The position numbers and the translations under genes are program-made. This document shows positions 1 to 64,000 of a DNA stretch of 64,000 nt, piece after piece. This DNA comes from Desulfonatronum lacustre DSM 10312 (GTDB lineage: Bacteria; Desulfobacterota; Desulfovibrionia; Desulfovibrionales; Desulfonatronaceae): NCBI RefSeq assembly GCF_000519265.1, contig NZ_KI912608.1, forward strand, positions 943,665 through 1,007,664. The letters are read 5' to 3'. Under the pieces are notes generated by a model, which did not search any database, was not told the origin of the DNA, and worked only from the letters and a program-made list of their open reading frames with translations. Every line of letters starts with the position of its first letter. The first letter of the stretch is position 1.

Positions 1-386
1 GTGTACGGCTCTTCGCCGGTGGAACAGCCCGCGGACCAGATGTGCAGGCTGCGTTTCCCTTCCTTGCGAAGTCGCTCCAGTATCCGAGGCAGAACGATGT
101 TCTGAAAGACGTTGAGTTGCGGTGGGTTGCGATAAAAACTGGTTTCATTGGTGGTGATGACCTCGAACAGCCTGGGCAGTTCCTGACGGCGTCCGCCGTC
201 GTATTTCAGAAAGTGAAGATACTCTCCGTAATCCTTCAGGTTCAGATTCTTGACGCGGTTGGAAAGCCTGTTCTCCAGAAGATATTTCCGGTTGTCCGGG
301 ATATAAATTCCGCTTTGCGCATAAATGAAATCTCGAAGTTGTTGAAACTCGGCATCCTTGATGTCCACCGTTCCCGCGGCGTTCAT
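1..386 (-). CDS. cheR: Chemotaxis protein methyltransferase CheR, N-terminal part (runs off the window)
   Basis: CheR transfers methyl groups from S-adenosylmethionine to glutamates of chemoreceptors. About 128 residues are visible. They comprise the all-alpha N-terminal domain, including the NETSFYRN segment typical of CheR, and the beginning of the methyltransferase fold with IWSAGCSTGEEPY, the SAM-binding motif I of this family. The ATG at 386 follows an AGGAAGG-type ribosome binding site that lies across the end of the preceding HEAT-repeat gene. That gene stops only 8 bases upstream, so the two are almost certainly co-transcribed. The C-terminal half lies outside the window. Confidence 0.93.
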   Translation of the reverse strand, partial: MNAAGTVDIKDAEFQQLRDFIYAQSGIYIPDNRKYLLENRLSNRVKNLNLKDYGEYLHFLKYDGGRRQELPRLFEVITTNETSFYRNPPQLNVFQNIVLPRILERLRKEGKRSLHIWSAGCSTGEEPY

Positions 387-394
387 TGTTTCGC

Positions 395-2338
395 CTATCC
401 TTCCTCACGTTCCTGGAGCACGGCGATGGCGTCCTCCACTGCGTTGATCAATTCCGAGTCGTCGCTGTCGAGCATGCTGAGCAGAACCTGGAAGGCGGCC
501 TGGTTGCCGATCATCCCCAACGCTTCGATCACCTTGATGGAAATAAGTGGATTGTTTTCTTGCAAAAGAGGAGCCAAGTCCTTAACCGCGTCGGCGACCT
601 GCAATCGTCCCAAGGCCTCGACGGCTCGGATCCGGATCCAATCGTCGGCGTCGCCCAGCGCGGATTTCAGAATCGGCGCCACATTGACCAGGCTGCACGC
701 GCAGTCTCCGAGCAGGGCGACCAGGGTCAGCCGAACGTCCCGGTCTTCATCCTGCAAGCGCTGGGAAATCATTTCAAAGACTTCCCCGGTCAGGCCGCAG
801 AGTTTGATGCTGGCTTCCAGGGCTGCCTTGCGCACGGCGGTGGACTCATCCTCCAGGGCTGAACGAATCACGTTCAGATGCGTGTCGCACCCCAGATTGC
901 CCAGGCCGAGGATGGCCATGGCCCGTTTGTCCGCGGCCGGAGACGCGTACATCTGGTGAAATTTGTCCACCAGGGATTTTCCACCCAGGCTGATGCAGGC
1001 TTCCAGGGCAACACCGCGGACATCGGGGTAGGGGTGATCCAGAAATGTGAACAGTTTATCGGCCAGTTCCGGTTTTTTCTCCTGGGCGGCCTCACGGCTG
1101 AGAAAACGCATCGCCTGTTTGAGTACATGCCCGTCGTTGTGCCGATCGAGCAAATCGACGAAAAACGCCTCGGCCTCATCCCCGGCCACGTCGCACAGGG
1201 CATCCACCAATTCTCGCTGCACGTCTCGGTCGTGCTTCCAAAACGCATCCATCAGCAAACGGCTGGACTCCGCCCCCGGCAAGCGCCGCAAGGTCTTCAC
1301 CGTCAAGGCCATGGCCGCTGGGTCGGATTCCTGGAGGATTTGGCGCAAGGGTTCGGTGAAACTGATTTGGGCCAAAGCGTCGGCGATGGTTTCCAGACGG
1401 TCCTGATGCACCTCAAAGTTCGGATCCAGCTTGGCGGCCATCTTGATAATCGGGACGGCGGCTTCGGATACCTTTAGGGAAGCCAAACCGGATATGGCCA
1501 TATCCTGAATTTCTTCATCTTCATCTTCCAGCGCGGAGAGCAGGTAGTCCTTGAAATTGGCTTGTTCCAGGGCCGACAACAGGTTCAGGGTTCGTCCGCC
1601 CATGATTTGGACCACGGCCTTGACAATTTTGTTGCGTAACGCCCGTGGTGATTCGTCAAGTCGCTTGAGCAGCAAGGGAATGGACTTCAGGTTGCCCATT
1701 TCGCCCAAGGCGTCCACGATCATCGAGGCCACCAAGTCCGAGGACTGAGGCATGGCCCGGATCAAAGCATTGATGGAGGATTCATCCCGGATTTTCAACA
1801 GGGCTTCGATGACGGAAAACTGGACCCATTCTTCGTCGGAAAGGGCTTGGTTCAGACATTGAACGGCTTCGGCAAACCCCAGGCTGCCCAGGCTGACGGC
1901 GGCCTGGTATCGAACGTTGACTTCCGGATCATGGAGTAGGGCTTGGCACAAATGCGGCACGCCAAGGATGTTCCGGGTGGAACCGAGAATGTCCGAGGCG
2001 AAAATGCGGATGTCCACGTCGTCGTCGCTGAGTAGGGCGACGATCGTATTGATGTCCAGGTTGCCTACTTCCCGAAGGATGTCCATGGCCAGATTTCGCA
2101 CTTGGGCGTCCTCGGCTCGAAGCAAGGGACAAAGCCCCCGCACCGCCTCGCCGCCGCCCAGTTGCCGCAACGCCAAATCAGCGGCCTCCTGGACCCCTAA
2201 ATTTGGGTTTTGCAACAACGTGATCAGTCCGGGGATTGCCTCCTCACAGCCGTAATCTCCGGCATCCTGCGCCGCTTCACGCAAGGCTTCCGGATCCTTG
2301 ACCTGGAATCGTTCAATGATTTCTGGACAATCTGTCAT
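395..2338 (-). CDS. HEAT-repeat protein linked to cheR
   Basis: This 647-residue protein is built almost entirely of about 30-residue helical repeats of the HEAT/PBS-lyase type. They show recurring patterns such as DVRL..A..LG and D.W.R..A.EALG along the whole length, and no catalytic domain is visible. Such alpha-solenoids act as binding scaffolds. The gene lies immediately upstream of cheR on the same strand with an 8-base gap, so a role in chemotaxis or receptor-array signalling is a reasonable inference, but its partner cannot be read from sequence. It starts with ATG at 2338 and has no signal peptide, so it should be cytoplasmic. Confidence 0.85.
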   Translation of the reverse strand: MTDCPEIIERFQVKDPEALREAAQDAGDYGCEEAIPGLITLLQNPNLGVQEAADLALRQLGGGEAVRGLCPLLRAEDAQVRNLAMDILREVGNLDINTIVALLSDDDVDIRIFASDILGSTRNILGVPHLCQALLHDPEVNVRYQAAVSLGSLGFAEAVQCLNQALSDEEWVQFSVIEALLKIRDESSINALIRAMPQSSDLVASMIVDALGEMGNLKSIPLLLKRLDESPRALRNKIVKAVVQIMGGRTLNLLSALEQANFKDYLLSALEDEDEEIQDMAISGLASLKVSEAAVPIIKMAAKLDPNFEVHQDRLETIADALAQISFTEPLRQILQESDPAAMALTVKTLRRLPGAESSRLLMDAFWKHDRDVQRELVDALCDVAGDEAEAFFVDLLDRHNDGHVLKQAMRFLSREAAQEKKPELADKLFTFLDHPYPDVRGVALEACISLGGKSLVDKFHQMYASPAADKRAMAILGLGNLGCDTHLNVIRSALEDESTAVRKAALEASIKLCGLTGEVFEMISQRLQDEDRDVRLTLVALLGDCACSLVNVAPILKSALGDADDWIRIRAVEALGRLQVADAVKDLAPLLQENNPLISIKVIEALGMIGNQAAFQVLLSMLDSDDSELINAVEDAIAVLQEREEG

Positions 2339-2551
2339 GTTAAACCCGAGTTGTCGTTCCCGACGGATATATTGTTTTGATAAACTGCTTGGGAAAATGG
2401 TCCAAATAGCTTCGAATGAGCTGAACAGTTACGTTTACCCCTCAGAAGGTCTTAAAGCATCATGCACGCTTTCTCGTCAAGGTTTGGAAAAGTTTTCAAA
2501 CTGTCCATAGGTTCGACATCTGGAAAATTTTAAAAACCTGGCTTCGAGCAC

Positions 2552-2581
2552 TTGACAAAATCCTTGAGCTTTGAGTAGAGA
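2552..2581 (+). promoter_or_regulatory. Sigma-70 type promoter of tRNA-Arg
   Basis: A TTGACA hexamer at 2552-2557 is followed after 18 bases by TAGAGA at 2576-2581. The mature tRNA starts 12 bases further on. The tRNA-Leu gene at 53143 has the same arrangement (TTGACA, 18 bases, TAGATG, then the tRNA), which supports the call. Confidence 0.6.
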
Positions 2582-2593
2582 TTATCGCTTTGC

Positions 2594-2670
2594 GCGCCCG
2601 TAGCTCAGCTGGATAGAGTACCGGACTACGAATCCGTTGGTCGCACGTTCGAATCGTGCCGGGCGCACCA
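2594..2670 (+). tRNA. tRNA-Arg (anticodon ACG)
   Basis: The 77-nt gene folds as a cloverleaf with acceptor stem GCGCCCG pairing with CGGGCGC, D-arm GCTCAGCTGGATAGAGT, anticodon loop CTACGAA (anticodon ACG) and T-arm with GTTCGAATC. The 3' CCA is encoded. The outermost anticodon-stem pair (27-43) appears to be a C-U mismatch. It resembles the bacterial tRNA-Arg(ACG) whose first anticodon base is converted to inosine. Confidence 0.97.
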
Positions 2671-2682
2671 AATATGGATGTA

Positions 2683-2716
2683 AGGGTTCACGGCTTAAGC
2701 CGTGAACCCTTTTTTT
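2683..2716 (+). terminator. Rho-independent terminator after tRNA-Arg
   Basis: A perfect inverted repeat with arms AGGGTTCACGGCTT and AAGCCGTGAACCCT is followed by a run of T residues, 12 bases after the tRNA. Confidence 0.93.
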
Positions 2717-2866
2717 GTGCGATAACCGGTTGAGGCAGGTTTCGGAGCATTAGGATGTTTGATTTCAGGTGGGTATATATTTGTCTCATAATGTAAATTA
2801 TGTAAACTTTATCCTATGAATGTGTTTTGCCGGGACTCGTCACGCCATCACGAATAAATATGCTGA

Positions 2867-3766
2867 TTACCCCCTCTCGCGAGACTCCCCTTCGGGGCGG
2901 GTTTTCCAGCGGCGGTGCATCCAGAACCATTGTTCCGGGTAACGACGCACCATCCGCTCCACGGCCTGGGTGTAGAATCGGGCGATGACTTCGACTTTCT
3001 GATGGCGATCTCCGGATATATCCTGGGTATCCAACGGTGCTTCAGAAACGAGTCGGAATTTATCCGGGGACTCGCGAACGACAAAAGCCGGCCAGACCAA
3101 AGCCTTGGCCCGCAAGGCCAGCAAGGCCGGGCCGATGTTGACCGCGGCCTCTCGCCCCAGGAACGGCAAAAAGACCGCTTCTTCCCTCCGGCAATTGTGA
3201 TCCACGAGAAAGCCGCTCAAGCCTTTTTGCTTTAAGTTGCGCAACACCTTGGGCACGGCCTGTTCGTGCTCGACGACGCGCACCGTCGGTTGGCTGCGCA
3301 TTCGCCGAATGACGGAATACAAATATTGATCGTGGGTAGCTTTGACGATCACTTGTTTGTGTTCCTGAGGGGTTATCAGGTGCAGCAGTCCACTTATAAG
3401 TTCCCAGGCGCCGAGGTGCGCCGTGGCCGCCACGCACGGCCTCCCCCGCAGTTCATGAAGGGTTTCGTGGAAGAGTTCCGGATTATCGATAATCAATCTA
3501 TCCCGGACAAACCGCCAATCTATCCTGCGACACAGCAGGATTTCCAGAAAAGATCGACCGTTGTGAACAAAGCTGTTTCGAGCCACGGCTTTCGCCTTGG
3601 CCGGGCCCAGCCCCAGGCGTTCCATGATGGCGGTCGTGGCCAGCCTGCGTCGTGACGGTACGACGGCCCAGATGAGTCGGCCAAGACCTGCCCCCATGGT
3701 CTGAACATGCCGAAAGTCCGCGTGCTGCCCGAGGGCGGCCAGTGCTTCATAAAGGATTGTGCGCAT
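2867..3766 (-). CDS. Lipid A biosynthesis type lysophospholipid acyltransferase (LpxL/HtrB family)
   Basis: This 299-residue protein belongs to the LpxL/LpxM acyltransferase family, which adds secondary acyl chains to lipid A at the inner membrane. It has the catalytic HX4E motif as HLGAWE (about residues 117-122), a following conserved LVDHNCRRE segment, and the C-terminal signature QWFWMHRRWK. The length is usual for the family. The ATG at 3766 is the first good start. No other LPS genes are adjacent, so the exact acyl position and donor cannot be assigned, and a KDO-dependent lauroyl or myristoyl transferase are both possible. Confidence 0.88.
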   Translation of the reverse strand: MRTILYEALAALGQHADFRHVQTMGAGLGRLIWAVVPSRRRLATTAIMERLGLGPAKAKAVARNSFVHNGRSFLEILLCRRIDWRFVRDRLIIDNPELFHETLHELRGRPCVAATAHLGAWELISGLLHLITPQEHKQVIVKATHDQYLYSVIRRMRSQPTVRVVEHEQAVPKVLRNLKQKGLSGFLVDHNCRREEAVFLPFLGREAAVNIGPALLALRAKALVWPAFVVRESPDKFRLVSEAPLDTQDISGDRHQKVEVIARFYTQAVERMVRRYPEQWFWMHRRWKTRPEGESRERG

Positions 3767-4053
3767 GGAATTGTTTAAGTAATACTTTGGCTTTGGTGTT
3801 CAATATTTTGAAAAATATGACTTAAAATCGCTTTCCTTGGCTTTCCCGTTTTGGTTCTCGATAATCGCTATCACTACAATGAAACTTCATATTTCATCAG
3901 CAAGACGCCCTGTGCGTGGCCCACGGAACACACGGAAAAACACGGAATATCCTGAGATCGTTCGTCGCCCATATGCGTGAAGATGTTCGGGGATGATCGC
4001 ACTTCAGTCAGTCTTATCCAAAGGCCCTGAATATTGAGAGTCGGTACGGCTAC

Positions 4054-5940
4054 ATGTTGTTTTTTTACGAAAAAACAGATAATCTTTTAAAAAGTATCCG
4101 AATTGCATTGAAGGCACATGGGAATGAAGCAGTTGAATCGCCTCTTTTTTCTTCTCCACGATCAAACGCCCGTCTCGCTATGAGCATTATCTGGGAGCAG
4201 GCGTTTTCTCAAGCCCAGGATATTGCCTGGGCCGATCATTGGACGTTCAAAAACATCCCGGAGTTCGGCACCCTTCCTGAATTGCGCCGTTTTCTGGACA
4301 TGGTGCATATCAAGTACTGCTTGATCAAACCCTATTTTGAAACGGCCAACTACCCTCTTGTCGAAGCCCGGGAGCTCCTTCCTTCCTTTGACGTAGATAT
4401 TTTCGAATACAAGCATCTGCCGGGGTTCAGCCTGGTGGCCTTGGCCAGACCCCTTTCCTATTTCCAGGAAATCTTTCAATTCGACATCCTGCATTCCCCT
4501 TTCGAGCTCCTGGACCAGGGCGACCAAACCGTCTGCCCCCTGGAAATCCAGATCTCCCGCCAAAACCAGTTGGCCTTTCAAAGTCGCCTTCCCAGACAGA
4601 TGCACGACGAGTTTCAGTATTACTTTTCCGAGCGGGACCTGACCGCTTTGGAGAATTATCCACGGGTTCTCTCCTTTCTTTTGCGCATGGAGCGCGGGCA
4701 TGTTTTCTCCCAACTTTCCCAGGGGCCGTTTATTTTTTCCGGCATCAACGCGTCCTTCCCCTCGGATTTGGACAGCGAACTGAAACGCTTCGGCTTGCGT
4801 ATCGGCAAGTTCAAGGTTGGCGACAATCGTTGTTACGAACATCACCGCAATTTCGTCTATCAGTTTCTCATGGAATTGTACGGCTTTCCCATTGTTTCGG
4901 AGCGCAGGACCTCCTCCGCGCTGTTCGCGCGACGGCTGTTCAAGTTGAGCGAGGATTTTTTGGTTCGGGTTTTGGGGCAATCGGATCGGACCATCACCAC
5001 CCTGCACACCAACGCGCAATCCAAGTCCTATCCGCAAGTGGACAAAATCGCCCTGGTCCGAGTCGATCCCGACCAGGTGGAGCTGATCAATCACCTTGGA
5101 GACCGGGGAGCCTTTGTCGACGCCCAAAAACACGTCGTCATCCTGAGGGTGACTTACCGCCAGCATCGCTACGACCGGAACAACGTCCGTCAGGACCGGG
5201 CGCTTTCCGTTCTGCGCCAGGAGATCATCCATCCCCTGTCCGGAGAAGTCTGCTGCGAGGCCAACGTGATCAAGGACATTTCCAATATGCTTCTGAAGCT
5301 GAACGACATCGTCAAGGGCGAGTACGCCGGCTCGATTCGCTTCAAGAAGCTGGAAGTCGTGGAAAACACGGATACCCACGAAAAGCGGCTGAAATTTCTG
5401 TTTGCCTGGCTATCCAAGCACCAGCGCAGGATCATCGGATACAGCGACGAGTTCTACTCCGGAGTGGTCAAGGTTTTGGACGGCTATCTCTTTGAGCAGA
5501 GTAATTTGGACGTCTTCAAGCAACACCAGAGACTGTACACCGACGTCTGGTCGCAGTATTCCTACATCCGGCAGGCCCGCAAGGTCCGTATTTTGGAGGA
5601 TTTGACCCAGCGCTCCCGCAAAGGTCAGCCTCTCTCCTGGCTGGACATGCTCCAACAGATGAACGACATTCTCCAGGACTTCAAATTTGAGATCCATCCC
5701 TATTTCGACGGGCTGATGGACCGGGTCGTCAACTTGTGCGAACGGGTTCTGGGCAATGCCTATCTGAATAAACGCTATGTCCAACTTAAGGAAGACGAAG
5801 CCAGTGTCTACGGTCTGCGCGTCAAGGCCCAATTTCGTCGGCTGGTGGGATTGGTGGATGAACTACGCGGCATTCGCAAACAACGACCGGAGTCACGCGA
5901 CCCCGTACCGGAAAAAGAGAAAAAGGTTCGTGATGCATAA
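4054..5940 (+). CDS. Conserved-looking protein of unknown function, 628 aa, coupled to gcvT
   Basis: I do not recognise this protein. It is a long soluble-looking polypeptide without signal peptide or transmembrane segment and is rich in aromatic and charged residues. It has no P-loop or obvious metal site. Its C-terminal third (from about residue 440) is helical and basic and ends in a highly charged tail rich in Lys and Glu. The stop codon at 5940 overlaps the gcvT start at 5933 by 8 bases, so the two are translationally coupled. The start is uncertain. The ATG at 4054 has no clear ribosome binding site, and an internal ATG at 4180 (MSIIWEQ) is an alternative. Codon use matches the neighbours, so it is a real gene. 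Confidence 0.8.
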   Translation: MLFFYEKTDNLLKSIRIALKAHGNEAVESPLFSSPRSNARLAMSIIWEQAFSQAQDIAWADHWTFKNIPEFGTLPELRRFLDMVHIKYCLIKPYFETANYPLVEARELLPSFDVDIFEYKHLPGFSLVALARPLSYFQEIFQFDILHSPFELLDQGDQTVCPLEIQISRQNQLAFQSRLPRQMHDEFQYYFSERDLTALENYPRVLSFLLRMERGHVFSQLSQGPFIFSGINASFPSDLDSELKRFGLRIGKFKVGDNRCYEHHRNFVYQFLMELYGFPIVSERRTSSALFARRLFKLSEDFLVRVLGQSDRTITTLHTNAQSKSYPQVDKIALVRVDPDQVELINHLGDRGAFVDAQKHVVILRVTYRQHRYDRNNVRQDRALSVLRQEIIHPLSGEVCCEANVIKDISNMLLKLNDIVKGEYAGSIRFKKLEVVENTDTHEKRLKFLFAWLSKHQRRIIGYSDEFYSGVVKVLDGYLFEQSNLDVFKQHQRLYTDVWSQYSYIRQARKVRILEDLTQRSRKGQPLSWLDMLQQMNDILQDFKFEIHPYFDGLMDRVVNLCERVLGNAYLNKRYVQLKEDEASVYGLRVKAQFRRLVGLVDELRGIRKQRPESRDPVPEKEKKVRDA

Positions 5941-7009
5941 GACACCGTTGCATGCATGGCACTCGGCCCATCAGGGCCGGATGGTTCCATTCGCCGGATG
6001 GGAAATGCCGGTGCAGTACGCCGCCGGGATTTTGGCCGAACACGAACAGACTCGGAAACGGGCTTCCGTGTTCGACATCTGCCACATGGGCGAATTCCTC
6101 GTCTCCGGAGAGGACGCGGAAGAAGCGCTGGGGCGCATCGTGACCCATAACCTTCAAAAATTGCGTTCTGGCCGGGCTGGATATGGATTTCTTCTGAGTC
6201 AAGACGGAGGAATTCTCGACGACCTGATCATCTACCGGCTGGAGCAAGCCCGGTTCCTGCTCGTGGTCAACGCCGCCCGGATCGACCATGACCGGGAATG
6301 GATCCGGGGCCTCTTGCCGTCCGCGGTGATACTGGAGGACGTTTCCGAACAGACTGCGAAGATCGACTTGCAAGGCCCCCTTTCCCTGGAGGTGTTGCAA
6401 GGCGTCGTGCCCGCTGACTGGCGGAACTTGGGGTATTTTTCTTTTTGCAAGCAGCTTTTTCAGGGAGAGGAAGTTCTGATCAGCCGCACCGGGTACACCG
6501 GGGAGCTGGGCTATGAAATCTATCTGCCGGCATCGTCGGCGCTTGCGTTCTGGGAAGCCTGCCTGCGAGACGACCGGGTGCTTCCGGCCGGACTCGGCGC
6601 CCGGGACACCCTGCGCCTGGAAATGGGGCTGCCGCTGTACGGCCAGGACCTGGACGAGCACCACACCCCGGCCGAGGCCGAGTACGCCGCCCTGCTCACC
6701 TCCCCTGCCCCTTATGTGGGAAAGGAGCACCAGATGGACGTCCGGGAACACCTGACCCCGCTGCTCATTTCCGGCCGACGCAGCGCCCGTCACGGAGACG
6801 TGGTGTACAGTCCATCCGGGGACGCGCGCGGCCGAGTCACCAGCGGTAGTTTCGCCCCATCCTTGGGCCAGGCCGTTGCCCTGGCGTATGTGGACACGCA
6901 GTTCGCCGATGAGTCGGAATTCGTGGTCCGAACAGGGAAGGCCGAGTTGCCCGCGCGACGCACTACCCTACCCTTTTACACTCAAGGGACCGCCCGAATA
7001 AAGCTTTAG
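5933..7009 (+). CDS. gcvT: Aminomethyltransferase, glycine cleavage system T protein
   Basis: GcvT releases ammonia from the aminomethyl-lipoyl H protein and passes the one-carbon unit to tetrahydrofolate. The 358-residue product has the usual family length and begins [20 protein letters not shown]. The segments [10 protein letters not shown] and FDICHMGEF are typical of the N-terminal folate-binding region. The sequence [11 protein letters not shown] and the later [13 protein letters not shown] motif are also characteristic. The ATG at 5933 was chosen because homologous sequence begins there. It lies within the last codons of the upstream 628-aa gene. No gcvH or gcvP gene is nearby, so the rest of the glycine cleavage system must be encoded elsewhere. 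Confidence 0.93.
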
Positions 7010-7029
7010 GCGGTTTTCCGCGCCGAACC

Positions 7030-7806
7030 GTGAAATCCCTCTACCTCCCCCCGGATCAATGGCAGGAGCCGTTCCGCTTGGAAGGACCGGAAGCCCATCA
7101 CCTGCTCACTGTCTTGCGCGCTCGTCCGGGAACCACCGTACGCCTTTTCGATGGCCATGGGCGGGTCGGTGATTTCATTGTGCGGGCCGCAGCCCGCAAA
7201 ACAGCCCACCTTGAACTTCTGACTCAGCAACGCCCTCCGCGTCCGCGACGGGAAATCCACTTGGCCATTGGCTGGAACAAGGCCTCGCGTCGCGGTTGGA
7301 TCCTGGAAAAAGCCGTGGAACTGGGAGCCGCGGGGTTGATTTTTTGGCAAGCTTCACGCAGTCAAGGAAGGGTCCCGGATCAGCCCAAGGAGGGCTGGAC
7401 CGATCACTTGGTCAACGCGGCCAAGCAATGCGGCAATCCCTGGCTGCCCACGATCACCACGGTTCCCGAAGGGCCCGACGAGGTGATCCGCTTGTGCTCC
7501 AACTTGTCCAATCAAGCTTCTCTGCAAGCCTCCTCTCAAGCAACTCCGGAGTCCGGAAACTTTTTGATTTGGGAAAGTGCTTCGCCGAGCGATCTGTTTG
7601 ATCCGGGACAGCTTCCGTCTTCCGGCCCCGCGGTCCTGGTCCTTGGCCCGGAAGGCGGATTGGCCGAGAACGAAGCGCAATCCTTTATAGGCAACGGCTA
7701 CCTGCCCCGCTCCCTGGGGCGGTCCACCCTGCGCTGGGAAACCGCCGCCCTGCTCTGCCTCGGGCTTTGTTATTGGAGTATCCAGGGCGGTGCTTCAGAA
7801 GCCTGA
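7030..7806 (+). CDS. rsmE: 16S rRNA (uracil1498-N3)-methyltransferase RsmE
   Basis: RsmE is a SPOUT-class methyltransferase that makes m3U1498 in 16S rRNA. The 258-residue protein has the N-terminal PUA-like region (HHLLTVLRARPG) and the SPOUT knot motifs LGPEGGLAENE and SLGRSTLRWETAAL near the C-terminus, which bind S-adenosylmethionine. Translation starts at GTG 7030, 21 bases after the gcvT stop, within the same forward gene run. A Gln/Ser/Ala-rich insertion around residues 160-180 is not part of the usual core and is probably a surface loop. Confidence 0.94.
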   Translation: MKSLYLPPDQWQEPFRLEGPEAHHLLTVLRARPGTTVRLFDGHGRVGDFIVRAAARKTAHLELLTQQRPPRPRREIHLAIGWNKASRRGWILEKAVELGAAGLIFWQASRSQGRVPDQPKEGWTDHLVNAAKQCGNPWLPTITTVPEGPDEVIRLCSNLSNQASLQASSQATPESGNFLIWESASPSDLFDPGQLPSSGPAVLVLGPEGGLAENEAQSFIGNGYLPRSLGRSTLRWETAALLCLGLCYWSIQGGASEA

Positions 7807-7844
7807 CCTCCCACGTCAACCACACATCGTCACGAGCCCGCACC

Positions 7845-8675
7845 ATGTATTGTCCCAAATGCAAGCACACCAGTTTCGACCACCTGGCGACCTGTTCCAA
7901 ATGCGGCTACGACTGGCAGTCGATTCGCACGGCCTTGAACCTGAACTGGCTCCAATCAGCCGGGCATGAGTGGCTTCCCGAGTCCGCCCCCGAACCGCCG
8001 GAGGCAGAGGCGGAACCAGGTCCTTCAACCGCCCCGGAGCCGATGGATTTCGAACCGGATGTCGAGGCCGCCGAACGCTTCGCTTTCGACGAACAAACGT
8101 TGGATTTTGATTTGTCGCCGCCTGAAGAATCCTTGCAAAATGAAGAAACAGCTCATTCCATCTCAAATCGGGAAACGCTGCTCGCCAAATACCCCTCTGC
8201 CGTTTCGGAAGACATCCCCACCGTTTCCGTTGCCGCGCCGGCCCAGGATAATTTCGAGGTCGCACAGCCAGACGACCTCTCCCTGGTTGAGGTCATGTCC
8301 GAGGATGACGCCGATACGGCAATAATCTACCAAGTCGACGACCCAAAGCCCGATTTTTCCGAAGGAGCAGAATCCACCGAAGAGGAATTGCCGGTCTGGG
8401 AGATTGAGCTGCCCCAGGACCTGCTTCCCCACGAGTATTTTCCCGAGCCGGTCGGTGAAACGAGCGACAAGGGCGAACAGGATGGCGTCGAGGTGGTCGG
8501 GGATATTTCCTACGATTTTTCCGAAGTGGAGGTGGTCCCTTCGGAACTGGATGCAGAGGCCCAACCTCCTGCTTCCCGCGACGTCGCGTCCCCGTCGCCG
8601 AGCGCGGCTGATGGCGACGATGCCGAACGATCTTCCGCCCCACTCTCCTCCAGCGACCATAAGGAGGGGCAATGA
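7845..8675 (+). CDS. Zinc-ribbon protein with long acidic low-complexity region
   Basis: The ATG at 7845 starts a 276-residue protein that opens with a zinc ribbon, MYCPKCKHTSFDHLATCSKC, carrying two CXXC pairs. The rest is a very acidic, Pro/Glu/Asp-rich region with no recognisable fold, probably disordered. The ribbon suggests nucleic-acid or protein binding, but no function can be assigned. The gene starts 38 bases after rsmE, and its stop overlaps the rarA start in an ATGA junction, so it is translationally coupled to rarA. Confidence 0.78.
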   Translation: MYCPKCKHTSFDHLATCSKCGYDWQSIRTALNLNWLQSAGHEWLPESAPEPPEAEAEPGPSTAPEPMDFEPDVEAAERFAFDEQTLDFDLSPPEESLQNEETAHSISNRETLLAKYPSAVSEDIPTVSVAAPAQDNFEVAQPDDLSLVEVMSEDDADTAIIYQVDDPKPDFSEGAESTEEELPVWEIELPQDLLPHEYFPEPVGETSDKGEQDGVEVVGDISYDFSEVEVVPSELDAEAQPPASRDVASPSPSAADGDDAERSSAPLSSSDHKEGQ

Positions 8676-9889
8676 GCTTTCAGCAGCCTCTGGCCGCGGC
8701 CATTCGCCCGACCAAGCTGGAGGATTTTGTCGGCCAGGATCATTTACGGATCAGGCTGCACGCCCTGTTTCAGGCCAAGCGCATGCCCAGCATGTTGCTT
8801 TTCGGCCCTCCGGGCTGTGGAAAATCTACCCTGGCCCTGCTTTTAGCCACTTCCCGCAATCAGCCCTATCTGCGTCTGAGCGCGCCGGAAGTGGGACTGG
8901 CCAACCTGCGCAAGAAGCTGGAGAACATGGAAATTCTGGTGCTGGACGAACTGCACCGCTTTTCCAAGGCCCAGCAGGATTTCTTTCTGCCTATCCTGGA
9001 AAGCGGGGAAGTCACCCTGCTGGCCACCACCACGGAAAACCCGTCCTTCAGCGTAACCAAACAACTGCTTTCGCGAATGCACGTTCTGCGTCTGCGCCCG
9101 CTGAACCGCCAGGAACTGACCATCCTGGCCAAGCGCGGGGCCCAAAGCCTCGGGGCCGCCATACCCGAAACCAGCCTGGAAATTCTTGCCGGTTTGTCCA
9201 ACGGCGACGCCCGGACCCTGTTCAACCTCCTGGAACTCACCGCGGAACTGTCGCCGGAAAAATGGGCCGAGGACAAGCTGCGCCAGGCATTGCCCGAAGT
9301 GGTCCTGCGCGGGGACCGCGAGGGCGACTCCCACTACGAGCTGGCCTCCGCGCTGATCAAATCCATCCGTGGCAGCGACCCGGACGCGGCCCTCTACTAC
9401 CTGGCCTGCCTCCTGGAGAGCGGCGAGGACCCCCGCTTCATCTGCCGTCGCCTGATTCTCTCGGCCTCCGAAGACGTCGGCCTGGCCGACCCTCACGCCT
9501 TGAGCATGGCCGTGGCCTGCCAGCAAGCCGTGGAATTCGTGGGCATGCCCGAAGGCTTCATTCCCCTGGCCGAAACCACGGTCTATCTGTCCCTGGCCCC
9601 CAAAAGCAACGCCACCTACGCCGCTTACCTGGCCGCCCAAAAAGAAATCCGCGCCCACGGCCCCCGCCCCGTCCCCTTGCACCTGCGCAACGCCTCCTCG
9701 GCCCTGCAAAAGGAATGGGGCTACGGCCGCGGCTACAGATACCCCCACGCCTACCCCGACGCCTGGGTGGAACAAGACTACCTCCCCACCGAAGTCAACC
9801 TCCGCTTCTACGAACCCAAACTCCAAGGCCAGGAGCCGCGGCTGAACGCCTGGCTGGCCAAGTATCGGAAGAAAAGGAAGGTTGGCTGA
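8672..9889 (+). CDS. rarA: Replication-associated recombination protein A (RarA/MgsA AAA+ ATPase)
   Basis: RarA is a homotetrameric AAA+ ATPase of the clamp-loader clade that acts at stalled replication forks. The 405-residue protein carries Walker A GPPGCGKST (residues 45-53), a Walker B motif LVLDELHRF with Leu where the family usually has Ile, a TTENPSF sensor region and the conserved C-terminal tetramerisation domain (RRLILSASEDVGLADP; YAAYLAAQKEI). The ATG at 8672 is preceded by AAGGAGGGG and overlaps the upstream stop (ATGA). Confidence 0.95.
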   Translation: MSFQQPLAAAIRPTKLEDFVGQDHLRIRLHALFQAKRMPSMLLFGPPGCGKSTLALLLATSRNQPYLRLSAPEVGLANLRKKLENMEILVLDELHRFSKAQQDFFLPILESGEVTLLATTTENPSFSVTKQLLSRMHVLRLRPLNRQELTILAKRGAQSLGAAIPETSLEILAGLSNGDARTLFNLLELTAELSPEKWAEDKLRQALPEVVLRGDREGDSHYELASALIKSIRGSDPDAALYYLACLLESGEDPRFICRRLILSASEDVGLADPHALSMAVACQQAVEFVGMPEGFIPLAETTVYLSLAPKSNATYAAYLAAQKEIRAHGPRPVPLHLRNASSALQKEWGYGRGYRYPHAYPDAWVEQDYLPTEVNLRFYEPKLQGQEPRLNAWLAKYRKKRKVG

Positions 9890-10061
9890 CCGGATTGTGA
9901 ATTTTCAAGGCCGTCTTTTCTAAATGGCTTCTTTTTTGCAAATCACTTCCTGCCTTGCCTTTCGTACAGCCAGATACGGAAAGCTTTTCTCCTGCCATCA
10001 CGCCATCACTCCATGACGGGTGAGAGAAAACCAGCATTCCTTGTGAATTCTGATTTCGCTC

Positions 10062-10088
10062 TAAAGTTTTTTCTCCATCCGTCGATAC
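10062..10088 (+). promoter_or_regulatory. Sigma-28 (FliA) promoter of flagellin gene, in the 9890-10196 intergenic region
   Basis: TAAAGTTT at 10062-10069, an 11-base spacer and GTCGATAC at 10081-10088 fit the sigma-28 consensus TAAAGTTT-N11-GCCGATAA with two mismatches in the -10 box. Transcription would start near 10096, giving a leader of about 100 nt. The leader contains a CACCCG/CGGGTG hairpin (10112-10126) and a strong AAGGAGG ribosome binding site before the ATG at 10197. I see nothing else in the 307-bp gap. Confidence 0.85.
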
Positions 10089-10196
10089 AGTAGTCAAATG
10101 CTGGGCGGCCCCACCCGTGGCGGGTGCGGATCATGTCCATGAAGGACGGTTTGACGCCCAGGCAAGGAAGCCAACATATCCCAAGGAGGAAGTATC

Positions 10197-11177
10197 ATGC
10201 TAAGTATTAACAACAACTTAATGGCCACGAACGCGGCCCGAAATCTTTCGGGCAACTATGGTGCACTGGGCACGTCGACCCAGCGCCTTTCGTCCGGTCT
10301 GCGCATCAACAGCGGTGCCGACGATGCCGCCGGCTTGGCCATTCGTGAGTTGATGCGGGCGGAAATCGCCTCGCTGAACCAGGGCGTCCGGAATGCCAAC
10401 GACGCCATCTCCATGATTCAGACCGCTGACGGCGCTCTGGCCGTTATCGACGAAAAGCTGATCCGGATGAAGGAACTGGCCACCCAGGCGGCTACCGGCA
10501 CCTACAATTCGGACCAGCGGTTGATCATCGACTCCGAGTATCAAGCCATGGCCTCGGAAATTACCCGAATTGCCAATGCCACGAAATTTAATGGTATCTA
10601 CCTCTTGAATGGGAACTTGTCAGGAAGCGGCGACAACGTAGCTACAGCCAACCCCCATCTCTGGGGCCAAGGTCATACTGGCTCGGGCATGCAATCGACA
10701 GGTCCTTTGAAGGTTCACTTCGGACCATCGAACGACAGTTCAGAGGATTACTACTACATTGCTATTGGTATTGCCACGGCTTCCGCTCTCGGTGTTGGGA
10801 ATAATTCGAATCAAACATCAAATTTTTATGCTGCCGGGATGTCAGATAAGGCTGGGGGAGATGGTGATGATGGTTTCTCAATTTCTACACAACAGGGTGC
10901 CCAGCGTGCCCTGAACGCCCTGGAAAACGCCATTCTTTCTAAGGATAACATCCGAGCCAGTCTCGGTGCCTTGCAGAACCGGCTGTCGAACACCATCACC
11001 AACCTCCAGATTCAGGCCGAAAACATTCAGGCCGCGGAATCGCGGATTTCGGACGCGGATATTGCCCAAGAAATGACGGCATTCGTACGTAGCCAGATTC
11101 TCACCCAGGCCGGCGTAGCCATGCTCGCCCAGGCCAACTCCCTGCCCAGGATGGCCATGCAGCTCATCGGCGGCTAA
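10197..11177 (+). CDS. fliC: Flagellin
   Basis: This is the filament subunit, exported by the flagellar type III system. The 326-residue protein has the conserved N-terminal D0/D1 domain (MLSINNNLMATNAARNLSGN; LSSGLRINSGADDAAGLAI) and C-terminal D1/D0 domain (NIQAAESRISDADIAQEM; ILTQAGVAMLAQAN). The central variable domain is short, about residues 140-230, rich in Gly/Ser/Asn, with a lower G+C than the conserved ends. It is monocistronic between a sigma-28 promoter and a terminator, followed by the fliD-fliS transcription unit. Confidence 0.97.
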   Translation: MLSINNNLMATNAARNLSGNYGALGTSTQRLSSGLRINSGADDAAGLAIRELMRAEIASLNQGVRNANDAISMIQTADGALAVIDEKLIRMKELATQAATGTYNSDQRLIIDSEYQAMASEITRIANATKFNGIYLLNGNLSGSGDNVATANPHLWGQGHTGSGMQSTGPLKVHFGPSNDSSEDYYYIAIGIATASALGVGNNSNQTSNFYAAGMSDKAGGDGDDGFSISTQQGAQRALNALENAILSKDNIRASLGALQNRLSNTITNLQIQAENIQAAESRISDADIAQEMTAFVRSQILTQAGVAMLAQANSLPRMAMQLIGG

Positions 11178-11201
11178 CCATAAATCGGGGCTTGATCACT
11201 C

Positions 11202-11236
11202 AAGGCCGGGCCCTGTTCTAGGGTCCGGCCTTTTTT
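11202..11236 (+). terminator. Rho-independent terminator after fliC
   Basis: Inverted repeat AAGGCCGGGCCC and GGGTCCGGCCTT around a 7-base loop, ending in TTTTTT, starts 24 bases after the flagellin stop codon. Confidence 0.92.
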
Positions 11237-11260
11237 GCTGATGGCGGTTCAGTTGTACGA

Positions 11261-11275
11261 TGGCATCGACTTTGC
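11261..11275 (+). promoter_or_regulatory. Sigma-54 promoter of fliD-fliS
   Basis: TGGCATCGACTTTGC matches the -24/-12 consensus TGGCAC-N5-TTGC with one change and the exact GG to GC spacing. It lies 56 bases before the fliD ATG and 25 bases after the flagellin terminator. Confidence 0.8.
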
Positions 11276-11330
11276 TTTAAAAAATATGAGGTAAATCGAA
11301 CCAGCAACTTTTTCCCAGCAAGGTCACATC

Positions 11331-13004
11331 ATGGATACGGAAGCCCTCATATCAGGATCGATCAACTTTACGGGTCTGGGGTCCGGAACGGACTTCAAGA
11401 CCATGATCGAACAGTTGATCAACTTGGAGAAAAGGCAAACCGCCCGCCTGGAGCTCTGGAAAAAGGAGTGGGAGCAGAAGCAGGAGGGATTTCGGGAGCT
11501 GAATTCCAAGATGCTCACCCTGCGGACCAATTTGCAACGTATAAACACCATGGCCAAGTTTATGGTCAAGGATGCGGACAGCGTCAACGACAACGTGCTC
11601 ACGGCCACGGCCACGGACAAGGCCCAGGTGGGCAGTCATGTGCTCGAAGTCCACCAACTGGCTCAGAACCATATCCTGACCAGCACGACGACGAAGGCCA
11701 GTACGACGGAGGACATCACCGATGGCTCGGCCAGGGTGTTCAGCTATTCCTACAACGGCAAAACACGGATGTTGAACCTGCCGTCCGGCGGCAGCCTTGA
11801 GGGCTTGCGAAACCTGATCAATACAGATCCTGAGAACCCTGGGGTCCGGGCCAGCATCATCAAAAGCGCGGACGGCGTACACCACTTGCAGCTTCGGGGC
11901 ATGGACCTGGGAGCGAACAAGACGATCACCATAAACGACACGACCACTGTTCCTGGTTTTGAAAACGCGAGCTTCAGCGAAACCCAGGCAGCACAGAACT
12001 CCAAGCTGAAAATCGACGGTTTCCCTCCTGGTGAAGAGAACTGGATAGAACGCTCCACGAATACGATATCCGACTTGCTGGACGGCGTGACTCTTAACCT
12101 GCGTCAAGCCGGAACAACCACGCTGAATATTGCCGTGAACAATGAAAAGGTCCTGGAGAATGTCCGGGAGTTCGTCGATCAGGTAAATGAGGTTCGAGCA
12201 CAGATTACCAAGCTGACCAAAGTGGATCAGAGCGGCAACGGGTCGATCCTTACCGGCAACTATGCCATCCAGATGATCGATTCACGGCTGAAGTCCATCA
12301 CCTCCGTGAAAAGCATCGGCTTCGACGTGAACAACGACGTGTTCAGCTCCCTGGGCATGATCGGGATCACCACGGATGCCGATCAAGGCTCTCCCATGTT
12401 CGGCATGCTCAAGCTGGACGAGGAAGTGCTGGAACACTCGTTGCGCAACCGTCCGGATGCCTTTGCCAGGGTTTTTGCCGCCGACTATATCGGTTCCAGT
12501 GATTCTCAGGATTTCCGATATTATACCAGCATTGACGGCGTGACCAAAGGCGGCGAGTACAATGTAAAATACACGGTCAGCGGGGGTACGATCAGCAACG
12601 CGACCATCAACGGCAATCCGGCCAGCTACAGCGGGAACGGGGAAATCACCGGCATGAGCGGCAAGCCGGAGGCCGGTATGGTGATCAAGGTGGACGACCT
12701 GTCCATGGATGGAACGTATACCGGTAAAGTGTTTTTAAAATACGGAAAAATTCCTGAGCTGGCCGACGCGCTCAAGGACTTGACGGACATCAGCACCGGA
12801 CCACTCAAAATACTTGAAGAGAACTACGACGATATTACCGACGGCATCGACCGTAAAATCGAATTCGAACAGCGTCGCATCACCCGCATGGAGCGGGACT
12901 TACGCGCGCGCTTCGCTCGCTTGGAAACCTTGCTCGGCTATTACGATCAGCTCGGTGTCTCCATAAGGTCGCAGCTCGGGCAGTTGAGTTCGGATACGAA
13001 GTAA
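11331..13004 (+). CDS. fliD: Flagellar filament capping protein FliD (HAP2)
   Basis: FliD forms the distal cap that helps flagellin polymerise. The 557-residue protein has the N-terminal FliD domain (ISGSINFTGLGSGTDFKTMI, then a coiled coil through about residue 75) and the C-terminal coiled coil with EFEQRRITRMERDLRARFAR, typical of FliD. The middle is rich in beta-strand patterns, including a Ser/Gly/Tyr-rich insert near residues 385-440. It starts at ATG 11331 and is followed by fliS 67 bases later, probably in one operon. Confidence 0.94.
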   Translation: MDTEALISGSINFTGLGSGTDFKTMIEQLINLEKRQTARLELWKKEWEQKQEGFRELNSKMLTLRTNLQRINTMAKFMVKDADSVNDNVLTATATDKAQVGSHVLEVHQLAQNHILTSTTTKASTTEDITDGSARVFSYSYNGKTRMLNLPSGGSLEGLRNLINTDPENPGVRASIIKSADGVHHLQLRGMDLGANKTITINDTTTVPGFENASFSETQAAQNSKLKIDGFPPGEENWIERSTNTISDLLDGVTLNLRQAGTTTLNIAVNNEKVLENVREFVDQVNEVRAQITKLTKVDQSGNGSILTGNYAIQMIDSRLKSITSVKSIGFDVNNDVFSSLGMIGITTDADQGSPMFGMLKLDEEVLEHSLRNRPDAFARVFAADYIGSSDSQDFRYYTSIDGVTKGGEYNVKYTVSGGTISNATINGNPASYSGNGEITGMSGKPEAGMVIKVDDLSMDGTYTGKVFLKYGKIPELADALKDLTDISTGPLKILEENYDDITDGIDRKIEFEQRRITRMERDLRARFARLETLLGYYDQLGVSIRSQLGQLSSDTK

Positions 13005-13071
13005 GCCGGCGACACCGAGTGTCGCCTTGGTGTTCAGTCGCAAGTCCGACCTTCAAGATCGGGAGAAGAAT

Positions 13072-13554
13072 ATGTATAATGCCGCGAAAGCCTACCTCCA
13101 AACTCAAGTCACCACGACCAACCCCGGAGACGTCGTCGTGTTGCTTTATGGAGGGGCGATTAATTTCTTGAACCAGGCCAAGCAGAAAATGAAAGAACGG
13201 GATATGGAGCAAAAGGGGCTGCTGATTTCCAAAGCGTTGGACATCATCGGCGAACTCGAAGCCAGTTTGAACACCCAAAAAGGCGGCGAACTGGGAGAGA
13301 ATCTGCACAAGCTCTATTTCTACTGCAACACGCGGTTGCTGATGGCCAATCTCAAACTGGATCCCAAGCTCATCGACGAGGTGATCACCATTCTTTCCGG
13401 TTTGAAATCCGCGTTCGAGGAGATCAAAAACCAGAATCCGACTACGTTTTCCTCGACCACCTCCACCATGACCGCTTCCCCTTCGGGGTTCGCCGCTCAG
13501 GAGATGAACACGCCGAGCACGACCATGCGGTACGCCAGGAACGCCTACAAGTAA
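13072..13554 (+). CDS. fliS: Flagellin export chaperone FliS
   Basis: FliS binds unfolded flagellin in the cytosol and prevents premature polymerisation. The 160-residue product begins MYNAAKAYLQTQVTTTNPGD and has the four-helix pattern of the family (VVLLYGGAINFLNQAK; LDIIGELEASLNTQKGGELG). The start at ATG 13072 was chosen over an upstream in-frame start because it follows GGGAGAAG and matches the conserved FliS N-terminus. A Ser/Thr-rich tail of about 40 residues extends beyond the usual core. Confidence 0.94.
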   Translation: MYNAAKAYLQTQVTTTNPGDVVVLLYGGAINFLNQAKQKMKERDMEQKGLLISKALDIIGELEASLNTQKGGELGENLHKLYFYCNTRLLMANLKLDPKLIDEVITILSGLKSAFEEIKNQNPTTFSSTTSTMTASPSGFAAQEMNTPSTTMRYARNAYK

Positions 13555-13660
13555 TCAACCGTGCGCGCCGCCGGGGGCGGCTTCAGGCTTGCTTGCTTCT
13601 CTCCTCGGGACGGGCTAGGAATGGACGAAGTTGTTGAACGTTTGTCCCCGAGGAAACACC

Positions 13661-14674
13661 ATGGAAATCACCTGTCCCCAGTGCGGCTTCGCCAGGACCG
13701 TTCCGGACGAAAAAATCCCGGAACGGGCGGAGATCGCCACCTGCCCGAAGTGCAAACACAAATTTCAATTCCGTACAGCGGGTGATCCCTTCCCGCCTCC
13801 TCCCCTTCTTGCGGCCCCCCCGCTCGACAAGCCTGACTCCCACCAATCCCAAACAGAATCAGCCCGAACCGAGTCGGAAAGAGCTCCTGGAGGCGATTTT
13901 GCCCAGCGAGCGGCACGGACCGACCACACCGAAACAGCGCGGCCCGAAAAAGCACCATCCGAAAAGGCAGCCCCTTCCGACAACGGCGATTTCTGGGACA
14001 GTCTCGCTTCCATGGGCACGCCTCACCAGGAAGCCCAAGATACGGAGCAGCCCGAAGAGGTCACCAAGGGCGGCGAGATCGAGGTGCCTTGGGAGCGGCT
14101 GGACATTTACGGCTTTTTTCCCGGCATCTGGGAGACCATCAAGCGGGCTATGCTCCGGCCCGCGGCGTTTTTTCAGGCCATGCCCGTGGGCTCCGGCCAG
14201 ATCAAGCCATTAATTTTTTACCTGCTGGTCGCCGAGTTTCAGATCGTTTTGCAGATGCTTTGGGATATGACCGGTATGACATCGAGCATGACCGGGGAAG
14301 GTGAGGCCATGGGGTTCAGCGCCGTGATGCTGCTGGTGGGCTACCCGATCATCCTGACCATGCTGCTGTACGTCATGGCCGTGCTGGTTCATGCCTGCCT
14401 CAATATGGTCGGGGGAGCAACGCGAGGGTTCGAGGGAACATTCCGCGCCCTGACCTACGGCAGCGCTCCAATGGTATTGACGCTGATTCCTTTCGTCGGC
14501 CCCTTGGTGGGAGCGATCTGGTCCCTGGTCGTCACCTTTTTGGGTTATAAATACATTCATCGGACGACAACGGCCAAGGTCCTCCTGGCCATGTTGCTCC
14601 CCTTGATTCCGTTCATTCTTCTGCTGGCCATCGTCATGAGCATGGCGCAACGCAGCGGGGCACCGGTTTTCTGA
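13661..14674 (+). CDS. Zinc-ribbon (MJ0042-type) Yip1-like membrane protein
   Basis: The 337-residue protein starts with an MJ0042-type zinc ribbon (ITCPQCGFARTVPDEKIPER, then CPKCKHKFQF). An acidic Pro/Glu-rich linker follows (about residues 50-140), then a C-terminal region with about five hydrophobic helices that resembles Yip1-domain integral membrane proteins. One of these helices contains GGATRGFEGTFRALTYGSAP, a pattern common in that domain. The biochemical role is unknown. The ATG at 13661 fits the start of the zinc ribbon better than an upstream in-frame start. It is probably followed in the same operon by the 111-aa gene. Confidence 0.75.
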   Translation: MEITCPQCGFARTVPDEKIPERAEIATCPKCKHKFQFRTAGDPFPPPPLLAAPPLDKPDSHQSQTESARTESERAPGGDFAQRAARTDHTETARPEKAPSEKAAPSDNGDFWDSLASMGTPHQEAQDTEQPEEVTKGGEIEVPWERLDIYGFFPGIWETIKRAMLRPAAFFQAMPVGSGQIKPLIFYLLVAEFQIVLQMLWDMTGMTSSMTGEGEAMGFSAVMLLVGYPIILTMLLYVMAVLVHACLNMVGGATRGFEGTFRALTYGSAPMVLTLIPFVGPLVGAIWSLVVTFLGYKYIHRTTTAKVLLAMLLPLIPFILLLAIVMSMAQRSGAPVF

Positions 14675-14710
14675 CCACGTTGCAACCGAGACAACGGAGA
14701 AATTGTCGAC

Positions 14711-15046
14711 ATGCTCTCTTGGCTGAAACAAATCTGGACAAATTACCGGGATTCCCAAGAAGTCTCCAAGCAAACCAAACCAGAGGCGTTATTGGACCTT
14801 TCGCGGGAAGTCCGGGCCTTGGCCGCGGCGGTGAATCGGTTTTGCGTCAATGAGCCGCAACTTCGGACCCGCCTGATGAAAGTCGAACGGGAAATGCAAA
14901 TGCTCGAGGAAATCATCGAGCGTCCGAATTTTCGGCTCGTTACTCCGGAGAAGCGACTCCAGTTGCGGGAGAATCTGATTGAATCCCGCGAACATTTGCT
15001 TGAAGCCGTCAAGGAAGCTCCCACGGCCTCTTCCTTGCCGCAATAG
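14711..15046 (+). CDS. Small helical protein of unknown function (111 aa)
   Basis: I do not recognise this protein. It is 111 residues long, mostly predicted helical and charged, with heptad-like stretches (RTRLMKVEREMQMLEEIIER), suggesting a coiled coil. It has no signal peptide or membrane segment. It lies 36 bases after the Yip1-like gene and 24 bases before the lipoprotein gene on the same strand, so all three are probably one operon. Base composition is like that of the neighbours. Confidence 0.65.
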   Translation: MLSWLKQIWTNYRDSQEVSKQTKPEALLDLSREVRALAAAVNRFCVNEPQLRTRLMKVEREMQMLEEIIERPNFRLVTPEKRLQLRENLIESREHLLEAVKEAPTASSLPQ

Positions 15047-15057
15047 TCCCTTTTTAC

Positions 15058-15093
15058 AAGGAGAGCCTCTATGACAAGAAGAGCCTCTATGAC
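15058..15093 (+). repeat. 18-bp tandem duplication covering ribosome binding site and start codon
   Basis: AAGGAGAGCCTCTATGAC (15058-15075) is followed directly by AAGAAGAGCCTCTATGAC (15076-15093), with one mismatch. Each copy contains a purine-rich Shine-Dalgarno segment and an in-frame ATG-AC, so the lipoprotein gene has two initiation sites 18 bases apart. The first copy has the stronger AAGGAG. Confidence 0.9.
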
Positions 15094-15802
15094 GCGGAAA
15101 CGAAACAGACTTGGCGCGTGGATCATACTTTTGGCTTTGGCCCTCTCGGTACTCACCGGATGCGACCTGGCGAGACAGGCTGGGGAATATGTCGGAGTGG
15201 TCGGCAACTACTGGGAGCCCCGCATCGGCCCTCAGGAAGTGACCACCGACGCCCCGATCTTTCGCGGCCCTCCCATCATCTCGATTTATCCCAAGAACGT
15301 TCCGGCAGCCCCGCTTTCAGCCATTTTCTACCCCATGCAGGTCACCCAACCCACGGACAGCCCCATCGTCCTGGGTCGAGCCCTGGGGCGCATTTTCTGG
15401 CAAACCTGGAGTCAAGCCGCGGTCTTTCCTTCCTTCATCTACGAGGAAGAAACGACGTGGCCGGGGCTGACCAGAGCCTTGGCCAGGGCCAGGGCCCTGG
15501 ACGTGGACCTGATTGTCCGGGGTGAAATCCCGTACTTTCTCAGCGGCGGCTCGCGGGGAACGACCAGCATCAGCCTGCGCCTGGAAATCTACGAGGTGGA
15601 AGGCGGCCAGCGCATCTGGATTATGGAACACGCCGGACGCATGGAACCGCAACCCCGCCGCGACTACATCATCGCCCACCACACCCGCCGCCTCCCGGAA
15701 GAGCCGGTCTTCTCCATCATGACCATCCTGGCCTGCGACTTGGCCATGAACGTCGGCCAGTGGAACAACAATTGGGAGGCCTATCCGGCTTGTCCGTGGT
15801 AG
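15071..15802 (+). CDS. Lipoprotein of unknown function
   Basis: The 243-residue product has a lipoprotein signal peptide. A basic N-terminus is followed by LGAWIILLALALSVLTGC, where LTGC is the lipobox and Cys the acylated residue. The mature part (MQVTQPTDSPIVLGRALGRI; RALDVDLIVRGEIPYFLSGG) suggests a periplasmic or outer-membrane facing globular domain, but I cannot assign it to a named family. Translation may begin at ATG 15071 or ATG 15089, because the ribosome binding site and start are tandemly duplicated. The 15071 start has the better AAGGAG. Confidence 0.75.
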   Translation: MTRRASMTRKRNRLGAWIILLALALSVLTGCDLARQAGEYVGVVGNYWEPRIGPQEVTTDAPIFRGPPIISIYPKNVPAAPLSAIFYPMQVTQPTDSPIVLGRALGRIFWQTWSQAAVFPSFIYEEETTWPGLTRALARARALDVDLIVRGEIPYFLSGGSRGTTSISLRLEIYEVEGGQRIWIMEHAGRMEPQPRRDYIIAHHTRRLPEEPVFSIMTILACDLAMNVGQWNNNWEAYPACPW

Positions 15803-15860
15803 AACGAGTTTGCTCAGTTCACTGTTGAGTCGCTGAAACTTGCGACCATCCACAAATTCA

Positions 15861-15897
15861 GAAACGGGCTCGCCCTCTACCAGGGTGAGCCCGTTTC
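15861..15897. terminator. Inverted repeat between convergent genes, possible bidirectional terminator
   Basis: GAAACGGGCTCGCCCT and AGGGTGAGCCCGTTTC form a 16-bp stem with one G-T type mismatch and a 5-base loop, placed between the lipoprotein stop (15802) and the GGDEF gene stop (15931). The T-tract is weak on both strands, so efficiency as an intrinsic terminator is uncertain. Confidence 0.6.
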
Positions 15898-15930
15898 CTT
15901 GTTTTCGGATGGGGATGCGTTGGGGATTGC

Positions 15931-17415
15931 TCAGGCATATTGGCGGCATTGATCCTCGTCCTCTTCTTCTCCAGCCAGACAGATCATGTTCCGGCCGCCG
16001 GCCTTGGCCCTGTATAGAGCTGCGTCGGCTTCGGCGAAGAGGTCGACGTTTTGACCAAAGAGGCCCGTTTCCAGGGAGGCGATGCCGATGCTCGCGGTGA
16101 CTCTGAAAAATTTTCCCTTGTAATTGAAGCGGCGCTTGGCAATGACCTCGCGGATCCGTTCAGCCAGGACCCAAGCCTGCTCTTCCGTGGTGTGGGAAAG
16201 CAGCATTACGAACTCTTCGCCGCCGTACCTGGCCGCGAGATCGGAACTGCGCAGCATTTCCTGCAACAAGCGTCCTATGTCGCGCAGAACCATGTCTCCG
16301 GCTTGGTGGCCGAAGGTGTCGTTGATCCGCTTGAAGTGGTCCAGATCCATGATCATCAGGGTCAGAGGGATTCGGTACCGCTGATGGCGTTTGAGTTCCT
16401 GGACCATCCGCTCGTCAAAAAAATGACGATTGGGCAGGCGGGTCAGGGCATCCCGGTCCGCTCTGGTGCGCATTTCCCGATACAACAAGGCGTTACGCAG
16501 GGCCAAGGCCAGATGGTTCACGGCCGCCAGGATGGTTTGCAGGCGATCCCGACCCAGTCGGGCAATTTTTTCCGAGACGATGCTGACGCATCCAAAGCTC
16601 TTGCCTCCGAATCGCAAGGGCAACACGAGGATGTCCTTGCTGTTGATCTTTTTCAGTTCATCGCCGCCGTCCATCTTGGACATGAAGTTGACGTGGTAGT
16701 TTTCAATGGGCTCCTCGGCGTGTTTGGCCGCGTTTTCCAGCAGAAACTCAATCATTTTACCCTGAATGGTCTTACCGGAGTACTCATGAATGAAGAGTTC
16801 CGCCTCCATCTGTTGCTCCGCGCCGGTATGCCAGAAAATCGCGTCCACGCCTTTGACCGGGAGCAAAATTTGAAGATCCTGATGGGCTTGGTGCAGAATT
16901 TCCACGGGGTCCAGGGTAAAACTGGCATTGGTGAGGATCTTGTTGAAGAATTGCAGCAAATCCGCCTGACGTGAAAGAATTTCTCGCTCCAGGCAGATTT
17001 CCCGAGCCATGTGGTATAGGTCCTTGTACAAGCCCTGGGATTCTTGAAGTTCCCGCGCCAGGCCCCTGACCCGCTCCGGCTCGAAGGGATAGCGCAAAAC
17101 AGCCGTAAAACCGGCATCCACGACCCGTTCCAAGTCGGCCTGGGCCACGTCGGAATCCAGAACCAACACCCGAGGAGGGGCGTCGTCCTCTTGAAACTCT
17201 CCGCGCTGCAAAGCCGAAATCCGGCCATTGATCCCTTTCCAAGAGATCAAGGCCATGAGTCGTTGACTTTGGTTGGCTTGCTTGGCCGTCCCGGATGGCT
17301 GATACCGTTCCCAGGAATAATCCGGACCGATAATTGCCTGAATGTCCTCTTCCTGTCTGGGGCTCAGCCCGACGGATAGGATGCTGAATTGGCTCTGGGG
17401 CTCACTCATTCGCAT
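15931..17415 (-). CDS. GGDEF diguanylate cyclase with receiver-like and GAF-like regions
   Basis: The 494-residue protein ends in a GGDEF domain (about residues 325-485) with an active-site RYGGEEF (GGEEF at 398-402). An RxxD inhibitory site, RSSD, lies five residues before it, so it should make cyclic di-GMP and be feedback inhibited. Residues about 165-310 look like a GAF domain. The N-terminal part, with RVLVLDSDVAQADLE, resembles a receiver fold but lacks a convincing full set of phosphorylation residues. The ATG at 17415 follows CCAGGAG; an internal ATG two codons later is possible. It lies downstream of the nif operon on the same strand, separated by 223 bp. Confidence 0.9.
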   Translation of the reverse strand: MRMSEPQSQFSILSVGLSPRQEEDIQAIIGPDYSWERYQPSGTAKQANQSQRLMALISWKGINGRISALQRGEFQEDDAPPRVLVLDSDVAQADLERVVDAGFTAVLRYPFEPERVRGLARELQESQGLYKDLYHMAREICLEREILSRQADLLQFFNKILTNASFTLDPVEILHQAHQDLQILLPVKGVDAIFWHTGAEQQMEAELFIHEYSGKTIQGKMIEFLLENAAKHAEEPIENYHVNFMSKMDGGDELKKINSKDILVLPLRFGGKSFGCVSIVSEKIARLGRDRLQTILAAVNHLALALRNALLYREMRTRADRDALTRLPNRHFFDERMVQELKRHQRYRIPLTLMIMDLDHFKRINDTFGHQAGDMVLRDIGRLLQEMLRSSDLAARYGGEEFVMLLSHTTEEQAWVLAERIREVIAKRRFNYKGKFFRVTASIGIASLETGLFGQNVDLFAEADAALYRAKAGGRNMICLAGEEEDEDQCRQYA

Positions 17416-17583
17416 TTTGGTTCGCTCCTGGTTGAGAAACTTGATGTTCCTGCCAGGGGCAAATGCAAATGCAAAGCCAAAAAGGTGGGTGATTCAGAAG
17501 ATCGGTTGATAAGTCGTCATGACCATTTCGAACTTGGCCAGAGGATGGACATGAATACGCACTCAAGCGTGGCACCATCCACA

Positions 17584-17612
17584 AGCAGGGGCACGGGGGC
17601 CGTACCCCTGCT
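17584..17612. repeat. Palindromic repeat (GGGGCACGG / CCGTACCCC core), 3' of nifB
   Basis: AGCAGGGGCACGG and CCGTACCCCTGCT pair with one mismatch around a 3-base loop. It shares its core with the palindromes at 27264-27293 and 39811-39851 and sits just after the nifB stop, where it could act as a transcript 3' hairpin. Confidence 0.7.
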
Positions 17613-17638
17613 TTAACGACCAAAAGACAGTAAAATTA

Positions 17639-18916
17639 TCAGCCGCACCCTCCCCCGTCTCCGGTACAGCCCATGGCCTTGCAGGTCTTGCCTTCGCGAC
17701 GACGCTTGAACGCGTTGACGTTTCCGGCAGTATAGACCGCTTCCAGGCCCTCCTGGATGAACCCGCTCATTTCCAGCGGCGTGGCTCCCTCTTCGCTGAG
17801 GATGGCCATGGGCGTGTCGCCGACTCCGGAGACCAGCACGGCCCGGCAGTCCTTGAGCAAATCAGCCAGAGCGTACCAGCGATTGGCCCCTCCTCCCTTG
17901 GGCGGAGCGGTGCGGACCTCCAGCATGGCGTAACTGCCGTTTTCCCGGCCCCAAATCTGGAAGGACGGGGCTTCGCCCAGGTGCTGATTGATCAGCACGC
18001 CTTCCATGCTGGCCACGGCCACGTAGGGTCTGGCCTCGGTGCGCATGGGCGGCAGAGTCTTGGAGCAGGCACTCAGACAGGAGGCGAATTCCGGTGACTT
18101 ATCCTGATCCAGCAACCCCACGGCGTCGGCCCGGCAACGCTTGCAATGGCGCATCTGGGGCAGGTAGGCTTCGGCCATGGTCCGGATCCTCTCCAGCTCT
18201 TCCTTGTCGGGTTCGCGAACATCCTCGAAAACGGTTTCCGCGGTCGGATACAAGGGCATGCAGTTCAGCAGGTCCACGTCCAGCTCGCGCATCCTGGCCG
18301 CGATGGCCTCCACATGCTGGTCGTTCACTCCCGGAGTGATGATGGTGTTCACCTTGACCGTGATGCCCCGCTGCTTGAGCCCCCGGATGGCCGCTTCCTG
18401 GCGCCGCAACATCAGTTTGGCCGCTTCCAGGCCGCGATAAATCTTCTTTCCGTCCCGGACCCAGGCATAGAATTCCTGGCCGATCTCCGGGTCCACGGCG
18501 TTCACCGTGATGGTCATGTGCGTCACGCCGTAGTCCTTCAACTTATCCAGATGCGCCGGAACGCCCAGGCCGTTGCTGGACAGACAAAACAGCATCCGGG
18601 GAAAACGCTCCCGGATCAGACGCAGGGTTTCCAGGGTTTCCTCCGGGTTGGCGAAGGGATCCCCGGGGCCCGCGATGCCCACCACGGTGACCCGAGGCTC
18701 TTTCTCCAGAACCCGGGCCAGATACTCCACGGCCTGATGCGGCTTGAGCACCGCGGAGGTCACTCCCGGACGGGATTCGTTCATGCAGTCGTATTTGCGG
18801 TTGCAGTAATTGCACATGATGTTGCACTTGGGGGCCACTGGAAGGTGGATGCGCCCGCATTCGCCCTTCACCGCAACGTTGAAACAAGGATGCTTCGTTG
18901 TATCTGGAGTGCTCAT
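17639..18916 (-). CDS. nifB: Nitrogenase cofactor biosynthesis radical SAM protein NifB
   Basis: NifB fuses two [4Fe-4S] clusters with an interstitial carbide to make NifB-co, the precursor of FeMo-co. The 425-residue protein has the radical SAM CX3CX2C motif as CNIMCNYC (Cys31, 35, 38), the GGE-like segment GIAGPGDPF, and a C-terminal NifX-like domain (YVAVASMEGVLINQHLGEAP). It ends in a Cys/Gly-rich tail. The ATG at 18916 was chosen because it follows AAAAAGGG; an in-frame TTG at 18937 is less likely. The start lies 17 bases after the nifN stop, making this the last gene of the nif operon. Confidence 0.96.
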   Translation of the reverse strand: MSTPDTTKHPCFNVAVKGECGRIHLPVAPKCNIMCNYCNRKYDCMNESRPGVTSAVLKPHQAVEYLARVLEKEPRVTVVGIAGPGDPFANPEETLETLRLIRERFPRMLFCLSSNGLGVPAHLDKLKDYGVTHMTITVNAVDPEIGQEFYAWVRDGKKIYRGLEAAKLMLRRQEAAIRGLKQRGITVKVNTIITPGVNDQHVEAIAARMRELDVDLLNCMPLYPTAETVFEDVREPDKEELERIRTMAEAYLPQMRHCKRCRADAVGLLDQDKSPEFASCLSACSKTLPPMRTEARPYVAVASMEGVLINQHLGEAPSFQIWGRENGSYAMLEVRTAPPKGGGANRWYALADLLKDCRAVLVSGVGDTPMAILSEEGATPLEMSGFIQEGLEAVYTAGNVNAFKRRREGKTCKAMGCTGDGGGCG

Positions 18917-18933
18917 GGTGTATCCCTTTTTGC

Positions 18934-20304
18934 TCAAATATATCCGTACCCCACCGGGGAATCGTCCTGTTTTTTCTCAATCAACGCATTCACGATCAGA
19001 TCGTAGAGATTCAGCGCGCCCCGGTAACCCAGGTGCAGGACGCGCTGGGAGCCGAAGCGGTCGTGGATGGGGAAGCCGACGCGGATCAGGGGGATGTCAT
19101 GGGCCCGGGCCAGCTCGCGGTAGCCCTTGCTGTTGCCGACCACCAGATCCGGCTCCAGAGCTTCGGCCTCGGCCACAATCTGGTAGAAATCCACTCCGTC
19201 GCGAACCAGGGGCGGGTCGCCGGGGAATTCCCCGGTCACCGCGGCCACGGCTTCGGACAACAAACCGGATTCCCCGCCGGAGGCTACCAGGACCGGCTTG
19301 ACGCCGATCTCGCTCAAAAACGAGGTCAGGCCCACTGCCATGTCTTCTTCGCCGTAGATCACGGCCTTTTTCCCGGCCACGTACTTGTGGCCGTCCACCA
19401 TGGCGTCCAAAAGCCGGCCCCGTTCCAGGGCGCAGCGTCGTGGCGCCGCACATCCGGCCAGGGTTTCCAGGGTGGTGAACAGGGCGTCGCTTTCCCGCAG
19501 GCCGATGGGCAGGCCCAGGGAATAGAGCGGCACGCCGTACTTGTCCCGGAGTACGGCCCCGGCGCTGCGCTCGGGCTTGATGGTCCGGCCGAATTCGATG
19601 CTCGCCCCGGCTCCGGGCATGGCCCGGACCGCGTCCAAAGGTGTCCCGCCTCCGGGAATGTTCTGGTAGTCTTCCAGGGCCGGGCCATCCAGAGTTTCGG
19701 AGTAGTCCGGCAGCAAAGCTACAGGAAGACCAAAATGGGCGAACACGTCCTGGAGATGCCGGATGTCCTCCGGCGAGATGAACCCGGAAAAGAGATTGAT
19801 CCCGCCATGTTTTTCCGTTGCCGGATCGGCCAGTTGGGCGACCATGGCCCGGACCGCGGCGTGAAAGCCTTCCATGTGCGAACCGCCGTAGGACGGGGTA
19901 CTGCAGTGGATCAGAGCGGGCATATCGCCGTTGAGCTCGGCCAAACATTCCTTCTTGAACTCGTGCAGGATCGTGGGCACGTCGTCGCCGATGGTCTCGG
20001 TCAGGCAGGTGGTGGCAATGCCCACGGCAGGAGCCTTGTACTTGCCGATGACATTGAGCAGGCCCTGCATCAGATTGGCCTTGCCGCCGTAGACCGCATC
20101 CTTTTCGCCCAGGCTGGAGGAGGCGATGTCCATGGGTTCGCGGAAGTGACTGATGATGTACCGGCGCATATAGGTGGCGCAGCCCTGGGAGCCGTGCAGA
20201 AAGGGCACGCAGCCTTCCAGACCCTTGAAAGCCATGGCCGCGCCCAGGGGCGTACACATCTTGCAGGCGTTGGTGGTGGAGACGAAAGGTTCGGCTTTTT
20301 TCAT
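18934..20304 (-). CDS. nifN: Nitrogenase FeMo-cofactor scaffold protein NifN
   Basis: With NifE, NifN forms the scaffold on which NifB-co is converted to FeMo-co. The 456-residue protein is a NifK paralogue, with STTNACKMCTPLGAAMAFKG and FLHGSQGCATYMRRYIISHF near the N-terminus and ATTCLTETIGDDVP in the usual third position. The ATG at 20304 follows AGGAGG by 10 bases. It overlaps the nifE stop as ATGA, so the two subunits are translationally coupled. An upstream GTG at 20313 is too close to that ribosome binding site. Confidence 0.95.
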   Translation of the reverse strand: MKKAEPFVSTTNACKMCTPLGAAMAFKGLEGCVPFLHGSQGCATYMRRYIISHFREPMDIASSSLGEKDAVYGGKANLMQGLLNVIGKYKAPAVGIATTCLTETIGDDVPTILHEFKKECLAELNGDMPALIHCSTPSYGGSHMEGFHAAVRAMVAQLADPATEKHGGINLFSGFISPEDIRHLQDVFAHFGLPVALLPDYSETLDGPALEDYQNIPGGGTPLDAVRAMPGAGASIEFGRTIKPERSAGAVLRDKYGVPLYSLGLPIGLRESDALFTTLETLAGCAAPRRCALERGRLLDAMVDGHKYVAGKKAVIYGEEDMAVGLTSFLSEIGVKPVLVASGGESGLLSEAVAAVTGEFPGDPPLVRDGVDFYQIVAEAEALEPDLVVGNSKGYRELARAHDIPLIRVGFPIHDRFGSQRVLHLGYRGALNLYDLIVNALIEKKQDDSPVGYGYI

Positions 20305-21692
20305 GACAAACACGCCTCCTGCGCATGATTCACGGCAATGGGCGACTTGCGCCGTCTGGGGGTGAAGTTCCAGACCGGGCTGGTCACCGTGGCGTGGACT
20401 TCCTTGGCGAAGTTGTACATGCCCAAAAAACCTTCCAAGGCCTCCTTGCGCTCATGGTTATGGTCGCAGAATCCCACGCCCAGCTTGAAAGCGATGGGAC
20501 GCTCCTTGACCCCGCCCACAAAGATGTCCACGTCCTTCTCCTTGATAAAGGCGGACAGTTCCAGCGGGTTGGTGTCGTCCACGATGATCGTGCCCTCGTC
20601 CGTGATCTCGGCCAGTTCCTGGTAGTCCTCCTCGGTGCCGGTCTGGGAGCCGACCATGACCACGTTCATGCCCAAATGCCGGAAAGACTTGATCAGGGAA
20701 AAGGCCTTGAACGCCCCGCCCACGTAGATGGCGGCCTTCTTGCCCTCCAGGTCCTTGCGCAGTTCCTGAAGTTTTGGATACAGGGCCGTGAGTTCCTCTC
20801 GAACCAGCTCCTGGGTCCGGGCCATGATCTCCGGATCCTTGTCCTGGAAAAACTTGGCCACGTCGTAGAGCGCGTCGGACATGTCCTCAATGCCGAAGTA
20901 GGACACCCGGATGAACGGGATGCCGTATTTTTCCTGCATCATCTTGGCCAGATCCATGGTCGCCCCGGAACACTGGACCAGATTCAGGGCCGCGCCGTGG
21001 GCCCGGCGCACATCCGCCACCCGGCCGTCGCCGGTGATGTTGGCCACCACGTCCACGCCCATCCGTTTCAGGTAGTCCTGGATGATCCAGATCTCCCCGG
21101 CCAGGTTGAAATCGCCCAGGATATTCACGCTCAAGGGCGAAATGGTCGAGGTATCCCCGGTGCCCACCAGTTGAAACATGGCTTCGCAGGCCGCCAGATA
21201 GCCCTCGCGCTTGTTCCCTTTGAACCCTTCGGACTGAACCGGAATCACCGGAATACCCTTCTCCGCCTCTACTTTTTTGCACACGGCCTTCAGGTCGTCG
21301 CCGATGATCCCCACGATGCAGGTGGAATAGACAAAGGCCGCGTTGGGCTGGTGCCGGTCGATCAGTTCCACCAAGGCCTGGTAAAGCTTCTTCTCGCCGC
21401 CGAAGATGACGTCCTTTTCGCGCAGGTCCGTGGAAAAACTGAGCCGGTGCAGCTCCGGCCCGGAGGACAAGGCCCCGCGAATGTCCCAGGTGTACACCGC
21501 GCAGCCGATGGGGCCGTGCACCAGGTGCAGGGCGTCGGCAATGGGATACAGCACCACCCGGGATCCGCAGAAGACGCAGGCCCGCTGGCTCACGGCCCCG
21601 GCCAGACTGCTCTTGTTGCAGGAAATGGAGAACGGCTCCGCTCCCTTGCGATGAATCTGCGTTTTTCGTTCTTCAAAGATCACGGGTTCCAT
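20301..21692 (-). CDS. nifE: Nitrogenase FeMo-cofactor scaffold protein NifE
   Basis: NifE is the alpha-like subunit of the NifEN scaffold. The 463-residue protein has CNKSSLAGAVSQRACVFCGS near the N-terminus, LVHGPIGCAVYTWDIRG, and YSTCIVGIIGDD, the cysteine positions conserved between NifE and NifD. It continues with NLVQCSGATMDLAKMMQEKY, equivalent to the cofactor-proximal region of NifD. The ATG at 21692 has GAGG seven bases upstream. The C-terminal end overlaps nifN by 4 bases. It is separated from the upstream ferredoxin gene by 99 bp containing a G+C-rich hairpin. Confidence 0.96.
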   Translation of the reverse strand: MEPVIFEERKTQIHRKGAEPFSISCNKSSLAGAVSQRACVFCGSRVVLYPIADALHLVHGPIGCAVYTWDIRGALSSGPELHRLSFSTDLREKDVIFGGEKKLYQALVELIDRHQPNAAFVYSTCIVGIIGDDLKAVCKKVEAEKGIPVIPVQSEGFKGNKREGYLAACEAMFQLVGTGDTSTISPLSVNILGDFNLAGEIWIIQDYLKRMGVDVVANITGDGRVADVRRAHGAALNLVQCSGATMDLAKMMQEKYGIPFIRVSYFGIEDMSDALYDVAKFFQDKDPEIMARTQELVREELTALYPKLQELRKDLEGKKAAIYVGGAFKAFSLIKSFRHLGMNVVMVGSQTGTEEDYQELAEITDEGTIIVDDTNPLELSAFIKEKDVDIFVGGVKERPIAFKLGVGFCDHNHERKEALEGFLGMYNFAKEVHATVTSPVWNFTPRRRKSPIAVNHAQEACLS

Positions 21693-21716
21693 GGTTGACC
21701 TCGTTGGGTTCTGTTA

Positions 21717-21741
21717 GCCGCCCCCCCTAAAGGGAGGCGGC
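21717..21741. other. G+C-rich hairpin between the ferredoxin gene and nifE
   Basis: GCCGCC and GGCGGC with adjoining C/G runs form a stem of about ten pairs around CTAAA. It has no T-tract on the nif strand (minus), so it is more likely an mRNA processing or stability element, or an attenuating structure, than a terminator. Confidence 0.5.
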
Positions 21742-21791
21742 GCTTAGAAGTGGATGGGATTTATGGGAATTTTCGAGAGTTATAGGGTATC

Positions 21792-22091
21792 CTAAAGAAG
21801 ATGGTCCTGGGATGGCTCGCCCTCTTCCAGGCCATCCAGAATGGCGTCCACGGCATTTTCACTGTCCACTTTGCCGAACCACCACCCTTCCGGATACACG
21901 ACCATGACCGGACCGTTCTCGCACTGCTTCAGACAACCGGTGCTGGTCACCAGCACGTCCAGACCGCGGTCCAGAATTTCTTCGTCGATATAGGGCAGCA
22001 AGCCGATGGTGCTCTTGTGGCACACGCCCTTGGGTTCGCCCTTGGTCCGAAAACTGGCGCAGACGAACATATGATGCTTCGGCTTTTCCAC
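21792..22091 (-). CDS. Thioredoxin-like [2Fe-2S] ferredoxin in nif operon
   Basis: The 99-residue protein is a thioredoxin-fold [2Fe-2S] ferredoxin of the Clostridium pasteurianum type. A first pair of cysteines lies in FVCASFRTKGEPKGVCHKS and a second in STGCLKQCENGPVMVVYPEG. In C. pasteurianum the homologue is known to associate with the nitrogenase MoFe protein; here that link is supported by position between nifK and nifE. The start is GTG at 22091, five bases after AAGGAGAG; an in-frame TTG upstream overlaps the ribosome binding site and is rejected. Confidence 0.88.
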   Translation of the reverse strand: MEKPKHHMFVCASFRTKGEPKGVCHKSTIGLLPYIDEEILDRGLDVLVTSTGCLKQCENGPVMVVYPEGWWFGKVDSENAVDAILDGLEEGEPSQDHLL

Positions 22092-22230
22092 GCTTTCTCT
22101 CCTTGATTTCAACGTTCAGATCGATACCGGAGAAAATCGGCAACCATGTTTTCCATGGCACCCCGACTCGAAGGACAACAGACCGCCCTCCTGTCTCCTG
22201 AATCCTGACTCCTGAATTCTCGCCTCCCCT

Positions 22231-23610
22231 CTACATCGCCAATTCGAATTGATCCTCCTTGGCATCCCGGTCGATCCGGGTCAGCAACGCATCCAGAATC
22301 TTCTCCAACAGCCGCAATCCGCCCTTGTAGCCCACCGTGGGGAAATACTGGTGGCCGACGCGGTCCAGGATCGGGAAGCCGTGGCGAATCAGAGGGGTGT
22401 CCTCGTCCCGGGCCATGTACTTGCAGTAGGTGTTGCCGATGAGCAGATCCACCGGGTCGTTCTTGATCCACTGGTGCAGCAGGAACATGTCGCCGTGGGC
22501 CTTGACGTTGACCGGAAACGGACTGTCCGCGGTGATTTCCTTGATCCGGGCCTCGAACTTCTTGCCCGGCGTACCGGTGACGATGTGCACCGGGCACATG
22601 TCGATGGAGGTCAGAAATTCGGTCAGGGCGATGACCTGGTCCGGGTCGCCCACCAGGGCCACCTTCTTGTGGTAAAAGTACTGGTGCATGTCCGAGATCA
22701 CATCCACCAACTGACCTCGCTCATGGGCGATCAGGTCGGTGACGTGGCGGCCGGAGATCAGGCGCAGGGCGTCGATGAATCGGTCCGTAGCCTTCAGTCC
22801 GATGGGCAGATCCAGGATCTTGCAGGGCACCTTGTGGGTGCTGTCCAGATACTTGGCTCCGTCGGCGGAAGCCCATTCGCCCAGGGCCAGGGTGCCGATG
22901 GAATCGCCGGTGGAGCGCAGTTCTTCGATGGTCGTGCCGCCGTCCGGAAACATCTTGTATTCGCCGGTCAGGGGGCCGTTGAGTACGCCGGAGGTGTCCG
23001 GAAAAAGGATCGTCCTTACGCCCATGGCCGCGGCCAGACGCTTGATCTCCTCCATGTCCGAAGGCTCCACGAACCCGGGGATGATGTTCACCTTGCCGTT
23101 TTTCTTGCCGGTCTTTTCAGCGAAACCCTTCAGCGTGCCCATGACCATGTTCGAAAAACCGGTCACATGGGAGCCCACATAGCTGGGCGTGGAGGCGCTG
23201 ACCACGAACTTGCCGTCGGGAATCTTGCCTTCCTGACGGGCCTTTTCCGTGATCTGGGGCACGTCGTCGCCGATGGTCTCAGACAGGCAGGTGGTGTGCA
23301 CAGCGATGACGTCAGGCTCGTACACGGTGAAGATGTTGTTGATGGCCTGAAGCAGGTTGGCCTGACCGCCGAACACGGAAGCGCCTTCGGTGAACGAACT
23401 GGTGGCCGCGGAAACCGGCTCCTTGTAATGCCTGGTCAGGGCGCTGCGATGATAGGCGCAACACCCCTGCGAACCGTGACTGTGGGGCAGACAGCCGTGA
23501 ATCCCCAGGGCCGCGTACATGGCCCCCACCGGCTGACAGGTCTTGGCCGGATTGATGGACAGCGCGGAGCGGTCCTTGATTTCCGTGGGTGTATGTCGAA
23601 GCAGGGTCAT
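22231..23610 (-). CDS. nifK: Nitrogenase MoFe protein beta subunit NifK
   Basis: NifK is the beta subunit of the molybdenum-iron protein. The 459-residue protein carries the P-cluster cysteines in TCQPVGAMYAALGIHGC (Cys25), HGSQGCCAY (Cys50) and HTTCLSETIGDD (Cys108). It lacks the long N-terminal extension of the Azotobacter-type subunit, which places it in the short clostridial-like class. The ATG at 23610 is 73 bases after the nifD stop. It is transcribed with nifD, and a 139-bp gap separates it from the ferredoxin gene. Confidence 0.97.
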   Translation of the reverse strand: MTLLRHTPTEIKDRSALSINPAKTCQPVGAMYAALGIHGCLPHSHGSQGCCAYHRSALTRHYKEPVSAATSSFTEGASVFGGQANLLQAINNIFTVYEPDVIAVHTTCLSETIGDDVPQITEKARQEGKIPDGKFVVSASTPSYVGSHVTGFSNMVMGTLKGFAEKTGKKNGKVNIIPGFVEPSDMEEIKRLAAAMGVRTILFPDTSGVLNGPLTGEYKMFPDGGTTIEELRSTGDSIGTLALGEWASADGAKYLDSTHKVPCKILDLPIGLKATDRFIDALRLISGRHVTDLIAHERGQLVDVISDMHQYFYHKKVALVGDPDQVIALTEFLTSIDMCPVHIVTGTPGKKFEARIKEITADSPFPVNVKAHGDMFLLHQWIKNDPVDLLIGNTYCKYMARDEDTPLIRHGFPILDRVGHQYFPTVGYKGGLRLLEKILDALLTRIDRDAKEDQFELAM

Positions 23611-23683
23611 GTCTCGTTCCTTTTTTCTTAAAGCGATGCTTGAACAGTTGTCGCGTCACAAGTTTGCTTATCGTGCTTCGGGA

Positions 23684-25327
23684 CTATTCCCAGACATAGG
23701 TCGCGGACAGTTCCGGCTTTTCCTGCCAGGGGGCCTTGAGATAGGACCAGACCCTGCTGTTCACCATCCGGTCGATGTCCTGGTAGAAATTGACGGCCCC
23801 CTTGAACCCTGCGTAAGGGCCGCCGATGTCGTAATTGTGCAGCTGCTTCAACGGGATGCCCAGCTTCTGGACCGAGTACTTTTCCTTGATCCCGGCGCAG
23901 AAAATGTCCGGCCTCATGATTTCGATCAGCTTCTCGGCCTCATACTGGTTCAGGTCGTCGATCACCAGGGACTTGGTCGGCATGTCCGGGATCATCCCCG
24001 CGTACTCCTTGAACGTGAACCCGGCTTCTTCCAGGTTCTTGATTTCTTCCGGCGTCTTGCGCGGATTATAGCTCTCGGCGCAGGGTTCCACTTCCAGTTC
24101 CTCGATGTTTCGACTGTCCGCGTCGACCTTGATCTCCGGGATCACGTGGCGGCCTTCGTAGTCGTCCCGGTGGGCGAACTCGTATCCCGCGGAAATGGTC
24201 CGCATCCCCAATTCCTTGAACAGTTCCTGGTAATGGTGGGCCCGGGAGCCGCCCACGAAGAGCATGGCCGTCTTGCCCTCGGTCCGGGGCCGGACCATGT
24301 CCATGGCCAGCTTCACCGTCGGCATTTCTTCGGCGATCACCGCCTCCACCCGCTCGGTCAGCTTGGGCGAGTCGAAGTACTGGGCGATCTTGCGCAGGGA
24401 CTTGGCTGTGGCCTCGGCACCGATGAAGTTCACCTTGATCCACGGAATTCCGTATTTGGTCTCCATCATCTCGGCCACGTAGTTGATGGAGCGGTGGCAC
24501 ATCACCGTGTTCAAATCCGCGGTGTGGGACGTGGCGAACTGGTCGTAGGTGGAATTGCCGCTGAAGGTGGAGATGACGGTGATTCCGCACTTGTCCAGTA
24601 TCCGGTCGATCTCGAACCCGTCCCCGCCGATGTTGTATTCGCCCAGCAGGTTGATCTTGAATTCTCCGACCTTGATTTCCTCTTTGGTGCCCACCACGTG
24701 CTTGAAGATCTGGTTGTTGGCGATATGGTGGCCCGCAGACTGGCTGACGCCCTTGTATCCTTCGCAGCTGAAGCCGAAAACGTTGATGCCCAGCTTCTCC
24801 TTCATCTCCCGGGCCACGGCGTGCACGTCGTCGCCGATCAGTCCCACCGGACAGGTGGAGAAGACGGCGATGGCCTTGGGATGGAACAGCTCGTAGGCTT
24901 CCATGATGGCCTGCTTGAGCTTCTTTTCCCCGCCGAAGACAATGTCGTTCTCGTTCATGTCCGTGGAGAAGGCGTAGGTCATGAAGTTCTCGTCCGCGTC
25001 CGTTTCGGTGTAAGTCTGGTTGCGCCGGGTCAGCCAGGAATAGAACCCGCAGCCGATGGGCCCATGGGTGATGTTCACGATGTCCCGGGTTGGTCCGAGA
25101 ATAACCCCCTTGCAACCGGCGTAGGTGCATCCGCGCATAGTGATGATGCCCGGAATGGTCCGGACGTTGGCGCCCATTTCCGGAGTTTCCGCGCCCTCGG
25201 CCTCCTTGACCATGATCTGCTTGGCCCGTTTCCGGGCTACCTTGGTCGGATATTTCTTCAACAGATCCTCCATCAGTTCAGTGGGATCCATCTGGACGAT
25301 CTTTTTCTTCTTCGCGATGGTGGTCAT
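23684..25327 (-). CDS. nifD: Nitrogenase MoFe protein alpha subunit NifD
   Basis: NifD binds FeMo-co and half the P-cluster. The 547-residue protein has P-cluster ligands Cys67 (MRGCTYAGCKG), Cys93 (HGPIGCGFYSW) and Cys159 (STCPVGLIGDD). The cofactor ligands are Cys277 (MCHRSINYV) and His497 (QLHNYDIGGPY), and the substrate-site His is His200 (QSAGHHIAN). An insertion at about residues 388-445, rich in Glu and Asp, is typical of the clostridial NifD class and absent from the Azotobacter type. The ATG at 25327 follows AGGAGA. The ligand set indicates a true Mo enzyme rather than a VnfD/AnfD form. Confidence 0.97.
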   Translation of the reverse strand: MTTIAKKKKIVQMDPTELMEDLLKKYPTKVARKRAKQIMVKEAEGAETPEMGANVRTIPGIITMRGCTYAGCKGVILGPTRDIVNITHGPIGCGFYSWLTRRNQTYTETDADENFMTYAFSTDMNENDIVFGGEKKLKQAIMEAYELFHPKAIAVFSTCPVGLIGDDVHAVAREMKEKLGINVFGFSCEGYKGVSQSAGHHIANNQIFKHVVGTKEEIKVGEFKINLLGEYNIGGDGFEIDRILDKCGITVISTFSGNSTYDQFATSHTADLNTVMCHRSINYVAEMMETKYGIPWIKVNFIGAEATAKSLRKIAQYFDSPKLTERVEAVIAEEMPTVKLAMDMVRPRTEGKTAMLFVGGSRAHHYQELFKELGMRTISAGYEFAHRDDYEGRHVIPEIKVDADSRNIEELEVEPCAESYNPRKTPEEIKNLEEAGFTFKEYAGMIPDMPTKSLVIDDLNQYEAEKLIEIMRPDIFCAGIKEKYSVQKLGIPLKQLHNYDIGGPYAGFKGAVNFYQDIDRMVNSRVWSYLKAPWQEKPELSATYVWE

Positions 25328-25350
25328 GTTTTCTCCTGGCAAGGCCAAGC

Positions 25351-25725
25351 TTAATCTATGGATTTATTTCCCTTCTCCCCGGTACGCACCCGGACGGAGT
25401 CAAAGACCGGACTGACGAAAATCTTCCCGTCGCCGGGCTTGCCGGTCCTGTTCACCTCCATGATCGTCCCGACCACGTCTTCCACCTGATCATCGGTAAC
25501 GATGACCGAGAAAACGCGCTTGGGATACAATCGTCCCTTTTCCCCCAGCAGCTCGGCAGCCTCTTCATAGCCCTTCTCCGCGCCCTTGAGCAGCTCGGAG
25601 TTAATCAACCCCTTGCCCCGGCCCTGGGCCTCCAGGGCGAAGAACGCGGGCACGCCGGCTTCAGCCAGGGCTTCCTTGGTCTTGTTGACCATGTTCATCC
25701 GGATGACGGCGGTGATCTCCTTCAT
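25351..25725 (-). CDS. nifI2: Nitrogen regulatory PII-like protein NifI2
   Basis: NifI2 works as a hetero-oligomer with NifI1. In methanogens this complex inhibits dinitrogenase directly and is released by 2-oxoglutarate. The 124-residue protein has the PII fold with the C-terminal signature TGKPGDGKIFVSPV and an extended T-loop-like region (GLINSELLKGAEKGYEEAAE). It overlaps nifI1 by 4 bases (ATGA) and ends 24 bases before nifD, so its stoichiometry with the enzyme is likely set by coupling. Confidence 0.93.
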   Translation of the reverse strand: MKEITAVIRMNMVNKTKEALAEAGVPAFFALEAQGRGKGLINSELLKGAEKGYEEAAELLGEKGRLYPKRVFSVIVTDDQVEDVVGTIMEVNRTGKPGDGKIFVSPVFDSVRVRTGEKGNKSID

Positions 25726-26081
25726 ACCCCGACCCCCTTCAGGTCCGCGCCCTCGGTTTCCTTGACCCCGGAGCTGATGGTGTACATCTCCTCCACCGGG
25801 CTGAGGAAGATCTTCCCATCGCCGAATGCGCCCTTTTCACCGGTCCGGGCTGCTTCCATGATCGTCTTGACCACGAAGTCCTTGTCTTTCTCGCCGACCA
25901 CGCTCATCAGCAGGACTTTGGGAATCTCGTCGTAGGTGATCTCCCCGATCTTGATGCCGCGCTGCTTGCCGCGCCCGGCCACGGAAAACTTGGTCACCGC
26001 CGGATAACCGGCATCCATCAACGCCTTCAAAACCGCATCCACCCTCTCAGGCCGGACAATCGCTCGAACCATGATCAACAT
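25722..26081 (-). CDS. nifI1: Nitrogen regulatory PII-like protein NifI1
   Basis: This is the first of the paired PII proteins lying between nifH and nifD. The 119-residue protein begins MLIMVRAIVRPERVDAVLKA and contains GRGKQRGIKIGEITYDEIPK in the T-loop region and GAFGDGKIFLSPVEE at the C-terminal end, as expected for NifI1. Its position, the nifH-nifI1-nifI2-nifD-nifK order, is the arrangement known from methanogens, clostridia and sulfate reducers. It implies post-translational ammonia switch-off through 2-oxoglutarate and ATP sensing. Confidence 0.94.
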   Translation of the reverse strand: MLIMVRAIVRPERVDAVLKALMDAGYPAVTKFSVAGRGKQRGIKIGEITYDEIPKVLLMSVVGEKDKDFVVKTIMEAARTGEKGAFGDGKIFLSPVEEMYTISSGVKETEGADLKGVGV

Positions 26082-26150
26082 ATCGCTTCTCCCTTATTGT
26101 TGGTTGAAATGTGGGCAACTCTACACGGAGTAAACCGAATAATCAGATAC

Positions 26151-28523
<2,373 letters not shown>

Positions 28524-28526
<3 letters not shown>

Positions 28527-28550
28527 AGAAACCTCGCGCACGTCCGATAA
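28524..28550 (+). promoter_or_regulatory. Sigma-28 (FliA) promoter of the 70-aa protein
   Basis: TAAAGAAA (28524-28531), an 11-base spacer and TCCGATAA (28543-28550) match the consensus TAAAGTTT-N11-GCCGATAA, with the -10 box at 7 of 8. It overlaps the last bases of nifV and lies 45 bp before the small gene. Confidence 0.8.
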
Positions 28551-28594
28551 AGACTTGAAGGCATCGTTTTTTCATCAGCCAACAAGGAGGTTTT

Positions 28595-28807
28595 ATGGAA
28601 CTTGACACAGCAGCGCAAAGTCAAACAGGCATCGCCATGATGGCGCAGACCTTGCAAAACGCAACTATGGGGGCGGATATCGTCACCAAAACCATCAGCG
28701 CGGGTAACCAGATCAATGCCGGGGCCGGTGGCGCGCAACAACCCGTTGACACCAGGGCGGTGGCCGAAGCCACCGGGAAAGGTCTGAGGATTGACGCGGC
28801 GGTCTAA
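28595..28807 (+). CDS. Small protein, probably motility-associated (YjfB-like)
   Basis: The 70-residue protein begins MELDTAAQSQTGIAMMAQTL and is rich in Ala, Gln, Thr and Gly, with a helical first half. The pattern recalls the YjfB-type putative motility proteins, but identity is too low to be sure by eye. The best evidence is the sigma-28 promoter directly upstream, which would place it with the late flagellar genes. The ATG at 28595 follows AAGGAGG. It is monocistronic, followed by a strong terminator. Confidence 0.7.
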   Translation: MELDTAAQSQTGIAMMAQTLQNATMGADIVTKTISAGNQINAGAGGAQQPVDTRAVAEATGKGLRIDAAV

Positions 28808-28925
28808 ACCAGAGCCGAACCAAGGACGATGCCGTTTTCGCGAAACACGGAGGGCAGCGATTTCAAGCCGTTGTCAATTTGAAGATACCGGATGACGGCA
28901 CCTGATCAGCTTTCCGTCAAAACAG

Positions 28926-28969
28926 CCGGCCGGTCGCGGAGATTACCGTGACCGGCCGGTTATTTTTTG
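28926..28969 (+). terminator. Terminator between the 70-aa gene and the nitroreductase gene
   Basis: CCGGCCGGTC and GACCGGCCGG form a perfect 10-bp stem with a 14-base loop, followed by TTATTTTTT on the plus strand. The convergent nitroreductase gene ends at 28987, so the stem may serve both. Confidence 0.85.
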
Positions 28970-28986
28970 TTGCGACCCGACGAAAA

Positions 28987-29499
28987 TCACCAGCCGTTCT
29001 TATGCACCCGGTCCGCTCTGAAGCGATCCTGGTGCGTGAACTCCTGGGCAGGCCAGCCCAGGGGGACGATGGCATGGGGTTCCACGCCGCCGGGCAGGCC
29101 GAGAATCCGGCGGACGGCGTCCATCCGTTCCTGGATCGGAGCGACCCCGGTCCAGACCGTGCCCAGCCCCAGTCCCCTGGCGGCCAGGAGCAGGTTCTGG
29201 ATCGCCGCGGCCAAATCCTGGACCCAGTAGCCGGGATATTTCTCCAGGGCCAGTTCCGCGCAGACCACGATGCCCACCGGGGCCTGCCGAAGCATGCCCA
29301 CGTAGGGATGCGTTCGCGACAACTCGTCTCTCAAGGCAGCATCCGTGACCACCACGAAATGCCAGGGCTGGGCGTTGCCCGCGCTGGGGGCGATCATGGC
29401 CGCGGCCAGGATTTTTTCCAAATCCGCCTCGCTGACCGGCTTGTCCGGGTCGAATTTGCGGATGCTGCGTCGGGTGTGCAGTGCTTCAAAAACGTCCAT
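28987..29499 (-). CDS. Nitroreductase family protein
   Basis: The 170-residue protein is an FMN-dependent NAD(P)H oxidoreductase of the nitroreductase fold. The N-terminal MDVFEALHTRRSIRKFDPDK carries the FMN-phosphate-binding RRSIR motif. It continues with APSAGNAQPWHFVVV and a C-terminal GLGTVWTGV and PLGWPAQE. The length is that of the short subfamily. The ATG at 29499 has AGGAGG nine bases upstream. The physiological substrate cannot be read from sequence. Confidence 0.9.
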   Translation of the reverse strand: MDVFEALHTRRSIRKFDPDKPVSEADLEKILAAAMIAPSAGNAQPWHFVVVTDAALRDELSRTHPYVGMLRQAPVGIVVCAELALEKYPGYWVQDLAAAIQNLLLAARGLGLGTVWTGVAPIQERMDAVRRILGLPGGVEPHAIVPLGWPAQEFTHQDRFRADRVHKNGW

Positions 29500-29598
29500 G
29501 TCCTGTTCCCTCCTTGCAGTATTGTTCAAGATGTATCCGTCCGTACACGTCATGCCGTACAGATCATGCGAGCCCCGAATCGGCTGCAGGAAACGGCT

Positions 29599-30792
29599 TC
29601 AGCACGAATCTTGTTCCTGTTCCCCGCGCTCCTCCACCGGCGGCACCAACACCTTGATCGGTTCGTGCACTCCGCTGATTTCGGCATAGGTCCGCAGCCG
29701 GGTGATCAGCACCGTGGAGACTTCCTGACCTTGGGCCACCAGCAGCGTGCCTTTCAAACTCTGAACATCCTCGGTCAAAAGCATCCCGGTTTGGAGCTGA
29801 TCCACCCGCACCTCTTTCAATTCGTAACCGGATTTCCGACTGAGCACCCTTTCCAGCACATCCAGCACCCGCGGATCGTACCAGCCTTCCCGACCGCGCA
29901 GAATACCAAGGGCTTGATCCGTGGACTTGCCGGAATTTCCCAGTTGGTCGAAATCCACTAGGATTTTCAAAATTCGCCCGCCCAGTGGGATGTCAGGTCC
30001 GGATTTTCCGCCGATGGGCGCACCCTCTCCGTCATATTTTTTTTCCTGGTAGGCGATCATTTCCCGGACATTTTCCAACCGGGGAATATGGCCCAACAGA
30101 TCTGCGGCGATCATCGGATGCATGTCGTAAATATGCTGCATTTCTTCGTCCAAGGTCTCGCCTCGGGTAATGCGCTGAATGGCCATGGTGGGCAGGAGCA
30201 TGCAGCCGATCTGGGAGAGCAAGGCCGCGTTCTCGATTTCCCAGGTATTGGTCATTCCCAGATGCAAGGCCATCTGGCGGACTAGGCGATGAATCCGGTT
30301 GGCCCGGCCAAAAGCATCCGGATTCACCAAGGCCAGCAGTTCAGTGAGCACCTTGATGCTCCCGCTGAGGGTTTGTTCCAGAAGCTGTTTTTCCGCGGTT
30401 ACCAGCCGATACTGCCGCAGGGCGTCCTCCAGAACCCGCTTCATATGCTGGGCCGAACAGGGCTTGGTCAGAAACCGGAACACGCTGCCTTCGTTCACCG
30501 CGGCAATGGAAGATTGAACGTCCGCGTAGCCGGTGAGCATGATCCGGATGGTATCCGGACATATCTCCTTCAATCTGGTCAAAAACTGCACCCCGTCCAC
30601 TCCGGGCATGCGCATGTCCGAAACCACCACGGCGAACGGTCCCTTGCGGGCGATGATTCCCGCCGCCTCCCTGGCGCTGGTGGCGGTTTCCAGTTCATAT
30701 TCCTTACGGAAATTGCGCCGGAAAGCGTCCAAGATATTGTGGTCGTCGTCCACGAACAGAATTTTTTCCCGCATGCAGTTTTGATCGGTCAT
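29599..30792 (-). CDS. Response regulator with degenerate HD-GYP domain
   Basis: The 397-residue protein has an N-terminal receiver domain (residues about 8-125) with ILFVDDDHN, the phosphoacceptor in VVVSDMRMPGVDG and the FLTKPC lysine. An HD-GYP-like domain follows. Its metal-binding residues are lost. The usual HDIGK is SQIGCM, and the GYP segment reads KKYDGEGAP. Cyclic di-GMP phosphodiesterase activity is therefore unlikely, and binding or protein interaction more likely. It is the third gene of an operon with a REC-HDOD protein and a REC-PAS kinase, 46 bp after the kinase gene. Confidence 0.85.
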   Translation of the reverse strand: MTDQNCMREKILFVDDDHNILDAFRRNFRKEYELETATSAREAAGIIARKGPFAVVVSDMRMPGVDGVQFLTRLKEICPDTIRIMLTGYADVQSSIAAVNEGSVFRFLTKPCSAQHMKRVLEDALRQYRLVTAEKQLLEQTLSGSIKVLTELLALVNPDAFGRANRIHRLVRQMALHLGMTNTWEIENAALLSQIGCMLLPTMAIQRITRGETLDEEMQHIYDMHPMIAADLLGHIPRLENVREMIAYQEKKYDGEGAPIGGKSGPDIPLGGRILKILVDFDQLGNSGKSTDQALGILRGREGWYDPRVLDVLERVLSRKSGYELKEVRVDQLQTGMLLTEDVQSLKGTLLVAQGQEVSTVLITRLRTYAEISGVHEPIKVLVPPVEERGEQEQDSC

Positions 30793-30838
30793 GGCCGTGT
30801 TCCTTTACGATTCAAGTGACCGGATAATGGCGTGGATC

Positions 30839-32470
30839 TCATGCCGAAAACTCCGCAAAGGGGTCGTCCTCCGGAGCGGTGACCGGCAGCCTCAAAACAA
30901 ATGTCGTGCCGTGCCCCACTTCGGATTCTACGGCAATACTTCCGCCATGGCGCTTGACAATGGCATTATGGACGATCACCAGTCCTTGGCCCGTACCCTT
31001 GCCCACGTCCTTGGTGGTGAAAAACGGATCAAACATTTTTGACCTGACGTTATCAGGAATACCGGTACCGGTATCCGAGATTCGGATTTCAATCCACTCT
31101 CCGTCAGCGCGGGTGGAGATGGTGATCAATCCCTGTTCTTGGGAGTGTTCTCCGTGGGCCTCAGCGACGGCTTGGGCCGCGTTGGTTACGATGTTCAGGA
31201 AGGCTTGGTTCAATTCGCTCAAATAACAAGATATCCGAGGCAGCTCCGGATCCAGGTCCATGTGCATCTCGGCCACGTATTTCCACTCGTTGCGGGAGAC
31301 CGTGACCGTATCGGACAGGGCCGTGTTGATATCAGCCAGGACCATGTGCTGCCCGCCCGGATGGGCGAAGGATTTCATGGATCGGACAATATGGGCCACT
31401 CGTTCCAGACCGCCCAGGGATTGCTCGATGGCCTGGGGCACTTCCCGGAGCAGATACCCGACATCGGCAGCGGCATACCGGTCTTGTGCTCCCTTGACGG
31501 CGGCGGCTGAAAAACCGTTTGTCGGCTCGTCGCAAAGAAATTCCCGACAAGCTGAAACCAATGTGCTCAGTTCGTCGAAAGCTTCTTTCAGGAAGCGCAT
31601 GTTGTCGCTGAGGAACTGGATGGGCGTGTTGATTTCATGGGCCACGCCCGCGGCGAGCTGACCGATGGACTCCAATTTCTGGGCCTGCATCAACTGGCTT
31701 TCCAGAAGTCGACGTTCGGTCACTTCTTCGCCCAGCAGGATCAGCCCGCCCATGGCCTGAACAGAGGTGGCGACCAGCGGAGTGATGTTCAGCTTGAGAA
31801 AGCCATCGGGGCCGTCAGGCCGTTGGAAGCGCAAATTCTCAACCAATACTCCGGCCATGGACTCGCGACACGTCCGGACGGCCTGGATCACCCGATCATG
31901 GTCCCAGGGCAGGGACAGACTCTCAAAGGAACGTCGGTGCACTTCCTCGAATCGAACGCCGAGGCAGTTGGTGGTCACGGAGTTCCAACGTTGAACCAAG
32001 CCGTTCTTGTCGATCACGATCAACAAGGACTGAATCGAGGTGAGAATCTGATGCAGTTCCATATGGGACTGCCGGTCATCACGCTCTGCCTGACGCAACC
32101 TGAACACGGCCGCGACCCGGGCTAACAACTCTCGCGCCTCCACGGGTTTGACCAGGTAGCCTTCGGCTCCGCATTCTATGCCTTTGGCTTGGCTGTCGGA
32201 ATCCACATGCTCGGCCGAAAACAGAAAGACGGACGTGGAAGCCAGTGCCCGATCGCTCTTGATCCGTTTACAGACCTCCACGCCATTGATGTCGGGCAAG
32301 ACCACGTCCAACAGAACCAGGTCGGGACGATTTTTTTCAGCCGAGCGCAGGGCTTCCATACCGCTGGAGGCTTGACTGACGTCGTAGTCCTGGGAGGCGA
32401 GAATGTCCGTGTAATAATTCAGTTGAACAGGCTCGTCGTCCACAATCAAAATGCTTTTCGATTCGTTCAT
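30839..32470 (-). CDS. Sensor histidine kinase with N-terminal receiver and PAS domain
   Basis: The 543-residue soluble kinase has a receiver domain (about 1-125; LVLLDVVLPDINGVEV), a PAS domain (about 140-255), and a dimerisation domain with the phosphorylatable His in VAHEINTPIQFLSDN. The HATPase domain shows NIVTNAAQAV, DTGTGIPDNV, FFTTKDVGKGTGQGL and IVKRHGG. There are no membrane segments, so it senses a cytoplasmic cue or receives a phosphoryl group. It lies between two receiver-output genes on the same strand and probably exchanges phosphate with them. Confidence 0.92.
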   Translation of the reverse strand: MNESKSILIVDDEPVQLNYYTDILASQDYDVSQASSGMEALRSAEKNRPDLVLLDVVLPDINGVEVCKRIKSDRALASTSVFLFSAEHVDSDSQAKGIECGAEGYLVKPVEARELLARVAAVFRLRQAERDDRQSHMELHQILTSIQSLLIVIDKNGLVQRWNSVTTNCLGVRFEEVHRRSFESLSLPWDHDRVIQAVRTCRESMAGVLVENLRFQRPDGPDGFLKLNITPLVATSVQAMGGLILLGEEVTERRLLESQLMQAQKLESIGQLAAGVAHEINTPIQFLSDNMRFLKEAFDELSTLVSACREFLCDEPTNGFSAAAVKGAQDRYAAADVGYLLREVPQAIEQSLGGLERVAHIVRSMKSFAHPGGQHMVLADINTALSDTVTVSRNEWKYVAEMHMDLDPELPRISCYLSELNQAFLNIVTNAAQAVAEAHGEHSQEQGLITISTRADGEWIEIRISDTGTGIPDNVRSKMFDPFFTTKDVGKGTGQGLVIVHNAIVKRHGGSIAVESEVGHGTTFVLRLPVTAPEDDPFAEFSA

Positions 32471-32562
32471 GCTCCACCTCTCAGTCCGCCCCGATCCGGC
32501 CAGCGGGTCAACGGAAAATGAACGTGGTCCCTGTGTCCGGCTCGGCTTCAGTTTTCAACCGA

Positions 32563-33804
32563 CTATGCCCGACCATTCTCTGAAGGGTTTGCCTCGTTGT
32601 CGGTCATGCCGAAAAGCTCCCTGGCTTTTTCCTCCCAGGCCGTGATCCGGTCGCCAAGACCGCAGGCGTCGAGATAGTCCAGGTCAGGTTCTTCGACCTT
32701 GCCCGCCGGTCCCTCGGGCTGGATGCCGACGACCAGAGCGTTGGCGGCGTGCAGGGCCGTCAAGGGAATGAACAGGGTCGTCGTGCTCAGAGCGGGCTGG
32801 TGGTGGAAAGCGATGGCTTCCACCACCGGGTCGGCCATGCCCCACAAGCCCAACACATAGGCCCCGAGTTGGGCGTGGCTTGCGCCAAGCAGTTCTCGTT
32901 CCACGACGGTCAGGGACAGGTCCTCGGACGCGACCATTTCCAGCATTTCGTCGTACAAATCCGGACAGTTCACGGCAAAGATCAGTTTGCCCACGTCATG
33001 GAGGATTCCGGCCAGAAACGCGTCTTCCTGGACCTCCCGGGGCGTGTTTTCCATGGCGCAGATCCGCTTGGCCAGGGTGGCGGTCATCAGGCTGTGTCGG
33101 GAAAGCCGGGCCAGGGAAAAGTGTGGACATTTCTTGGGATTATATTGCGAGAAAACCTGGACGTGCAGCACCAGGGCCTTGACCGTTTCCGTACCCAGCA
33201 AATTCACGGCCTGGGCCGGGCTGGTCACCTTGGTGTACATCCCGAAAAAGGAAGAATTAACCAGTTGGAGGATCTTGGCGGACATGCCCACGTCCGTGGC
33301 AATGATCTCACCGACCTTCTTCAAGGAACAGCGGGGAGACTGCAATTCTTCTTGAATGGCAAGGTACAGCTTGGGCAGGCTGGGGATTTGCTCCAAGCTG
33401 GAGGACAGGCAGGTCAAAGCTTCCTCGGCCAGATAGCGGCGCAGGGCCAGGAGGCGACGGAGCACTGCGATCAACGTTTCCGGGCTGCACGGCTTGCTCA
33501 GATACTGATGCACCACCTTGGTGGAGCCCATGATCATCCGCTCGTCCATATGGCCGGACAAGGCCACGCGGGCGGTTTTGGGGAAGCGCTCCTTGACCTC
33601 GTTCAGCAACTGAATTCCATCCATGCCCGGCATGCGCATGTCCGAAACCACCACGTCCATGGGCGTGGCGGCCATCACCTCCAAGGCTTCCTTCCCACCG
33701 GGCGCGAAATGCAGCTCCCATTCCCGGCTCTGACTGTGCAGCATCCGCCGCAACCCCTGCAATACCTGCGGCTCGTCGTCCACGAACAGAATGCGATACG
33801 TCAT
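32563..33804 (-). CDS. Response regulator with HDOD output domain
   Basis: The 413-residue protein has a receiver domain (LFVDDEP; VVVSDMRMPGMDG; YLSKPC) and a C-terminal HDOD domain from about residue 145, with IPSLPKLYLAIQEEL, NSSFFGM and the conserved LAGILHDVGKLIF. HDOD proteins act as signalling or regulatory modules without a defined catalytic reaction. It is the first gene of the three-gene signalling operon, 92 bp before the kinase gene. The ATG at 33804 is followed by the typical YRILFVDDE start of receivers. Confidence 0.92.
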   Translation of the reverse strand: MTYRILFVDDEPQVLQGLRRMLHSQSREWELHFAPGGKEALEVMAATPMDVVVSDMRMPGMDGIQLLNEVKERFPKTARVALSGHMDERMIMGSTKVVHQYLSKPCSPETLIAVLRRLLALRRYLAEEALTCLSSSLEQIPSLPKLYLAIQEELQSPRCSLKKVGEIIATDVGMSAKILQLVNSSFFGMYTKVTSPAQAVNLLGTETVKALVLHVQVFSQYNPKKCPHFSLARLSRHSLMTATLAKRICAMENTPREVQEDAFLAGILHDVGKLIFAVNCPDLYDEMLEMVASEDLSLTVVERELLGASHAQLGAYVLGLWGMADPVVEAIAFHHQPALSTTTLFIPLTALHAANALVVGIQPEGPAGKVEEPDLDYLDACGLGDRITAWEEKARELFGMTDNEANPSENGRA

Positions 33805-33939
33805 GCCTGCTCCTCGACGGTTGTTGAGATTTCCGTTTCAATCACCCTTTCGGTTCCACGCATCATGTTCCCGGCAGCGTGTCAATACGGCTCGCCGATT
33901 TCCTCAGGGCAGATTGTTCTCGATCCTCACCCGTTATCT

Positions 33940-34055
33940 GAATCGGCATCGAAATCGTGATCGAAGTCGAGCATCATGTCCAAGAAAATGCCGTATCAGA
34001 GGGTGATGTACAACATTTTCCGATTTCGATTTCAATCGCGATTTGGATTTTGATG
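33940..34055. repeat. Degenerate ATCG(A/G)-hexamer repeat region
   Basis: AATCGGCATCGAAATCGTGA with its continuation, and downstream CGATTTCGATTTCAATCGCG, are short-period (about 6 bp) ATCGNN runs in inverted orientation. They could form a large imperfect hairpin. The composition resembles the cores of the elements at 41416-41552 and 49180-49310, but the flanks of those elements are not recognisable here. The 33805-34507 gap holds this and an ATPase remnant. Confidence 0.55.
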
Positions 34056-34081
34056 AGAACAGATTTGCCCTGCCGATTTCC

Positions 34082-34484
34082 TCATGCGCTCAACCCGGTC
34101 AGATATTCCGAGGCATCCCGGATATCGATACCGTCCACGAATCGCTCTCGGCACAGGTGCATGACGGCTTGAGTGCATCTGGCGTCCGGACTGATATCTG
34201 TCCCGGAAGTAGGCCAATGATCTGGACGGCGCGGAATCGGCCCGTTTGACTTTCAATTCCGCGAGTCGCTGATCTTCAACCAAGGCGAAGTCAACCTCTT
34301 GCCCCTCCTTGGTGCGCAAATAGCATAAGGAAAGTCCCTCGGCTTTCGTATCGTTAATGAAATGAACGTGTTTGAGCAGGGAAAGGGCCACGGTATTCTT
34401 CAGTCGAACCCCCTCATCGCCGATGACGAGGCCGGTATCGTAAAACCCGTATTATTGAGAAGATATTCCCGGAGTTCCTTGGAG
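34082..34484 (-). pseudogene. C-terminal remnant of a DUF4143/AAA-type ATPase, two frameshifts
   Basis: Three consecutive minus-strand frames together read like the C-terminal domain of the DUF4143 ATPases. SKELREYLLNNTGF is followed in another frame by YDTGLVIGDEGVRLKNTVAL, CYLRTKEGQEVDFALVEDQR and AELKVKRADSAPSRSLAYF. In a third frame come DARCTQAVMHLCRERFVDGI and EYLTGLSA, with the stop at 34082. The first break is explained by loss of one T in GGTTTTACGAT. The N-terminal AAA domain is absent. Confidence 0.75.
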
Positions 34485-34507
34485 ATGATTCAGTGAGCCG
34501 GGTGAAT

Positions 34508-35461
34508 TCAATACCCTACCGAATCCAACCCCTCCCGCAGAACCTGGGCCGATTTACGCAAGGCCTGCTCCTCGTCCTCGGCCAGTGGATTGGTCAGCAC
34601 GCGCTCAATACCTTTGGCGCCAACCACGCACGGCAACGAGAGGCAGACATCATGCAATCCGTACTGGCCCTGCATCAACGTGCCCACGGTGAGCACGCTG
34701 TTCTGATTCATCAGCACCGCCTCGGTGATCCGGACCATGGCTAGGCCGATGGCGTAGTAGGTGGCCTGTTTGCGCTTGATCACGTGATAGGCGGCGTTGC
34801 GCACGTCCTCGTCGATCTCCTTTTTCTTGGCGTCAATGGATTTCCCGCAGGCATGGCAGTAGTCCATCAACGGTATGCCCGCGATGTTCACCCGGCTCCA
34901 GACCAGCACCTCGCTGTCGCCGTGCTCGCCGATCACGTAACCGTGCACGTTGCGGGCATCCACGTCGTAATACTCGGACAACAGGTGCCGAAAACGCATG
35001 GTGTCCAGGACCGTACCCGAACTGATCACTCTCTCCGGAGGCAGCTCGGAGACCTTCAAGGCCACATGGGTCAAAACATCCACGGGGTTGCTGACCATGA
35101 GCAGGATTGCGTCGGGATTGTGCTCCAAGATCCTAGGGATGATGTCCTCGACGATCTTCACGTTGCGCTTGGCCAGATCCAAACGGGTCTCCCCTTCTTT
35201 CTGGTTCGCGCCCGCGGCGATGACCACGATCTGGGCATCCTTGCACATTTCGTAGCCGCCGGCACGGATGTCGATGGGCTTGGTGAAAGGCAACCCATGG
35301 CTCAGGTCCATGGCCTCGCCCTCGGCCCGCGCCGCAGTGCGGTTCACCAGCCCGATCTCCCGGACCAATCCCTTGATGCACAGGGCATAGGCAAAGGACA
35401 TGCCCACCAGCCCGGTGCCGACGATGGTCACCTTTCGGTGACGGTACAGATTCTCCCGCAT
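34508..35461 (-). CDS. ldh: L-lactate dehydrogenase
   Basis: The 317-residue NAD-dependent enzyme has the Rossmann motif VTIVGTGLVGMSFAYAL and the specificity loop AAGANQKEGETRLDL, where Gln (not Arg) indicates lactate rather than malate. It also has NPVDVLTH, and the catalytic His in IGEHGDSEV. It should interconvert pyruvate and L-lactate in the cytoplasm. The ATG at 35461 has AAGGAGG upstream. It stands between two pseudogene remnants but is itself intact, with normal codon use. Confidence 0.93.
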   Translation of the reverse strand: MRENLYRHRKVTIVGTGLVGMSFAYALCIKGLVREIGLVNRTAARAEGEAMDLSHGLPFTKPIDIRAGGYEMCKDAQIVVIAAGANQKEGETRLDLAKRNVKIVEDIIPRILEHNPDAILLMVSNPVDVLTHVALKVSELPPERVISSGTVLDTMRFRHLLSEYYDVDARNVHGYVIGEHGDSEVLVWSRVNIAGIPLMDYCHACGKSIDAKKKEIDEDVRNAAYHVIKRKQATYYAIGLAMVRITEAVLMNQNSVLTVGTLMQGQYGLHDVCLSLPCVVGAKGIERVLTNPLAEDEEQALRKSAQVLREGLDSVGY

Positions 35462-35588
35462 GTCGCCTCCTTTGTTGCTTTGTAAGATGGTTGCCTTTTT
35501 CTAACGCCTTGCAATCGCGCAATGTATTTCCGTCTACCACGGATTTCAAAGCTGGACCATCCAGTGGGGCACGCCTCGGAAACGGCGG

Positions 35589-35850
35589 TTACGATGTGAA
35601 CGAATATGCTCGCTCCCCGTTTTCATCCCGCACGACCAGTTGCTTGAAGGAAACCACGGAATCAGCCTTGGACCACAGTCCGCAAAAAAAACTGAACAGT
35701 TTCCTCGGCCAGAAATTCGAGGACGGTATTTCCGTCCACCTTTGCCCGGACATCCCTTTCGTGGGCCGTAACGTCAGCCTGTACCAGTGGCCAGGCTCGA
35801 ACGACGAAAGCATCGGTTTTTCGCTTCGGATTTGGACATATTGACGCCTT
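35589..35850 (-). pseudogene. Frameshifted LamG/concanavalin-like domain remnant
   Basis: Two minus-strand frames alternate to give a recognisable jelly-roll pattern. SSFEPGHWYRLTLR in one frame is followed by ERDVRAKVDGNTVLEFLAEE in a second, then by GLWSKADSVVSFKQLVVRDE back in the first. The joins are at the CGGCCCACGAAAGG segment and at a run of eight T residues. WYRL, VDG and GLW.KADS are hallmarks of secreted LamG-like domains. No start or complete frame survives. The 35462-36025 gap has nothing else I can support. Confidence 0.65.
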
Positions 35851-36025
35851 TATTTCTTGACATTGGGTAACTATCGGGCTGTGGCTTCGCCACATTTTCG
35901 ATTTGCCGTCCTGGCAATCGAATCAAGGTCGAAGCGTATTTATTGATACGTGAGAGTTTAAACTTTTCTTGCTTTTTGCACTTGGGATTTTTGAACGGAC
36001 TGCCGACAAAGGACTTTTTCAACAC

Positions 36026-36364
36026 TCAGTTACGCTTCTTGCTTTGCCCTTCTTCCCGGCCTTCTTGATACCCCTTTTCAAACGCCGTTTTCGCCTTGGA
36101 AAAACTCGCCTTCCACACTTCCCAGGAAGATTCAACGCCATGCTTGAGTTCTTCCCAGGCAGATTCTCCGGCGTTTTGCAAATCCGCGATTTTTCCCTCC
36201 AACTCCTGGCGTTTTGCCCGCAACTCTTCAAGTTCCTGCTGATACTTGATTTTTGCGTCCGCTTCGGCTTGGTCCGCCTTGGCCGTCAATTTGTCGATAT
36301 CCGCGTTCCATTCATCAATCTTGGCTTTCAGTTTCTGGATATACGCATCTCTTGTTTCCGACAT
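36026..36364 (-). CDS. Coiled-coil protein of unknown function
   Basis: The 112-residue protein is highly charged and consists of a long coiled coil (MSETRDAYIQKLKAKIDEWN through LEGKIADLQNAGESAWEELK), followed by a helical segment rich in Trp, Lys and Glu. It has no signal peptide. Similar short coiled-coil proteins occur widely and have been linked to stress responses, but no function can be assigned here. The ATG at 36364 follows AAGGAGG. It lies just downstream of treZ on the opposite side of a 26-bp gap, same strand. Confidence 0.75.
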   Translation of the reverse strand: MSETRDAYIQKLKAKIDEWNADIDKLTAKADQAEADAKIKYQQELEELRAKRQELEGKIADLQNAGESAWEELKHGVESSWEVWKASFSKAKTAFEKGYQEGREEGQSKKRN

Positions 36365-36390
36365 GATCTGTTGCCTCCTTGTTCAATTCG

Positions 36391-38241
36391 TCATTTTGGG
36401 ACCACGGTCCACATTACGCCCCAGCCCTCCAATTCCACGCCACGTTTTTTTCGTTGAGCGGAAGGCGAAACATAGATGATATCCAGTGAATCAGGATCAG
36501 TTTTCAGGTCAAAGTTCGTCAGGAACAGCTTGGAACCGAGATTGCCCGTCATGCGCAGGACGCGGCCATCGGTCAAGGGCCAGGCCACGGTCAGCACACT
36601 GGACGCCTGGATGTGCCAAGTTGCGGCTTTGGGCTGGATCAGTCCCAGCAGGGGCACGATGCGCTCCTGGCGCAGGGCCAGGAGATCCCGGTAGAAGGTC
36701 AGCCATTGGGAGTGCTCCACGGAATAGCGCTCATCCCAGTTCAAAACGGCGCTCCGGGCCGTGGCCGGGTCGTTGGGGTCCGGGATGCGCTCGCGCATGG
36801 CCGGGTCGGCGAACTCGGGAAAGGCCGCGAACTCCTTGCGCCGGCCTTCCCGGACCGCGTCGGCCAGATCGCCCTGGAAGTCGCAAAAAAACGGAAAAGG
36901 CTGCTCCGAGGCCCACTCCTCGCCCATGTAGAGCATGGGGATCTGCGGGCTGAGCAGGTACATGGCCGTAAGGGCCGTGCGTCTTTCCATCGGGGCCAAC
37001 CGGGTCAGCCGATCTCCCAGGGCCCGATTGCCGATCTGGTCGTGGTTCTGGATAAAAGCCACGAAGGCTTCCGGCGGAAGATGAGAGCTGGGCTCACCCC
37101 GAACCTGGTCCTCCCGGTGGGGTGAGGGCTCGCCCTGATAGGCGAAGCCCTGGGCCAGGCACCGGCCCAGCCGGTCCAGCACGTTGTCCGCGTAATCCGC
37201 ATAGTAGCCCTGGGTCTCCCCGGTGCCCAGCACATGGTAGACGTGATGAATGTCATCGTTCCACTGGGCCACGTAGTATTTCGGTTCGCCGTTTTCCGCC
37301 CGGTCCAGAAACCGGGCCTGATTGGCGTCGTTTTCCAGGACCAGGTGCACGTGCCGGTCCTTGGGCAGGACTTTGGCCACGGTCTGGGTCAATTCCTCCA
37401 GAATATGCACCGGCCCGTCGTCCTGGATGGCATGCACCGCGTCCAGGCGCAGACCGTCAAACCGGTACTCCCGCAGCCAGTACACGGCGTTGGCGATGAA
37501 AAAGTCCCGGACCTGGGGCACCGAAAAATCAATGGCCGCGCCCCAAGGCGTCTGGTGGGCATTGGTGAAGAACTGGGGAGCGTAGAGATGCAGGTAGTTT
37601 CCTTCCGGGCCGAAATGGTTGTAGACCACGTCCAGAAAAACCATCAGCCCCAGCCCGTGGGCCTCGTCGATCAGACGTCGCAGGTCTTCAGGCGTGCCAT
37701 AGACCGAATCCGGGGCAAAGGGCAGAACCCCGTCGTAGCCCCAATTGCGGCGGCCCGGAAAATCAGCCAGGGGCATCAGTTCCACCGCCGTGACGCCCAG
37801 GTCCTTGAGATACGGCAAACGAGACCGCACTCCGTCGTAGGTGCCTTCGGTCGTGAACGTGCCCACATGCAATTCATAGAGCACCGTCTCCGTCCAGGGC
37901 CGCCCCTTCCAATCCGGATTTTTCCAGGTAAACCCGGCGGTATCCACGACCTGACTCGGTCCGAAAACGTCCTCCGGCTGAAAACGTGAACCCGGGTCCG
38001 GAACCAGAGTCTCGTCGTTGATTTTGAAATGATACAGGGAACCGGGCCCGGCCTCTGAATTCAGAACCTCGTGCCAACCGTCCTGAGTTGCCGGCATGGT
38101 TACATTTTCCTCCTGATCCTGCCCCACCAGGACTAGGTCCACCTGCTTCGCTTCCGGTGCCCAGAGTCGGAAACGTACGCCGTTGTCTTCGAGAATCGGG
38201 CCAAAGGGAATGTGATTATTTGGTACAGTCTGTCTGTTCAT
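36391..38241 (-). CDS. treZ: Malto-oligosyltrehalose trehalohydrolase TreZ
   Basis: TreZ cleaves maltooligosyl-trehalose to free trehalose, a compatible solute. The 616-residue GH13 enzyme has an N-terminal CBM48-like domain (GVRFRLWAPEAKQVDLVLVG). The barrel carries YELHVGTFTTEGTYDG, NWGYDGV, VFLDVVYNHFGPEGNY, DGLRLDAVHAI (catalytic Asp), LVLENDANQ (acid Glu region) and FIQNHDQIGNR. The LENDAN motif and length favour TreZ over glycogen branching enzyme. The ATG at 38241 follows AAGGGA; upstream in-frame codons are not homologous. No treY is nearby, so the partner synthase must lie elsewhere. Confidence 0.93.
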   Translation of the reverse strand: MNRQTVPNNHIPFGPILEDNGVRFRLWAPEAKQVDLVLVGQDQEENVTMPATQDGWHEVLNSEAGPGSLYHFKINDETLVPDPGSRFQPEDVFGPSQVVDTAGFTWKNPDWKGRPWTETVLYELHVGTFTTEGTYDGVRSRLPYLKDLGVTAVELMPLADFPGRRNWGYDGVLPFAPDSVYGTPEDLRRLIDEAHGLGLMVFLDVVYNHFGPEGNYLHLYAPQFFTNAHQTPWGAAIDFSVPQVRDFFIANAVYWLREYRFDGLRLDAVHAIQDDGPVHILEELTQTVAKVLPKDRHVHLVLENDANQARFLDRAENGEPKYYVAQWNDDIHHVYHVLGTGETQGYYADYADNVLDRLGRCLAQGFAYQGEPSPHREDQVRGEPSSHLPPEAFVAFIQNHDQIGNRALGDRLTRLAPMERRTALTAMYLLSPQIPMLYMGEEWASEQPFPFFCDFQGDLADAVREGRRKEFAAFPEFADPAMRERIPDPNDPATARSAVLNWDERYSVEHSQWLTFYRDLLALRQERIVPLLGLIQPKAATWHIQASSVLTVAWPLTDGRVLRMTGNLGSKLFLTNFDLKTDPDSLDIIYVSPSAQRKKRGVELEGWGVMWTVVPK

Positions 38242-38388
38242 ATTCGTTTCCCTTGATCTGAGTGAGAATGAGAAGATTGAACCACTGTGCGAGCCGTGCA
38301 CACCATCTAAAGTAGCCCGCAGTTCGCCAAGACGCCAAAGCTATACTTTTCGGACAACGGCCTGCTGAGGATCGTTGACGATGGGCCG

Positions 38389-39768
38389 TCAGGCTCGTGG
38401 GGAATGGTCGACTTCGAGGTTGGGGGTGGAAGAGCCGACGTTTCCGAACAGGAGTTTGGCCAGTTCGGCGACATTGGTCACGCCCTGAGGGGTGTCGGCG
38501 CTCCGAGGAGTAAGGATGGGGGAGTAGCCGAGGCGTCGGGCCTGGCGGTCGCGGACGTCCTGACCCAGAACCGGGCGGACTTGGCCGTTGAGGTCCACCT
38601 CGCCCCAGAGCACGGCTCGTTCGGGCAAGGGCTTGTCCAGGAAGGACGACAACACGGCGGCCACCACGCCCAGATCCAAGCCGGGATCCTGAAGACGCAG
38701 GCCGCCGCCGATTTTGGTATAGATGTCGAACTGGCCCAGGGGCAGGCGCAGGCGCTTTTCCAATACGGCCAAAAGCAGGTGCAGGCGGTTGGCGTCAAAG
38801 CCCAAGACGGTCCGGCGAGGCATGGCCAGGAAGCTCTTGGTGGCCAGGGCCTGGACCTCCACGGCAAAGGGCCGATAGCCGTCCAGGGCCATGACCAGAG
38901 CCGTGCCGCTCAAGCTTGGGTCCCGGTCGCCCAGGAAATACGTGGAAGGGTCCGGAACCACGGTCAAGCCGCGCTGCTCCATCTGGAACACCAGCAGTTC
39001 GTTGCTGGGGCCGAAGCGGTTCTTCTGCACCCGCAGCAACCGGAACATATGTTGGCGATCACCCTCCAGGGAGAGCACCGTGTCCACCATGTGCTCCAGG
39101 AGCTTGGGGCCGGCGATGGAGCCGTCCTTGGTCACATGCCCGACCAGAATCAGACAGCAGTTCAACTGCTTGCAGCTCTCCACCAAGCGGGTGGCCACGG
39201 TGCGGACCTGGCTGACGCTGCCGGGCAGACCGTCGGACTCTTCCGTGGACACGGTCTGGACCGAGTCCACGATCAAGAGGGCCGGAGGCGTTCCGGCCTC
39301 CAGCATGGCCAGCACGTCTTCGAGCCGGTTGGTGCTCAGGGCGTCCAGACCGGGGACCAGGGCTTCCAACCGCTGGGCCCGGGCCTTGATCTGGCCTAAA
39401 GATTCTTCGCCGGAAACATAGACAACCCGCCTGACGCCCCCGGCCGCCTGGGCGGCCAGTTGCAAAAGCAGCGTGGACTTGCCGATCCCCGGCTCTCCTC
39501 CCACCAGCATGGACGCCCCTGGCATCAGCCCGCCGCCCAGAACCTCGTCCAGCCCGGAAAGCCCGGTTGTCCACGCCGAAGCTGGAGCGTCGCCACCTTC
39601 GGTCAGACTGACGGGAGAGGAAATGGGCCGGATGTCACGGCGGACCGGAGAGGATTTCGGAGCTTCCTGGAGCGTGTTCCACGCTTTGCAACGTGGGCAC
39701 TGTCCCTGCCACCTGGGGGACCGGGCCCCGCAGTCGGTACAGATGTGGAGGGCGGGGGGAGTTTTCAT
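38389..39768 (-). CDS. radA: DNA repair protein RadA
   Basis: RadA is a RecA-like helicase that promotes branch migration in recombination. The 459-residue protein has the N-terminal zinc finger (Cys10, 13, 24, 27; CTDCGARSPRWQGQCPRC), the RecA-like core with Walker A GGEPGIGKST and VSGEES, the diagnostic KNRFG motif and a C-terminal Lon-protease-like domain (DLGVVAAVLSSF; GEVDLNGQVRPV). The length is standard. The ATG at 39768 matches the family start. Confidence 0.96.
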   Translation of the reverse strand: MKTPPALHICTDCGARSPRWQGQCPRCKAWNTLQEAPKSSPVRRDIRPISSPVSLTEGGDAPASAWTTGLSGLDEVLGGGLMPGASMLVGGEPGIGKSTLLLQLAAQAAGGVRRVVYVSGEESLGQIKARAQRLEALVPGLDALSTNRLEDVLAMLEAGTPPALLIVDSVQTVSTEESDGLPGSVSQVRTVATRLVESCKQLNCCLILVGHVTKDGSIAGPKLLEHMVDTVLSLEGDRQHMFRLLRVQKNRFGPSNELLVFQMEQRGLTVVPDPSTYFLGDRDPSLSGTALVMALDGYRPFAVEVQALATKSFLAMPRRTVLGFDANRLHLLLAVLEKRLRLPLGQFDIYTKIGGGLRLQDPGLDLGVVAAVLSSFLDKPLPERAVLWGEVDLNGQVRPVLGQDVRDRQARRLGYSPILTPRSADTPQGVTNVAELAKLLFGNVGSSTPNLEVDHSPRA

Positions 39769-39810
39769 CGGGGAGGATGGACGGGGTTATACCGTTCGGT
39801 CGACAAATAT

Positions 39811-39851
39811 CCTCCCGTTAGGGTACGGCGGGCCGTGCCCTTAACGGGAGG
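39811..39851. repeat. Palindromic repeat between radA and the DUF3426 gene
   Basis: CCTCCCGTTAGGGTACGG and CCGTGCCCTTAACGGGAGG pair over about 18 bases with small mismatches around a short loop. The core shares GGG(C/T)ACGG...CCGTGCCC with the palindromes at 17584 and 27264. Confidence 0.75.
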
Positions 39852-39864
39852 TATCCGAAAAAAA

Positions 39865-40719
39865 CTACCTCGGCGGATGCTGGGCGCCGACGACTTTCAA
39901 TCCGTATTCCTGAACGGTATCCGGGGGATTGGGAAAAACAACCATGAACTGAACGTCCATTCCGGGACGAATATTGGTGTTGTTGGTCAGGATGCCGACC
40001 CGGGCGCTCAAGGCCGCCTCCAATTCCTGCTCCGAAAGAATTTGGAGCTGAAACAAGGAGACGGAGTTACCGGCCAAAAATTCCTGGCGCTCCACCACCT
40101 GTTCGGCGGCGTCGAACAGACTGGCCTCGATGCGGAACAGTTCCATGGGCGCCGGAAAATCGTTGCGGGCCTTGCCCTCGATGACGAACAACTGGCCGAT
40201 TTTCTCGTTGGTGACAAAATACTGGCGCACATTCTGCAATGAAACCAAGTGCACGTCTTCCGGGCCGAGCACTTCCGGCTCCGCGACGTGCTCGGGCTCG
40301 GAGGAACCGAACCAGGACGTAACGGTATCCACGGCTCCCTGAGAATACAGGAACGCCGCCAGGGCGATGATCGCGACCACGAGACCGGCCACGACATAGG
40401 TCATGGTCTTGTTTTTCGGCTCTTCCGTGGGCTGGATTTCCACGGAATATCGTTCCTCGCCGTCCTTGGTCCGGCCCTTGCCGTCCTCTTCGGGCTCCAC
40501 CTCGTCCAGCCAGTCGAAGTCTTCCTTCTGGTCCTGGTCCAGGTCATGCTCCTGGGTTTGTCCCTGGGTCTGTTCGGACTTGACGTCGAACTCCGCGCCC
40601 GGCGGAGCAACGAAAAAGACATGGTCGCAGCGGATGCACCGGACCTTCGATCCATCCGGACCAATAACGGATTCGTTCAAATTGTATTTGGTGTCGCAGT
40701 TGGGACATTGGATCAACAT
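39865..40719 (-). CDS. Zinc-ribbon and DUF3426 membrane-anchored protein
   Basis: The 284-residue protein starts with an MJ0042-type zinc ribbon (IQCPNCDTKYNLNE; VRCIRCDHVFFV). An acidic Gln/Asp/Glu-rich linker and one transmembrane helix follow (about residues 106-127; YVVAGLVVAIIALAAFLYSQ). The C-terminal DUF3426-like beta domain contains FVIEGKARNDFPAPMEL. The topology suggests a cytoplasmic zinc ribbon and an extracytoplasmic domain. The function of the family is unknown. It is the second MJ0042-type protein in this window (see 13661). Confidence 0.82.
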   Translation of the reverse strand: MLIQCPNCDTKYNLNESVIGPDGSKVRCIRCDHVFFVAPPGAEFDVKSEQTQGQTQEHDLDQDQKEDFDWLDEVEPEEDGKGRTKDGEERYSVEIQPTEEPKNKTMTYVVAGLVVAIIALAAFLYSQGAVDTVTSWFGSSEPEHVAEPEVLGPEDVHLVSLQNVRQYFVTNEKIGQLFVIEGKARNDFPAPMELFRIEASLFDAAEQVVERQEFLAGNSVSLFQLQILSEQELEAALSARVGILTNNTNIRPGMDVQFMVVFPNPPDTVQEYGLKVVGAQHPPR

Positions 40720-40808
40720 CGTTTTTCCCCTCGTGTTCCTCTGATCATTCCGAGTTTTTCACGCGTCGGTTCACATGCACAAAAGGGACCAGCGGGAATA
40801 TGTTCCGG

Positions 40809-41336
40809 TCAGACGTCCGCATTCAAGGTATAGACCGCCGGGAGATGACGGTAGCGTTCCGCGTAGTCCAGTCCGTAGCCGATGACAAAGCCCTCGGAAA
40901 GCACGAAGCCAGGAAAATCCACGCTCACGTCGACTTCCCGCCGTTCCCGCTTGTCGATCAATGCGCAGACGCGCAGACTTTTCGCACCGCGCATCCGCAA
41001 CACGTTCAGCAAATACAAGGCGGAGTGGCCGGTATCCACGATGTCGTCCACCACCAACACATGCTTGTCCTGCACGGGAAGTTCCATGTCCTTGGTGAAC
41101 AGAATCCGCTCTTTGCGCGAAGTCTGCGCACCGTAACTGGCCAAGCGGACAAAATCCACTTCCGGCTCGATGGGCATGGCCCGCACCAAGTCGGCGAAAA
41201 AGATGAACGCTCCTTTGAGCACGCAGACCATGATCAATGGCTCGTCGCCGTAATGTTCGGAAATGTTTGCTCCGAGTTCCCGGACTCGTTTGGCAATGGC
41301 CTCGGCGTCAATGATTAGTTGCATGGATGTGGTCAT
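40809..41336 (-). CDS. hpt: Hypoxanthine phosphoribosyltransferase
   Basis: This purine-salvage enzyme makes IMP or GMP from PRPP. The 175-residue protein has the type I PRTase signature VLVVDDIVDTGHSALYLLNV (PRPP loop), an early VLKGAFIFFADLVRAM segment and the C-terminal FVIGYGLDYAERYRHLPAVY typical of Hpt. The ATG at 41336 gives the usual start; an in-frame TTG fifteen bases earlier is possible. Hpt is expected to act in the cytosol as a dimer or tetramer. Confidence 0.94.
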   Translation of the reverse strand: MTTSMQLIIDAEAIAKRVRELGANISEHYGDEPLIMVCVLKGAFIFFADLVRAMPIEPEVDFVRLASYGAQTSRKERILFTKDMELPVQDKHVLVVDDIVDTGHSALYLLNVLRMRGAKSLRVCALIDKRERREVDVSVDFPGFVLSEGFVIGYGLDYAERYRHLPAVYTLNADV

Positions 41337-41415
41337 GGAGTACTCGGACAAAGTTTAATTTAAAAGTTTGGAACTGCTCAGCTTCTTCGCAGTATACGCA
41401 GCCTGGATAGCGTGA

Positions 41416-41552
41416 TTGCTCCGGCAATCGGTATCGGTATCGGAGTCGGAATCGAAACAAGAAGAATTTAGAACGCATCCCAGCGTTTTCGATCCCGATA
41501 CCGATCCCGACTCCGACCCCGGTAACGGTATTACTCAATGCTGAATAGTTAC
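41416..41552 (+). repeat. Dispersed ATCGG-hexamer element, copy A
   Basis: A 137-bp element begins TTGCTCCGGCAATCGG and ends ATGCTGAATAGTTAC. It contains an ATCGGN run, a spacer with GAACGC.TCCCAGCGTT, and then a run of GATCCCGATACCGA type, the inverse of the first. The same flanks, spacer and order occur at 49180-49310, so this is a mobile or dispersed unit able to fold into a large hairpin. It lies between hpt and the acetyltransferase gene. Confidence 0.85.
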
Positions 41553-41559
41553 CAAAAAA

Positions 41560-42036
41560 TTACATATCTATGGCCATGGCGATTTCGTCGCAGTCCGGGA
41601 ACTTGGGACAGTGCAGGCAATCGGCCCAGACCTTCTGGGGCAGATTGTCCTTGCTGACCACCTGAAATCCGATCCGTTCGAAAAAAGTCGCTTGATAAGT
41701 CAGTGTGAACACTCGATAAATACCCAAGGTGATGGCGTCGCTCAGACACGCTTCCACCAGTCGGCGCCCCCAGCCCTGTCCTCGGCACTCCGAGGCCACG
41801 GCCAGGGAGCGGACTTCGGCTAAATCCTCCCAGGCGATGCTCAAAGCGCAGCATCCGAGAATCGCCCCGCCCTGGCTCGGGGCCAGGACGAAAAAGTCCC
41901 GCAGGTGGCTGTAGAGTTGATTGTAGGAGCGCGGCAACAACAGGCCCTGCTTGGAACAGTCCATCAACAAGCCGTGGATGGTGCGGACGTCCTGAATCCG
42001 GGCCTTACGGATGTAAATCGCGGAGGGTTCGGTCAT
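41560..42036 (-). CDS. GNAT N-acetyltransferase, N-acetylglutamate synthase-like
   Basis: The 158-residue protein is a single GNAT domain with the acetyl-CoA-binding signature ECRGQGWGRRLVEACL. Its beginning (IRKARIQDVRTIHGLL) and end (WADCLHCPKFPDCDEIAMAI) resemble the short ArgA-type N-acetylglutamate synthases that start arginine synthesis in several deltaproteobacteria. That assignment is likely but not certain. The ATG at 42036 overlaps the stop of the upstream thioredoxin-like gene (ATGA), so the pair is translationally coupled. Confidence 0.8.
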   Translation of the reverse strand: MTEPSAIYIRKARIQDVRTIHGLLMDCSKQGLLLPRSYNQLYSHLRDFFVLAPSQGGAILGCCALSIAWEDLAEVRSLAVASECRGQGWGRRLVEACLSDAITLGIYRVFTLTYQATFFERIGFQVVSKDNLPQKVWADCLHCPKFPDCDEIAMAIDM

Positions 42037-42524
42037 GGGGTGATTAAGCGGCCAACGTCCTGGCACAGTGTTTCGGGGGATGTCAGGCCTTCCTCGACGA
42101 TCACCAATGCTCCGGCGGCGTCGTAGACATGCAACAAGGGGATGGCCCCTACGCCCAGTTCGGCGCCCAGGCCGTCTTCAGCCAGGAATATTGGATAGTT
42201 CAATTGATTGACCTTCAGAAAACTGCGCAGGGTTGCGGGGTTGAAGTCCAGGGAAATACCGAGCATGGCCACCTCTTCCTCGGAAAAACTGTCTCGGCAT
42301 GCCATCAGCGCCGGCAACTTTTTGCGGCACGGCCCGCACCAAGTGGCCCAAAAATCCACGACCACCACCTTGCCTCTCTGCTCACGCAAAAAATCGAAAA
42401 ACCCCTGAACGTCCATTACCGGCAAATCATCGGTCCTCTCGACTTCATTGGCCCAGCAGGCCCGAAACGGAGTCGAAGCGACCAAGGCCAGCAACAGGAG
42501 CGCGGGAAGTAGCATTTTTTTCAT
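42033..42524 (-). CDS. TlpA-like thioredoxin family protein, exported
   Basis: The 163-residue protein has an N-terminal signal peptide (MKKMLLPALLLLALVAS) and a TlpA/ResA-like thioredoxin domain with the redox motif FWATWCGPCRKKLPAL and the cis-Pro region GVGAIPLLHVYD. It should be a periplasmic thiol-disulfide reductant, for example for cytochrome c maturation. The ATG at 42524 was preferred because AAGGGAG lies six bases upstream; the ATG at 42530 touches that site. It ends in an ATGA overlap with the acetyltransferase gene and follows metH by 38 bp. Confidence 0.88.
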   Translation of the reverse strand: MKKMLLPALLLLALVASTPFRACWANEVERTDDLPVMDVQGFFDFLREQRGKVVVVDFWATWCGPCRKKLPALMACRDSFSEEEVAMLGISLDFNPATLRSFLKVNQLNYPIFLAEDGLGAELGVGAIPLLHVYDAAGALVIVEEGLTSPETLCQDVGRLITP

Positions 42525-42562
42525 GTCCATCTCCCTTGTGCCGGAACAACGAAGAGCGGCGA

Positions 42563-45019
42563 TCAAGAGGCCTCGGCCCGGCTCCGGGCATCATCTCCAA
42601 GCAATCTCGCGGCCAGGCGAACCGCGGCCACGGCGTCCGGGGCGTACCCGTCCGCGCCGATGGATTGCGCGAAGTGCTCCGTGACCACGGCCCCGCCCAC
42701 CATGACCTTGGTGGAGAGGCCGAGTTCCTTGACCATCCGGACCGTGTCTTCCATGCGGACCATGGTCGTGGTCATCAGCGCGGACAAGCCGATCAGACCG
42801 GCCTGTTTGTCCTGGGCTGCCCGGACGATGGTCTCGGCAGGCACGTCCTTGCCCAGGTCGTGCACCTCGAATCCCATGTTGCGCAGCATCAGGCAGACGA
42901 TGTTCTTGCCGATGTCGTGAATGTCCCCTTCCACCGTGGCCATGATGATCCGGGCCCGTTGCGCGTCTCCGGCACTCTCCCGGAGCAGGGGCGTCAACCG
43001 GTCAAAGGCCCGCTGCATGGTCTCCGCGGAAAGAATCAATTGGGGCAGAAAGAACTCTCGGGTTTCATACCGTCGCCCCACTTCCATGATCGCCGGGATC
43101 AGTTCCTCGTCCAACAAGGTGCCAGGCTGGGCCCCGTCTTGCAACGCCGTTTCCAGGAGAGCAAGGATCCGGTCCTTGTCGCCCTGGATCACCGCTTCCC
43201 CGAGGGTCAGCGCGGGCTTGGCCGTGGAGCCGCCCTGGCCGGTGGTCGCGGAGCCCGCGGACCCGGCTCCCCCGGCGCTCCAGTCGGCATAGCCTCCGAC
43301 AAAGTTCTTGGCCTGGGCGTCCCGGGCCAGCAGGACTTCCCCGGCGGCCAAAGTTTCCTGTACTCGCCGCGCCCCAGGATGGGCAATGACCGCGCAGAGG
43401 CCTTGGGCCATGGCCATGGCCAAAAACGTGCTGTTCAGCAGCTCCCGGGCCGGCAGGCCGAAGGAGATGTTGGACAGGCCGATCACCGTGGGCAGGCTCC
43501 ATTCTTCCCGACAAGCCCGGATGGTTCGCAGGCAGTGCTTCGCGGACTCCGGCTTGGAGGAGACCGTCAGGGCCAGGGCGTCCACCATGATCAGACGCCG
43601 GGGAATCCCGAGGTCTTCGGCCCGGCGCAGCAGATTTTCAATGATCTTCAGTCGCTGGGACGCGGTTTCAGGCAGGTCGCTTCCGGCCAGGGGCAAAAGG
43701 ATGAACGGCGCGCCATAGGTCCGGCACAGCGGCCCCAACACTTCCATCCGGCCGCTTTCTCCGCTGATGGAATTCACCAGGGGGGACCCCGGATACTGGC
43801 GCAAGGCCGCTTCGATGGCTTCCGGCTTACTGGAGTCGATGCTCAAGGGCGTGGAAAAACGGGCGGTCAAGGTGGAAACGAGGTCCGGCAGCAGAACGGT
43901 CTCGTCCACCATGGGCGCGCCGACGTTGACGTCCAGCACTCCGGCCCCCTGGGCGATCTGTTGCCCGGCCATGTCCAGGGCCAGAGCATGTTCTCCGGCC
44001 TGAAACTGGGCGGTCAACTGCTTCTTGCCCGTGGGATTGATCCGCTCGCCGATGATCACCAACGGCTCCCGAGGCCCGATACAAACCGAGACGGCCCTGG
44101 AGGTCAGGATCAGATCCGGTCCTCCGGTCACATTGCGGGCCTCGAGCGCAGCGACGTCCACGTCCCGCAAAGCCTGGGCCATGGCTCGAATATGGTCCGG
44201 ACTGGTGCCGCAACAGCCTCCCACGCCCTGGACGCCCAAAGCCGGAAAACGAAGCATCCGTTCGGCAAAGGGGTGGGGTTGCAGCGGAAACACCGTCTTT
44301 CCGTTCTCCAACACCGGCAATCCGGCGTTGGGCTGGACCAAAAGCGGCGTGGTCGCCCGGGGCAGCATGGCCCGGATGATTTCCTCCAGGCCCTCGGGAC
44401 CGAGGCTGCAATTGGTCCCGATCAGGTCCACCCCGAGGTTTTGCATGGTGTCCAGAAAGGTCAGCGGCGAAGTACCGGTCAAGCTGGAACCGGATTCAAA
44501 GGTCATGGAAACGGCCACGGGAAGATCGCAAACCCGGCGGGCCGCCACCACGGCCGCCCGGATCTCACCCAGGTCGAACTGGGTCTCGATCTGAATCAGG
44601 TCCGCGCCGCCCTGGGCCAGTCCGGAGATCTGTTCCGCGAAGGCGTCCACCAGCTCCGAAAAATCGACCTTGCCCAACGGCGCCAGCAGTTCACCGGTAG
44701 GACCGACGCTGCCTGCCACGAACCCCTTGTCTCCCGCGGCGCTCCGGGCCGTTTCGGCCATCTTGCGGTTGAAGGAGCGCGGGGCGAGACCGGAAGGCAG
44801 TTTGAACCGGGTCCCGCCGAAGGTGTTCGTGGTCAAAAACATTGCCCCGGCGTTCAGATAATCCTCATGAATCCGAGCAATCACCTCTGGATTGCGGTCT
44901 CCGAACTCTTCCGGCGATTGGCCGGGTTGCAGCCCACGGGCCTGAAGCTGCGTCCCCATGGCCCCATCGAACAGGAGTATTTTTCCGGATTGAATCAGCG
45001 ATCTGACCTTTTGGCTCAT
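42563..45019 (-). CDS. metH: Methionine synthase MetH without reactivation domain
   Basis: MetH transfers the methyl group of methyltetrahydrofolate to homocysteine through cobalamin. The 818-residue protein has a homocysteine-binding Zn domain (DGAMGTQLQARGL; TNCSLGPEG; GVGGCCGTSPDH) and a pterin-binding domain (IGERINPTGKK; LDVNVGAP). The cobalamin cap and Rossmann domain carry the His ligand motif EGDIHDIGKNIV. It stops after the cobalamin domain, about 350-400 residues short of E. coli MetH, so the AdoMet-dependent reactivation domain is absent. A Gly/Ser/Ala-rich linker lies near residue 590. The ATG at 45019 has GGAG upstream. Confidence 0.93.
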   Translation of the reverse strand: MSQKVRSLIQSGKILLFDGAMGTQLQARGLQPGQSPEEFGDRNPEVIARIHEDYLNAGAMFLTTNTFGGTRFKLPSGLAPRSFNRKMAETARSAAGDKGFVAGSVGPTGELLAPLGKVDFSELVDAFAEQISGLAQGGADLIQIETQFDLGEIRAAVVAARRVCDLPVAVSMTFESGSSLTGTSPLTFLDTMQNLGVDLIGTNCSLGPEGLEEIIRAMLPRATTPLLVQPNAGLPVLENGKTVFPLQPHPFAERMLRFPALGVQGVGGCCGTSPDHIRAMAQALRDVDVAALEARNVTGGPDLILTSRAVSVCIGPREPLVIIGERINPTGKKQLTAQFQAGEHALALDMAGQQIAQGAGVLDVNVGAPMVDETVLLPDLVSTLTARFSTPLSIDSSKPEAIEAALRQYPGSPLVNSISGESGRMEVLGPLCRTYGAPFILLPLAGSDLPETASQRLKIIENLLRRAEDLGIPRRLIMVDALALTVSSKPESAKHCLRTIRACREEWSLPTVIGLSNISFGLPARELLNSTFLAMAMAQGLCAVIAHPGARRVQETLAAGEVLLARDAQAKNFVGGYADWSAGGAGSAGSATTGQGGSTAKPALTLGEAVIQGDKDRILALLETALQDGAQPGTLLDEELIPAIMEVGRRYETREFFLPQLILSAETMQRAFDRLTPLLRESAGDAQRARIIMATVEGDIHDIGKNIVCLMLRNMGFEVHDLGKDVPAETIVRAAQDKQAGLIGLSALMTTTMVRMEDTVRMVKELGLSTKVMVGGAVVTEHFAQSIGADGYAPDAVAAVRLAARLLGDDARSRAEAS

Positions 45020-45049
45020 TATGGTTTCGCTCCGACTTCGACTAGTAAG

Positions 45050-45063
45050 GATATACGTATATC
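45050..45063. promoter_or_regulatory. Perfect 14-bp palindrome upstream of metH, candidate operator
   Basis: GATATACGTATATC is a perfect palindrome 30 bp upstream of the metH ATG, between metH and rpoH. Methionine-cycle genes in Desulfovibrionales are known to be controlled by repressors such as SahR; whether this site fits that motif cannot be decided from the sequence alone. Confidence 0.5.
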
Positions 45064-45286
45064 GGGGCCACGCGGGATTTTCCACGACTCGGTGAAGCCT
45101 CGCATTATCGAGACGTTACCCCGAAAAAGGAACGCTTACTGAAAAACATTGAAAAGGACAAATAAAAAATATAGGATCACCGATCATGACCCTGGGACCC
45201 AAGCCACCGGAACCCTCACCCGCCGCGGTTCACCCGCACCCGATGCGCTCCCACCCGAACGGACCGAGCAACCGGATACTTCCCGC

Positions 45287-46459
45287 ATGAAGCAAAAGAC
45301 TCGAGTCGCCGCAACCGCGACTGCTTCCAAGGGTTCATCCCGACTGAAGCAAGGTTTCCATCATGCCGAACCTTCGGACGATTTGGCGGACGATTTGGCG
45401 ACCGACGTGACTGACGACATGTCCGAAGACGCGGTTGATCCCGAAGTCGAACTGGATATCGAATCCAATATTCAACCCGAGACACCACCCAAGGGGAGGT
45501 TTGAGGGTGAAAAAGACGCCGTTCTTGACGTCCCAGATATCACTGACGCCCCAGGGCCCATCGACCTTTCCCTGACGCCCTCCTCCCCGGCGATCCGGGA
45601 CTCAATGCAGCTCTATCTGCGGGAAGTGAACCGGTTTCCGATGCTCAAGCCGGATGAAGAGTTCACCCTGATCCGCCAATACCGGGAGCAAAACGACACC
45701 AAGGCCGCGTTTCGGCTGATCTCTTCCCACCTGCGTCTCGTGGTCCGCATTGCCATGGACTTTCAACGCAGCTGGATGCAAAACATCCTGGACCTGATCC
45801 AGGAAGGCAACGTCGGCCTGATGAAGGCCGTGCAGAAGTTCGACCCGGAACGGGGCATCAAGTTTTCCTACTACGCTTCATTCTGGATCAAAGCCTACAT
45901 TCTCAAGTTCATCATGGACAACTGGCGCATGGTCAAGGTCGGCACGACCCAGACCCAGCGCAAGCTCTTCTACAACCTTGGCAAGGAGCGCCAACGCCTG
46001 CTCAATCAGGGTTTCGACGCCAGCACGGCTTCCCTGTCCAAGAGCCTCAACGTCAGCGAACAGGACATCACGGAGATGGACCAGCGGCTGGGCAGTTCGG
46101 ACATGTCCCTGGACGCCCCGTTTTCCGAAGACACCAGCATGACCCGCATGGACATGCTGCCCGCGCTGAGCACGCCCGTGGACGACCTCCTGGCCGAAGA
46201 GCAAATGGTCGTCCTGCTCAAAAAACAAATCCAGAAGATGATGCCCGAACTCAACGACAAGGAACGGGACGTCCTGGAGCAGCGCCTGATGAACGAGGAG
46301 CCCGTGACGCTTCGCGAGATCGGAGAGAAATATAATATCACCCGTGAACGGGTCCGCCAGATCGAGGCCCGTTTAATCGAAAAAATCAGGGATAATTTCT
46401 CACATAACCTGGCAACCGCGACCGATAAAGGAACGGAAGACCATGTTGAAAGAACTTGA
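45287..46459 (+). CDS. rpoH: RNA polymerase sigma-32 type factor RpoH
   Basis: The protein has sigma-70 regions 1.2-2 (YLREVNRFPMLKPDEEFTLI; DLIQEGNVGLMKAVQKFDPE), the RpoH-box-like segment QRKLFYNLGKERQRL, and region 4 with a helix-turn-helix (TLREIGEKYNITRERVRQIE). This indicates the heat-shock sigma factor. From ATG 45287 it has 390 residues with an acidic, Asp-rich N-terminal extension of about 85 residues before region 1.2. The start is uncertain. The open frame continues upstream to a TTG at 45149, and neither start has a good ribosome binding site. Its end overlaps the HD gene by 17 bp. Confidence 0.87.
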   Translation: MKQKTRVAATATASKGSSRLKQGFHHAEPSDDLADDLATDVTDDMSEDAVDPEVELDIESNIQPETPPKGRFEGEKDAVLDVPDITDAPGPIDLSLTPSSPAIRDSMQLYLREVNRFPMLKPDEEFTLIRQYREQNDTKAAFRLISSHLRLVVRIAMDFQRSWMQNILDLIQEGNVGLMKAVQKFDPERGIKFSYYASFWIKAYILKFIMDNWRMVKVGTTQTQRKLFYNLGKERQRLLNQGFDASTASLSKSLNVSEQDITEMDQRLGSSDMSLDAPFSEDTSMTRMDMLPALSTPVDDLLAEEQMVVLLKKQIQKMMPELNDKERDVLEQRLMNEEPVTLREIGEKYNITRERVRQIEARLIEKIRDNFSHNLATATDKGTEDHVERT

Positions 46460-47216
46460 GTTGGTGAAACAGGAGGCCAAAAGCTTGGCCGGGGTTCAAC
46501 CTCCGCCGCGTTTTTACGACCGGTTCGCGCCGGAATTGGCCTTTTCCAAGGAATTGTTTTTCGATCACCCCCTGGTCGTCCGATGCTGCGAGGACGTTCT
46601 ACCGTTTCTCGCCGACGACTACGGCCACGGAATCGAACATGCCAAAAAGGTCGCCGTGGAATCCGGGGCCATTGCCCTGGCCGAGGCCCGGGCCTGGGGC
46701 ATGGATCAGGCCAGGCATCTGTGTCTTTTGGCGCAGTTAAGCGGATTGCAGCACGACATCTGCCGCCTGGAGCCGGAGCACGCGCTCCGGGGAGCCGAAC
46801 TCTCCTTTCAAATTTTGGCCGACTTCCCCTTGACGGACAGGGACAAGGAGATGATCGCCTTCGCCATCCGCAACCATGAGGCCTTCCGCCCGATGGAAAC
46901 CTCATTCGATCATTTAGAAGAACTGCTGGCATCCTGCTTGTACGACGCGGACAAATTTCGTTGGGGACCGGACAACTTCGGCACCACGCTCTGGGAAATC
47001 TGCGATTACGAGGAATGGTGTCTGCGCGAGATCCTGGCCAAATTTCCGGAGGGCGTCGAACGCATCCGCTCCATCGCGAACACGTTCCGCACCGAAGTCG
47101 GAAAGACGTTCGGCCCGGAATTCATCGACCTGGGCCTCAATCTCGGCAATCGACTGTACACGCTTTTGCAACGGCATTGCCCATCCCAGAATCAGGCAAT
47201 GTCCACGAGAAACTGA
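46443..47216 (+). CDS. HD-domain phosphohydrolase
   Basis: The 257-residue protein contains an HD domain with the metal-binding residues in DYGHGIEHAKKVA, LSGLQHDICRLE (HD doublet), AIRNHEAF and YDADKFRWGPDN. This is the set expected of an active metal-dependent phosphohydrolase. The substrate is unknown. The ATG at 46443 lies inside the last codons of rpoH, giving a 17-bp overlap and probable translational coupling, so its product may be made with the heat-shock sigma factor. Confidence 0.85.
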   Translation: MLKELELVKQEAKSLAGVQPPPRFYDRFAPELAFSKELFFDHPLVVRCCEDVLPFLADDYGHGIEHAKKVAVESGAIALAEARAWGMDQARHLCLLAQLSGLQHDICRLEPEHALRGAELSFQILADFPLTDRDKEMIAFAIRNHEAFRPMETSFDHLEELLASCLYDADKFRWGPDNFGTTLWEICDYEEWCLREILAKFPEGVERIRSIANTFRTEVGKTFGPEFIDLGLNLGNRLYTLLQRHCPSQNQAMSTRN

Positions 47217-47308
47217 TCAGCGCGCCCATTCGGATCAAGCGCTCCCTTTACGGGCCGTCGCGCTCCGATCAACTTCGTCAATCGCTCCGTAACTAAGGAT
47301 TTATCTCC

Positions 47309-49018
47309 GTGACCGCCCATTCGCCGCTGAAGTGTCTTTTTTTGCTGTTCGGCCTGGCCTTCGCCTTTTCCATGGCCGCATGCGCCCCGAAGGTTACATT
47401 CACTCCGGAACCGTTCCCGGCCGCGACCATCGCCGACCCGGAGCATGAACTGACGCCCTCGGCCCAGGCCGTGCTGGCCTACCTGGAAGCCCAGGACCTG
47501 GCCCGTACGGACGACCAGGAAGGCGCCCGTGAAGCCTTGGCCCTGGCCTTGGCCCTGGACCCTTCGCCCTTTTTGGCAATGGAACTGGCCAACTCCTACT
47601 GGCGGGAAGGCCGAAACGCTGAAGCCAGGACGGTTTTGCGCCGCTCCATGGAATCGTTTCCTGAAGACCAAACCCTCCCCTCCGCCCTGGTCAACACCTA
47701 CCTTACCGACGACATGGTGGAGGAGGCCATCGCGACCATGGACGAATACCTGCGACGCCACCCTCGGGATTGGGCCATGCGCCGGAACATGGCCGCCCTG
47801 CTCTTGCAGTATTCCCGCTTTTCCCAAGCCGCGGACGTGCTCCAGGTCATCCCCGAATCGGAACGGACGGCCGAGGTGTTATTGTTGCTGGCCAGAAGCA
47901 ACTCCGGGCTCGGGTTGGTCCGCCAGACGGAAGAGTTTCTCAAGAAGGCCCTGGAGCAAGACTCGAATTTCCTGGAGGCCATGGCCGAATTGGCCTTTTT
48001 GTATGAAAGCGAAGGCGACTTGGTTCAAGCCGAGGAAACCTACAGTCGCATTCTCGACCTCCGCCCGGACGCGGACGAAATCCTGCTGCGCATGATCCAG
48101 GTCAACATCAAGCTGAACCAACCGGACAAGGCGCTTTCCTTCGCCCTGGGGCAGGAGGGACGGGAAAGCTTCATCCTGGAAGTCGCATTGCTCTTCATCC
48201 GCGAAAACCTCTTCCAGGAAGCCGGTGCCGTGCTCGACGCCCTGCCCGAAGAGGACGGTTTGCCGGAGGCCGACTTTTACCGCGCGTTGGTCGCTTACGA
48301 AGGGGACAATGACCCGGAACAAGCCCTGTTTTACCTGGGCAGGATTCCGGAAGACCATCCGCACTACGCCCGGGCTCTGAGCTTTCAGGGTTATTTGCTG
48401 CTGCAACTGGATCGCCACGAGGACGCCCGGCAACTGGCCCGGGAAGGGCAAGACCTGTTTTCGAACATGAGTGATTTTCTGCTGCTGGAGGCCGAAATTC
48501 TGTTGGGTGAGGACGAAATCTCCCAGGCCTCAAGCCTGCTGGAGATCGCTCGCCAAAAGTGGCCCGGAGACACCGACGTGCTCTATCGCCTGGGTTTTCT
48601 TCAGGAACAGATGGGCCGACGCCAGGAGGCCCTGCGGACCATGGAGGAGATCATCGTCCTGGATCCGGACCATGCCGAGGCCCTGAATTTCATCGGCTAC
48701 ACCCTGGCCCAGGAAGAGCGCGAACTGGAACGGGCCCTGGTGCTCATCGAACGTTCTCTGCAACTCAAGCCCGGCAGCGGCCACATCATCGACTCCCTGG
48801 CCTGGGTGCACTTCCAGCTGGGCAATCTGGATCTGGCCTGGCGGCACATTCAGTCCGCGGTGGAAATCATGGCCGACGATCCGATCATCTGGGAACACTA
48901 CGGCGACATCGCCGCAGCCCTCGGAAAAACCGCCGAAGCCCGCAAGGGCTACCGCAACGCCCTGCGCCACCACCCCCAAGATCCTGACGCGATACGGCAA
49001 AAGTTGAACGCGCTTTGA
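47309..49018 (+). CDS. TPR-repeat lipoprotein
   Basis: The 569-residue protein has a lipoprotein signal peptide (CLFLLFGLAFAFSMAACAPK, lipobox MAAC) followed by about 14 tetratricopeptide-like helical repeats. These include LGFLQEQMGRRQEALRTMEE and DSLAWVHFQLGNLDLAWRHI. It is probably anchored in the outer membrane facing the periplasm and acts as an assembly scaffold. Translation begins at GTG 47309. The next gene downstream also encodes a lipoprotein. Confidence 0.88.
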   Translation: MTAHSPLKCLFLLFGLAFAFSMAACAPKVTFTPEPFPAATIADPEHELTPSAQAVLAYLEAQDLARTDDQEGAREALALALALDPSPFLAMELANSYWREGRNAEARTVLRRSMESFPEDQTLPSALVNTYLTDDMVEEAIATMDEYLRRHPRDWAMRRNMAALLLQYSRFSQAADVLQVIPESERTAEVLLLLARSNSGLGLVRQTEEFLKKALEQDSNFLEAMAELAFLYESEGDLVQAEETYSRILDLRPDADEILLRMIQVNIKLNQPDKALSFALGQEGRESFILEVALLFIRENLFQEAGAVLDALPEEDGLPEADFYRALVAYEGDNDPEQALFYLGRIPEDHPHYARALSFQGYLLLQLDRHEDARQLAREGQDLFSNMSDFLLLEAEILLGEDEISQASSLLEIARQKWPGDTDVLYRLGFLQEQMGRRQEALRTMEEIIVLDPDHAEALNFIGYTLAQEERELERALVLIERSLQLKPGSGHIIDSLAWVHFQLGNLDLAWRHIQSAVEIMADDPIIWEHYGDIAAALGKTAEARKGYRNALRHHPQDPDAIRQKLNAL

Positions 49019-49179
49019 GAGTCGATCCGGATCGTCATATCCGAGAGGGGCACCCCTCATGATTCCTGTCGTGCGCGTCGTTTCGTGGATTCGGGCACGC
49101 CTGCTTCCGGCGTCGGCCGCTTGCGCCGGAACGACTCAAAAACTTGTGGGTATCTACTCAGCACATTTTGTGTCCGCCC

Positions 49180-49310
49180 TTGCTCCGGCAATCGGAGTCG
49201 GGGTCGCTATCGGAATCGGAATCGGAACAGGAAAAATTTTGAACGCTTCCCAGCGTTGTCGATCCCGATACCGACTCCGGCAACGGTAGTACTCTATGCT
49301 GAATAGTTAC
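49180..49310 (+). repeat. Dispersed ATCGG-hexamer element, copy B
   Basis: This 131-bp copy starts TTGCTCCGGCAATCGG and ends ATGCTGAATAGTTAC, with the same spacer (GAACGCTTCCCAGCGTT) and inverted hexamer runs as copy A at 41416-41552, in the same orientation. Its last 15 bases supply the start codon and first residues (MLNSY) of the lipoprotein at 49296. Confidence 0.85.
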
Positions 49311-50078
49311 AAATTACCTTGGGTCCTGCTCACCGTCTGCGCCCTGCTGAGCGCTTGCGGACCGAAGCCGTTGCCGCCCGGATATGACGACCCGGACCGA
49401 GCCTCGGTCGTCTGGTCGCTGTTCCAAACGTCGTTCGTTCAGGACTGTCACCCCGAGGATTTCTCCCTGCGGGCCAGCGTCAACTTCTCCGCTCCGGACC
49501 GACACTCCCGATTCATTGTTTCCATGTGGGGTCGGACGGACTTTCCCATCCGCTTGGACGTTCAGGCCGGCGTGGGCGCCATGCTGGCCCACTGGCGGGA
49601 GGACCGCGACGGATGGCTCGGATATCTTCCCGCTTCCAGGGAGGCCTACGTCGCGAAGACGGTCCAGGAAGGCGCGCGGACCACGGGGCTGTTCATGCCG
49701 GTGCGCCTGGACGCCCTGGCTCAGATCTTTCTCGGATGTTGGCAAACTCTCGTTCCCTCGGAATACGAGGCCGTCCGCCTGGTCGACGATATGCTGGAAT
49801 TCCACGTGACCGGGCATTTCACGCCCCTGATCCTGGTTCTGGCGTTCGACGGGCGGCCAGCGTCCGTACGCGGTCCGGACCACGGCGGCTGGACCGTGTC
49901 CGTGGACCAGTGGGAAAGCGACACTCCTTCCAGGCCGCGCCGCGTCAGCCTGGTCCAGGGAGATCAGTCCGCGGTGATCCGCGTCCAGCGCCTGGAAACG
50001 GCCGTTGAGCCGTGGCGGGCCGAAGACTTGCGACTGGACGTGCCCCCCGGTTCCACCGTATGGACCGTCCCAAATTGA
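49296..50078 (+). CDS. Lipoprotein of unknown function (LolB/DUF4292-like size and context)
   Basis: The 260-residue product has a lipoprotein signal (LPWVLLTVCALLSACGPK, lipobox LSAC) and a mature domain rich in beta-strand patterns (FIVSMWGRTDFPIRLDVQAG; VRLVDDMLEFHVTGHFTPLI). This is reminiscent of LolB-like or DUF4292 lipoproteins that follow a TPR lipoprotein in other genomes, but I cannot confirm the family. The only start codon before the signal peptide is the ATG at 49296, which lies inside the dispersed repeat. There is no strong ribosome binding site. Confidence 0.72.
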   Translation: MLNSYKLPWVLLTVCALLSACGPKPLPPGYDDPDRASVVWSLFQTSFVQDCHPEDFSLRASVNFSAPDRHSRFIVSMWGRTDFPIRLDVQAGVGAMLAHWREDRDGWLGYLPASREAYVAKTVQEGARTTGLFMPVRLDALAQIFLGCWQTLVPSEYEAVRLVDDMLEFHVTGHFTPLILVLAFDGRPASVRGPDHGGWTVSVDQWESDTPSRPRRVSLVQGDQSAVIRVQRLETAVEPWRAEDLRLDVPPGSTVWTVPN

Positions 50079-50123
50079 GCCGAACGGACTGAGCCGAACG
50101 GGTTGAGCCGAACGGGTTGAGCC
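50075..50123 (+). repeat. Tandem 14-bp repeat at the lipoprotein stop codon
   Basis: Three and a half copies of (T/C)TGAGCCGAACGG(G/A) lie end to end. The first copy contains the TGA stop codon of the preceding lipoprotein gene. Later copies are non-coding. Confidence 0.85.
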
Positions 50124-50191
50124 AGGCCGCGGCCTTCCGGTCGCTTCACGACCTTCAAGGAAAACAAAAGCATATCCACATGGAGAGCAAC

Positions 50192-50584
50192 ATGACCACC
50201 ACGAATCCCCTCGGCGGCACAAACATGCCGTTACACCGTTCGTTCTGGCTGGGCCTGAAAGTCCTTGGCAGTGAATTGACCTGGCTGTTTCTGCTTGCGC
50301 TGCGCAACTGGGAAATCGCGCAACTGCGCAAACGGTTGCGCCAGGAATACCATGCCCTGGGCATGATCGAAGCCGCCGGAGCCGGACTGGAGTTGGCCAA
50401 GAACGAGCAGGAGCTGAACATCTTCGACGAGAAGGAGCTGGCCATCAAGCAGATCGCGTTTCTGCTGGACGAAATCGAGTACCTGAAGGCACGGCTGAAG
50501 GAAGAGCGAACCGAATACGTCCAGCGCCGCGTTCAAAAATGGAAATTGCCCAACGATTCATCAACCGCGTCGATCACTTCATGA
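50192..50584 (+). CDS. Small protein with hydrophobic segment and coiled coil
   Basis: I do not recognise this 130-residue protein. It has a hydrophobic stretch near the N-terminus (SFWLGLKVLGSELTWLFLLA) that could be a membrane anchor or amphipathic helix. A coiled-coil region with many Glu, Lys and Arg follows. The ATG at 50192 was chosen because GGAGAG lies just upstream; an ATG at 50180 is the alternative. It precedes rpiB by 25 bp and is probably in the same transcript. Confidence 0.65.
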   Translation: MTTTNPLGGTNMPLHRSFWLGLKVLGSELTWLFLLALRNWEIAQLRKRLRQEYHALGMIEAAGAGLELAKNEQELNIFDEKELAIKQIAFLLDEIEYLKARLKEERTEYVQRRVQKWKLPNDSSTASITS

Positions 50585-50609
50585 CCTACAACTGAGCAAG
50601 GAGAAATAC

Positions 50610-51059
50610 ATGTCGTCACCTACGGTCGTCATCGGTTCCGACCATGCCGGATTTGATCTTAAAGTTTTCATCACGGGCCATCTGCAAGAAGCGGGTTTCG
50701 AGGTCAAGGATTTGGGAGCCCGCTCCAAGGAGTCCTGCGACTATCCCCTCGTGGCCGGCGACGTCTGTCGGGAAGTCCTGGCTTCGGGACATCTCGGCAT
50801 CCTGATTTGCGGCACGGGCATGGGCATGAGCATGGCCGCCAACCGCTTTCCCGGCATCCGCGCGGCCCTGTGCACCAATGAATACCTCGCTCGGATGACC
50901 CGAGCGCACAACAACGCCAACGTCCTCTGCCTGGGCTCGCGGGTCCTGGGCGACGAGCTGGCCAAAAGCATCGTCGACGTGTTTTTGGCCGCAAACTTTG
51001 AAGGCGAGCGCCACCAGCGCCGCATCGAGCAGATTGAAACCCTAAACGCCAATTTATAA
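50610..51059 (+). CDS. rpiB: Ribose-5-phosphate isomerase B
   Basis: RpiB interconverts ribose 5-phosphate and ribulose 5-phosphate. The 149-residue protein has VVIGSDHAGFDLKVFI, the active-site Cys in GILICGTGMGMSMAANRFPG, and LARMTRAHNNANVLCLGSR, all typical of RpiB/LacAB. It ends 15 bp before tkt, so two non-oxidative pentose phosphate enzymes form an operon. The ATG at 50610 follows AAGGAG. Confidence 0.95.
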   Translation: MSSPTVVIGSDHAGFDLKVFITGHLQEAGFEVKDLGARSKESCDYPLVAGDVCREVLASGHLGILICGTGMGMSMAANRFPGIRAALCTNEYLARMTRAHNNANVLCLGSRVLGDELAKSIVDVFLAANFEGERHQRRIEQIETLNANL

Positions 51060-51074
51060 GAAAGGATCGCCACC

Positions 51075-53060
51075 ATGAACACCACCGAACCGAACCAACA
51101 CGCCGTCAACGTCATCAAGGGACTGGTCATGGACGCCACCCGAAAGGCCAATTCCGGCCATCCGGGCGGGCCCATGTCGTCGGCGGACATGGCCTATGTC
51201 CTGTTCCACGAGTTTCTGCGCCACGATCCTCGGGATCCGGCCTGGTTCAACCGGGACCGTTTCGTGCTTTCCGCCGGACACGAATCCATGCTGCTTTACA
51301 GCCTGCTGACCCTGATCGGGCACCTGAACATCCAAGATCTTCAGGACTTCCGCCAGCTGGGCAGCCGAACCCCGGGCCACCCCGAAGAACACATGACCCC
51401 CGGGGTGGAAGCCACTACCGGCCCCCTGGGCCAGGGCTTGGCCATGGGCGTGGGCATGGCCGCGGCGGAGCGCATGCTGGCCGTCCGCCTCGGCGCGGAC
51501 GTGGTGGACCACTCCACCTATGTCCTGGCTTCGGACGGCGACATGCAGGAACCGGTGGCCCTGGGCGCGGCCAGTCTGGCCGGACACTGGGGGCTGGGCA
51601 AGCTGATCGTGTTCTACGACAGCAACCAGATTCAGCTCTCCGGGCCCACCAGCCGTACCGACTGCACGGACTATCGCAAGCTCTTCGAGGCTTTTTGCTG
51701 GGACGTCCTGGAAGTGGACGGCCACGATCACGACCAGATCCGCGAGGCCATCCGCCGGGCCAAGGCCGAAACCGCCCGCCCCACCCTGATCATCGGCCGC
51801 ACGGTCATCGCCAAGGGCACGGCCTCCATGGAAGGAGATTTTGAAACCCACGGCGCGCCGCTCAGCCCGGACGAAATCAAGGCCACCAAGGGCAAGCTCG
51901 GCCTCCCCGAAGATGAGACCTTTTACCTCCCCCAGGACGCCGTGAACCACTTCCGCGCCCGATTTCCTGAATTGACCCGGGAAGTCGACGCCTGGAAGGG
52001 ACACGTCCAGGAGAAGAAGGCCGCGGATATGACTTTTGCCCAAACCTGGGACCAGCACGTCGCTCCGCCCTCGCATCGTTCCTTCACCTGGCCGGAACTG
52101 GACGTCACGAAAAAGGTTTCCACGCGCAAAGCCTTCGGCCAGTGCCTGAACGAGTTGATCACCCAATTGCCGAACCTGGTGGGCGGTTCGGCGGACCTGG
52201 ACCCGTCCAACCAGACGACCAAGTTCCGGGATACCACCGGCATCTTTGGCCCGGACAACCCCATGGGACGCAATCTCAGCTTCGGCGTGCGGGAATTCCC
52301 CATGGGCGCGATCCTCAACGGCATCGCCCTGCACGGCGGCTTGGTGGGCTTCGGCGCGACCTTCCTGGTCTTTTCCGACTACCAGCGCAACGCCGTGCGC
52401 ATGTCCGCCATCCAGAACCTCCCGGTCCTGCACGTCTACACTCACGATTCCTTCTACGTCGGGGAAGACGGACCGACGCACCAGCCCGTGGAGCACGCCT
52501 GGTCCCTGCGCCTGATTCCCAATCTTCTGGTGATGCGCCCGGCGGACGTCGTGGAAAGCCGGGTCATGATGGAGGTCGCCCTGACCCAGGACAAGCGCCC
52601 CTCCGCCCTGCTCTTCACCCGCCAGGACCTTCCGGTCTTGAACCCCGAGACCTTCCCCCAGACAGCCGAAGCCGCTCGCCGCGGAGCCTACGTCCTGCAC
52701 GACCCCGCCGACGGCGCCCCGGAAATGCTGATCATCGCCACCGGCTCCGAAGTGCACCTCGCCCTGGAAGCGGCCAAAATGCTCCCGGACCAGAAAATCC
52801 GGGTGGTCAGCGCCCCGTGCCTGGAACTGTTCGAGAAACAGACCCAAGCCTACAAGGACGAGGTCCTGCCGCCCCGGATTCAAAAACGCGTGGCCGTTGA
52901 AGCCGGCCGCTCCGATCCCTGGTACAAATACGTCGGCCTCGACGGAGTCGTCCTGGGCCTGGACCACTTCGGCGACTCCGCCCCAGCCGGCGCCCTGGCC
53001 AAAAAATACGGCTTCACCCCGGAACACCTCGTCTCAATCATCCAGGCGAAATACGCATAG
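51075..53060 (+). CDS. tkt: Transketolase
   Basis: The thiamine-diphosphate enzyme of the pentose phosphate pathway. The 661-residue protein has an N-terminal ThDP-binding domain (KANSGHPGGPMSSADMAY; TTGPLGQGLAMGVGMA; ASDGDMQEPVALGAASLAGH) and a pyrimidine-binding domain (REFPMGAILNGIALHGG; HDSFYVGEDGPTHQPVEH). The C-terminal domain has IIATGSEVHLALEA. The length is usual. It starts 15 bp after rpiB with AAAGGA upstream of ATG 51075. Confidence 0.97.
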   Translation: MNTTEPNQHAVNVIKGLVMDATRKANSGHPGGPMSSADMAYVLFHEFLRHDPRDPAWFNRDRFVLSAGHESMLLYSLLTLIGHLNIQDLQDFRQLGSRTPGHPEEHMTPGVEATTGPLGQGLAMGVGMAAAERMLAVRLGADVVDHSTYVLASDGDMQEPVALGAASLAGHWGLGKLIVFYDSNQIQLSGPTSRTDCTDYRKLFEAFCWDVLEVDGHDHDQIREAIRRAKAETARPTLIIGRTVIAKGTASMEGDFETHGAPLSPDEIKATKGKLGLPEDETFYLPQDAVNHFRARFPELTREVDAWKGHVQEKKAADMTFAQTWDQHVAPPSHRSFTWPELDVTKKVSTRKAFGQCLNELITQLPNLVGGSADLDPSNQTTKFRDTTGIFGPDNPMGRNLSFGVREFPMGAILNGIALHGGLVGFGATFLVFSDYQRNAVRMSAIQNLPVLHVYTHDSFYVGEDGPTHQPVEHAWSLRLIPNLLVMRPADVVESRVMMEVALTQDKRPSALLFTRQDLPVLNPETFPQTAEAARRGAYVLHDPADGAPEMLIIATGSEVHLALEAAKMLPDQKIRVVSAPCLELFEKQTQAYKDEVLPPRIQKRVAVEAGRSDPWYKYVGLDGVVLGLDHFGDSAPAGALAKKYGFTPEHLVSIIQAKYA

Positions 53061-53101
53061 CCGCCAAACGAGAACCAATGGGAAAACGAACGACTTCAGG
53101 C

Positions 53102-53131
53102 TTGACAGGCATACCTCTCCCAAGCTAGATG
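53102..53131 (+). promoter_or_regulatory. Sigma-70 type promoter of tRNA-Leu
   Basis: TTGACA (53102-53107), 18 bases, TAGATG (53126-53131), with the tRNA starting 11 bases later. The architecture matches that of the tRNA-Arg promoter. Confidence 0.6.
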
Positions 53132-53142
53132 CCTCCCTTTAC

Positions 53143-53229
53143 GCCGGGGTGGTGAAACTGGTAGACGCACTGGACTCAAAATCCAGCGGGGGCAACTCCG
53201 TGTCGGTTCGATTCCGACCCCCGGCACCA
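53143..53229 (+). tRNA. tRNA-Leu (anticodon CAA)
   Basis: An 87-nt class II tRNA with acceptor stem GCCGGGG/CCCCGGC, anticodon stem CTGGA/TCCAG around loop CTCAAAA (anticodon CAA), a long variable arm typical of tRNA-Leu, and T-loop TTCGATT. The 3' CCA is encoded. Confidence 0.97.
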
Positions 53230-53240
53230 AACAAAATCAA

Positions 53241-53272
53241 GGGCTTACAGTGAAAACTGTAAGCCCTTTTTT
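53241..53272 (+). terminator. Rho-independent terminator after tRNA-Leu
   Basis: Perfect 11-bp stem GGGCTTACAGT/ACTGTAAGCCC with GAAA loop, followed by TTTTTT. Confidence 0.95.
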
Positions 53273-53772
53273 GTTGCGCGGTTTTCAACGTAACCGCTGC
53301 GTAACCATCAGGTCATTTTTTCGTCCCTCCGAACGGGAGCATCACGATTTTTTTTTCGAATAACCGCCGGTGCAAGCGAGACCAGAAGATGCGCCCTCCT
53401 GGAAGACCTGTTGCAATGGTCCCGCATGAACCAGGGTGGCATCGATTACGGGCGTTCCGCGACACCCCCCAGCCCACGCCGCTACCCCCTCATTGCCGTA
53501 ACCGCCCCGCCCTGCTATCAGCAGCCAGGAGCGAAACCTCGCCCATTGGCCTCCTTGCCCTTGCGCTCTGCCCTCGACACCAACAGCTTCCCAGAATTTC
53601 TCGGGTCGCCAGGAATGTTGGCAGTGCCAACGGAATGGGCGCAAACAGTGCGGCTTTATGCGGTTGGCGCTTTCCTCTACCATCTTGGATTCATGCTGCT
53701 TTATTCATGGCATGGATCGTGCTTAAAGAGATGCAAGACCACTACGGTCCAACCTCAACAGGAGAAATAATC
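53273..53772 (+). other. Gene-free mosaic region after tRNA-Leu
   Basis: These 500 bases hold no complete gene I can support. A short plus-strand stretch around 53390-53450 reads ALLEDLLQWSRMNQGGIDYG, resembling the dimerisation helix of a PAS-type histidine kinase, but it continues into unrelated sequence. It may be a fragment of a decayed gene. The last 20 bases carry the AGGAGA ribosome binding site of the DUF1566 gene. No integrase or direct repeat of the tRNA end is visible. Confidence 0.4.
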
Positions 53773-54192
53773 ATGAAGAAGCTTCTCGCGATTGCAATTA
53801 TGGCGGTTCTGCTCTGTCTGTCCGGGCAGGTTATGGCCGAGACGATTACCGATGTATGCGTGGACAATAGAGATGGGACCATAACGGACAAATGGAAAGA
53901 CCTGATGTGGCAGATTCCGACGGCTGGTTCAATGAACTGGAATGACGCTGTGAGTTACGCCTCCGGACTTTCACTGGGTGGCCATTCGGATTGGCGGTTG
54001 CCAACCACGAATGAGTTAAAAAAGCTGTACAACTCGCCATGTAAAAGAATGATGGACGTTAAGCCAGGCGACTACTGGTCGTCCAATGGGTCTTCTGATC
54101 AAGCCTGGGCCGTGCACTTCCACGACGGTGTCGAGGGCCGCTACAATGCGAACAGCGGCTTTCACGTGCGGGCAGTGCGTTCGGCACAGTGA
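53773..54192 (+). CDS. Exported DUF1566-domain protein
   Basis: The 139-residue protein has a signal peptide (MKKLLAIAIMAVLLCLSGQV, cleavage after VMA) and one DUF1566 (Lcl C-terminal) domain with VDNRDGTITDKWKDLMWQ, ASGLSLGGHSDWRLPTTNEL and a C-terminal FHVRAVR. DUF1566 proteins are secreted and often repetitive, and their role is unclear. The ATG at 53773 has AGGAGA nine bases upstream. It pairs with a paralogue downstream at 54331. Confidence 0.82.
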   Translation: MKKLLAIAIMAVLLCLSGQVMAETITDVCVDNRDGTITDKWKDLMWQIPTAGSMNWNDAVSYASGLSLGGHSDWRLPTTNELKKLYNSPCKRMMDVKPGDYWSSNGSSDQAWAVHFHDGVEGRYNANSGFHVRAVRSAQ

Positions 54193-54222
54193 TGGATGAT
54201 TTGATTCTTCGGTGATTTGGCC

Positions 54223-54271
54223 CTTTGGCCAGGTTGAGGTTGTCGCTGAGGACAGCCTCAACCTGCCAAAG
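54223..54271. other. Long hairpin between the two DUF1566 genes
   Basis: CTTTGG plus CAGGTTGAGG pairs with CCTCAACCTG plus CCAAAG, with an inner TGTC/GACA extension, giving a stem of about 20 pairs with small bulges. There is no T-tract, so it may stabilise or attenuate the transcript rather than end it by the intrinsic mechanism. Confidence 0.6.
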
Positions 54272-54330
54272 AAGAAGCCTGAATGTTTTCAGCTTTTTAA
54301 GATCATTAGATATCATCAAGGAGCATCGTC

Positions 54331-54813
54331 ATGAGAAAAATATGGAGAAAGGCTTTCGGAACAGCGGCCCTGACCTTCATGCTCTGCCTGACCGGGATGG
54401 TCATGTCCGGCACGGCCTTTGCCCAGCAGTGCGTGGACAACGGAGATGGGACCGTGACGGATAACGGAACCGGCCTGATGTGGCAGAAAGCAACGGCTGG
54501 TCCAATGAACTGGGATGCGGCCATGAGTTATACTTCCGGCCTTTCATTGGCTGGACATTCTGACTGGGCATTGGCTGATGCAAATACATTAGTCAGATTG
54601 TATTCTTCAGTATGCAAGTCAATGCTAGAAGGGGCAGCAGATTCTTTATATTGGTCATACACCTCTACTGGTTCCGAAGCATTGACAGTCACCTTCAACA
54701 ACTCTGATACAATTTCTGTTGATAAATCCATCCGTCACCATGTTCGTGCCGCACGGCAAAATAATGATGGATACACAAAAGCGACTTGCAGACCGTGGTG
54801 TGTGTCGAATTAA
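54331..54813 (+). CDS. Exported DUF1566-like protein, divergent second copy
   Basis: The 160-residue protein has a signal peptide (AALTFMLCLTGMVMSGTAFA) and begins like its neighbour (QQCVDNGDGTVTDNGTGLMW; SGLSLAGHSDW). The diagnostic DWRLPT is replaced by DWALADA. The second half, from about residue 90, is A+T-rich and no longer resembles DUF1566 well. A Cys-containing tail follows. It may be a decaying or recombined paralogue. The ATG at 54331 has AAGGAG upstream. Confidence 0.7.
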   Translation: MRKIWRKAFGTAALTFMLCLTGMVMSGTAFAQQCVDNGDGTVTDNGTGLMWQKATAGPMNWDAAMSYTSGLSLAGHSDWALADANTLVRLYSSVCKSMLEGAADSLYWSYTSTGSEALTVTFNNSDTISVDKSIRHHVRAARQNNDGYTKATCRPWCVSN

Positions 54814-54888
54814 ATAATTTGGAATGAAGCGGAAAAACAGATAGCCAGTCAATTTAGACATTTATCTGTTAAAAAACCTGTCACTGGA

Positions 54889-56997
54889 TCAGTGATTAGC
54901 GGTTGCACCCCCGCCGCCTGTCCACCGATCCGTCCAGTCCAGAACGGTCCGATACCACAGTACGCTGTTCTGGGGCGACAGAACCCAGTGGTTCTCTTCG
55001 GGGAGATAGAGCAGTCTGGCGGGAATGTCGCGCAGCCTGGCCGCATTGAAGGCGCTGAATCCCTGGGATTCCGGAACCCGGTAGTCGCGTCCCCCGTGGA
55101 TGACCAGGAGAGGCGCTGTCCAGTTCTGGACGAATCGGTGCGGAGACGCGGCATAGCTGCGTTGAACACTCGGATTGTCCCTGTCCCAGAACGGCCCGCC
55201 AAATTCGGAGTTGACGAAAAAGATTTCTTCCGTCTCCAGGTACATTGATTCCAGGTTGAAAACACCGTCGTGGGCCACCAGCGCCTTGAAGCGGTTGTCG
55301 TGGTTCCCGGCAAGCCAGTAGACGGAGAACCCGCCAAAACTCGGCCCCACCGCGACCAGGCGGTTGCTGTCCACCCAAGGCTCTTTGCCAACGTCGTCGA
55401 TGGCCGACAAGAGGTCCTGCATGGGCTGACCGCCCCAATCCCCCAGAATGGCTTCTTTCCACTGCTGCCCAAAGCCCGGAGCTCCCCTGCGATTGGGACC
55501 GACGACCACGTAGCCTCTCGCGGCCAGGGTCTGCAAATTCCAGCGGTAGGACCAGGAGTGGTCCACGGAAACCTCCGGCCCGCCGATGCAGTAGAGCATG
55601 GCGGGATAGGTTTTTTGAGGGTCGAAATTCGGCGGCAAGACGACCAGGACGAGCATCTCCTGGTTGTCAGTGGTTTTCACCCAGCGTTCCCGGACCTCGC
55701 CAAGGGCAAAGGACGACAAAAAATCGTCGTTGACGCGGGAGATGTTGAGCATTTCCTGACTGGCCGCATCCAGGAGGAAAACCTCTCCCGGTTTGGACAG
55801 GGTTGATTTGACCGCGACAATGGCGTTGCCCGCGCTGACCAGTTGGGAAAAGGTGTGTTTGCCCTCGGTCAGGGGGGCGATGTCGCGGCTGGCGGGATCA
55901 AGGCGGTAGATCTGGGTTGAAGCGTGGCGCAGGCTGGTTAAAAAGATGGCCGCGCCGTCCGTGGACCAGGCAAACTCGTTGACGTCCTGGTCAAGGCCTG
56001 TTGTCAGGTCAGTGATGCTCTCCGAAACCAGGTCCAGGACCAGCAGCCTGTTCTTGTCCGCTTCGTAGCCGTCCCGCTCCATGCTCAACCAGGCAATGCG
56101 CTTTCCGTCCGGAGAGAATTCCGGGTTGACGTCGTACCCTGTTCCGGTGCTCAGGGTCCGGGTTTGGCCGGTATCCAGGCTGTGGAGCATGATCCGTGAA
56201 TCCGTGGACAAGGCGTAGGCCTTGCCGTCGATGTTTCGGGCGGAATAGGCGAGGGATCTGCCGTCAGGACTCCAGGCGACCTGCTCCATGCCGCCGAAGG
56301 GCCTGAGCGGGGACTCCAGCCCCAACCCCCGCATGATGTCCACGTACTCCCCCAGTCCCGCATCGGAATACTTAGCCACATGGAGATGGCTGAACGACTC
56401 AATCCAGGTGTCCCAATGCCGATACATCAGTTCGTCCACGATCCTCGCGTGAGCCTTGTCCAGACCGGCGAACAGATTCTCATGCCCGGCCTCGGAAGAG
56501 ACAGGGCCGGCAAAGACGATGTTTTTCTGTGTCGGCGAGTAGCTGAACCCTGTGACTTCGGCAGGGATGTCGGTGAGCCGCGTACGCCCTGAGCCGTTAG
56601 GATTCATTTCCCAGATTTGCCCTTGATGCAGGAAGCCGATCCGCGCCCCGTCGGGTCGCCATTCGCCCTGGCCGTCGTTGCCGTTGTTCTCAGGCGAGAT
56701 GCGCCGCCTGTTGCTCCCATCCATATTGGCCACATAGAGGTGACTTTGGCCGATATTGCCCTCCAGGTCGAAGTGCTTGACCGAGAACAGCACCTGGGAC
56801 CCGTCCGGGGAAATCCGGGGATCGGAAACCCGACCGATCTCCCAGAGGGCTTCCGGGGTGAGCAGGCTCGCGACCTTGCTGTTCTGTTTTGAATCCGCCG
56901 TTGCTGTGAATATGTTGAAAAAACAGAAAAATATGATAATTATCCCGACAAGCCCGAGGCGCGTATATCCGCCCGCGGTTGTTTCTTGATCATTCAT
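54889..56997 (-). CDS. Prolyl oligopeptidase family (S9) serine peptidase, exported
   Basis: The 702-residue protein has an N-terminal hydrophobic signal (LGLVGIIIIFFCFFNIFTAT). A WD/beta-propeller-like region (about 40-420) carries repeated SPDG motifs (ISPDGSQVLFSV; WSPDGRSLAYSA; FSPDGKRIAWLS). The C-terminal alpha/beta hydrolase domain has nucleophile Ser553 in GPSFGG, Asp638 in HGGRDYRVP and His670 in PEENHWV. The elbow is usually GGSYGG, so GPSFGG is a variation but keeps GxSxGG. It should cleave short peptides in the periplasm. The ATG at 56997 follows GGAGG. Confidence 0.9.
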   Translation of the reverse strand: MNDQETTAGGYTRLGLVGIIIIFFCFFNIFTATADSKQNSKVASLLTPEALWEIGRVSDPRISPDGSQVLFSVKHFDLEGNIGQSHLYVANMDGSNRRRISPENNGNDGQGEWRPDGARIGFLHQGQIWEMNPNGSGRTRLTDIPAEVTGFSYSPTQKNIVFAGPVSSEAGHENLFAGLDKAHARIVDELMYRHWDTWIESFSHLHVAKYSDAGLGEYVDIMRGLGLESPLRPFGGMEQVAWSPDGRSLAYSARNIDGKAYALSTDSRIMLHSLDTGQTRTLSTGTGYDVNPEFSPDGKRIAWLSMERDGYEADKNRLLVLDLVSESITDLTTGLDQDVNEFAWSTDGAAIFLTSLRHASTQIYRLDPASRDIAPLTEGKHTFSQLVSAGNAIVAVKSTLSKPGEVFLLDAASQEMLNISRVNDDFLSSFALGEVRERWVKTTDNQEMLVLVVLPPNFDPQKTYPAMLYCIGGPEVSVDHSWSYRWNLQTLAARGYVVVGPNRRGAPGFGQQWKEAILGDWGGQPMQDLLSAIDDVGKEPWVDSNRLVAVGPSFGGFSVYWLAGNHDNRFKALVAHDGVFNLESMYLETEEIFFVNSEFGGPFWDRDNPSVQRSYAASPHRFVQNWTAPLLVIHGGRDYRVPESQGFSAFNAARLRDIPARLLYLPEENHWVLSPQNSVLWYRTVLDWTDRWTGGGGATANH

Positions 56998-57328
56998 CGT
57001 GTTGTTTCCTCCGTGGGGATATGTTGTCCGCGAGTTGGCCGTCCGGCATATTTTTTCAAGTTTGAATCCTTATGTACACAGCCTATTCTTGCCCAACTCA
57101 CCCCAAACATCGGGATCAGCGCCAAGCACCAGCTGAGGCCGTGGCCATCCGCATACACTGGCCGTCGCCGATCTCCAAGCTCAACATTTGATCACAGTAC
57201 GCCTCTCATTGCCCCACTCCCTGTTTCCTGATACTCACATCCAGACCATAAATCACACCACCCCGGCGTGTTCCACTAACGGCTGGGAACGCCTGGGCCG
57301 TTAAAAACCCGTACAGAACATATTGAGA
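56998..57328. other. Gene-free region between the S9 peptidase and tspO
   Basis: A 331-bp divergent gap. It holds the GGAGG ribosome binding site of the S9 gene at its left end. I see no convincing promoter, palindrome or small gene in the rest. Confidence 0.5.
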
Positions 57329-57820
57329 ATGAACAGCAAACGCACGCAAGTCTTCGCCCTTCTGGCTTGGCTTGCCGTCACGTTCGTCGCCGCGGCCGTG
57401 GGCGCCGGGGCTTCGATCAACGCCCAGTCGTTCTACACCCAGCTTGTCCAACCGGGATGGGCGCCGCCGGGGTTTGTGTTCGGGCCGGTCTGGACGGCGC
57501 TCTACACCTTGATGGGCCTCGCGGCATGGCTGGTCTGGCGTGAAGGAGGGCTCAAGAACATCCGGGCCGCCCTGGGTCTCTACCTTATCCAACTTGTCTG
57601 CAACGCGCTGTGGAGCTGGCTCTTTTTCGTCTGGAATCTTGGCCTGCTCTCATTTTTGGAGATCCTGTCGCTTCTAGCCCTGATCCTGGCCACGACAATG
57701 TCCTTTTGGCGAATCAAGCCTCTGGCCGGAGCACTGCTCATGCCCTACCTGCTCTGGGTGATCTTCGCCGCGTTCTTGAACTATTCGCTGTGGCGGATGA
57801 ATCCTCAGGTTCTGGGATAA
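57329..57820 (+). CDS. tspO: TspO/MBR family tryptophan-rich sensory protein
   Basis: The 163-residue integral membrane protein has five hydrophobic helices and the family motifs QPGWAPPGFVFGPVWTALYT and CNALWSWLFFVWN, rich in Trp and Pro. TspO proteins bind porphyrins and cholesterol-like ligands. The physiological role here is unknown. The ATG at 57329 was chosen over a TTG two codons upstream. Confidence 0.9.
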   Translation: MNSKRTQVFALLAWLAVTFVAAAVGAGASINAQSFYTQLVQPGWAPPGFVFGPVWTALYTLMGLAAWLVWREGGLKNIRAALGLYLIQLVCNALWSWLFFVWNLGLLSFLEILSLLALILATTMSFWRIKPLAGALLMPYLLWVIFAAFLNYSLWRMNPQVLG

Positions 57821-57969
57821 AAACTGACAGCCGCCTTGGGTTCAACTGAGCCTGCCACTGAGCCTGCCACATCACCCATCTCTTTTCCGGTTCCAGGCGC
57901 TACACCATCATTACGTTTCGAGGGTGACCGGCTTCTCGTCGTCAACCATCCTACAAACAGGAATTGTCC

Positions 57970-58557
57970 ATGTCTCCAGGCCACACACCAGACCAAGCAT
58001 CTGACCACGCATTTGGCCAAGCATCTGACCACGCATTTGGCCAAGCATCTGACCAAGCATCTGGCAAAGCATCTGGCCAAGCATCTGGCCAAGCCTCTGG
58101 GCGCTTCATGCGCGAGGCCATCAGGCTGTCCAGGGAAAGCGTCCGGCAAGGCGGCGGGCCGTTCGCGGCCGTGATCGTGAAGCACGGCGAGATCATCGCC
58201 CAAGCCTCCAACAGCGTCACCCTCGACAACGACCCGACGGCCCATGCCGAGATCAACGCCATCAGGCAGGCCTGTCGCGCCTTGAACACGTTTGACTTGT
58301 CAGGTTGCACGATCTTCACATCCAGCGAACCATGTCCCATGTGCCTGGGGGCGATTTATTGGGCCCGCCTGGAGAAAATCTACTACGGTAACACCAAAAA
58401 GGACGCGGCCGACATCGGCTTTGACGACGCCTTCATTTATCAGGAGTTGGACGCTCCTCCTGAAAAACGCGCCATTCCCATGGTCAACCTGTTGCCGGAA
58501 GAGGCCGGGAAGGCGTTTACGGAGTGGGAAGCCAAGGAAGACAAGGTCGAGTACTGA
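57970..58557 (+). CDS. guaD: Guanine deaminase-like cytidine/deoxycytidylate-family deaminase
   Basis: The 195-residue protein contains a zinc-dependent deaminase domain from about residue 45. It has HAE (residues 92-94) in DPTAHAEINAIRQACRALNT and PCPMC (121-125) in SSEPCPMCLGAIYWAR. The C-terminal DAADIGFDDAFIYQEL is typical of Bacillus-type guanine deaminase, which converts guanine to xanthine. Residues about 8-43 are nine tetrapeptide repeats (GQAS, DHAF, DQAS) encoded by a 12-bp minisatellite and absent from homologues. The ATG at 57970 lies before the repeats; an internal Met at residue 47 (MREAIRLS) is a possible alternative. Confidence 0.85.
   Translation: MSPGHTPDQASDHAFGQASDHAFGQASDQASGKASGQASGQASGRFMREAIRLSRESVRQGGGPFAAVIVKHGEIIAQASNSVTLDNDPTAHAEINAIRQACRALNTFDLSGCTIFTSSEPCPMCLGAIYWARLEKIYYGNTKKDAADIGFDDAFIYQELDAPPEKRAIPMVNLLPEEAGKAFTEWEAKEDKVEY
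57991..58098 (+). repeat. 12-bp minisatellite, nine units, in frame within guaD
   Basis: Nine tandem 12-mers with consensus GGCCAAGCATCT (variants GACCACGCATTT, GACCAAGCATCT, GGCAAAGCATCT). Because the unit is 12 bp, copy-number change would lengthen or shorten the N-terminus by four residues without shifting frame. Confidence 0.95.
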
Positions 58558-58713
58558 CGGAGAAGCTCTAAGCCATTACCGGAATCATCATCCCAGGGCG
58601 GGCACGAAACCATCTTGATGGTGAACGACGAGCCCGAAATCCCGGAGTTGACCCAGGAGGCCATAGTGCTGCTCGGGTACTTGGGATATGAAATCGTCGG
58701 CGAATTGCCGGTT

Positions 58714-58947
58714 TTCACCCAGCGCTCCCGGACCTCGCCAAGGGCAAAGGACGACGCGAATTCGTCGTTGATCCGGGAGATGTTGACCAGCTCCCGGTTG
58801 GTCGCATCCAGATGGAAAATCTCTCCTGGCCTGGACAGGGTTGATTGGAGTGCGACGATGGCGTTACCCGCGCTGATCAACTGGGAAAAGGTCTGTCTGC
58901 CCTCGGTCAGGCGGGTGATGGCGCGGGTGACGGGATCAAGGCGTTAG
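58714..58947 (-). pseudogene. Truncated second copy of the S9 peptidase gene
   Basis: On the minus strand this stretch reads SAGNAIVALQSTLSRPGEIF, HLDATNRELVNISRINDEFA and SSFALGEVRERWVKT. It matches the central part of the intact S9 peptidase (55677-55910) at high identity in DNA and protein. Both sides are unrelated, and no start or active-site region remains. The plus strand just before it (58618-58710) reads NDEPEIPELTQEAIVLLGYL, a protein-like fragment I cannot place. The 58558-59017 gap thus consists of remnants. Confidence 0.8.
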
Positions 58948-59017
58948 AATCTCTCATATTTCCCTCACCACAGGATTTGAGATTATGGGAACGTTCAGCC
59001 GTTTTAGGAACATTGGT

Positions 59018-59659
59018 TCAGGGAATCACTATCTGGCGCAACTCACCTGAAGGAGGCAGGTCGCAGCGTAAGCGGCCACGAAGAAATTCCGAAGCTGAAA
59101 CAAAACTATCCAGCCCTTGTTGAAGCTCTCTTCGCGTACCGACAAGGCGAAGGCAATCCTCATGCCGATAGGTGTCTTCGCGAGGCAATCGACAAAGGGT
59201 TATGGTTTGTCCGTCGTAGAGGGCGTATCCCAGAATGGGCATTCTGGAGTATCGGCCCGAGGCGACTTCCATGGTGAATTCTTCTTCGTAGCCCCGGATA
59301 AGGTCAAGCCCAAAAGCCGACACAGGATGCCAGTTTCGGTTCAAATAGGCCTGCCCTCCTTCAAAAACACATTGCACTCTGTCGCCGTAGGGGGCGTTTC
59401 GGCGCATGGCCTCCAGTTCGGCCTTTCGAGCCTCAGCTTCCGCTGCCTTGAGCCTGGCTCGGGCAGCCCGCTCTTCCGCTGCGGCCCGGTCCAGTTCCGC
59501 TTGCTGGACTCTGGCCGTATTCTGTTCTTCCAGGCTCATCATTTGCCACTGATCATCGGGAATGCCCAACGGATGCCGGGGGCCGCAGGCCAGGACAAAT
59601 GCAAGCAGCAATACAGCGCTCATCCGGAGAGCCCAGCGGCAGATTCTGGCTGTCTTCAT
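59018..59659 (-). CDS. Lipoprotein with coiled-coil segment
   Basis: The 213-residue protein has a lipoprotein signal (MSAVLLLAFVLACGPRHP, lipobox VLAC). An Ala/Glu/Arg-rich helical segment (about 50-95; AEERAARARLKAAEAEARKA) and a C-terminal domain with several Cys, Tyr and Trp residues follow. The function is unknown. The ATG at 59659 follows GGAGGAAAG, and upstream in-frame codons lack a signal-peptide-like start. Confidence 0.78.
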   Translation of the reverse strand: MKTARICRWALRMSAVLLLAFVLACGPRHPLGIPDDQWQMMSLEEQNTARVQQAELDRAAAEERAARARLKAAEAEARKAELEAMRRNAPYGDRVQCVFEGGQAYLNRNWHPVSAFGLDLIRGYEEEFTMEVASGRYSRMPILGYALYDGQTITLCRLPREDTYRHEDCLRLVGTRRELQQGLDSFVSASEFLRGRLRCDLPPSGELRQIVIP

Positions 59660-59785
59660 TCTTTCCTCCTTCGGTCGCGAGTTGAAACTGGGATACGCCA
59701 AAAAGGGATTATTCTTCGAGGGCGCGACGGAACGTGTCGCACATCTCAAGAGTTATCAGGAATCAAGAGCCGGATTGATCTGCTA

Positions 59786-59813
59786 TTGACTCAAGTCTAT
59801 ACGTCCATATAGC
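59786..59813 (+). promoter_or_regulatory. Promoter with operator palindrome, upstream of HTH regulator
   Basis: TTGACT (59786-59791), a 16-bp spacer and TATAGC (59808-59813) form a sigma-70 promoter. TATACGTCCATATA (59798-59811), a near-perfect palindrome, covers the spacer and -10 box. The same site with 12 of 14 identical bases occurs at the same offset in the promoter at 60503. Confidence 0.75.
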
Positions 59814-59840
59814 TGTTTAGTTAGGCAGGCAAGGTGCGGC

Positions 59841-60287
59841 ATGTGGCCGCTTTTCAATCTTCAACAGGCATTGAGGCGGATTATGGTCAGGGACGGTGTT
59901 GATCACGTCGGCGCACGCTTGAAGACGCTGCGCGAGGAATTCAGTTTGAGTCAGGAGGAGTGGGGCAGGCTGCTGCAGGTCACCCCGAATACCGTGGCCC
60001 GCTGGGAACGCGGCGAACTGGAACCCAAGGGGGCGCACCGCAAGAAGGTGGAGCAGGTGCTGGCCATTTCCGAGGACGACCGGGCCAAGGAGACCATCAA
60101 GACGACGTTGGCCTCCGAGGGCGGGCTTGCGGCCACCGCCGCCTTTATGGGCATGCTTTTCGGCGTGCTTGGCGTTTTGGGCGTCGGCCTGGGCCTGGCC
60201 GCTCCGCTTTTGCGCTCCAAGACCAATCTGCTCAGCGGCATCATGAGTTACGTCAAAAACGAAGACAAGGACACCACCTCCAGATAG
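59841..60287 (+). CDS. HTH (XRE-type) regulator with hydrophobic C-terminal segment
   Basis: The 148-residue protein has an XRE-like helix-turn-helix (about 22-75) with LKTLREEFSLSQEEWGRLLQ, TPNTVARWERGE and a following K-rich helix. A hydrophobic Gly/Leu/Ala segment follows (about 92-124; AAFMGMLFGVLGVLGVGLGL), long enough to span a membrane, then a short polar tail. A membrane-tethered repressor is a reasonable reading. The ATG at 59841 has AAGGTG upstream, and the predicted transcript start is about 20 bases before it. An internal ATG at 59883 is the alternative. Confidence 0.82.
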   Translation: MWPLFNLQQALRRIMVRDGVDHVGARLKTLREEFSLSQEEWGRLLQVTPNTVARWERGELEPKGAHRKKVEQVLAISEDDRAKETIKTTLASEGGLAATAAFMGMLFGVLGVLGVGLGLAAPLLRSKTNLLSGIMSYVKNEDKDTTSR

Positions 60288-60502
60288 CCCCCCCCTCTTT
60301 TCCTTCTCCCCATCCTGTCGAAAAACTTGGCGCAATCCCGCCATCCCCATCCTTTTCCCCAGATTCCGCCATGGCTCTCCGATTGCTGAGCTAAACAGTT
60401 CGCAAGCGACACAGGTTGTCGCACCCCGCTATTACATACCGCGCCTTCGAGCCTGCTCCTGACGATCAAAAAGTTGCGGACCAAAAAAAGTGCGACTTCG
60501 TA

Positions 60503-60530
60503 TTGACAAAAAAATATACGTTCGTATAAA
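60503..60530 (+). promoter_or_regulatory. Promoter with perfect operator palindrome, upstream of 60593 gene
   Basis: TTGACA (60503-60508), 16 bp, TATAAA (60525-60530). The perfect palindrome TATACGTTCGTATA (60515-60528) overlaps the spacer and -10 box, starting exactly 12 bases after the -35 box as in the promoter at 59786. The 60288-60592 gap contains this promoter and the ribosome binding site AAGGGGG of the next gene. Confidence 0.8.
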
Positions 60531-60592
60531 CGACACATTCGTGCATTTGGCAGTGTTCACAGGATTCGCGAACACAATAAGGGGGATGAAGC

Positions 60593-60946
60593 GTGGAGTT
60601 CGGGAAGCTGGCCAGAAACATGGCGGTGAGCGGAGTTTGTCTTTCGGTGAAGTGTTGGCTGAACCTCTACCTGATCAAGGAGTACGGCGAAATGCTCAAA
60701 CTGGAAATCGATGCGGAGAACCGGACCATGAACGTCGAAGTGCTGCTCAAAGGCGAATCCGAGCCGATCCGGATTCAAGTCGGCAGGTATGACTACGTGT
60801 CCGGCAATGGCGGGAGCGGCATGGTTCTACAGGAGGTCAGCACATCCAGGGAATGGATGAACACGCTGATCACAAACCTGCATCCCAACGGCCTGACCAT
60901 CCCGATGGACGAGCAGATTGTCTCCATAGCCAAGGGGGTTCTGTAA
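60593..60946 (+). CDS. Small protein of unknown function under the palindrome-containing promoter
   Basis: I do not recognise this 117-residue protein. It begins at GTG 60593 after AAGGGGG. After an N-terminal segment with several hydrophobic residues (MAVSGVCLSVKCWLNLYLIK), the rest looks like a small alpha/beta domain (LKLEIDAENRTMNVEVLLKG). It is the first gene after the second copy of the operator and probably begins the operon or locus containing the DUF1232 protein and the GTPase. Confidence 0.65.
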   Translation: MEFGKLARNMAVSGVCLSVKCWLNLYLIKEYGEMLKLEIDAENRTMNVEVLLKGESEPIRIQVGRYDYVSGNGGSGMVLQEVSTSREWMNTLITNLHPNGLTIPMDEQIVSIAKGVL

Positions 60947-61175
60947 AGCCCTCCGGTCAGTCGAACGGCACTGAAAATGAATTGGATTGGAAAGGTGGTG
61001 TTGGTGGCAACCTTATAGAATTATAACGCATTAAGCTCGATAATCAAAAATCAGGGTGGTTTTTTGTTATAAGTACTCTTAGAGGCTTTTTTTTGAATTA
61101 TGCAAGGTATATTGACAAGTTAAAGGGATTTTGGAAAACAATCGTCTCTTTTTCCCTACCAACCAGGAGGACGCC

Positions 61176-61541
61176 ATGATGAAGCCGCTGGACATGGAGC
61201 GCGATGGGAATGTTTATCGTCAGGTTTATTCCGAAGAGAGCTTTTGGGACAAGGTCGTCGGATATGCCAAGGCAGCCGGTCATGAAGTGATTGAAAAAGC
61301 CCTCTGGCTCTACTACGCCGCCCAAAAGCCTTCCACGCCGACCTGGGCCAAGACGATTGTTTACGGGGCTCTCGGGTATTTCATCATGCCTTTCGACGTG
61401 ATTCCCGACATCACCCCGGTGGTGGGTTACATGGACGATCTGGGCGTCCTGGCCGCCGCCGTGGCCACGGTGTCCATGTACATTGATGAAGACGTAAAGG
61501 AGACGACCAGGCGCAAGCTCCGGGAATGGTTCGGCGAGTAG
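61176..61541 (+). CDS. DUF1232 (YkvA-type) membrane protein
   Basis: The 121-residue protein contains a DUF1232 domain with the diagnostic ALGYFIMPFDVIPDITPVVG and YMDDLGVLAAAVATVSMYI, which forms membrane-associated helices. The function is unknown in all species. The ATG at 61176 follows AGGAGG; an upstream in-frame TTG is not needed. It lies 229 bp after the 60593 gene in a gap with A+T-rich sequence but no clear promoter. Confidence 0.88.
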   Translation: MMKPLDMERDGNVYRQVYSEESFWDKVVGYAKAAGHEVIEKALWLYYAAQKPSTPTWAKTIVYGALGYFIMPFDVIPDITPVVGYMDDLGVLAAAVATVSMYIDEDVKETTRRKLREWFGE

Positions 61542-61547
61542 AAAGGC

Positions 61548-61570
61548 GGGCCGGGGGTTTTCCCCGGCCC
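61548..61570. other. Intergenic hairpin between the DUF1232 gene and the tail-anchored protein gene
   Basis: Perfect 9-bp stem GGGCCGGGG/CCCCGGCCC with a GTTTT loop. It has no T-tract and lies 6 bp after the upstream stop, so it could be an RNA stability or attenuation structure. Confidence 0.6.
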
Positions 61571-61596
61571 ATTCACAAAGCCCAGGGAGACGCGAA

Positions 61597-61893
61597 ATGT
61601 CCGACAAAACCATCATGGAAACCATCAAGGCCAGACTCGGTTCCGCCAAGGAAGCGGAATTGAAGGAACTCTACGCGGACGTACGCAACCAGGCGGGCGA
61701 GGACATGGCGAAAATCGATGCGTATATCGACGCCAGAATCGCGAGCATGGGGGAGCAGCTTCGCCGGGAGTACAAGGAAAGCATGGAACTCCAACGTGCT
61801 GAAATGAAAGCGATGAACCAGCATCTCCTGGTGAGTGCCGTCCTGACGTGGATGTTTATCGTGGGCTACTTCATCATCCGCTTTGTATTGTGA
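61597..61893 (+). CDS. Tail-anchored coiled-coil small protein
   Basis: The 98-residue protein has a charged helical region (about 5-72; REYKESMELQRAEMKAMNQH) and a single C-terminal hydrophobic segment (LLVSAVLTWMFIVGYFIIRF), so it should be anchored in the inner membrane by its C-terminus with the bulk in the cytoplasm. I cannot assign a family. It lies 55 bp after the DUF1232 gene and upstream of the GTPase gene. The ATG at 61597 has GGGAGACG upstream. Confidence 0.75.
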   Translation: MSDKTIMETIKARLGSAKEAELKELYADVRNQAGEDMAKIDAYIDARIASMGEQLRREYKESMELQRAEMKAMNQHLLVSAVLTWMFIVGYFIIRFVL

Positions 61894-62280
61894 GCAGTGA
61901 TGGCAACACTCTCGGAATAGTATTCTTTTCAGACCTGTCAGTGAGTCAACGCTCTCCACGGAACTTCTTCAAAAAAAGCAAGGTGAAGCGTTTATGCATG
62001 ATCTTTCGAGACTTGGACCGTTCAGAGTGAAAGATAATAAAGAAATTTTCAAAGCAAAAATTTCATTTTTCAAGATTTGCTTGCAGGGAAGACATTTTCG
62101 ATTCTTTTTTGAATATATAATTTTCTTCAATTATTTTTATGTCATCGCCTACGAATCAACGAACCAGGCCAAGGAAGCGAATTTCTGTTACAAAATGAAG
62201 GAGAGAACACCTCGCATTCTGACCAGACATCGACGTATCTGGAAAATGTGGAATGAACCTGTATTGGTGACACTGATTGG
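61894..62280 (+). other. A+T-rich gene-free region before the GTPase gene
   Basis: This 387-bp stretch is much richer in A+T than the flanking genes, especially 62040-62140. A small in-frame open stretch (61994-62284) overlaps the GTPase start but has unusual composition and no ribosome binding site, so I do not call it. A promoter for the GTPase gene may lie here; I cannot point to one. Confidence 0.5.
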
Positions 62281-63507
62281 ATGATGACAATCAAAATGCG
62301 CATCGGAAACTTTGGCGAGAGGCTATGGGATGCCATATTCCGTCCCAAAATTGATGAGCAGGCCTTGAACGCGGCCCTGGGCAAGGCCAGGGCCGCGCAC
62401 CCACCTCCCGTCGTCTGGCTGCTGGGCAAAACCCAGGCCGGGAAAACGTCGATTATTCGCTCGTTAACCGGCAGTCCGGACGCCGAAATCGGCAACGGTT
62501 TTCAAAGCTGCACAAAAACGGCCCGGTTTTACGACCATCCCATGGACTTGCCCATTGTGCGCTTCCTCGACACCCAGGGTTTGGGTGAGGTGGCTTACGA
62601 CCCAAGTGAAGACATTGCGTTCTGCGAGTCCCAGGCGCATTTGATCATCGCGGTCATCAAGGCGGGCGACAGCTTGCAGGATGCTGTTTTTGGCGTTCTG
62701 CGCACGGTTCGTGAGCGGCACCCGGAATGGCCGGTGATCATTGTTCAGAGCTGTCTGCATGAAGTCTATTCCCCTGGAGTTGGGCACGTCCAACCCTATC
62801 CTTTCACAGTGTCCGGTTGGGAATCCTCCGTTCCTGGGGACCTGGCCCGCTGTCTGCTCTTTCAGCGGAACACCTTGGGTGTTCTTCCGGGTAAAGGTCC
62901 GGTCCATTGGGTCCCCGTGGATTTGACTCTTCCCGAAGATGGTTTTTCCCCTCCGGACTATGGACTGGAATCACTATGGGCCGCCATTGAGCAGGCATCC
63001 GCGATGCAATTGGAAAATCGGTTGCGCGGGGACCGGGGTGTTCGGGATTTGCGCCAGCAAACCGCGCATCAACATATCGTCGGTTATGCCAAGGCTGCCG
63101 TGGCGGTTGGGGCATTGCCCATGGTCGACCTGGCAATGATTCCGGCCTTGCAGATGAAGATGCTGCACAGCCTGGGAGAAATTCATGGCGGGGAATGGAA
63201 CAAGCGCCGGATCAGTGAGTTTGGTGGATTGTTGGGCGGCGGCTTCCTGGCCGGATATGGACTGCGACTGGTCGGACGAAGCGCCATTAAAGTCATTCCA
63301 GGCTACGGACAAACCCTCGGCGCGGCGTATGGGGCCGTCACCAGTGCCGCCGTCACCTTCGCTCTGGGCAAGACAGCCAGTTACTACCTGGAATGCTCCC
63401 TTGCAGGCAAGCTCCCCGGCAAAGCCACTTTGCGCGACGTCTTCAACCAAGCCCTGAACACGGGCAAAGGCATCGCGACATCGTTTCTCGGCAAGGAGCA
63501 GGCATGA
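62281..63507 (+). CDS. GTPase with DUF697-like hydrophobic C-terminus
   Basis: The 408-residue protein has a G domain with G1 GKTQAGKTS (residues 49-57), G3 DTQG (97-100), and VQSCLH (155-160) in place of the usual NKxD, as seen in some membrane-linked GTPases. The C-terminal part (about 265-400) contains hydrophobic, Gly/Ala-rich helices (AKAAVAVGALPMVDLAMIPA; GGLLGGGFLAGYGLRLVGRS) like the DUF697 domain. It probably acts at the inner membrane. The start at 62281 lacks a good ribosome binding site; ATG 62296 is an alternative. Its stop overlaps the next gene (ATGA). Confidence 0.85.
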   Translation: MMTIKMRIGNFGERLWDAIFRPKIDEQALNAALGKARAAHPPPVVWLLGKTQAGKTSIIRSLTGSPDAEIGNGFQSCTKTARFYDHPMDLPIVRFLDTQGLGEVAYDPSEDIAFCESQAHLIIAVIKAGDSLQDAVFGVLRTVRERHPEWPVIIVQSCLHEVYSPGVGHVQPYPFTVSGWESSVPGDLARCLLFQRNTLGVLPGKGPVHWVPVDLTLPEDGFSPPDYGLESLWAAIEQASAMQLENRLRGDRGVRDLRQQTAHQHIVGYAKAAVAVGALPMVDLAMIPALQMKMLHSLGEIHGGEWNKRRISEFGGLLGGGFLAGYGLRLVGRSAIKVIPGYGQTLGAAYGAVTSAAVTFALGKTASYYLECSLAGKLPGKATLRDVFNQALNTGKGIATSFLGKEQA

Positions 63508-64000
63508 TTACCAGAACACACCTCTTCCGACAGTTTGGGGGGCTACGAATGCTCTCCGTTGTTCTCGCGGGACTGCCGTTGCTGATCTTGCCCGTTCTCG
63601 GCCTTGTCTGGCTCTGGCAGGCTGATTTGCGGACGTACTGGCTGTTGGCTTTGGGTTTTTGTGCCGTCCTGGGCTATGGGCTGCACGCTTTGATGGCCAG
63701 GCAGGACAACCGCAGGGTTCCGCTTCAGGCGACCAGGCCGGACCCCAATTGGTCGCCATGGCAAGAAGCCTGCTGGGAAGTGGTGGAGCGCATGGCCGCG
63801 CAAACCACTCCGCAAGACTGGCCACTGGATGATGTTCAGAAATTGGCCCTTCTGGGAAGAAACACCCTGGAAACCGTAGCCAGGCAGTACCATCCGGAAA
63901 CGGAAAACCCGCTGTTGGAATTGACGATCCCCCATGCCCTATTGATTATCGAACGGGCCAGTCGGGATCTGCGCATGGAAATCGTGCAAGCCATCCCCTT
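63504..64000 (+). CDS. Membrane protein, N-terminal part (runs off the window)
   Basis: About 165 residues are visible. After a basic start come two hydrophobic helices (LSVVLAGLPLLILPVLGLVW and YWLLALGFCAVLGYGLHALM), then a soluble region (WEVVERMAAQTTPQDWPLDD). This resembles the N-terminus of the larger membrane GTPases that pair with DUF697-type GTPases, but the P-loop would lie beyond the window, so this is inference. The ATG at 63504 overlaps the GTPase stop, which implies translational coupling and a shared function. Confidence 0.7.
   Translation, partial: MITRTHLFRQFGGLRMLSVVLAGLPLLILPVLGLVWLWQADLRTYWLLALGFCAVLGYGLHALMARQDNRRVPLQATRPDPNWSPWQEACWEVVERMAAQTTPQDWPLDDVQKLALLGRNTLETVARQYHPETENPLLELTIPHALLIIERASRDLRMEIVQAIP

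Follow-up and report, generated by a model that had tools for sequence, protein, structure and literature searches.

A gene for a lipoprotein of Desulfonatronum lacustre DSM 10312 appears to begin within a dispersed repeat, which raises the question of where its start codon came from and what became of the original one. Desulfonatronum species are haloalkaliphilic sulfate reducers, and the genome analysed here is a single contig of 3.76 Mb. The window, a stretch of 64,000 nucleotides of this contig, contains the lipoprotein gene and two copies, A and B, of the repeat, which is classed below as a MITE. The original prediction, made from the window alone, was that the element had been recruited as a translation start. 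The features needed to follow the analysis are listed here.

41415-41552, + strand: MITE copy A, model positions 30-173, left terminus missing or degenerate
47309-49018, + strand: upstream gene of the presumed operon, coding for a TPR-like protein (name read from its sequence)
49059-49289, + strand: ancestral start and 76-codon upstream frame, in the frame of the lipoprotein, running into the element and ending at TAG 49287-49289
49150-49310, + strand: MITE copy B, 161 bp, full length, model positions 1-173
49150-49163, + strand: left terminal inverted repeat GTATCTACTCAGCA of copy B
49239-49289, + strand: possible mini-leader frame in the element (TTG, 16 codons, then TAG), with a ribosome-binding strength not clearly above background
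49296-49310, + strand: element-supplied ATG and codons for MLNSY, ATGCTGAATAGTTAC
49297-49310, + strand: right terminal inverted repeat TGCTGAATAGTTAC of copy B
49296-50078, + strand: lipoprotein gene, 260 residues, LSAC with Cys21

The dispersed element

A search of the genome with positions 49170-49320 of the window, in which 40 of 161 first-look candidates were scored, gave at least 49 matches, at least 40 of which cover 105 or more of the 151 query bases. In an alignment of 31 copies, all except copy A begin sharply at GTATCTACTCAGCA, and almost all end at TGCTGAATAGTTAC. When one mismatch is allowed, the right terminus occurs at 87 sites (24 exact) and the left one at 104, a count that includes the right ends that match it too; the reversed control gave 0 sites for each. 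The genome-wide search called for by the original prediction thus uncovers a repeat far beyond chance. Over the genome stretches searched with a profile, we found 93 non-overlapping matches, 80 of them above 100 bits, and in 74 of these 80 both ends lie at most 4 positions from the ends of the model. The right ends of copies A and B fall exactly where they had been placed, at 41552 and 49310. The likeness noted on both sides of the two copies holds over the segments then compared, but copy B starts at 49150 rather than 49180 and copy A lacks the left terminus.

The model has 173 positions and the copies measure 149-192 bp, with no transposase gene inside. Their terminal inverted repeats are 14 bp long and imperfect, the left GTATCTACTCAGCA and the right TGCTGAATAGTTAC being complementary at 12 of 14 bases. 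Between the termini lie two mutually inverse runs of hexamers, the number of which varies from copy to copy, and a short spacer hairpin. Target duplications of 8 bp (at least 7 of 8 flanking bases identical) border 49 of the 80 copies, where the shuffling of flanks between copies predicts 0.9, and the duplication is perfect in 38. The same test at 7, 9 and 10 bp returned 7, 3 and 1 copies, respectively. Terminal inverted repeats combined with a target duplication of fixed length point to transposition, and on these sequence features we class the element as a non-autonomous MITE. Matches were found in 14 of the 61 genomes searched: most of the element is present in D. lacustre and in four other genomes of the genus (G001, G003, G005 and G007), and nine further genomes contain partial matches.

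No autonomous parent with matching ends was found in the D. lacustre genome among the ends listed. Of the 51 pairs that these form, 47 are spaced by 149-239 bp, one by 75 bp and three by 3.9-5.3 kb, and these three pairs have a copy of 149-190 bp, or the end of another copy, at one or both sides. The IS66 family has GTAA ends and makes 8-bp duplications, which the element resembles in its duplication length and in the GTAA ends of many copies. A search for an IS66 parent nevertheless found none, the D. lacustre genome containing no match to the IS66 transposase domain (PF03050). This domain is present in 2 of 8 genomes of the genus, where 2 of 8 loci hold a 14-mer that resembles the end of the element and is no established IS end. 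A REP element moved by a RAYT does not agree with the size of about 160-190 bp and the target duplications; REP elements are palindromes of 20-40 bp and make no target duplication. Five Y1 transposase matches (Y1_Tnp, PF01797) lie at 2080209-2082760 and 2812731-2825841 of the genome, with nothing that ties them to the element. In G004, two loci (L186 and L199) carry the first 21 bp of the terminal repeat of the MITE around different interiors, so several short elements may use one transposase.

The lipoprotein gene and its displaced start

The last 15 bases of copy B, ATGCTGAATAGTTAC, had been taken to encode the initiator Met of MLNSY, and they are indeed the terminus of the element, the same bases recurring at many unrelated insertions. 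ATG 49296 is followed by CTG AAT AGT TAC and then, from K6, by the gene proper, KLPWVLLTVCALLSAC. A protein started in this way keeps a complete lipoprotein signal peptide, with the positive charge of K6 and with LSAC at Cys21, which we take to be the lipobox. The statement that no other start codon precedes the signal peptide is correct for ATG, GTG and TTG, the next one in frame being a TTG at codon 26, past Cys21. That the same 15 bases lead nowhere in copy A is true only in part, since its terminal ATG (41538) starts an open frame of 39 codons, which enters the gene at 41560-42066 in antisense orientation. No Pfam hit was obtained for the lipoprotein; LolB matched weakly in 2 of 13 aligned relatives (best E 0.018), which makes the case for LolB identity weak. 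A search for relatives of solved structure found none, the best match being a ribonuclease construct at E 0.2.

Matches to the lipoprotein are found in 56 genomes besides that of D. lacustre, and 14 orthologous loci were inspected. Element-free orthologues starting with MLNSYK, named in the original prediction as evidence against recruitment, were looked for: none of the 14 loci encodes MLNSY. Together with a second gene that seems to have gained its start likewise, described below, this supports the recruitment of the element as a probable translation start. Alignment with the closest orthologue, in G007 (91% identical), begins at K6, immediately downstream of the element. Of the orthologues without the element, that of G005 is the nearest (88%); its start may lie at ATGATTTATGTC, a short way behind the stop codon of the preceding gene. 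The counterpart of this start is still present in the window at 49059, and the old start is found in G007 too. The 3' end of the TPR-like gene precedes the lipoprotein orthologues as well. Copy B lies in the signal-peptide region of the gene, about 30 codons past its original start.

The frame opened by the old start ends inside the element at TAG 49287-49289, 6 nt before ATG 49296 and in the same frame. This stop cuts off all upstream in-frame starts, namely TTG 49239, GTG 49170, 49146 and 49071, and ATG 49059. Of the 71 copies whose right end has the standard form, copy B alone carries TAG at this triplet; the others read CAT (28), AAT (27), TAT (6) or something else (9). A frame that was open here was therefore probably closed by one base change, and this change may have been favoured because it removed a long N-terminal extension.

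The flanks of copy B match at only 2 of 8 positions and form no target duplication, which indicates that its history includes further rearrangement; the copy may have arrived with a deletion or suffered one later. At the same point of the gene, G007 carries about 128 bp of different, repeat-like DNA (L032, reverse strand, on the upstream side of the match at 1028-1792). This extra DNA reads SVIPTQVGIQ in an open frame that extends from the old start into the lipoprotein gene, and segments of it have matches at other loci of the genus. The locus has apparently received more than one insertion. As G007 carries an insert at the same point and copy B has no duplication, the common ancestor may already have carried an insertion. 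The orphaned N-terminal piece at 49059-49149 differs from that of G007 at 5 of 91 positions, all of them non-synonymous. Considered as DNA, it is more conserved than neutral sequence would be, the synonymous divergence in the body of the lipoprotein gene being 0.277.

A proposed stop and restart, and the alternatives

We consider it likely that the MITE broke the start of the lipoprotein gene and supplied a new one, and that ribosomes from the old start stop at the TAG and restart at ATG 49296. The boundaries of the MITE, the old start, the order of stop and start, the orthologues without MLNSY, the selection on the gene and the second case can all be read from the genomes. In the proposed course of events, insertion into the signal-peptide region would have displaced the original start, leaving a frame that ends inside the element. 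The ATG of the right terminal repeat, in the sole frame that is free of stops there, would then fuse to the gene as MLNSY plus KLPWVLLTVCALLSAC. Ribosomes would load at the old start 49059, which is preceded by the Shine-Dalgarno-like GAGAGGGG, translate into the element, terminate at TAG 49287-49289 and restart 6 nt further on by translational coupling. Use of ATG 49296 as the start, and its supply by reinitiation, are what we infer from this arrangement.

The layout of the right end is compatible with such a course. A start codon is present in the right terminal repeat of the copies, GTG in most and ATG in others. Only its own frame is free of stops within the repeat, the other two reading TGA (ATGCTGA) and TAG (ATGCTGAATAG). 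Copies with ATG or GTG at the right exit number 74; their start frame runs open across the whole element in 43, stops earlier in 27 and stops late, that is between -40 and +15 of the exit start codon, in 4. The other two frames stop late in 37 and 45 copies, earlier in 36 and 28, and are open in 1 each. In total, 131 of 222 frames are open or late-stopping, against 19% in mononucleotide shuffles, so that a ribosome entering from a truncated gene start would often, though not always, reach the restart codon. The left exit is weaker (54 copies): the start frame is open in 14 and stops late in 4, the others stop late in 36 and 18, and the sum is 72 of 162. This stop-poor interior may simply follow from the composition of the hexamers.

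No Shine-Dalgarno sequence was found before ATG 49296 (-3.3 kcal/mol, against a mean of -3.4 for random 20-mers of the window), whereas the old start scores -6.7 kcal/mol. This favours coupling over free initiation, although the argument is weak because the ORF starts at 39768 and 42066 of the window are also near zero. RNA folding is equivocal in this respect: the bases of ATG 49296 are predicted to be mostly paired (0.88, 0.94, 0.10), as are those of the old ATG (0.76, 0.82, 0.96), but those of the new ATG in the second case are mostly free (0.23, 0.23, 0.19), so that RNA structure is no argument for coupling that would hold in the two cases alike. The fold of the element RNA has a z of -2.58.

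It seems unlikely that the insertion simply broke the gene, leaving a young pseudogene with an in-frame ATG by coincidence. Such an outcome would suit a new ATG that has no ribosome-binding site and an ancestral start that is severed from the gene, and chance alone leaves a gene in the exit frame for one insertion in three. However, the gene is intact over the 255 codons that follow the element, with an omega of 0.154 against G007 (over these 255 codons) and of 0.259 against G005. Changes on the lipoprotein's own branch amount to 13 synonymous and 6 non-synonymous, which has a probability of 8e-5 if three quarters were non-synonymous. The body of the gene is thus under purifying selection, much of which may predate the insertion, as may the changes themselves. 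In addition, the new start preserves the whole lipoprotein signal peptide, including the charge of K6. Translation might instead run from the old ATG 49059 through or past the TAG and add an extension of 79 residues. The old start and its frame are indeed intact up to the TAG, in the frame of the gene, and the matching frame of G007 is open into the gene. Yet the stop stands in the way in this copy only, some 80 residues ahead of a lipoprotein signal peptide would be unusual, and the five differences from G007, all non-synonymous, do not give the old N-terminal piece the look of a constrained protein; we regard this reading as very improbable.

Little more can be said for a start inside the element other than the exit ATG, at an ATG or TTG after CAGGAAAAATT, at least about 19 codons upstream. 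A TTG or ATG is found at that place in 31 of 77 copies, 20 of them open to the exit start, and the acyltransferase described below has an open in-frame ATG 21 codons upstream. The frame of the lipoprotein, in contrast, meets the TAG after 16 codons, and the AGGA-like site, considered as an internal Shine-Dalgarno sequence, does not stand out clearly from random 20-mers with its -4.3 kcal/mol, since 29% of these reach -4.4; such a start can hardly be expected. Finally, the 15 common bases would be gene sequence if the element carried part of the lipoprotein gene. Nothing was found in favour of this origin, which is close to inconceivable: dozens of other insertions end in the same terminus, in many cases with an 8-bp duplication adjoining it on the outside, the inspected orthologues are free of MLNSY, and the 30 bases that follow the terminus have a single occurrence in the genome when up to 3 mismatches are allowed.

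A second gene, the other copies and known systems

Restart at the terminal ATG of the element may have a parallel elsewhere in the genome. A lipid A acyltransferase gene (PF03279, E 4.5e-12) is interrupted at codon 8 by an element copy at 3701398-3701564, which is 93% identical to copy B and has flanks that agree at 6 of 8 positions. The native ATG, upstream of the copy, shares bases with the stop codon of the preceding gene (ATGA). The native frame through the copy stops at the TAG of ATGCTGAATAG, which begins 8 nt downstream of the A in the new ATG; the latter opens MLNSS, and the gene continues as MLNSS-ASSSWSSRS. The ATG 21 codons upstream in the element is also in frame and open to the gene. 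Neither G005 (93% identical) nor G007 (92%) has the element in this gene, and both have an ATG at the native site. Alignments of the orthologues begin at residue 4, within the element-encoded part, in a serine-rich stretch. With omega values of 0.099 and 0.159 and 23.5 synonymous against 4.5 non-synonymous changes on its own branch, the acyltransferase gene shows purifying selection, which may predate the insertion. From its sequence, this second gene seems to have gained a start from the element in the same way as the lipoprotein gene.

We surveyed the 160 ends of the 80 copies for open frames outside the element. A start codon of the terminal repeat is followed by at least 60 open codons beyond the element at 33 ends. 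By eye, two of these open into a recognisable gene without a start of its own, the lipoprotein and the acyltransferase genes, and most lead to no recognisable gene or to a gene with its own start further on. A general role as donor of start codons was rejected: open runs of at least 100 codons number 27 in the start frame, the lowest value, and 29 and 30 in the others, out of 160 ends. As long open frames are no more frequent in the start frame than in the others, the two cases look like opportunistic rescue. In a codon-usage control with a cut of 0.15, 35 of 117 open frames are coding-like (13, 13 and 9 in frames 0, 1 and 2); the lipoprotein scores 0.149 and is therefore outside these 35. No recognisable start-less gene was seen by eye in frames 1 or 2 of this control. 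No third case was seen by eye among 22 copies from G005, G007, G001 and G003 either (24 rows of at least 60 bits from 28 loci, two pairs being one copy each). The two cases in one genome are survivors and do not make a trend, the large majority of copies showing nothing alike. That the right end of the MITE is a ready-made stop-and-restart cassette, allowing survival in one step near the 5' end of a coupled gene and having re-started two genes, is an idea that we put forward with considerable doubt.

Mobile repeats that supply parts of proteins have precedents, which are compared here by description only. In Yersinia, RU-2/YPAL provides MITE-derived N-termini in YPO1552 and YP_0349 (residues 4-35) (Delihas 2007, PMC2759123; PMC2229807). 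Tens of residues in the frame of the element are translated there, against an ATG and four codons here, where the old start is still present and the stop codon adjoins the proposed restart. The Rickettsia RPE, described in a review (PMC10969869), are likewise small palindromic mobile repeats tolerated inside protein genes, but they are inserted in frame and give translational fusions, whereas here the old frame ends and translation would have to restart. An RPE-type insertion was ruled out for our element, as the host frame ends at TAG 49287 in one gene and at the TAG within ATGCTGAATAG in the other. Coxiella QMITE1 and QMITE2 also add residues to genes, with functional genes hit at their 3' ends and, according to the paper, no apparent effect on the 5' end of any gene whose function is known (PMC5896051). 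In class 1 integrons, ORF-11 of attI1 is a short leader in mobile DNA that passes ribosomes to a gene without an initiation region (PMC8876359), by coupling at nearby stop and start codons as we propose here. It differs in being at a site-specific recombination site with a functional Shine-Dalgarno sequence, with no MITE and with a start codon that belongs to the cassette. In the literature that we searched, subscription papers being mostly beyond reach, there was no report of the element or of a MITE-borne start with the old start as leader. Yersinia RU-2/YPAL and Rickettsia RPE being known precedents, what appears new is that a MITE supplies the start and a few residues and leaves the old start behind as a leader.

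The lipoprotein locus offers a comparative case of how the beginning of a gene can be broken and replaced by a mobile element, the ancestral start, the element and element-free relatives all being present. Selfish DNA can, in such a case, destroy the start of a gene and substitute for it at once. If the stop and restart proposed here is true, it suggests how small elements can be tolerated at the 5' ends of genes, a position in which the survey of Coxiella MITEs recorded none for genes of known function (PMC5896051). For annotation, it matters that both genes probably have their N-terminus in repeat DNA and that the upstream frame left behind could be taken for a separate small gene.

Some other copies depart from the usual form of the element. 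A weak match to the model (about 20 bits) at 33899-34070 of the window is an inverted pair of hexamer-like runs without terminal repeats. Copies at 607375-607613 and 824746-824941 of the genome have an expanded hexamer arm, which suggests a variable-number repeat inside the element. On the minus strand, the copy at 1252062-1252499 is split into two pieces (model positions 1-59 and 89-173) with about 295 bp between them, and has possibly itself been hit by an insertion.
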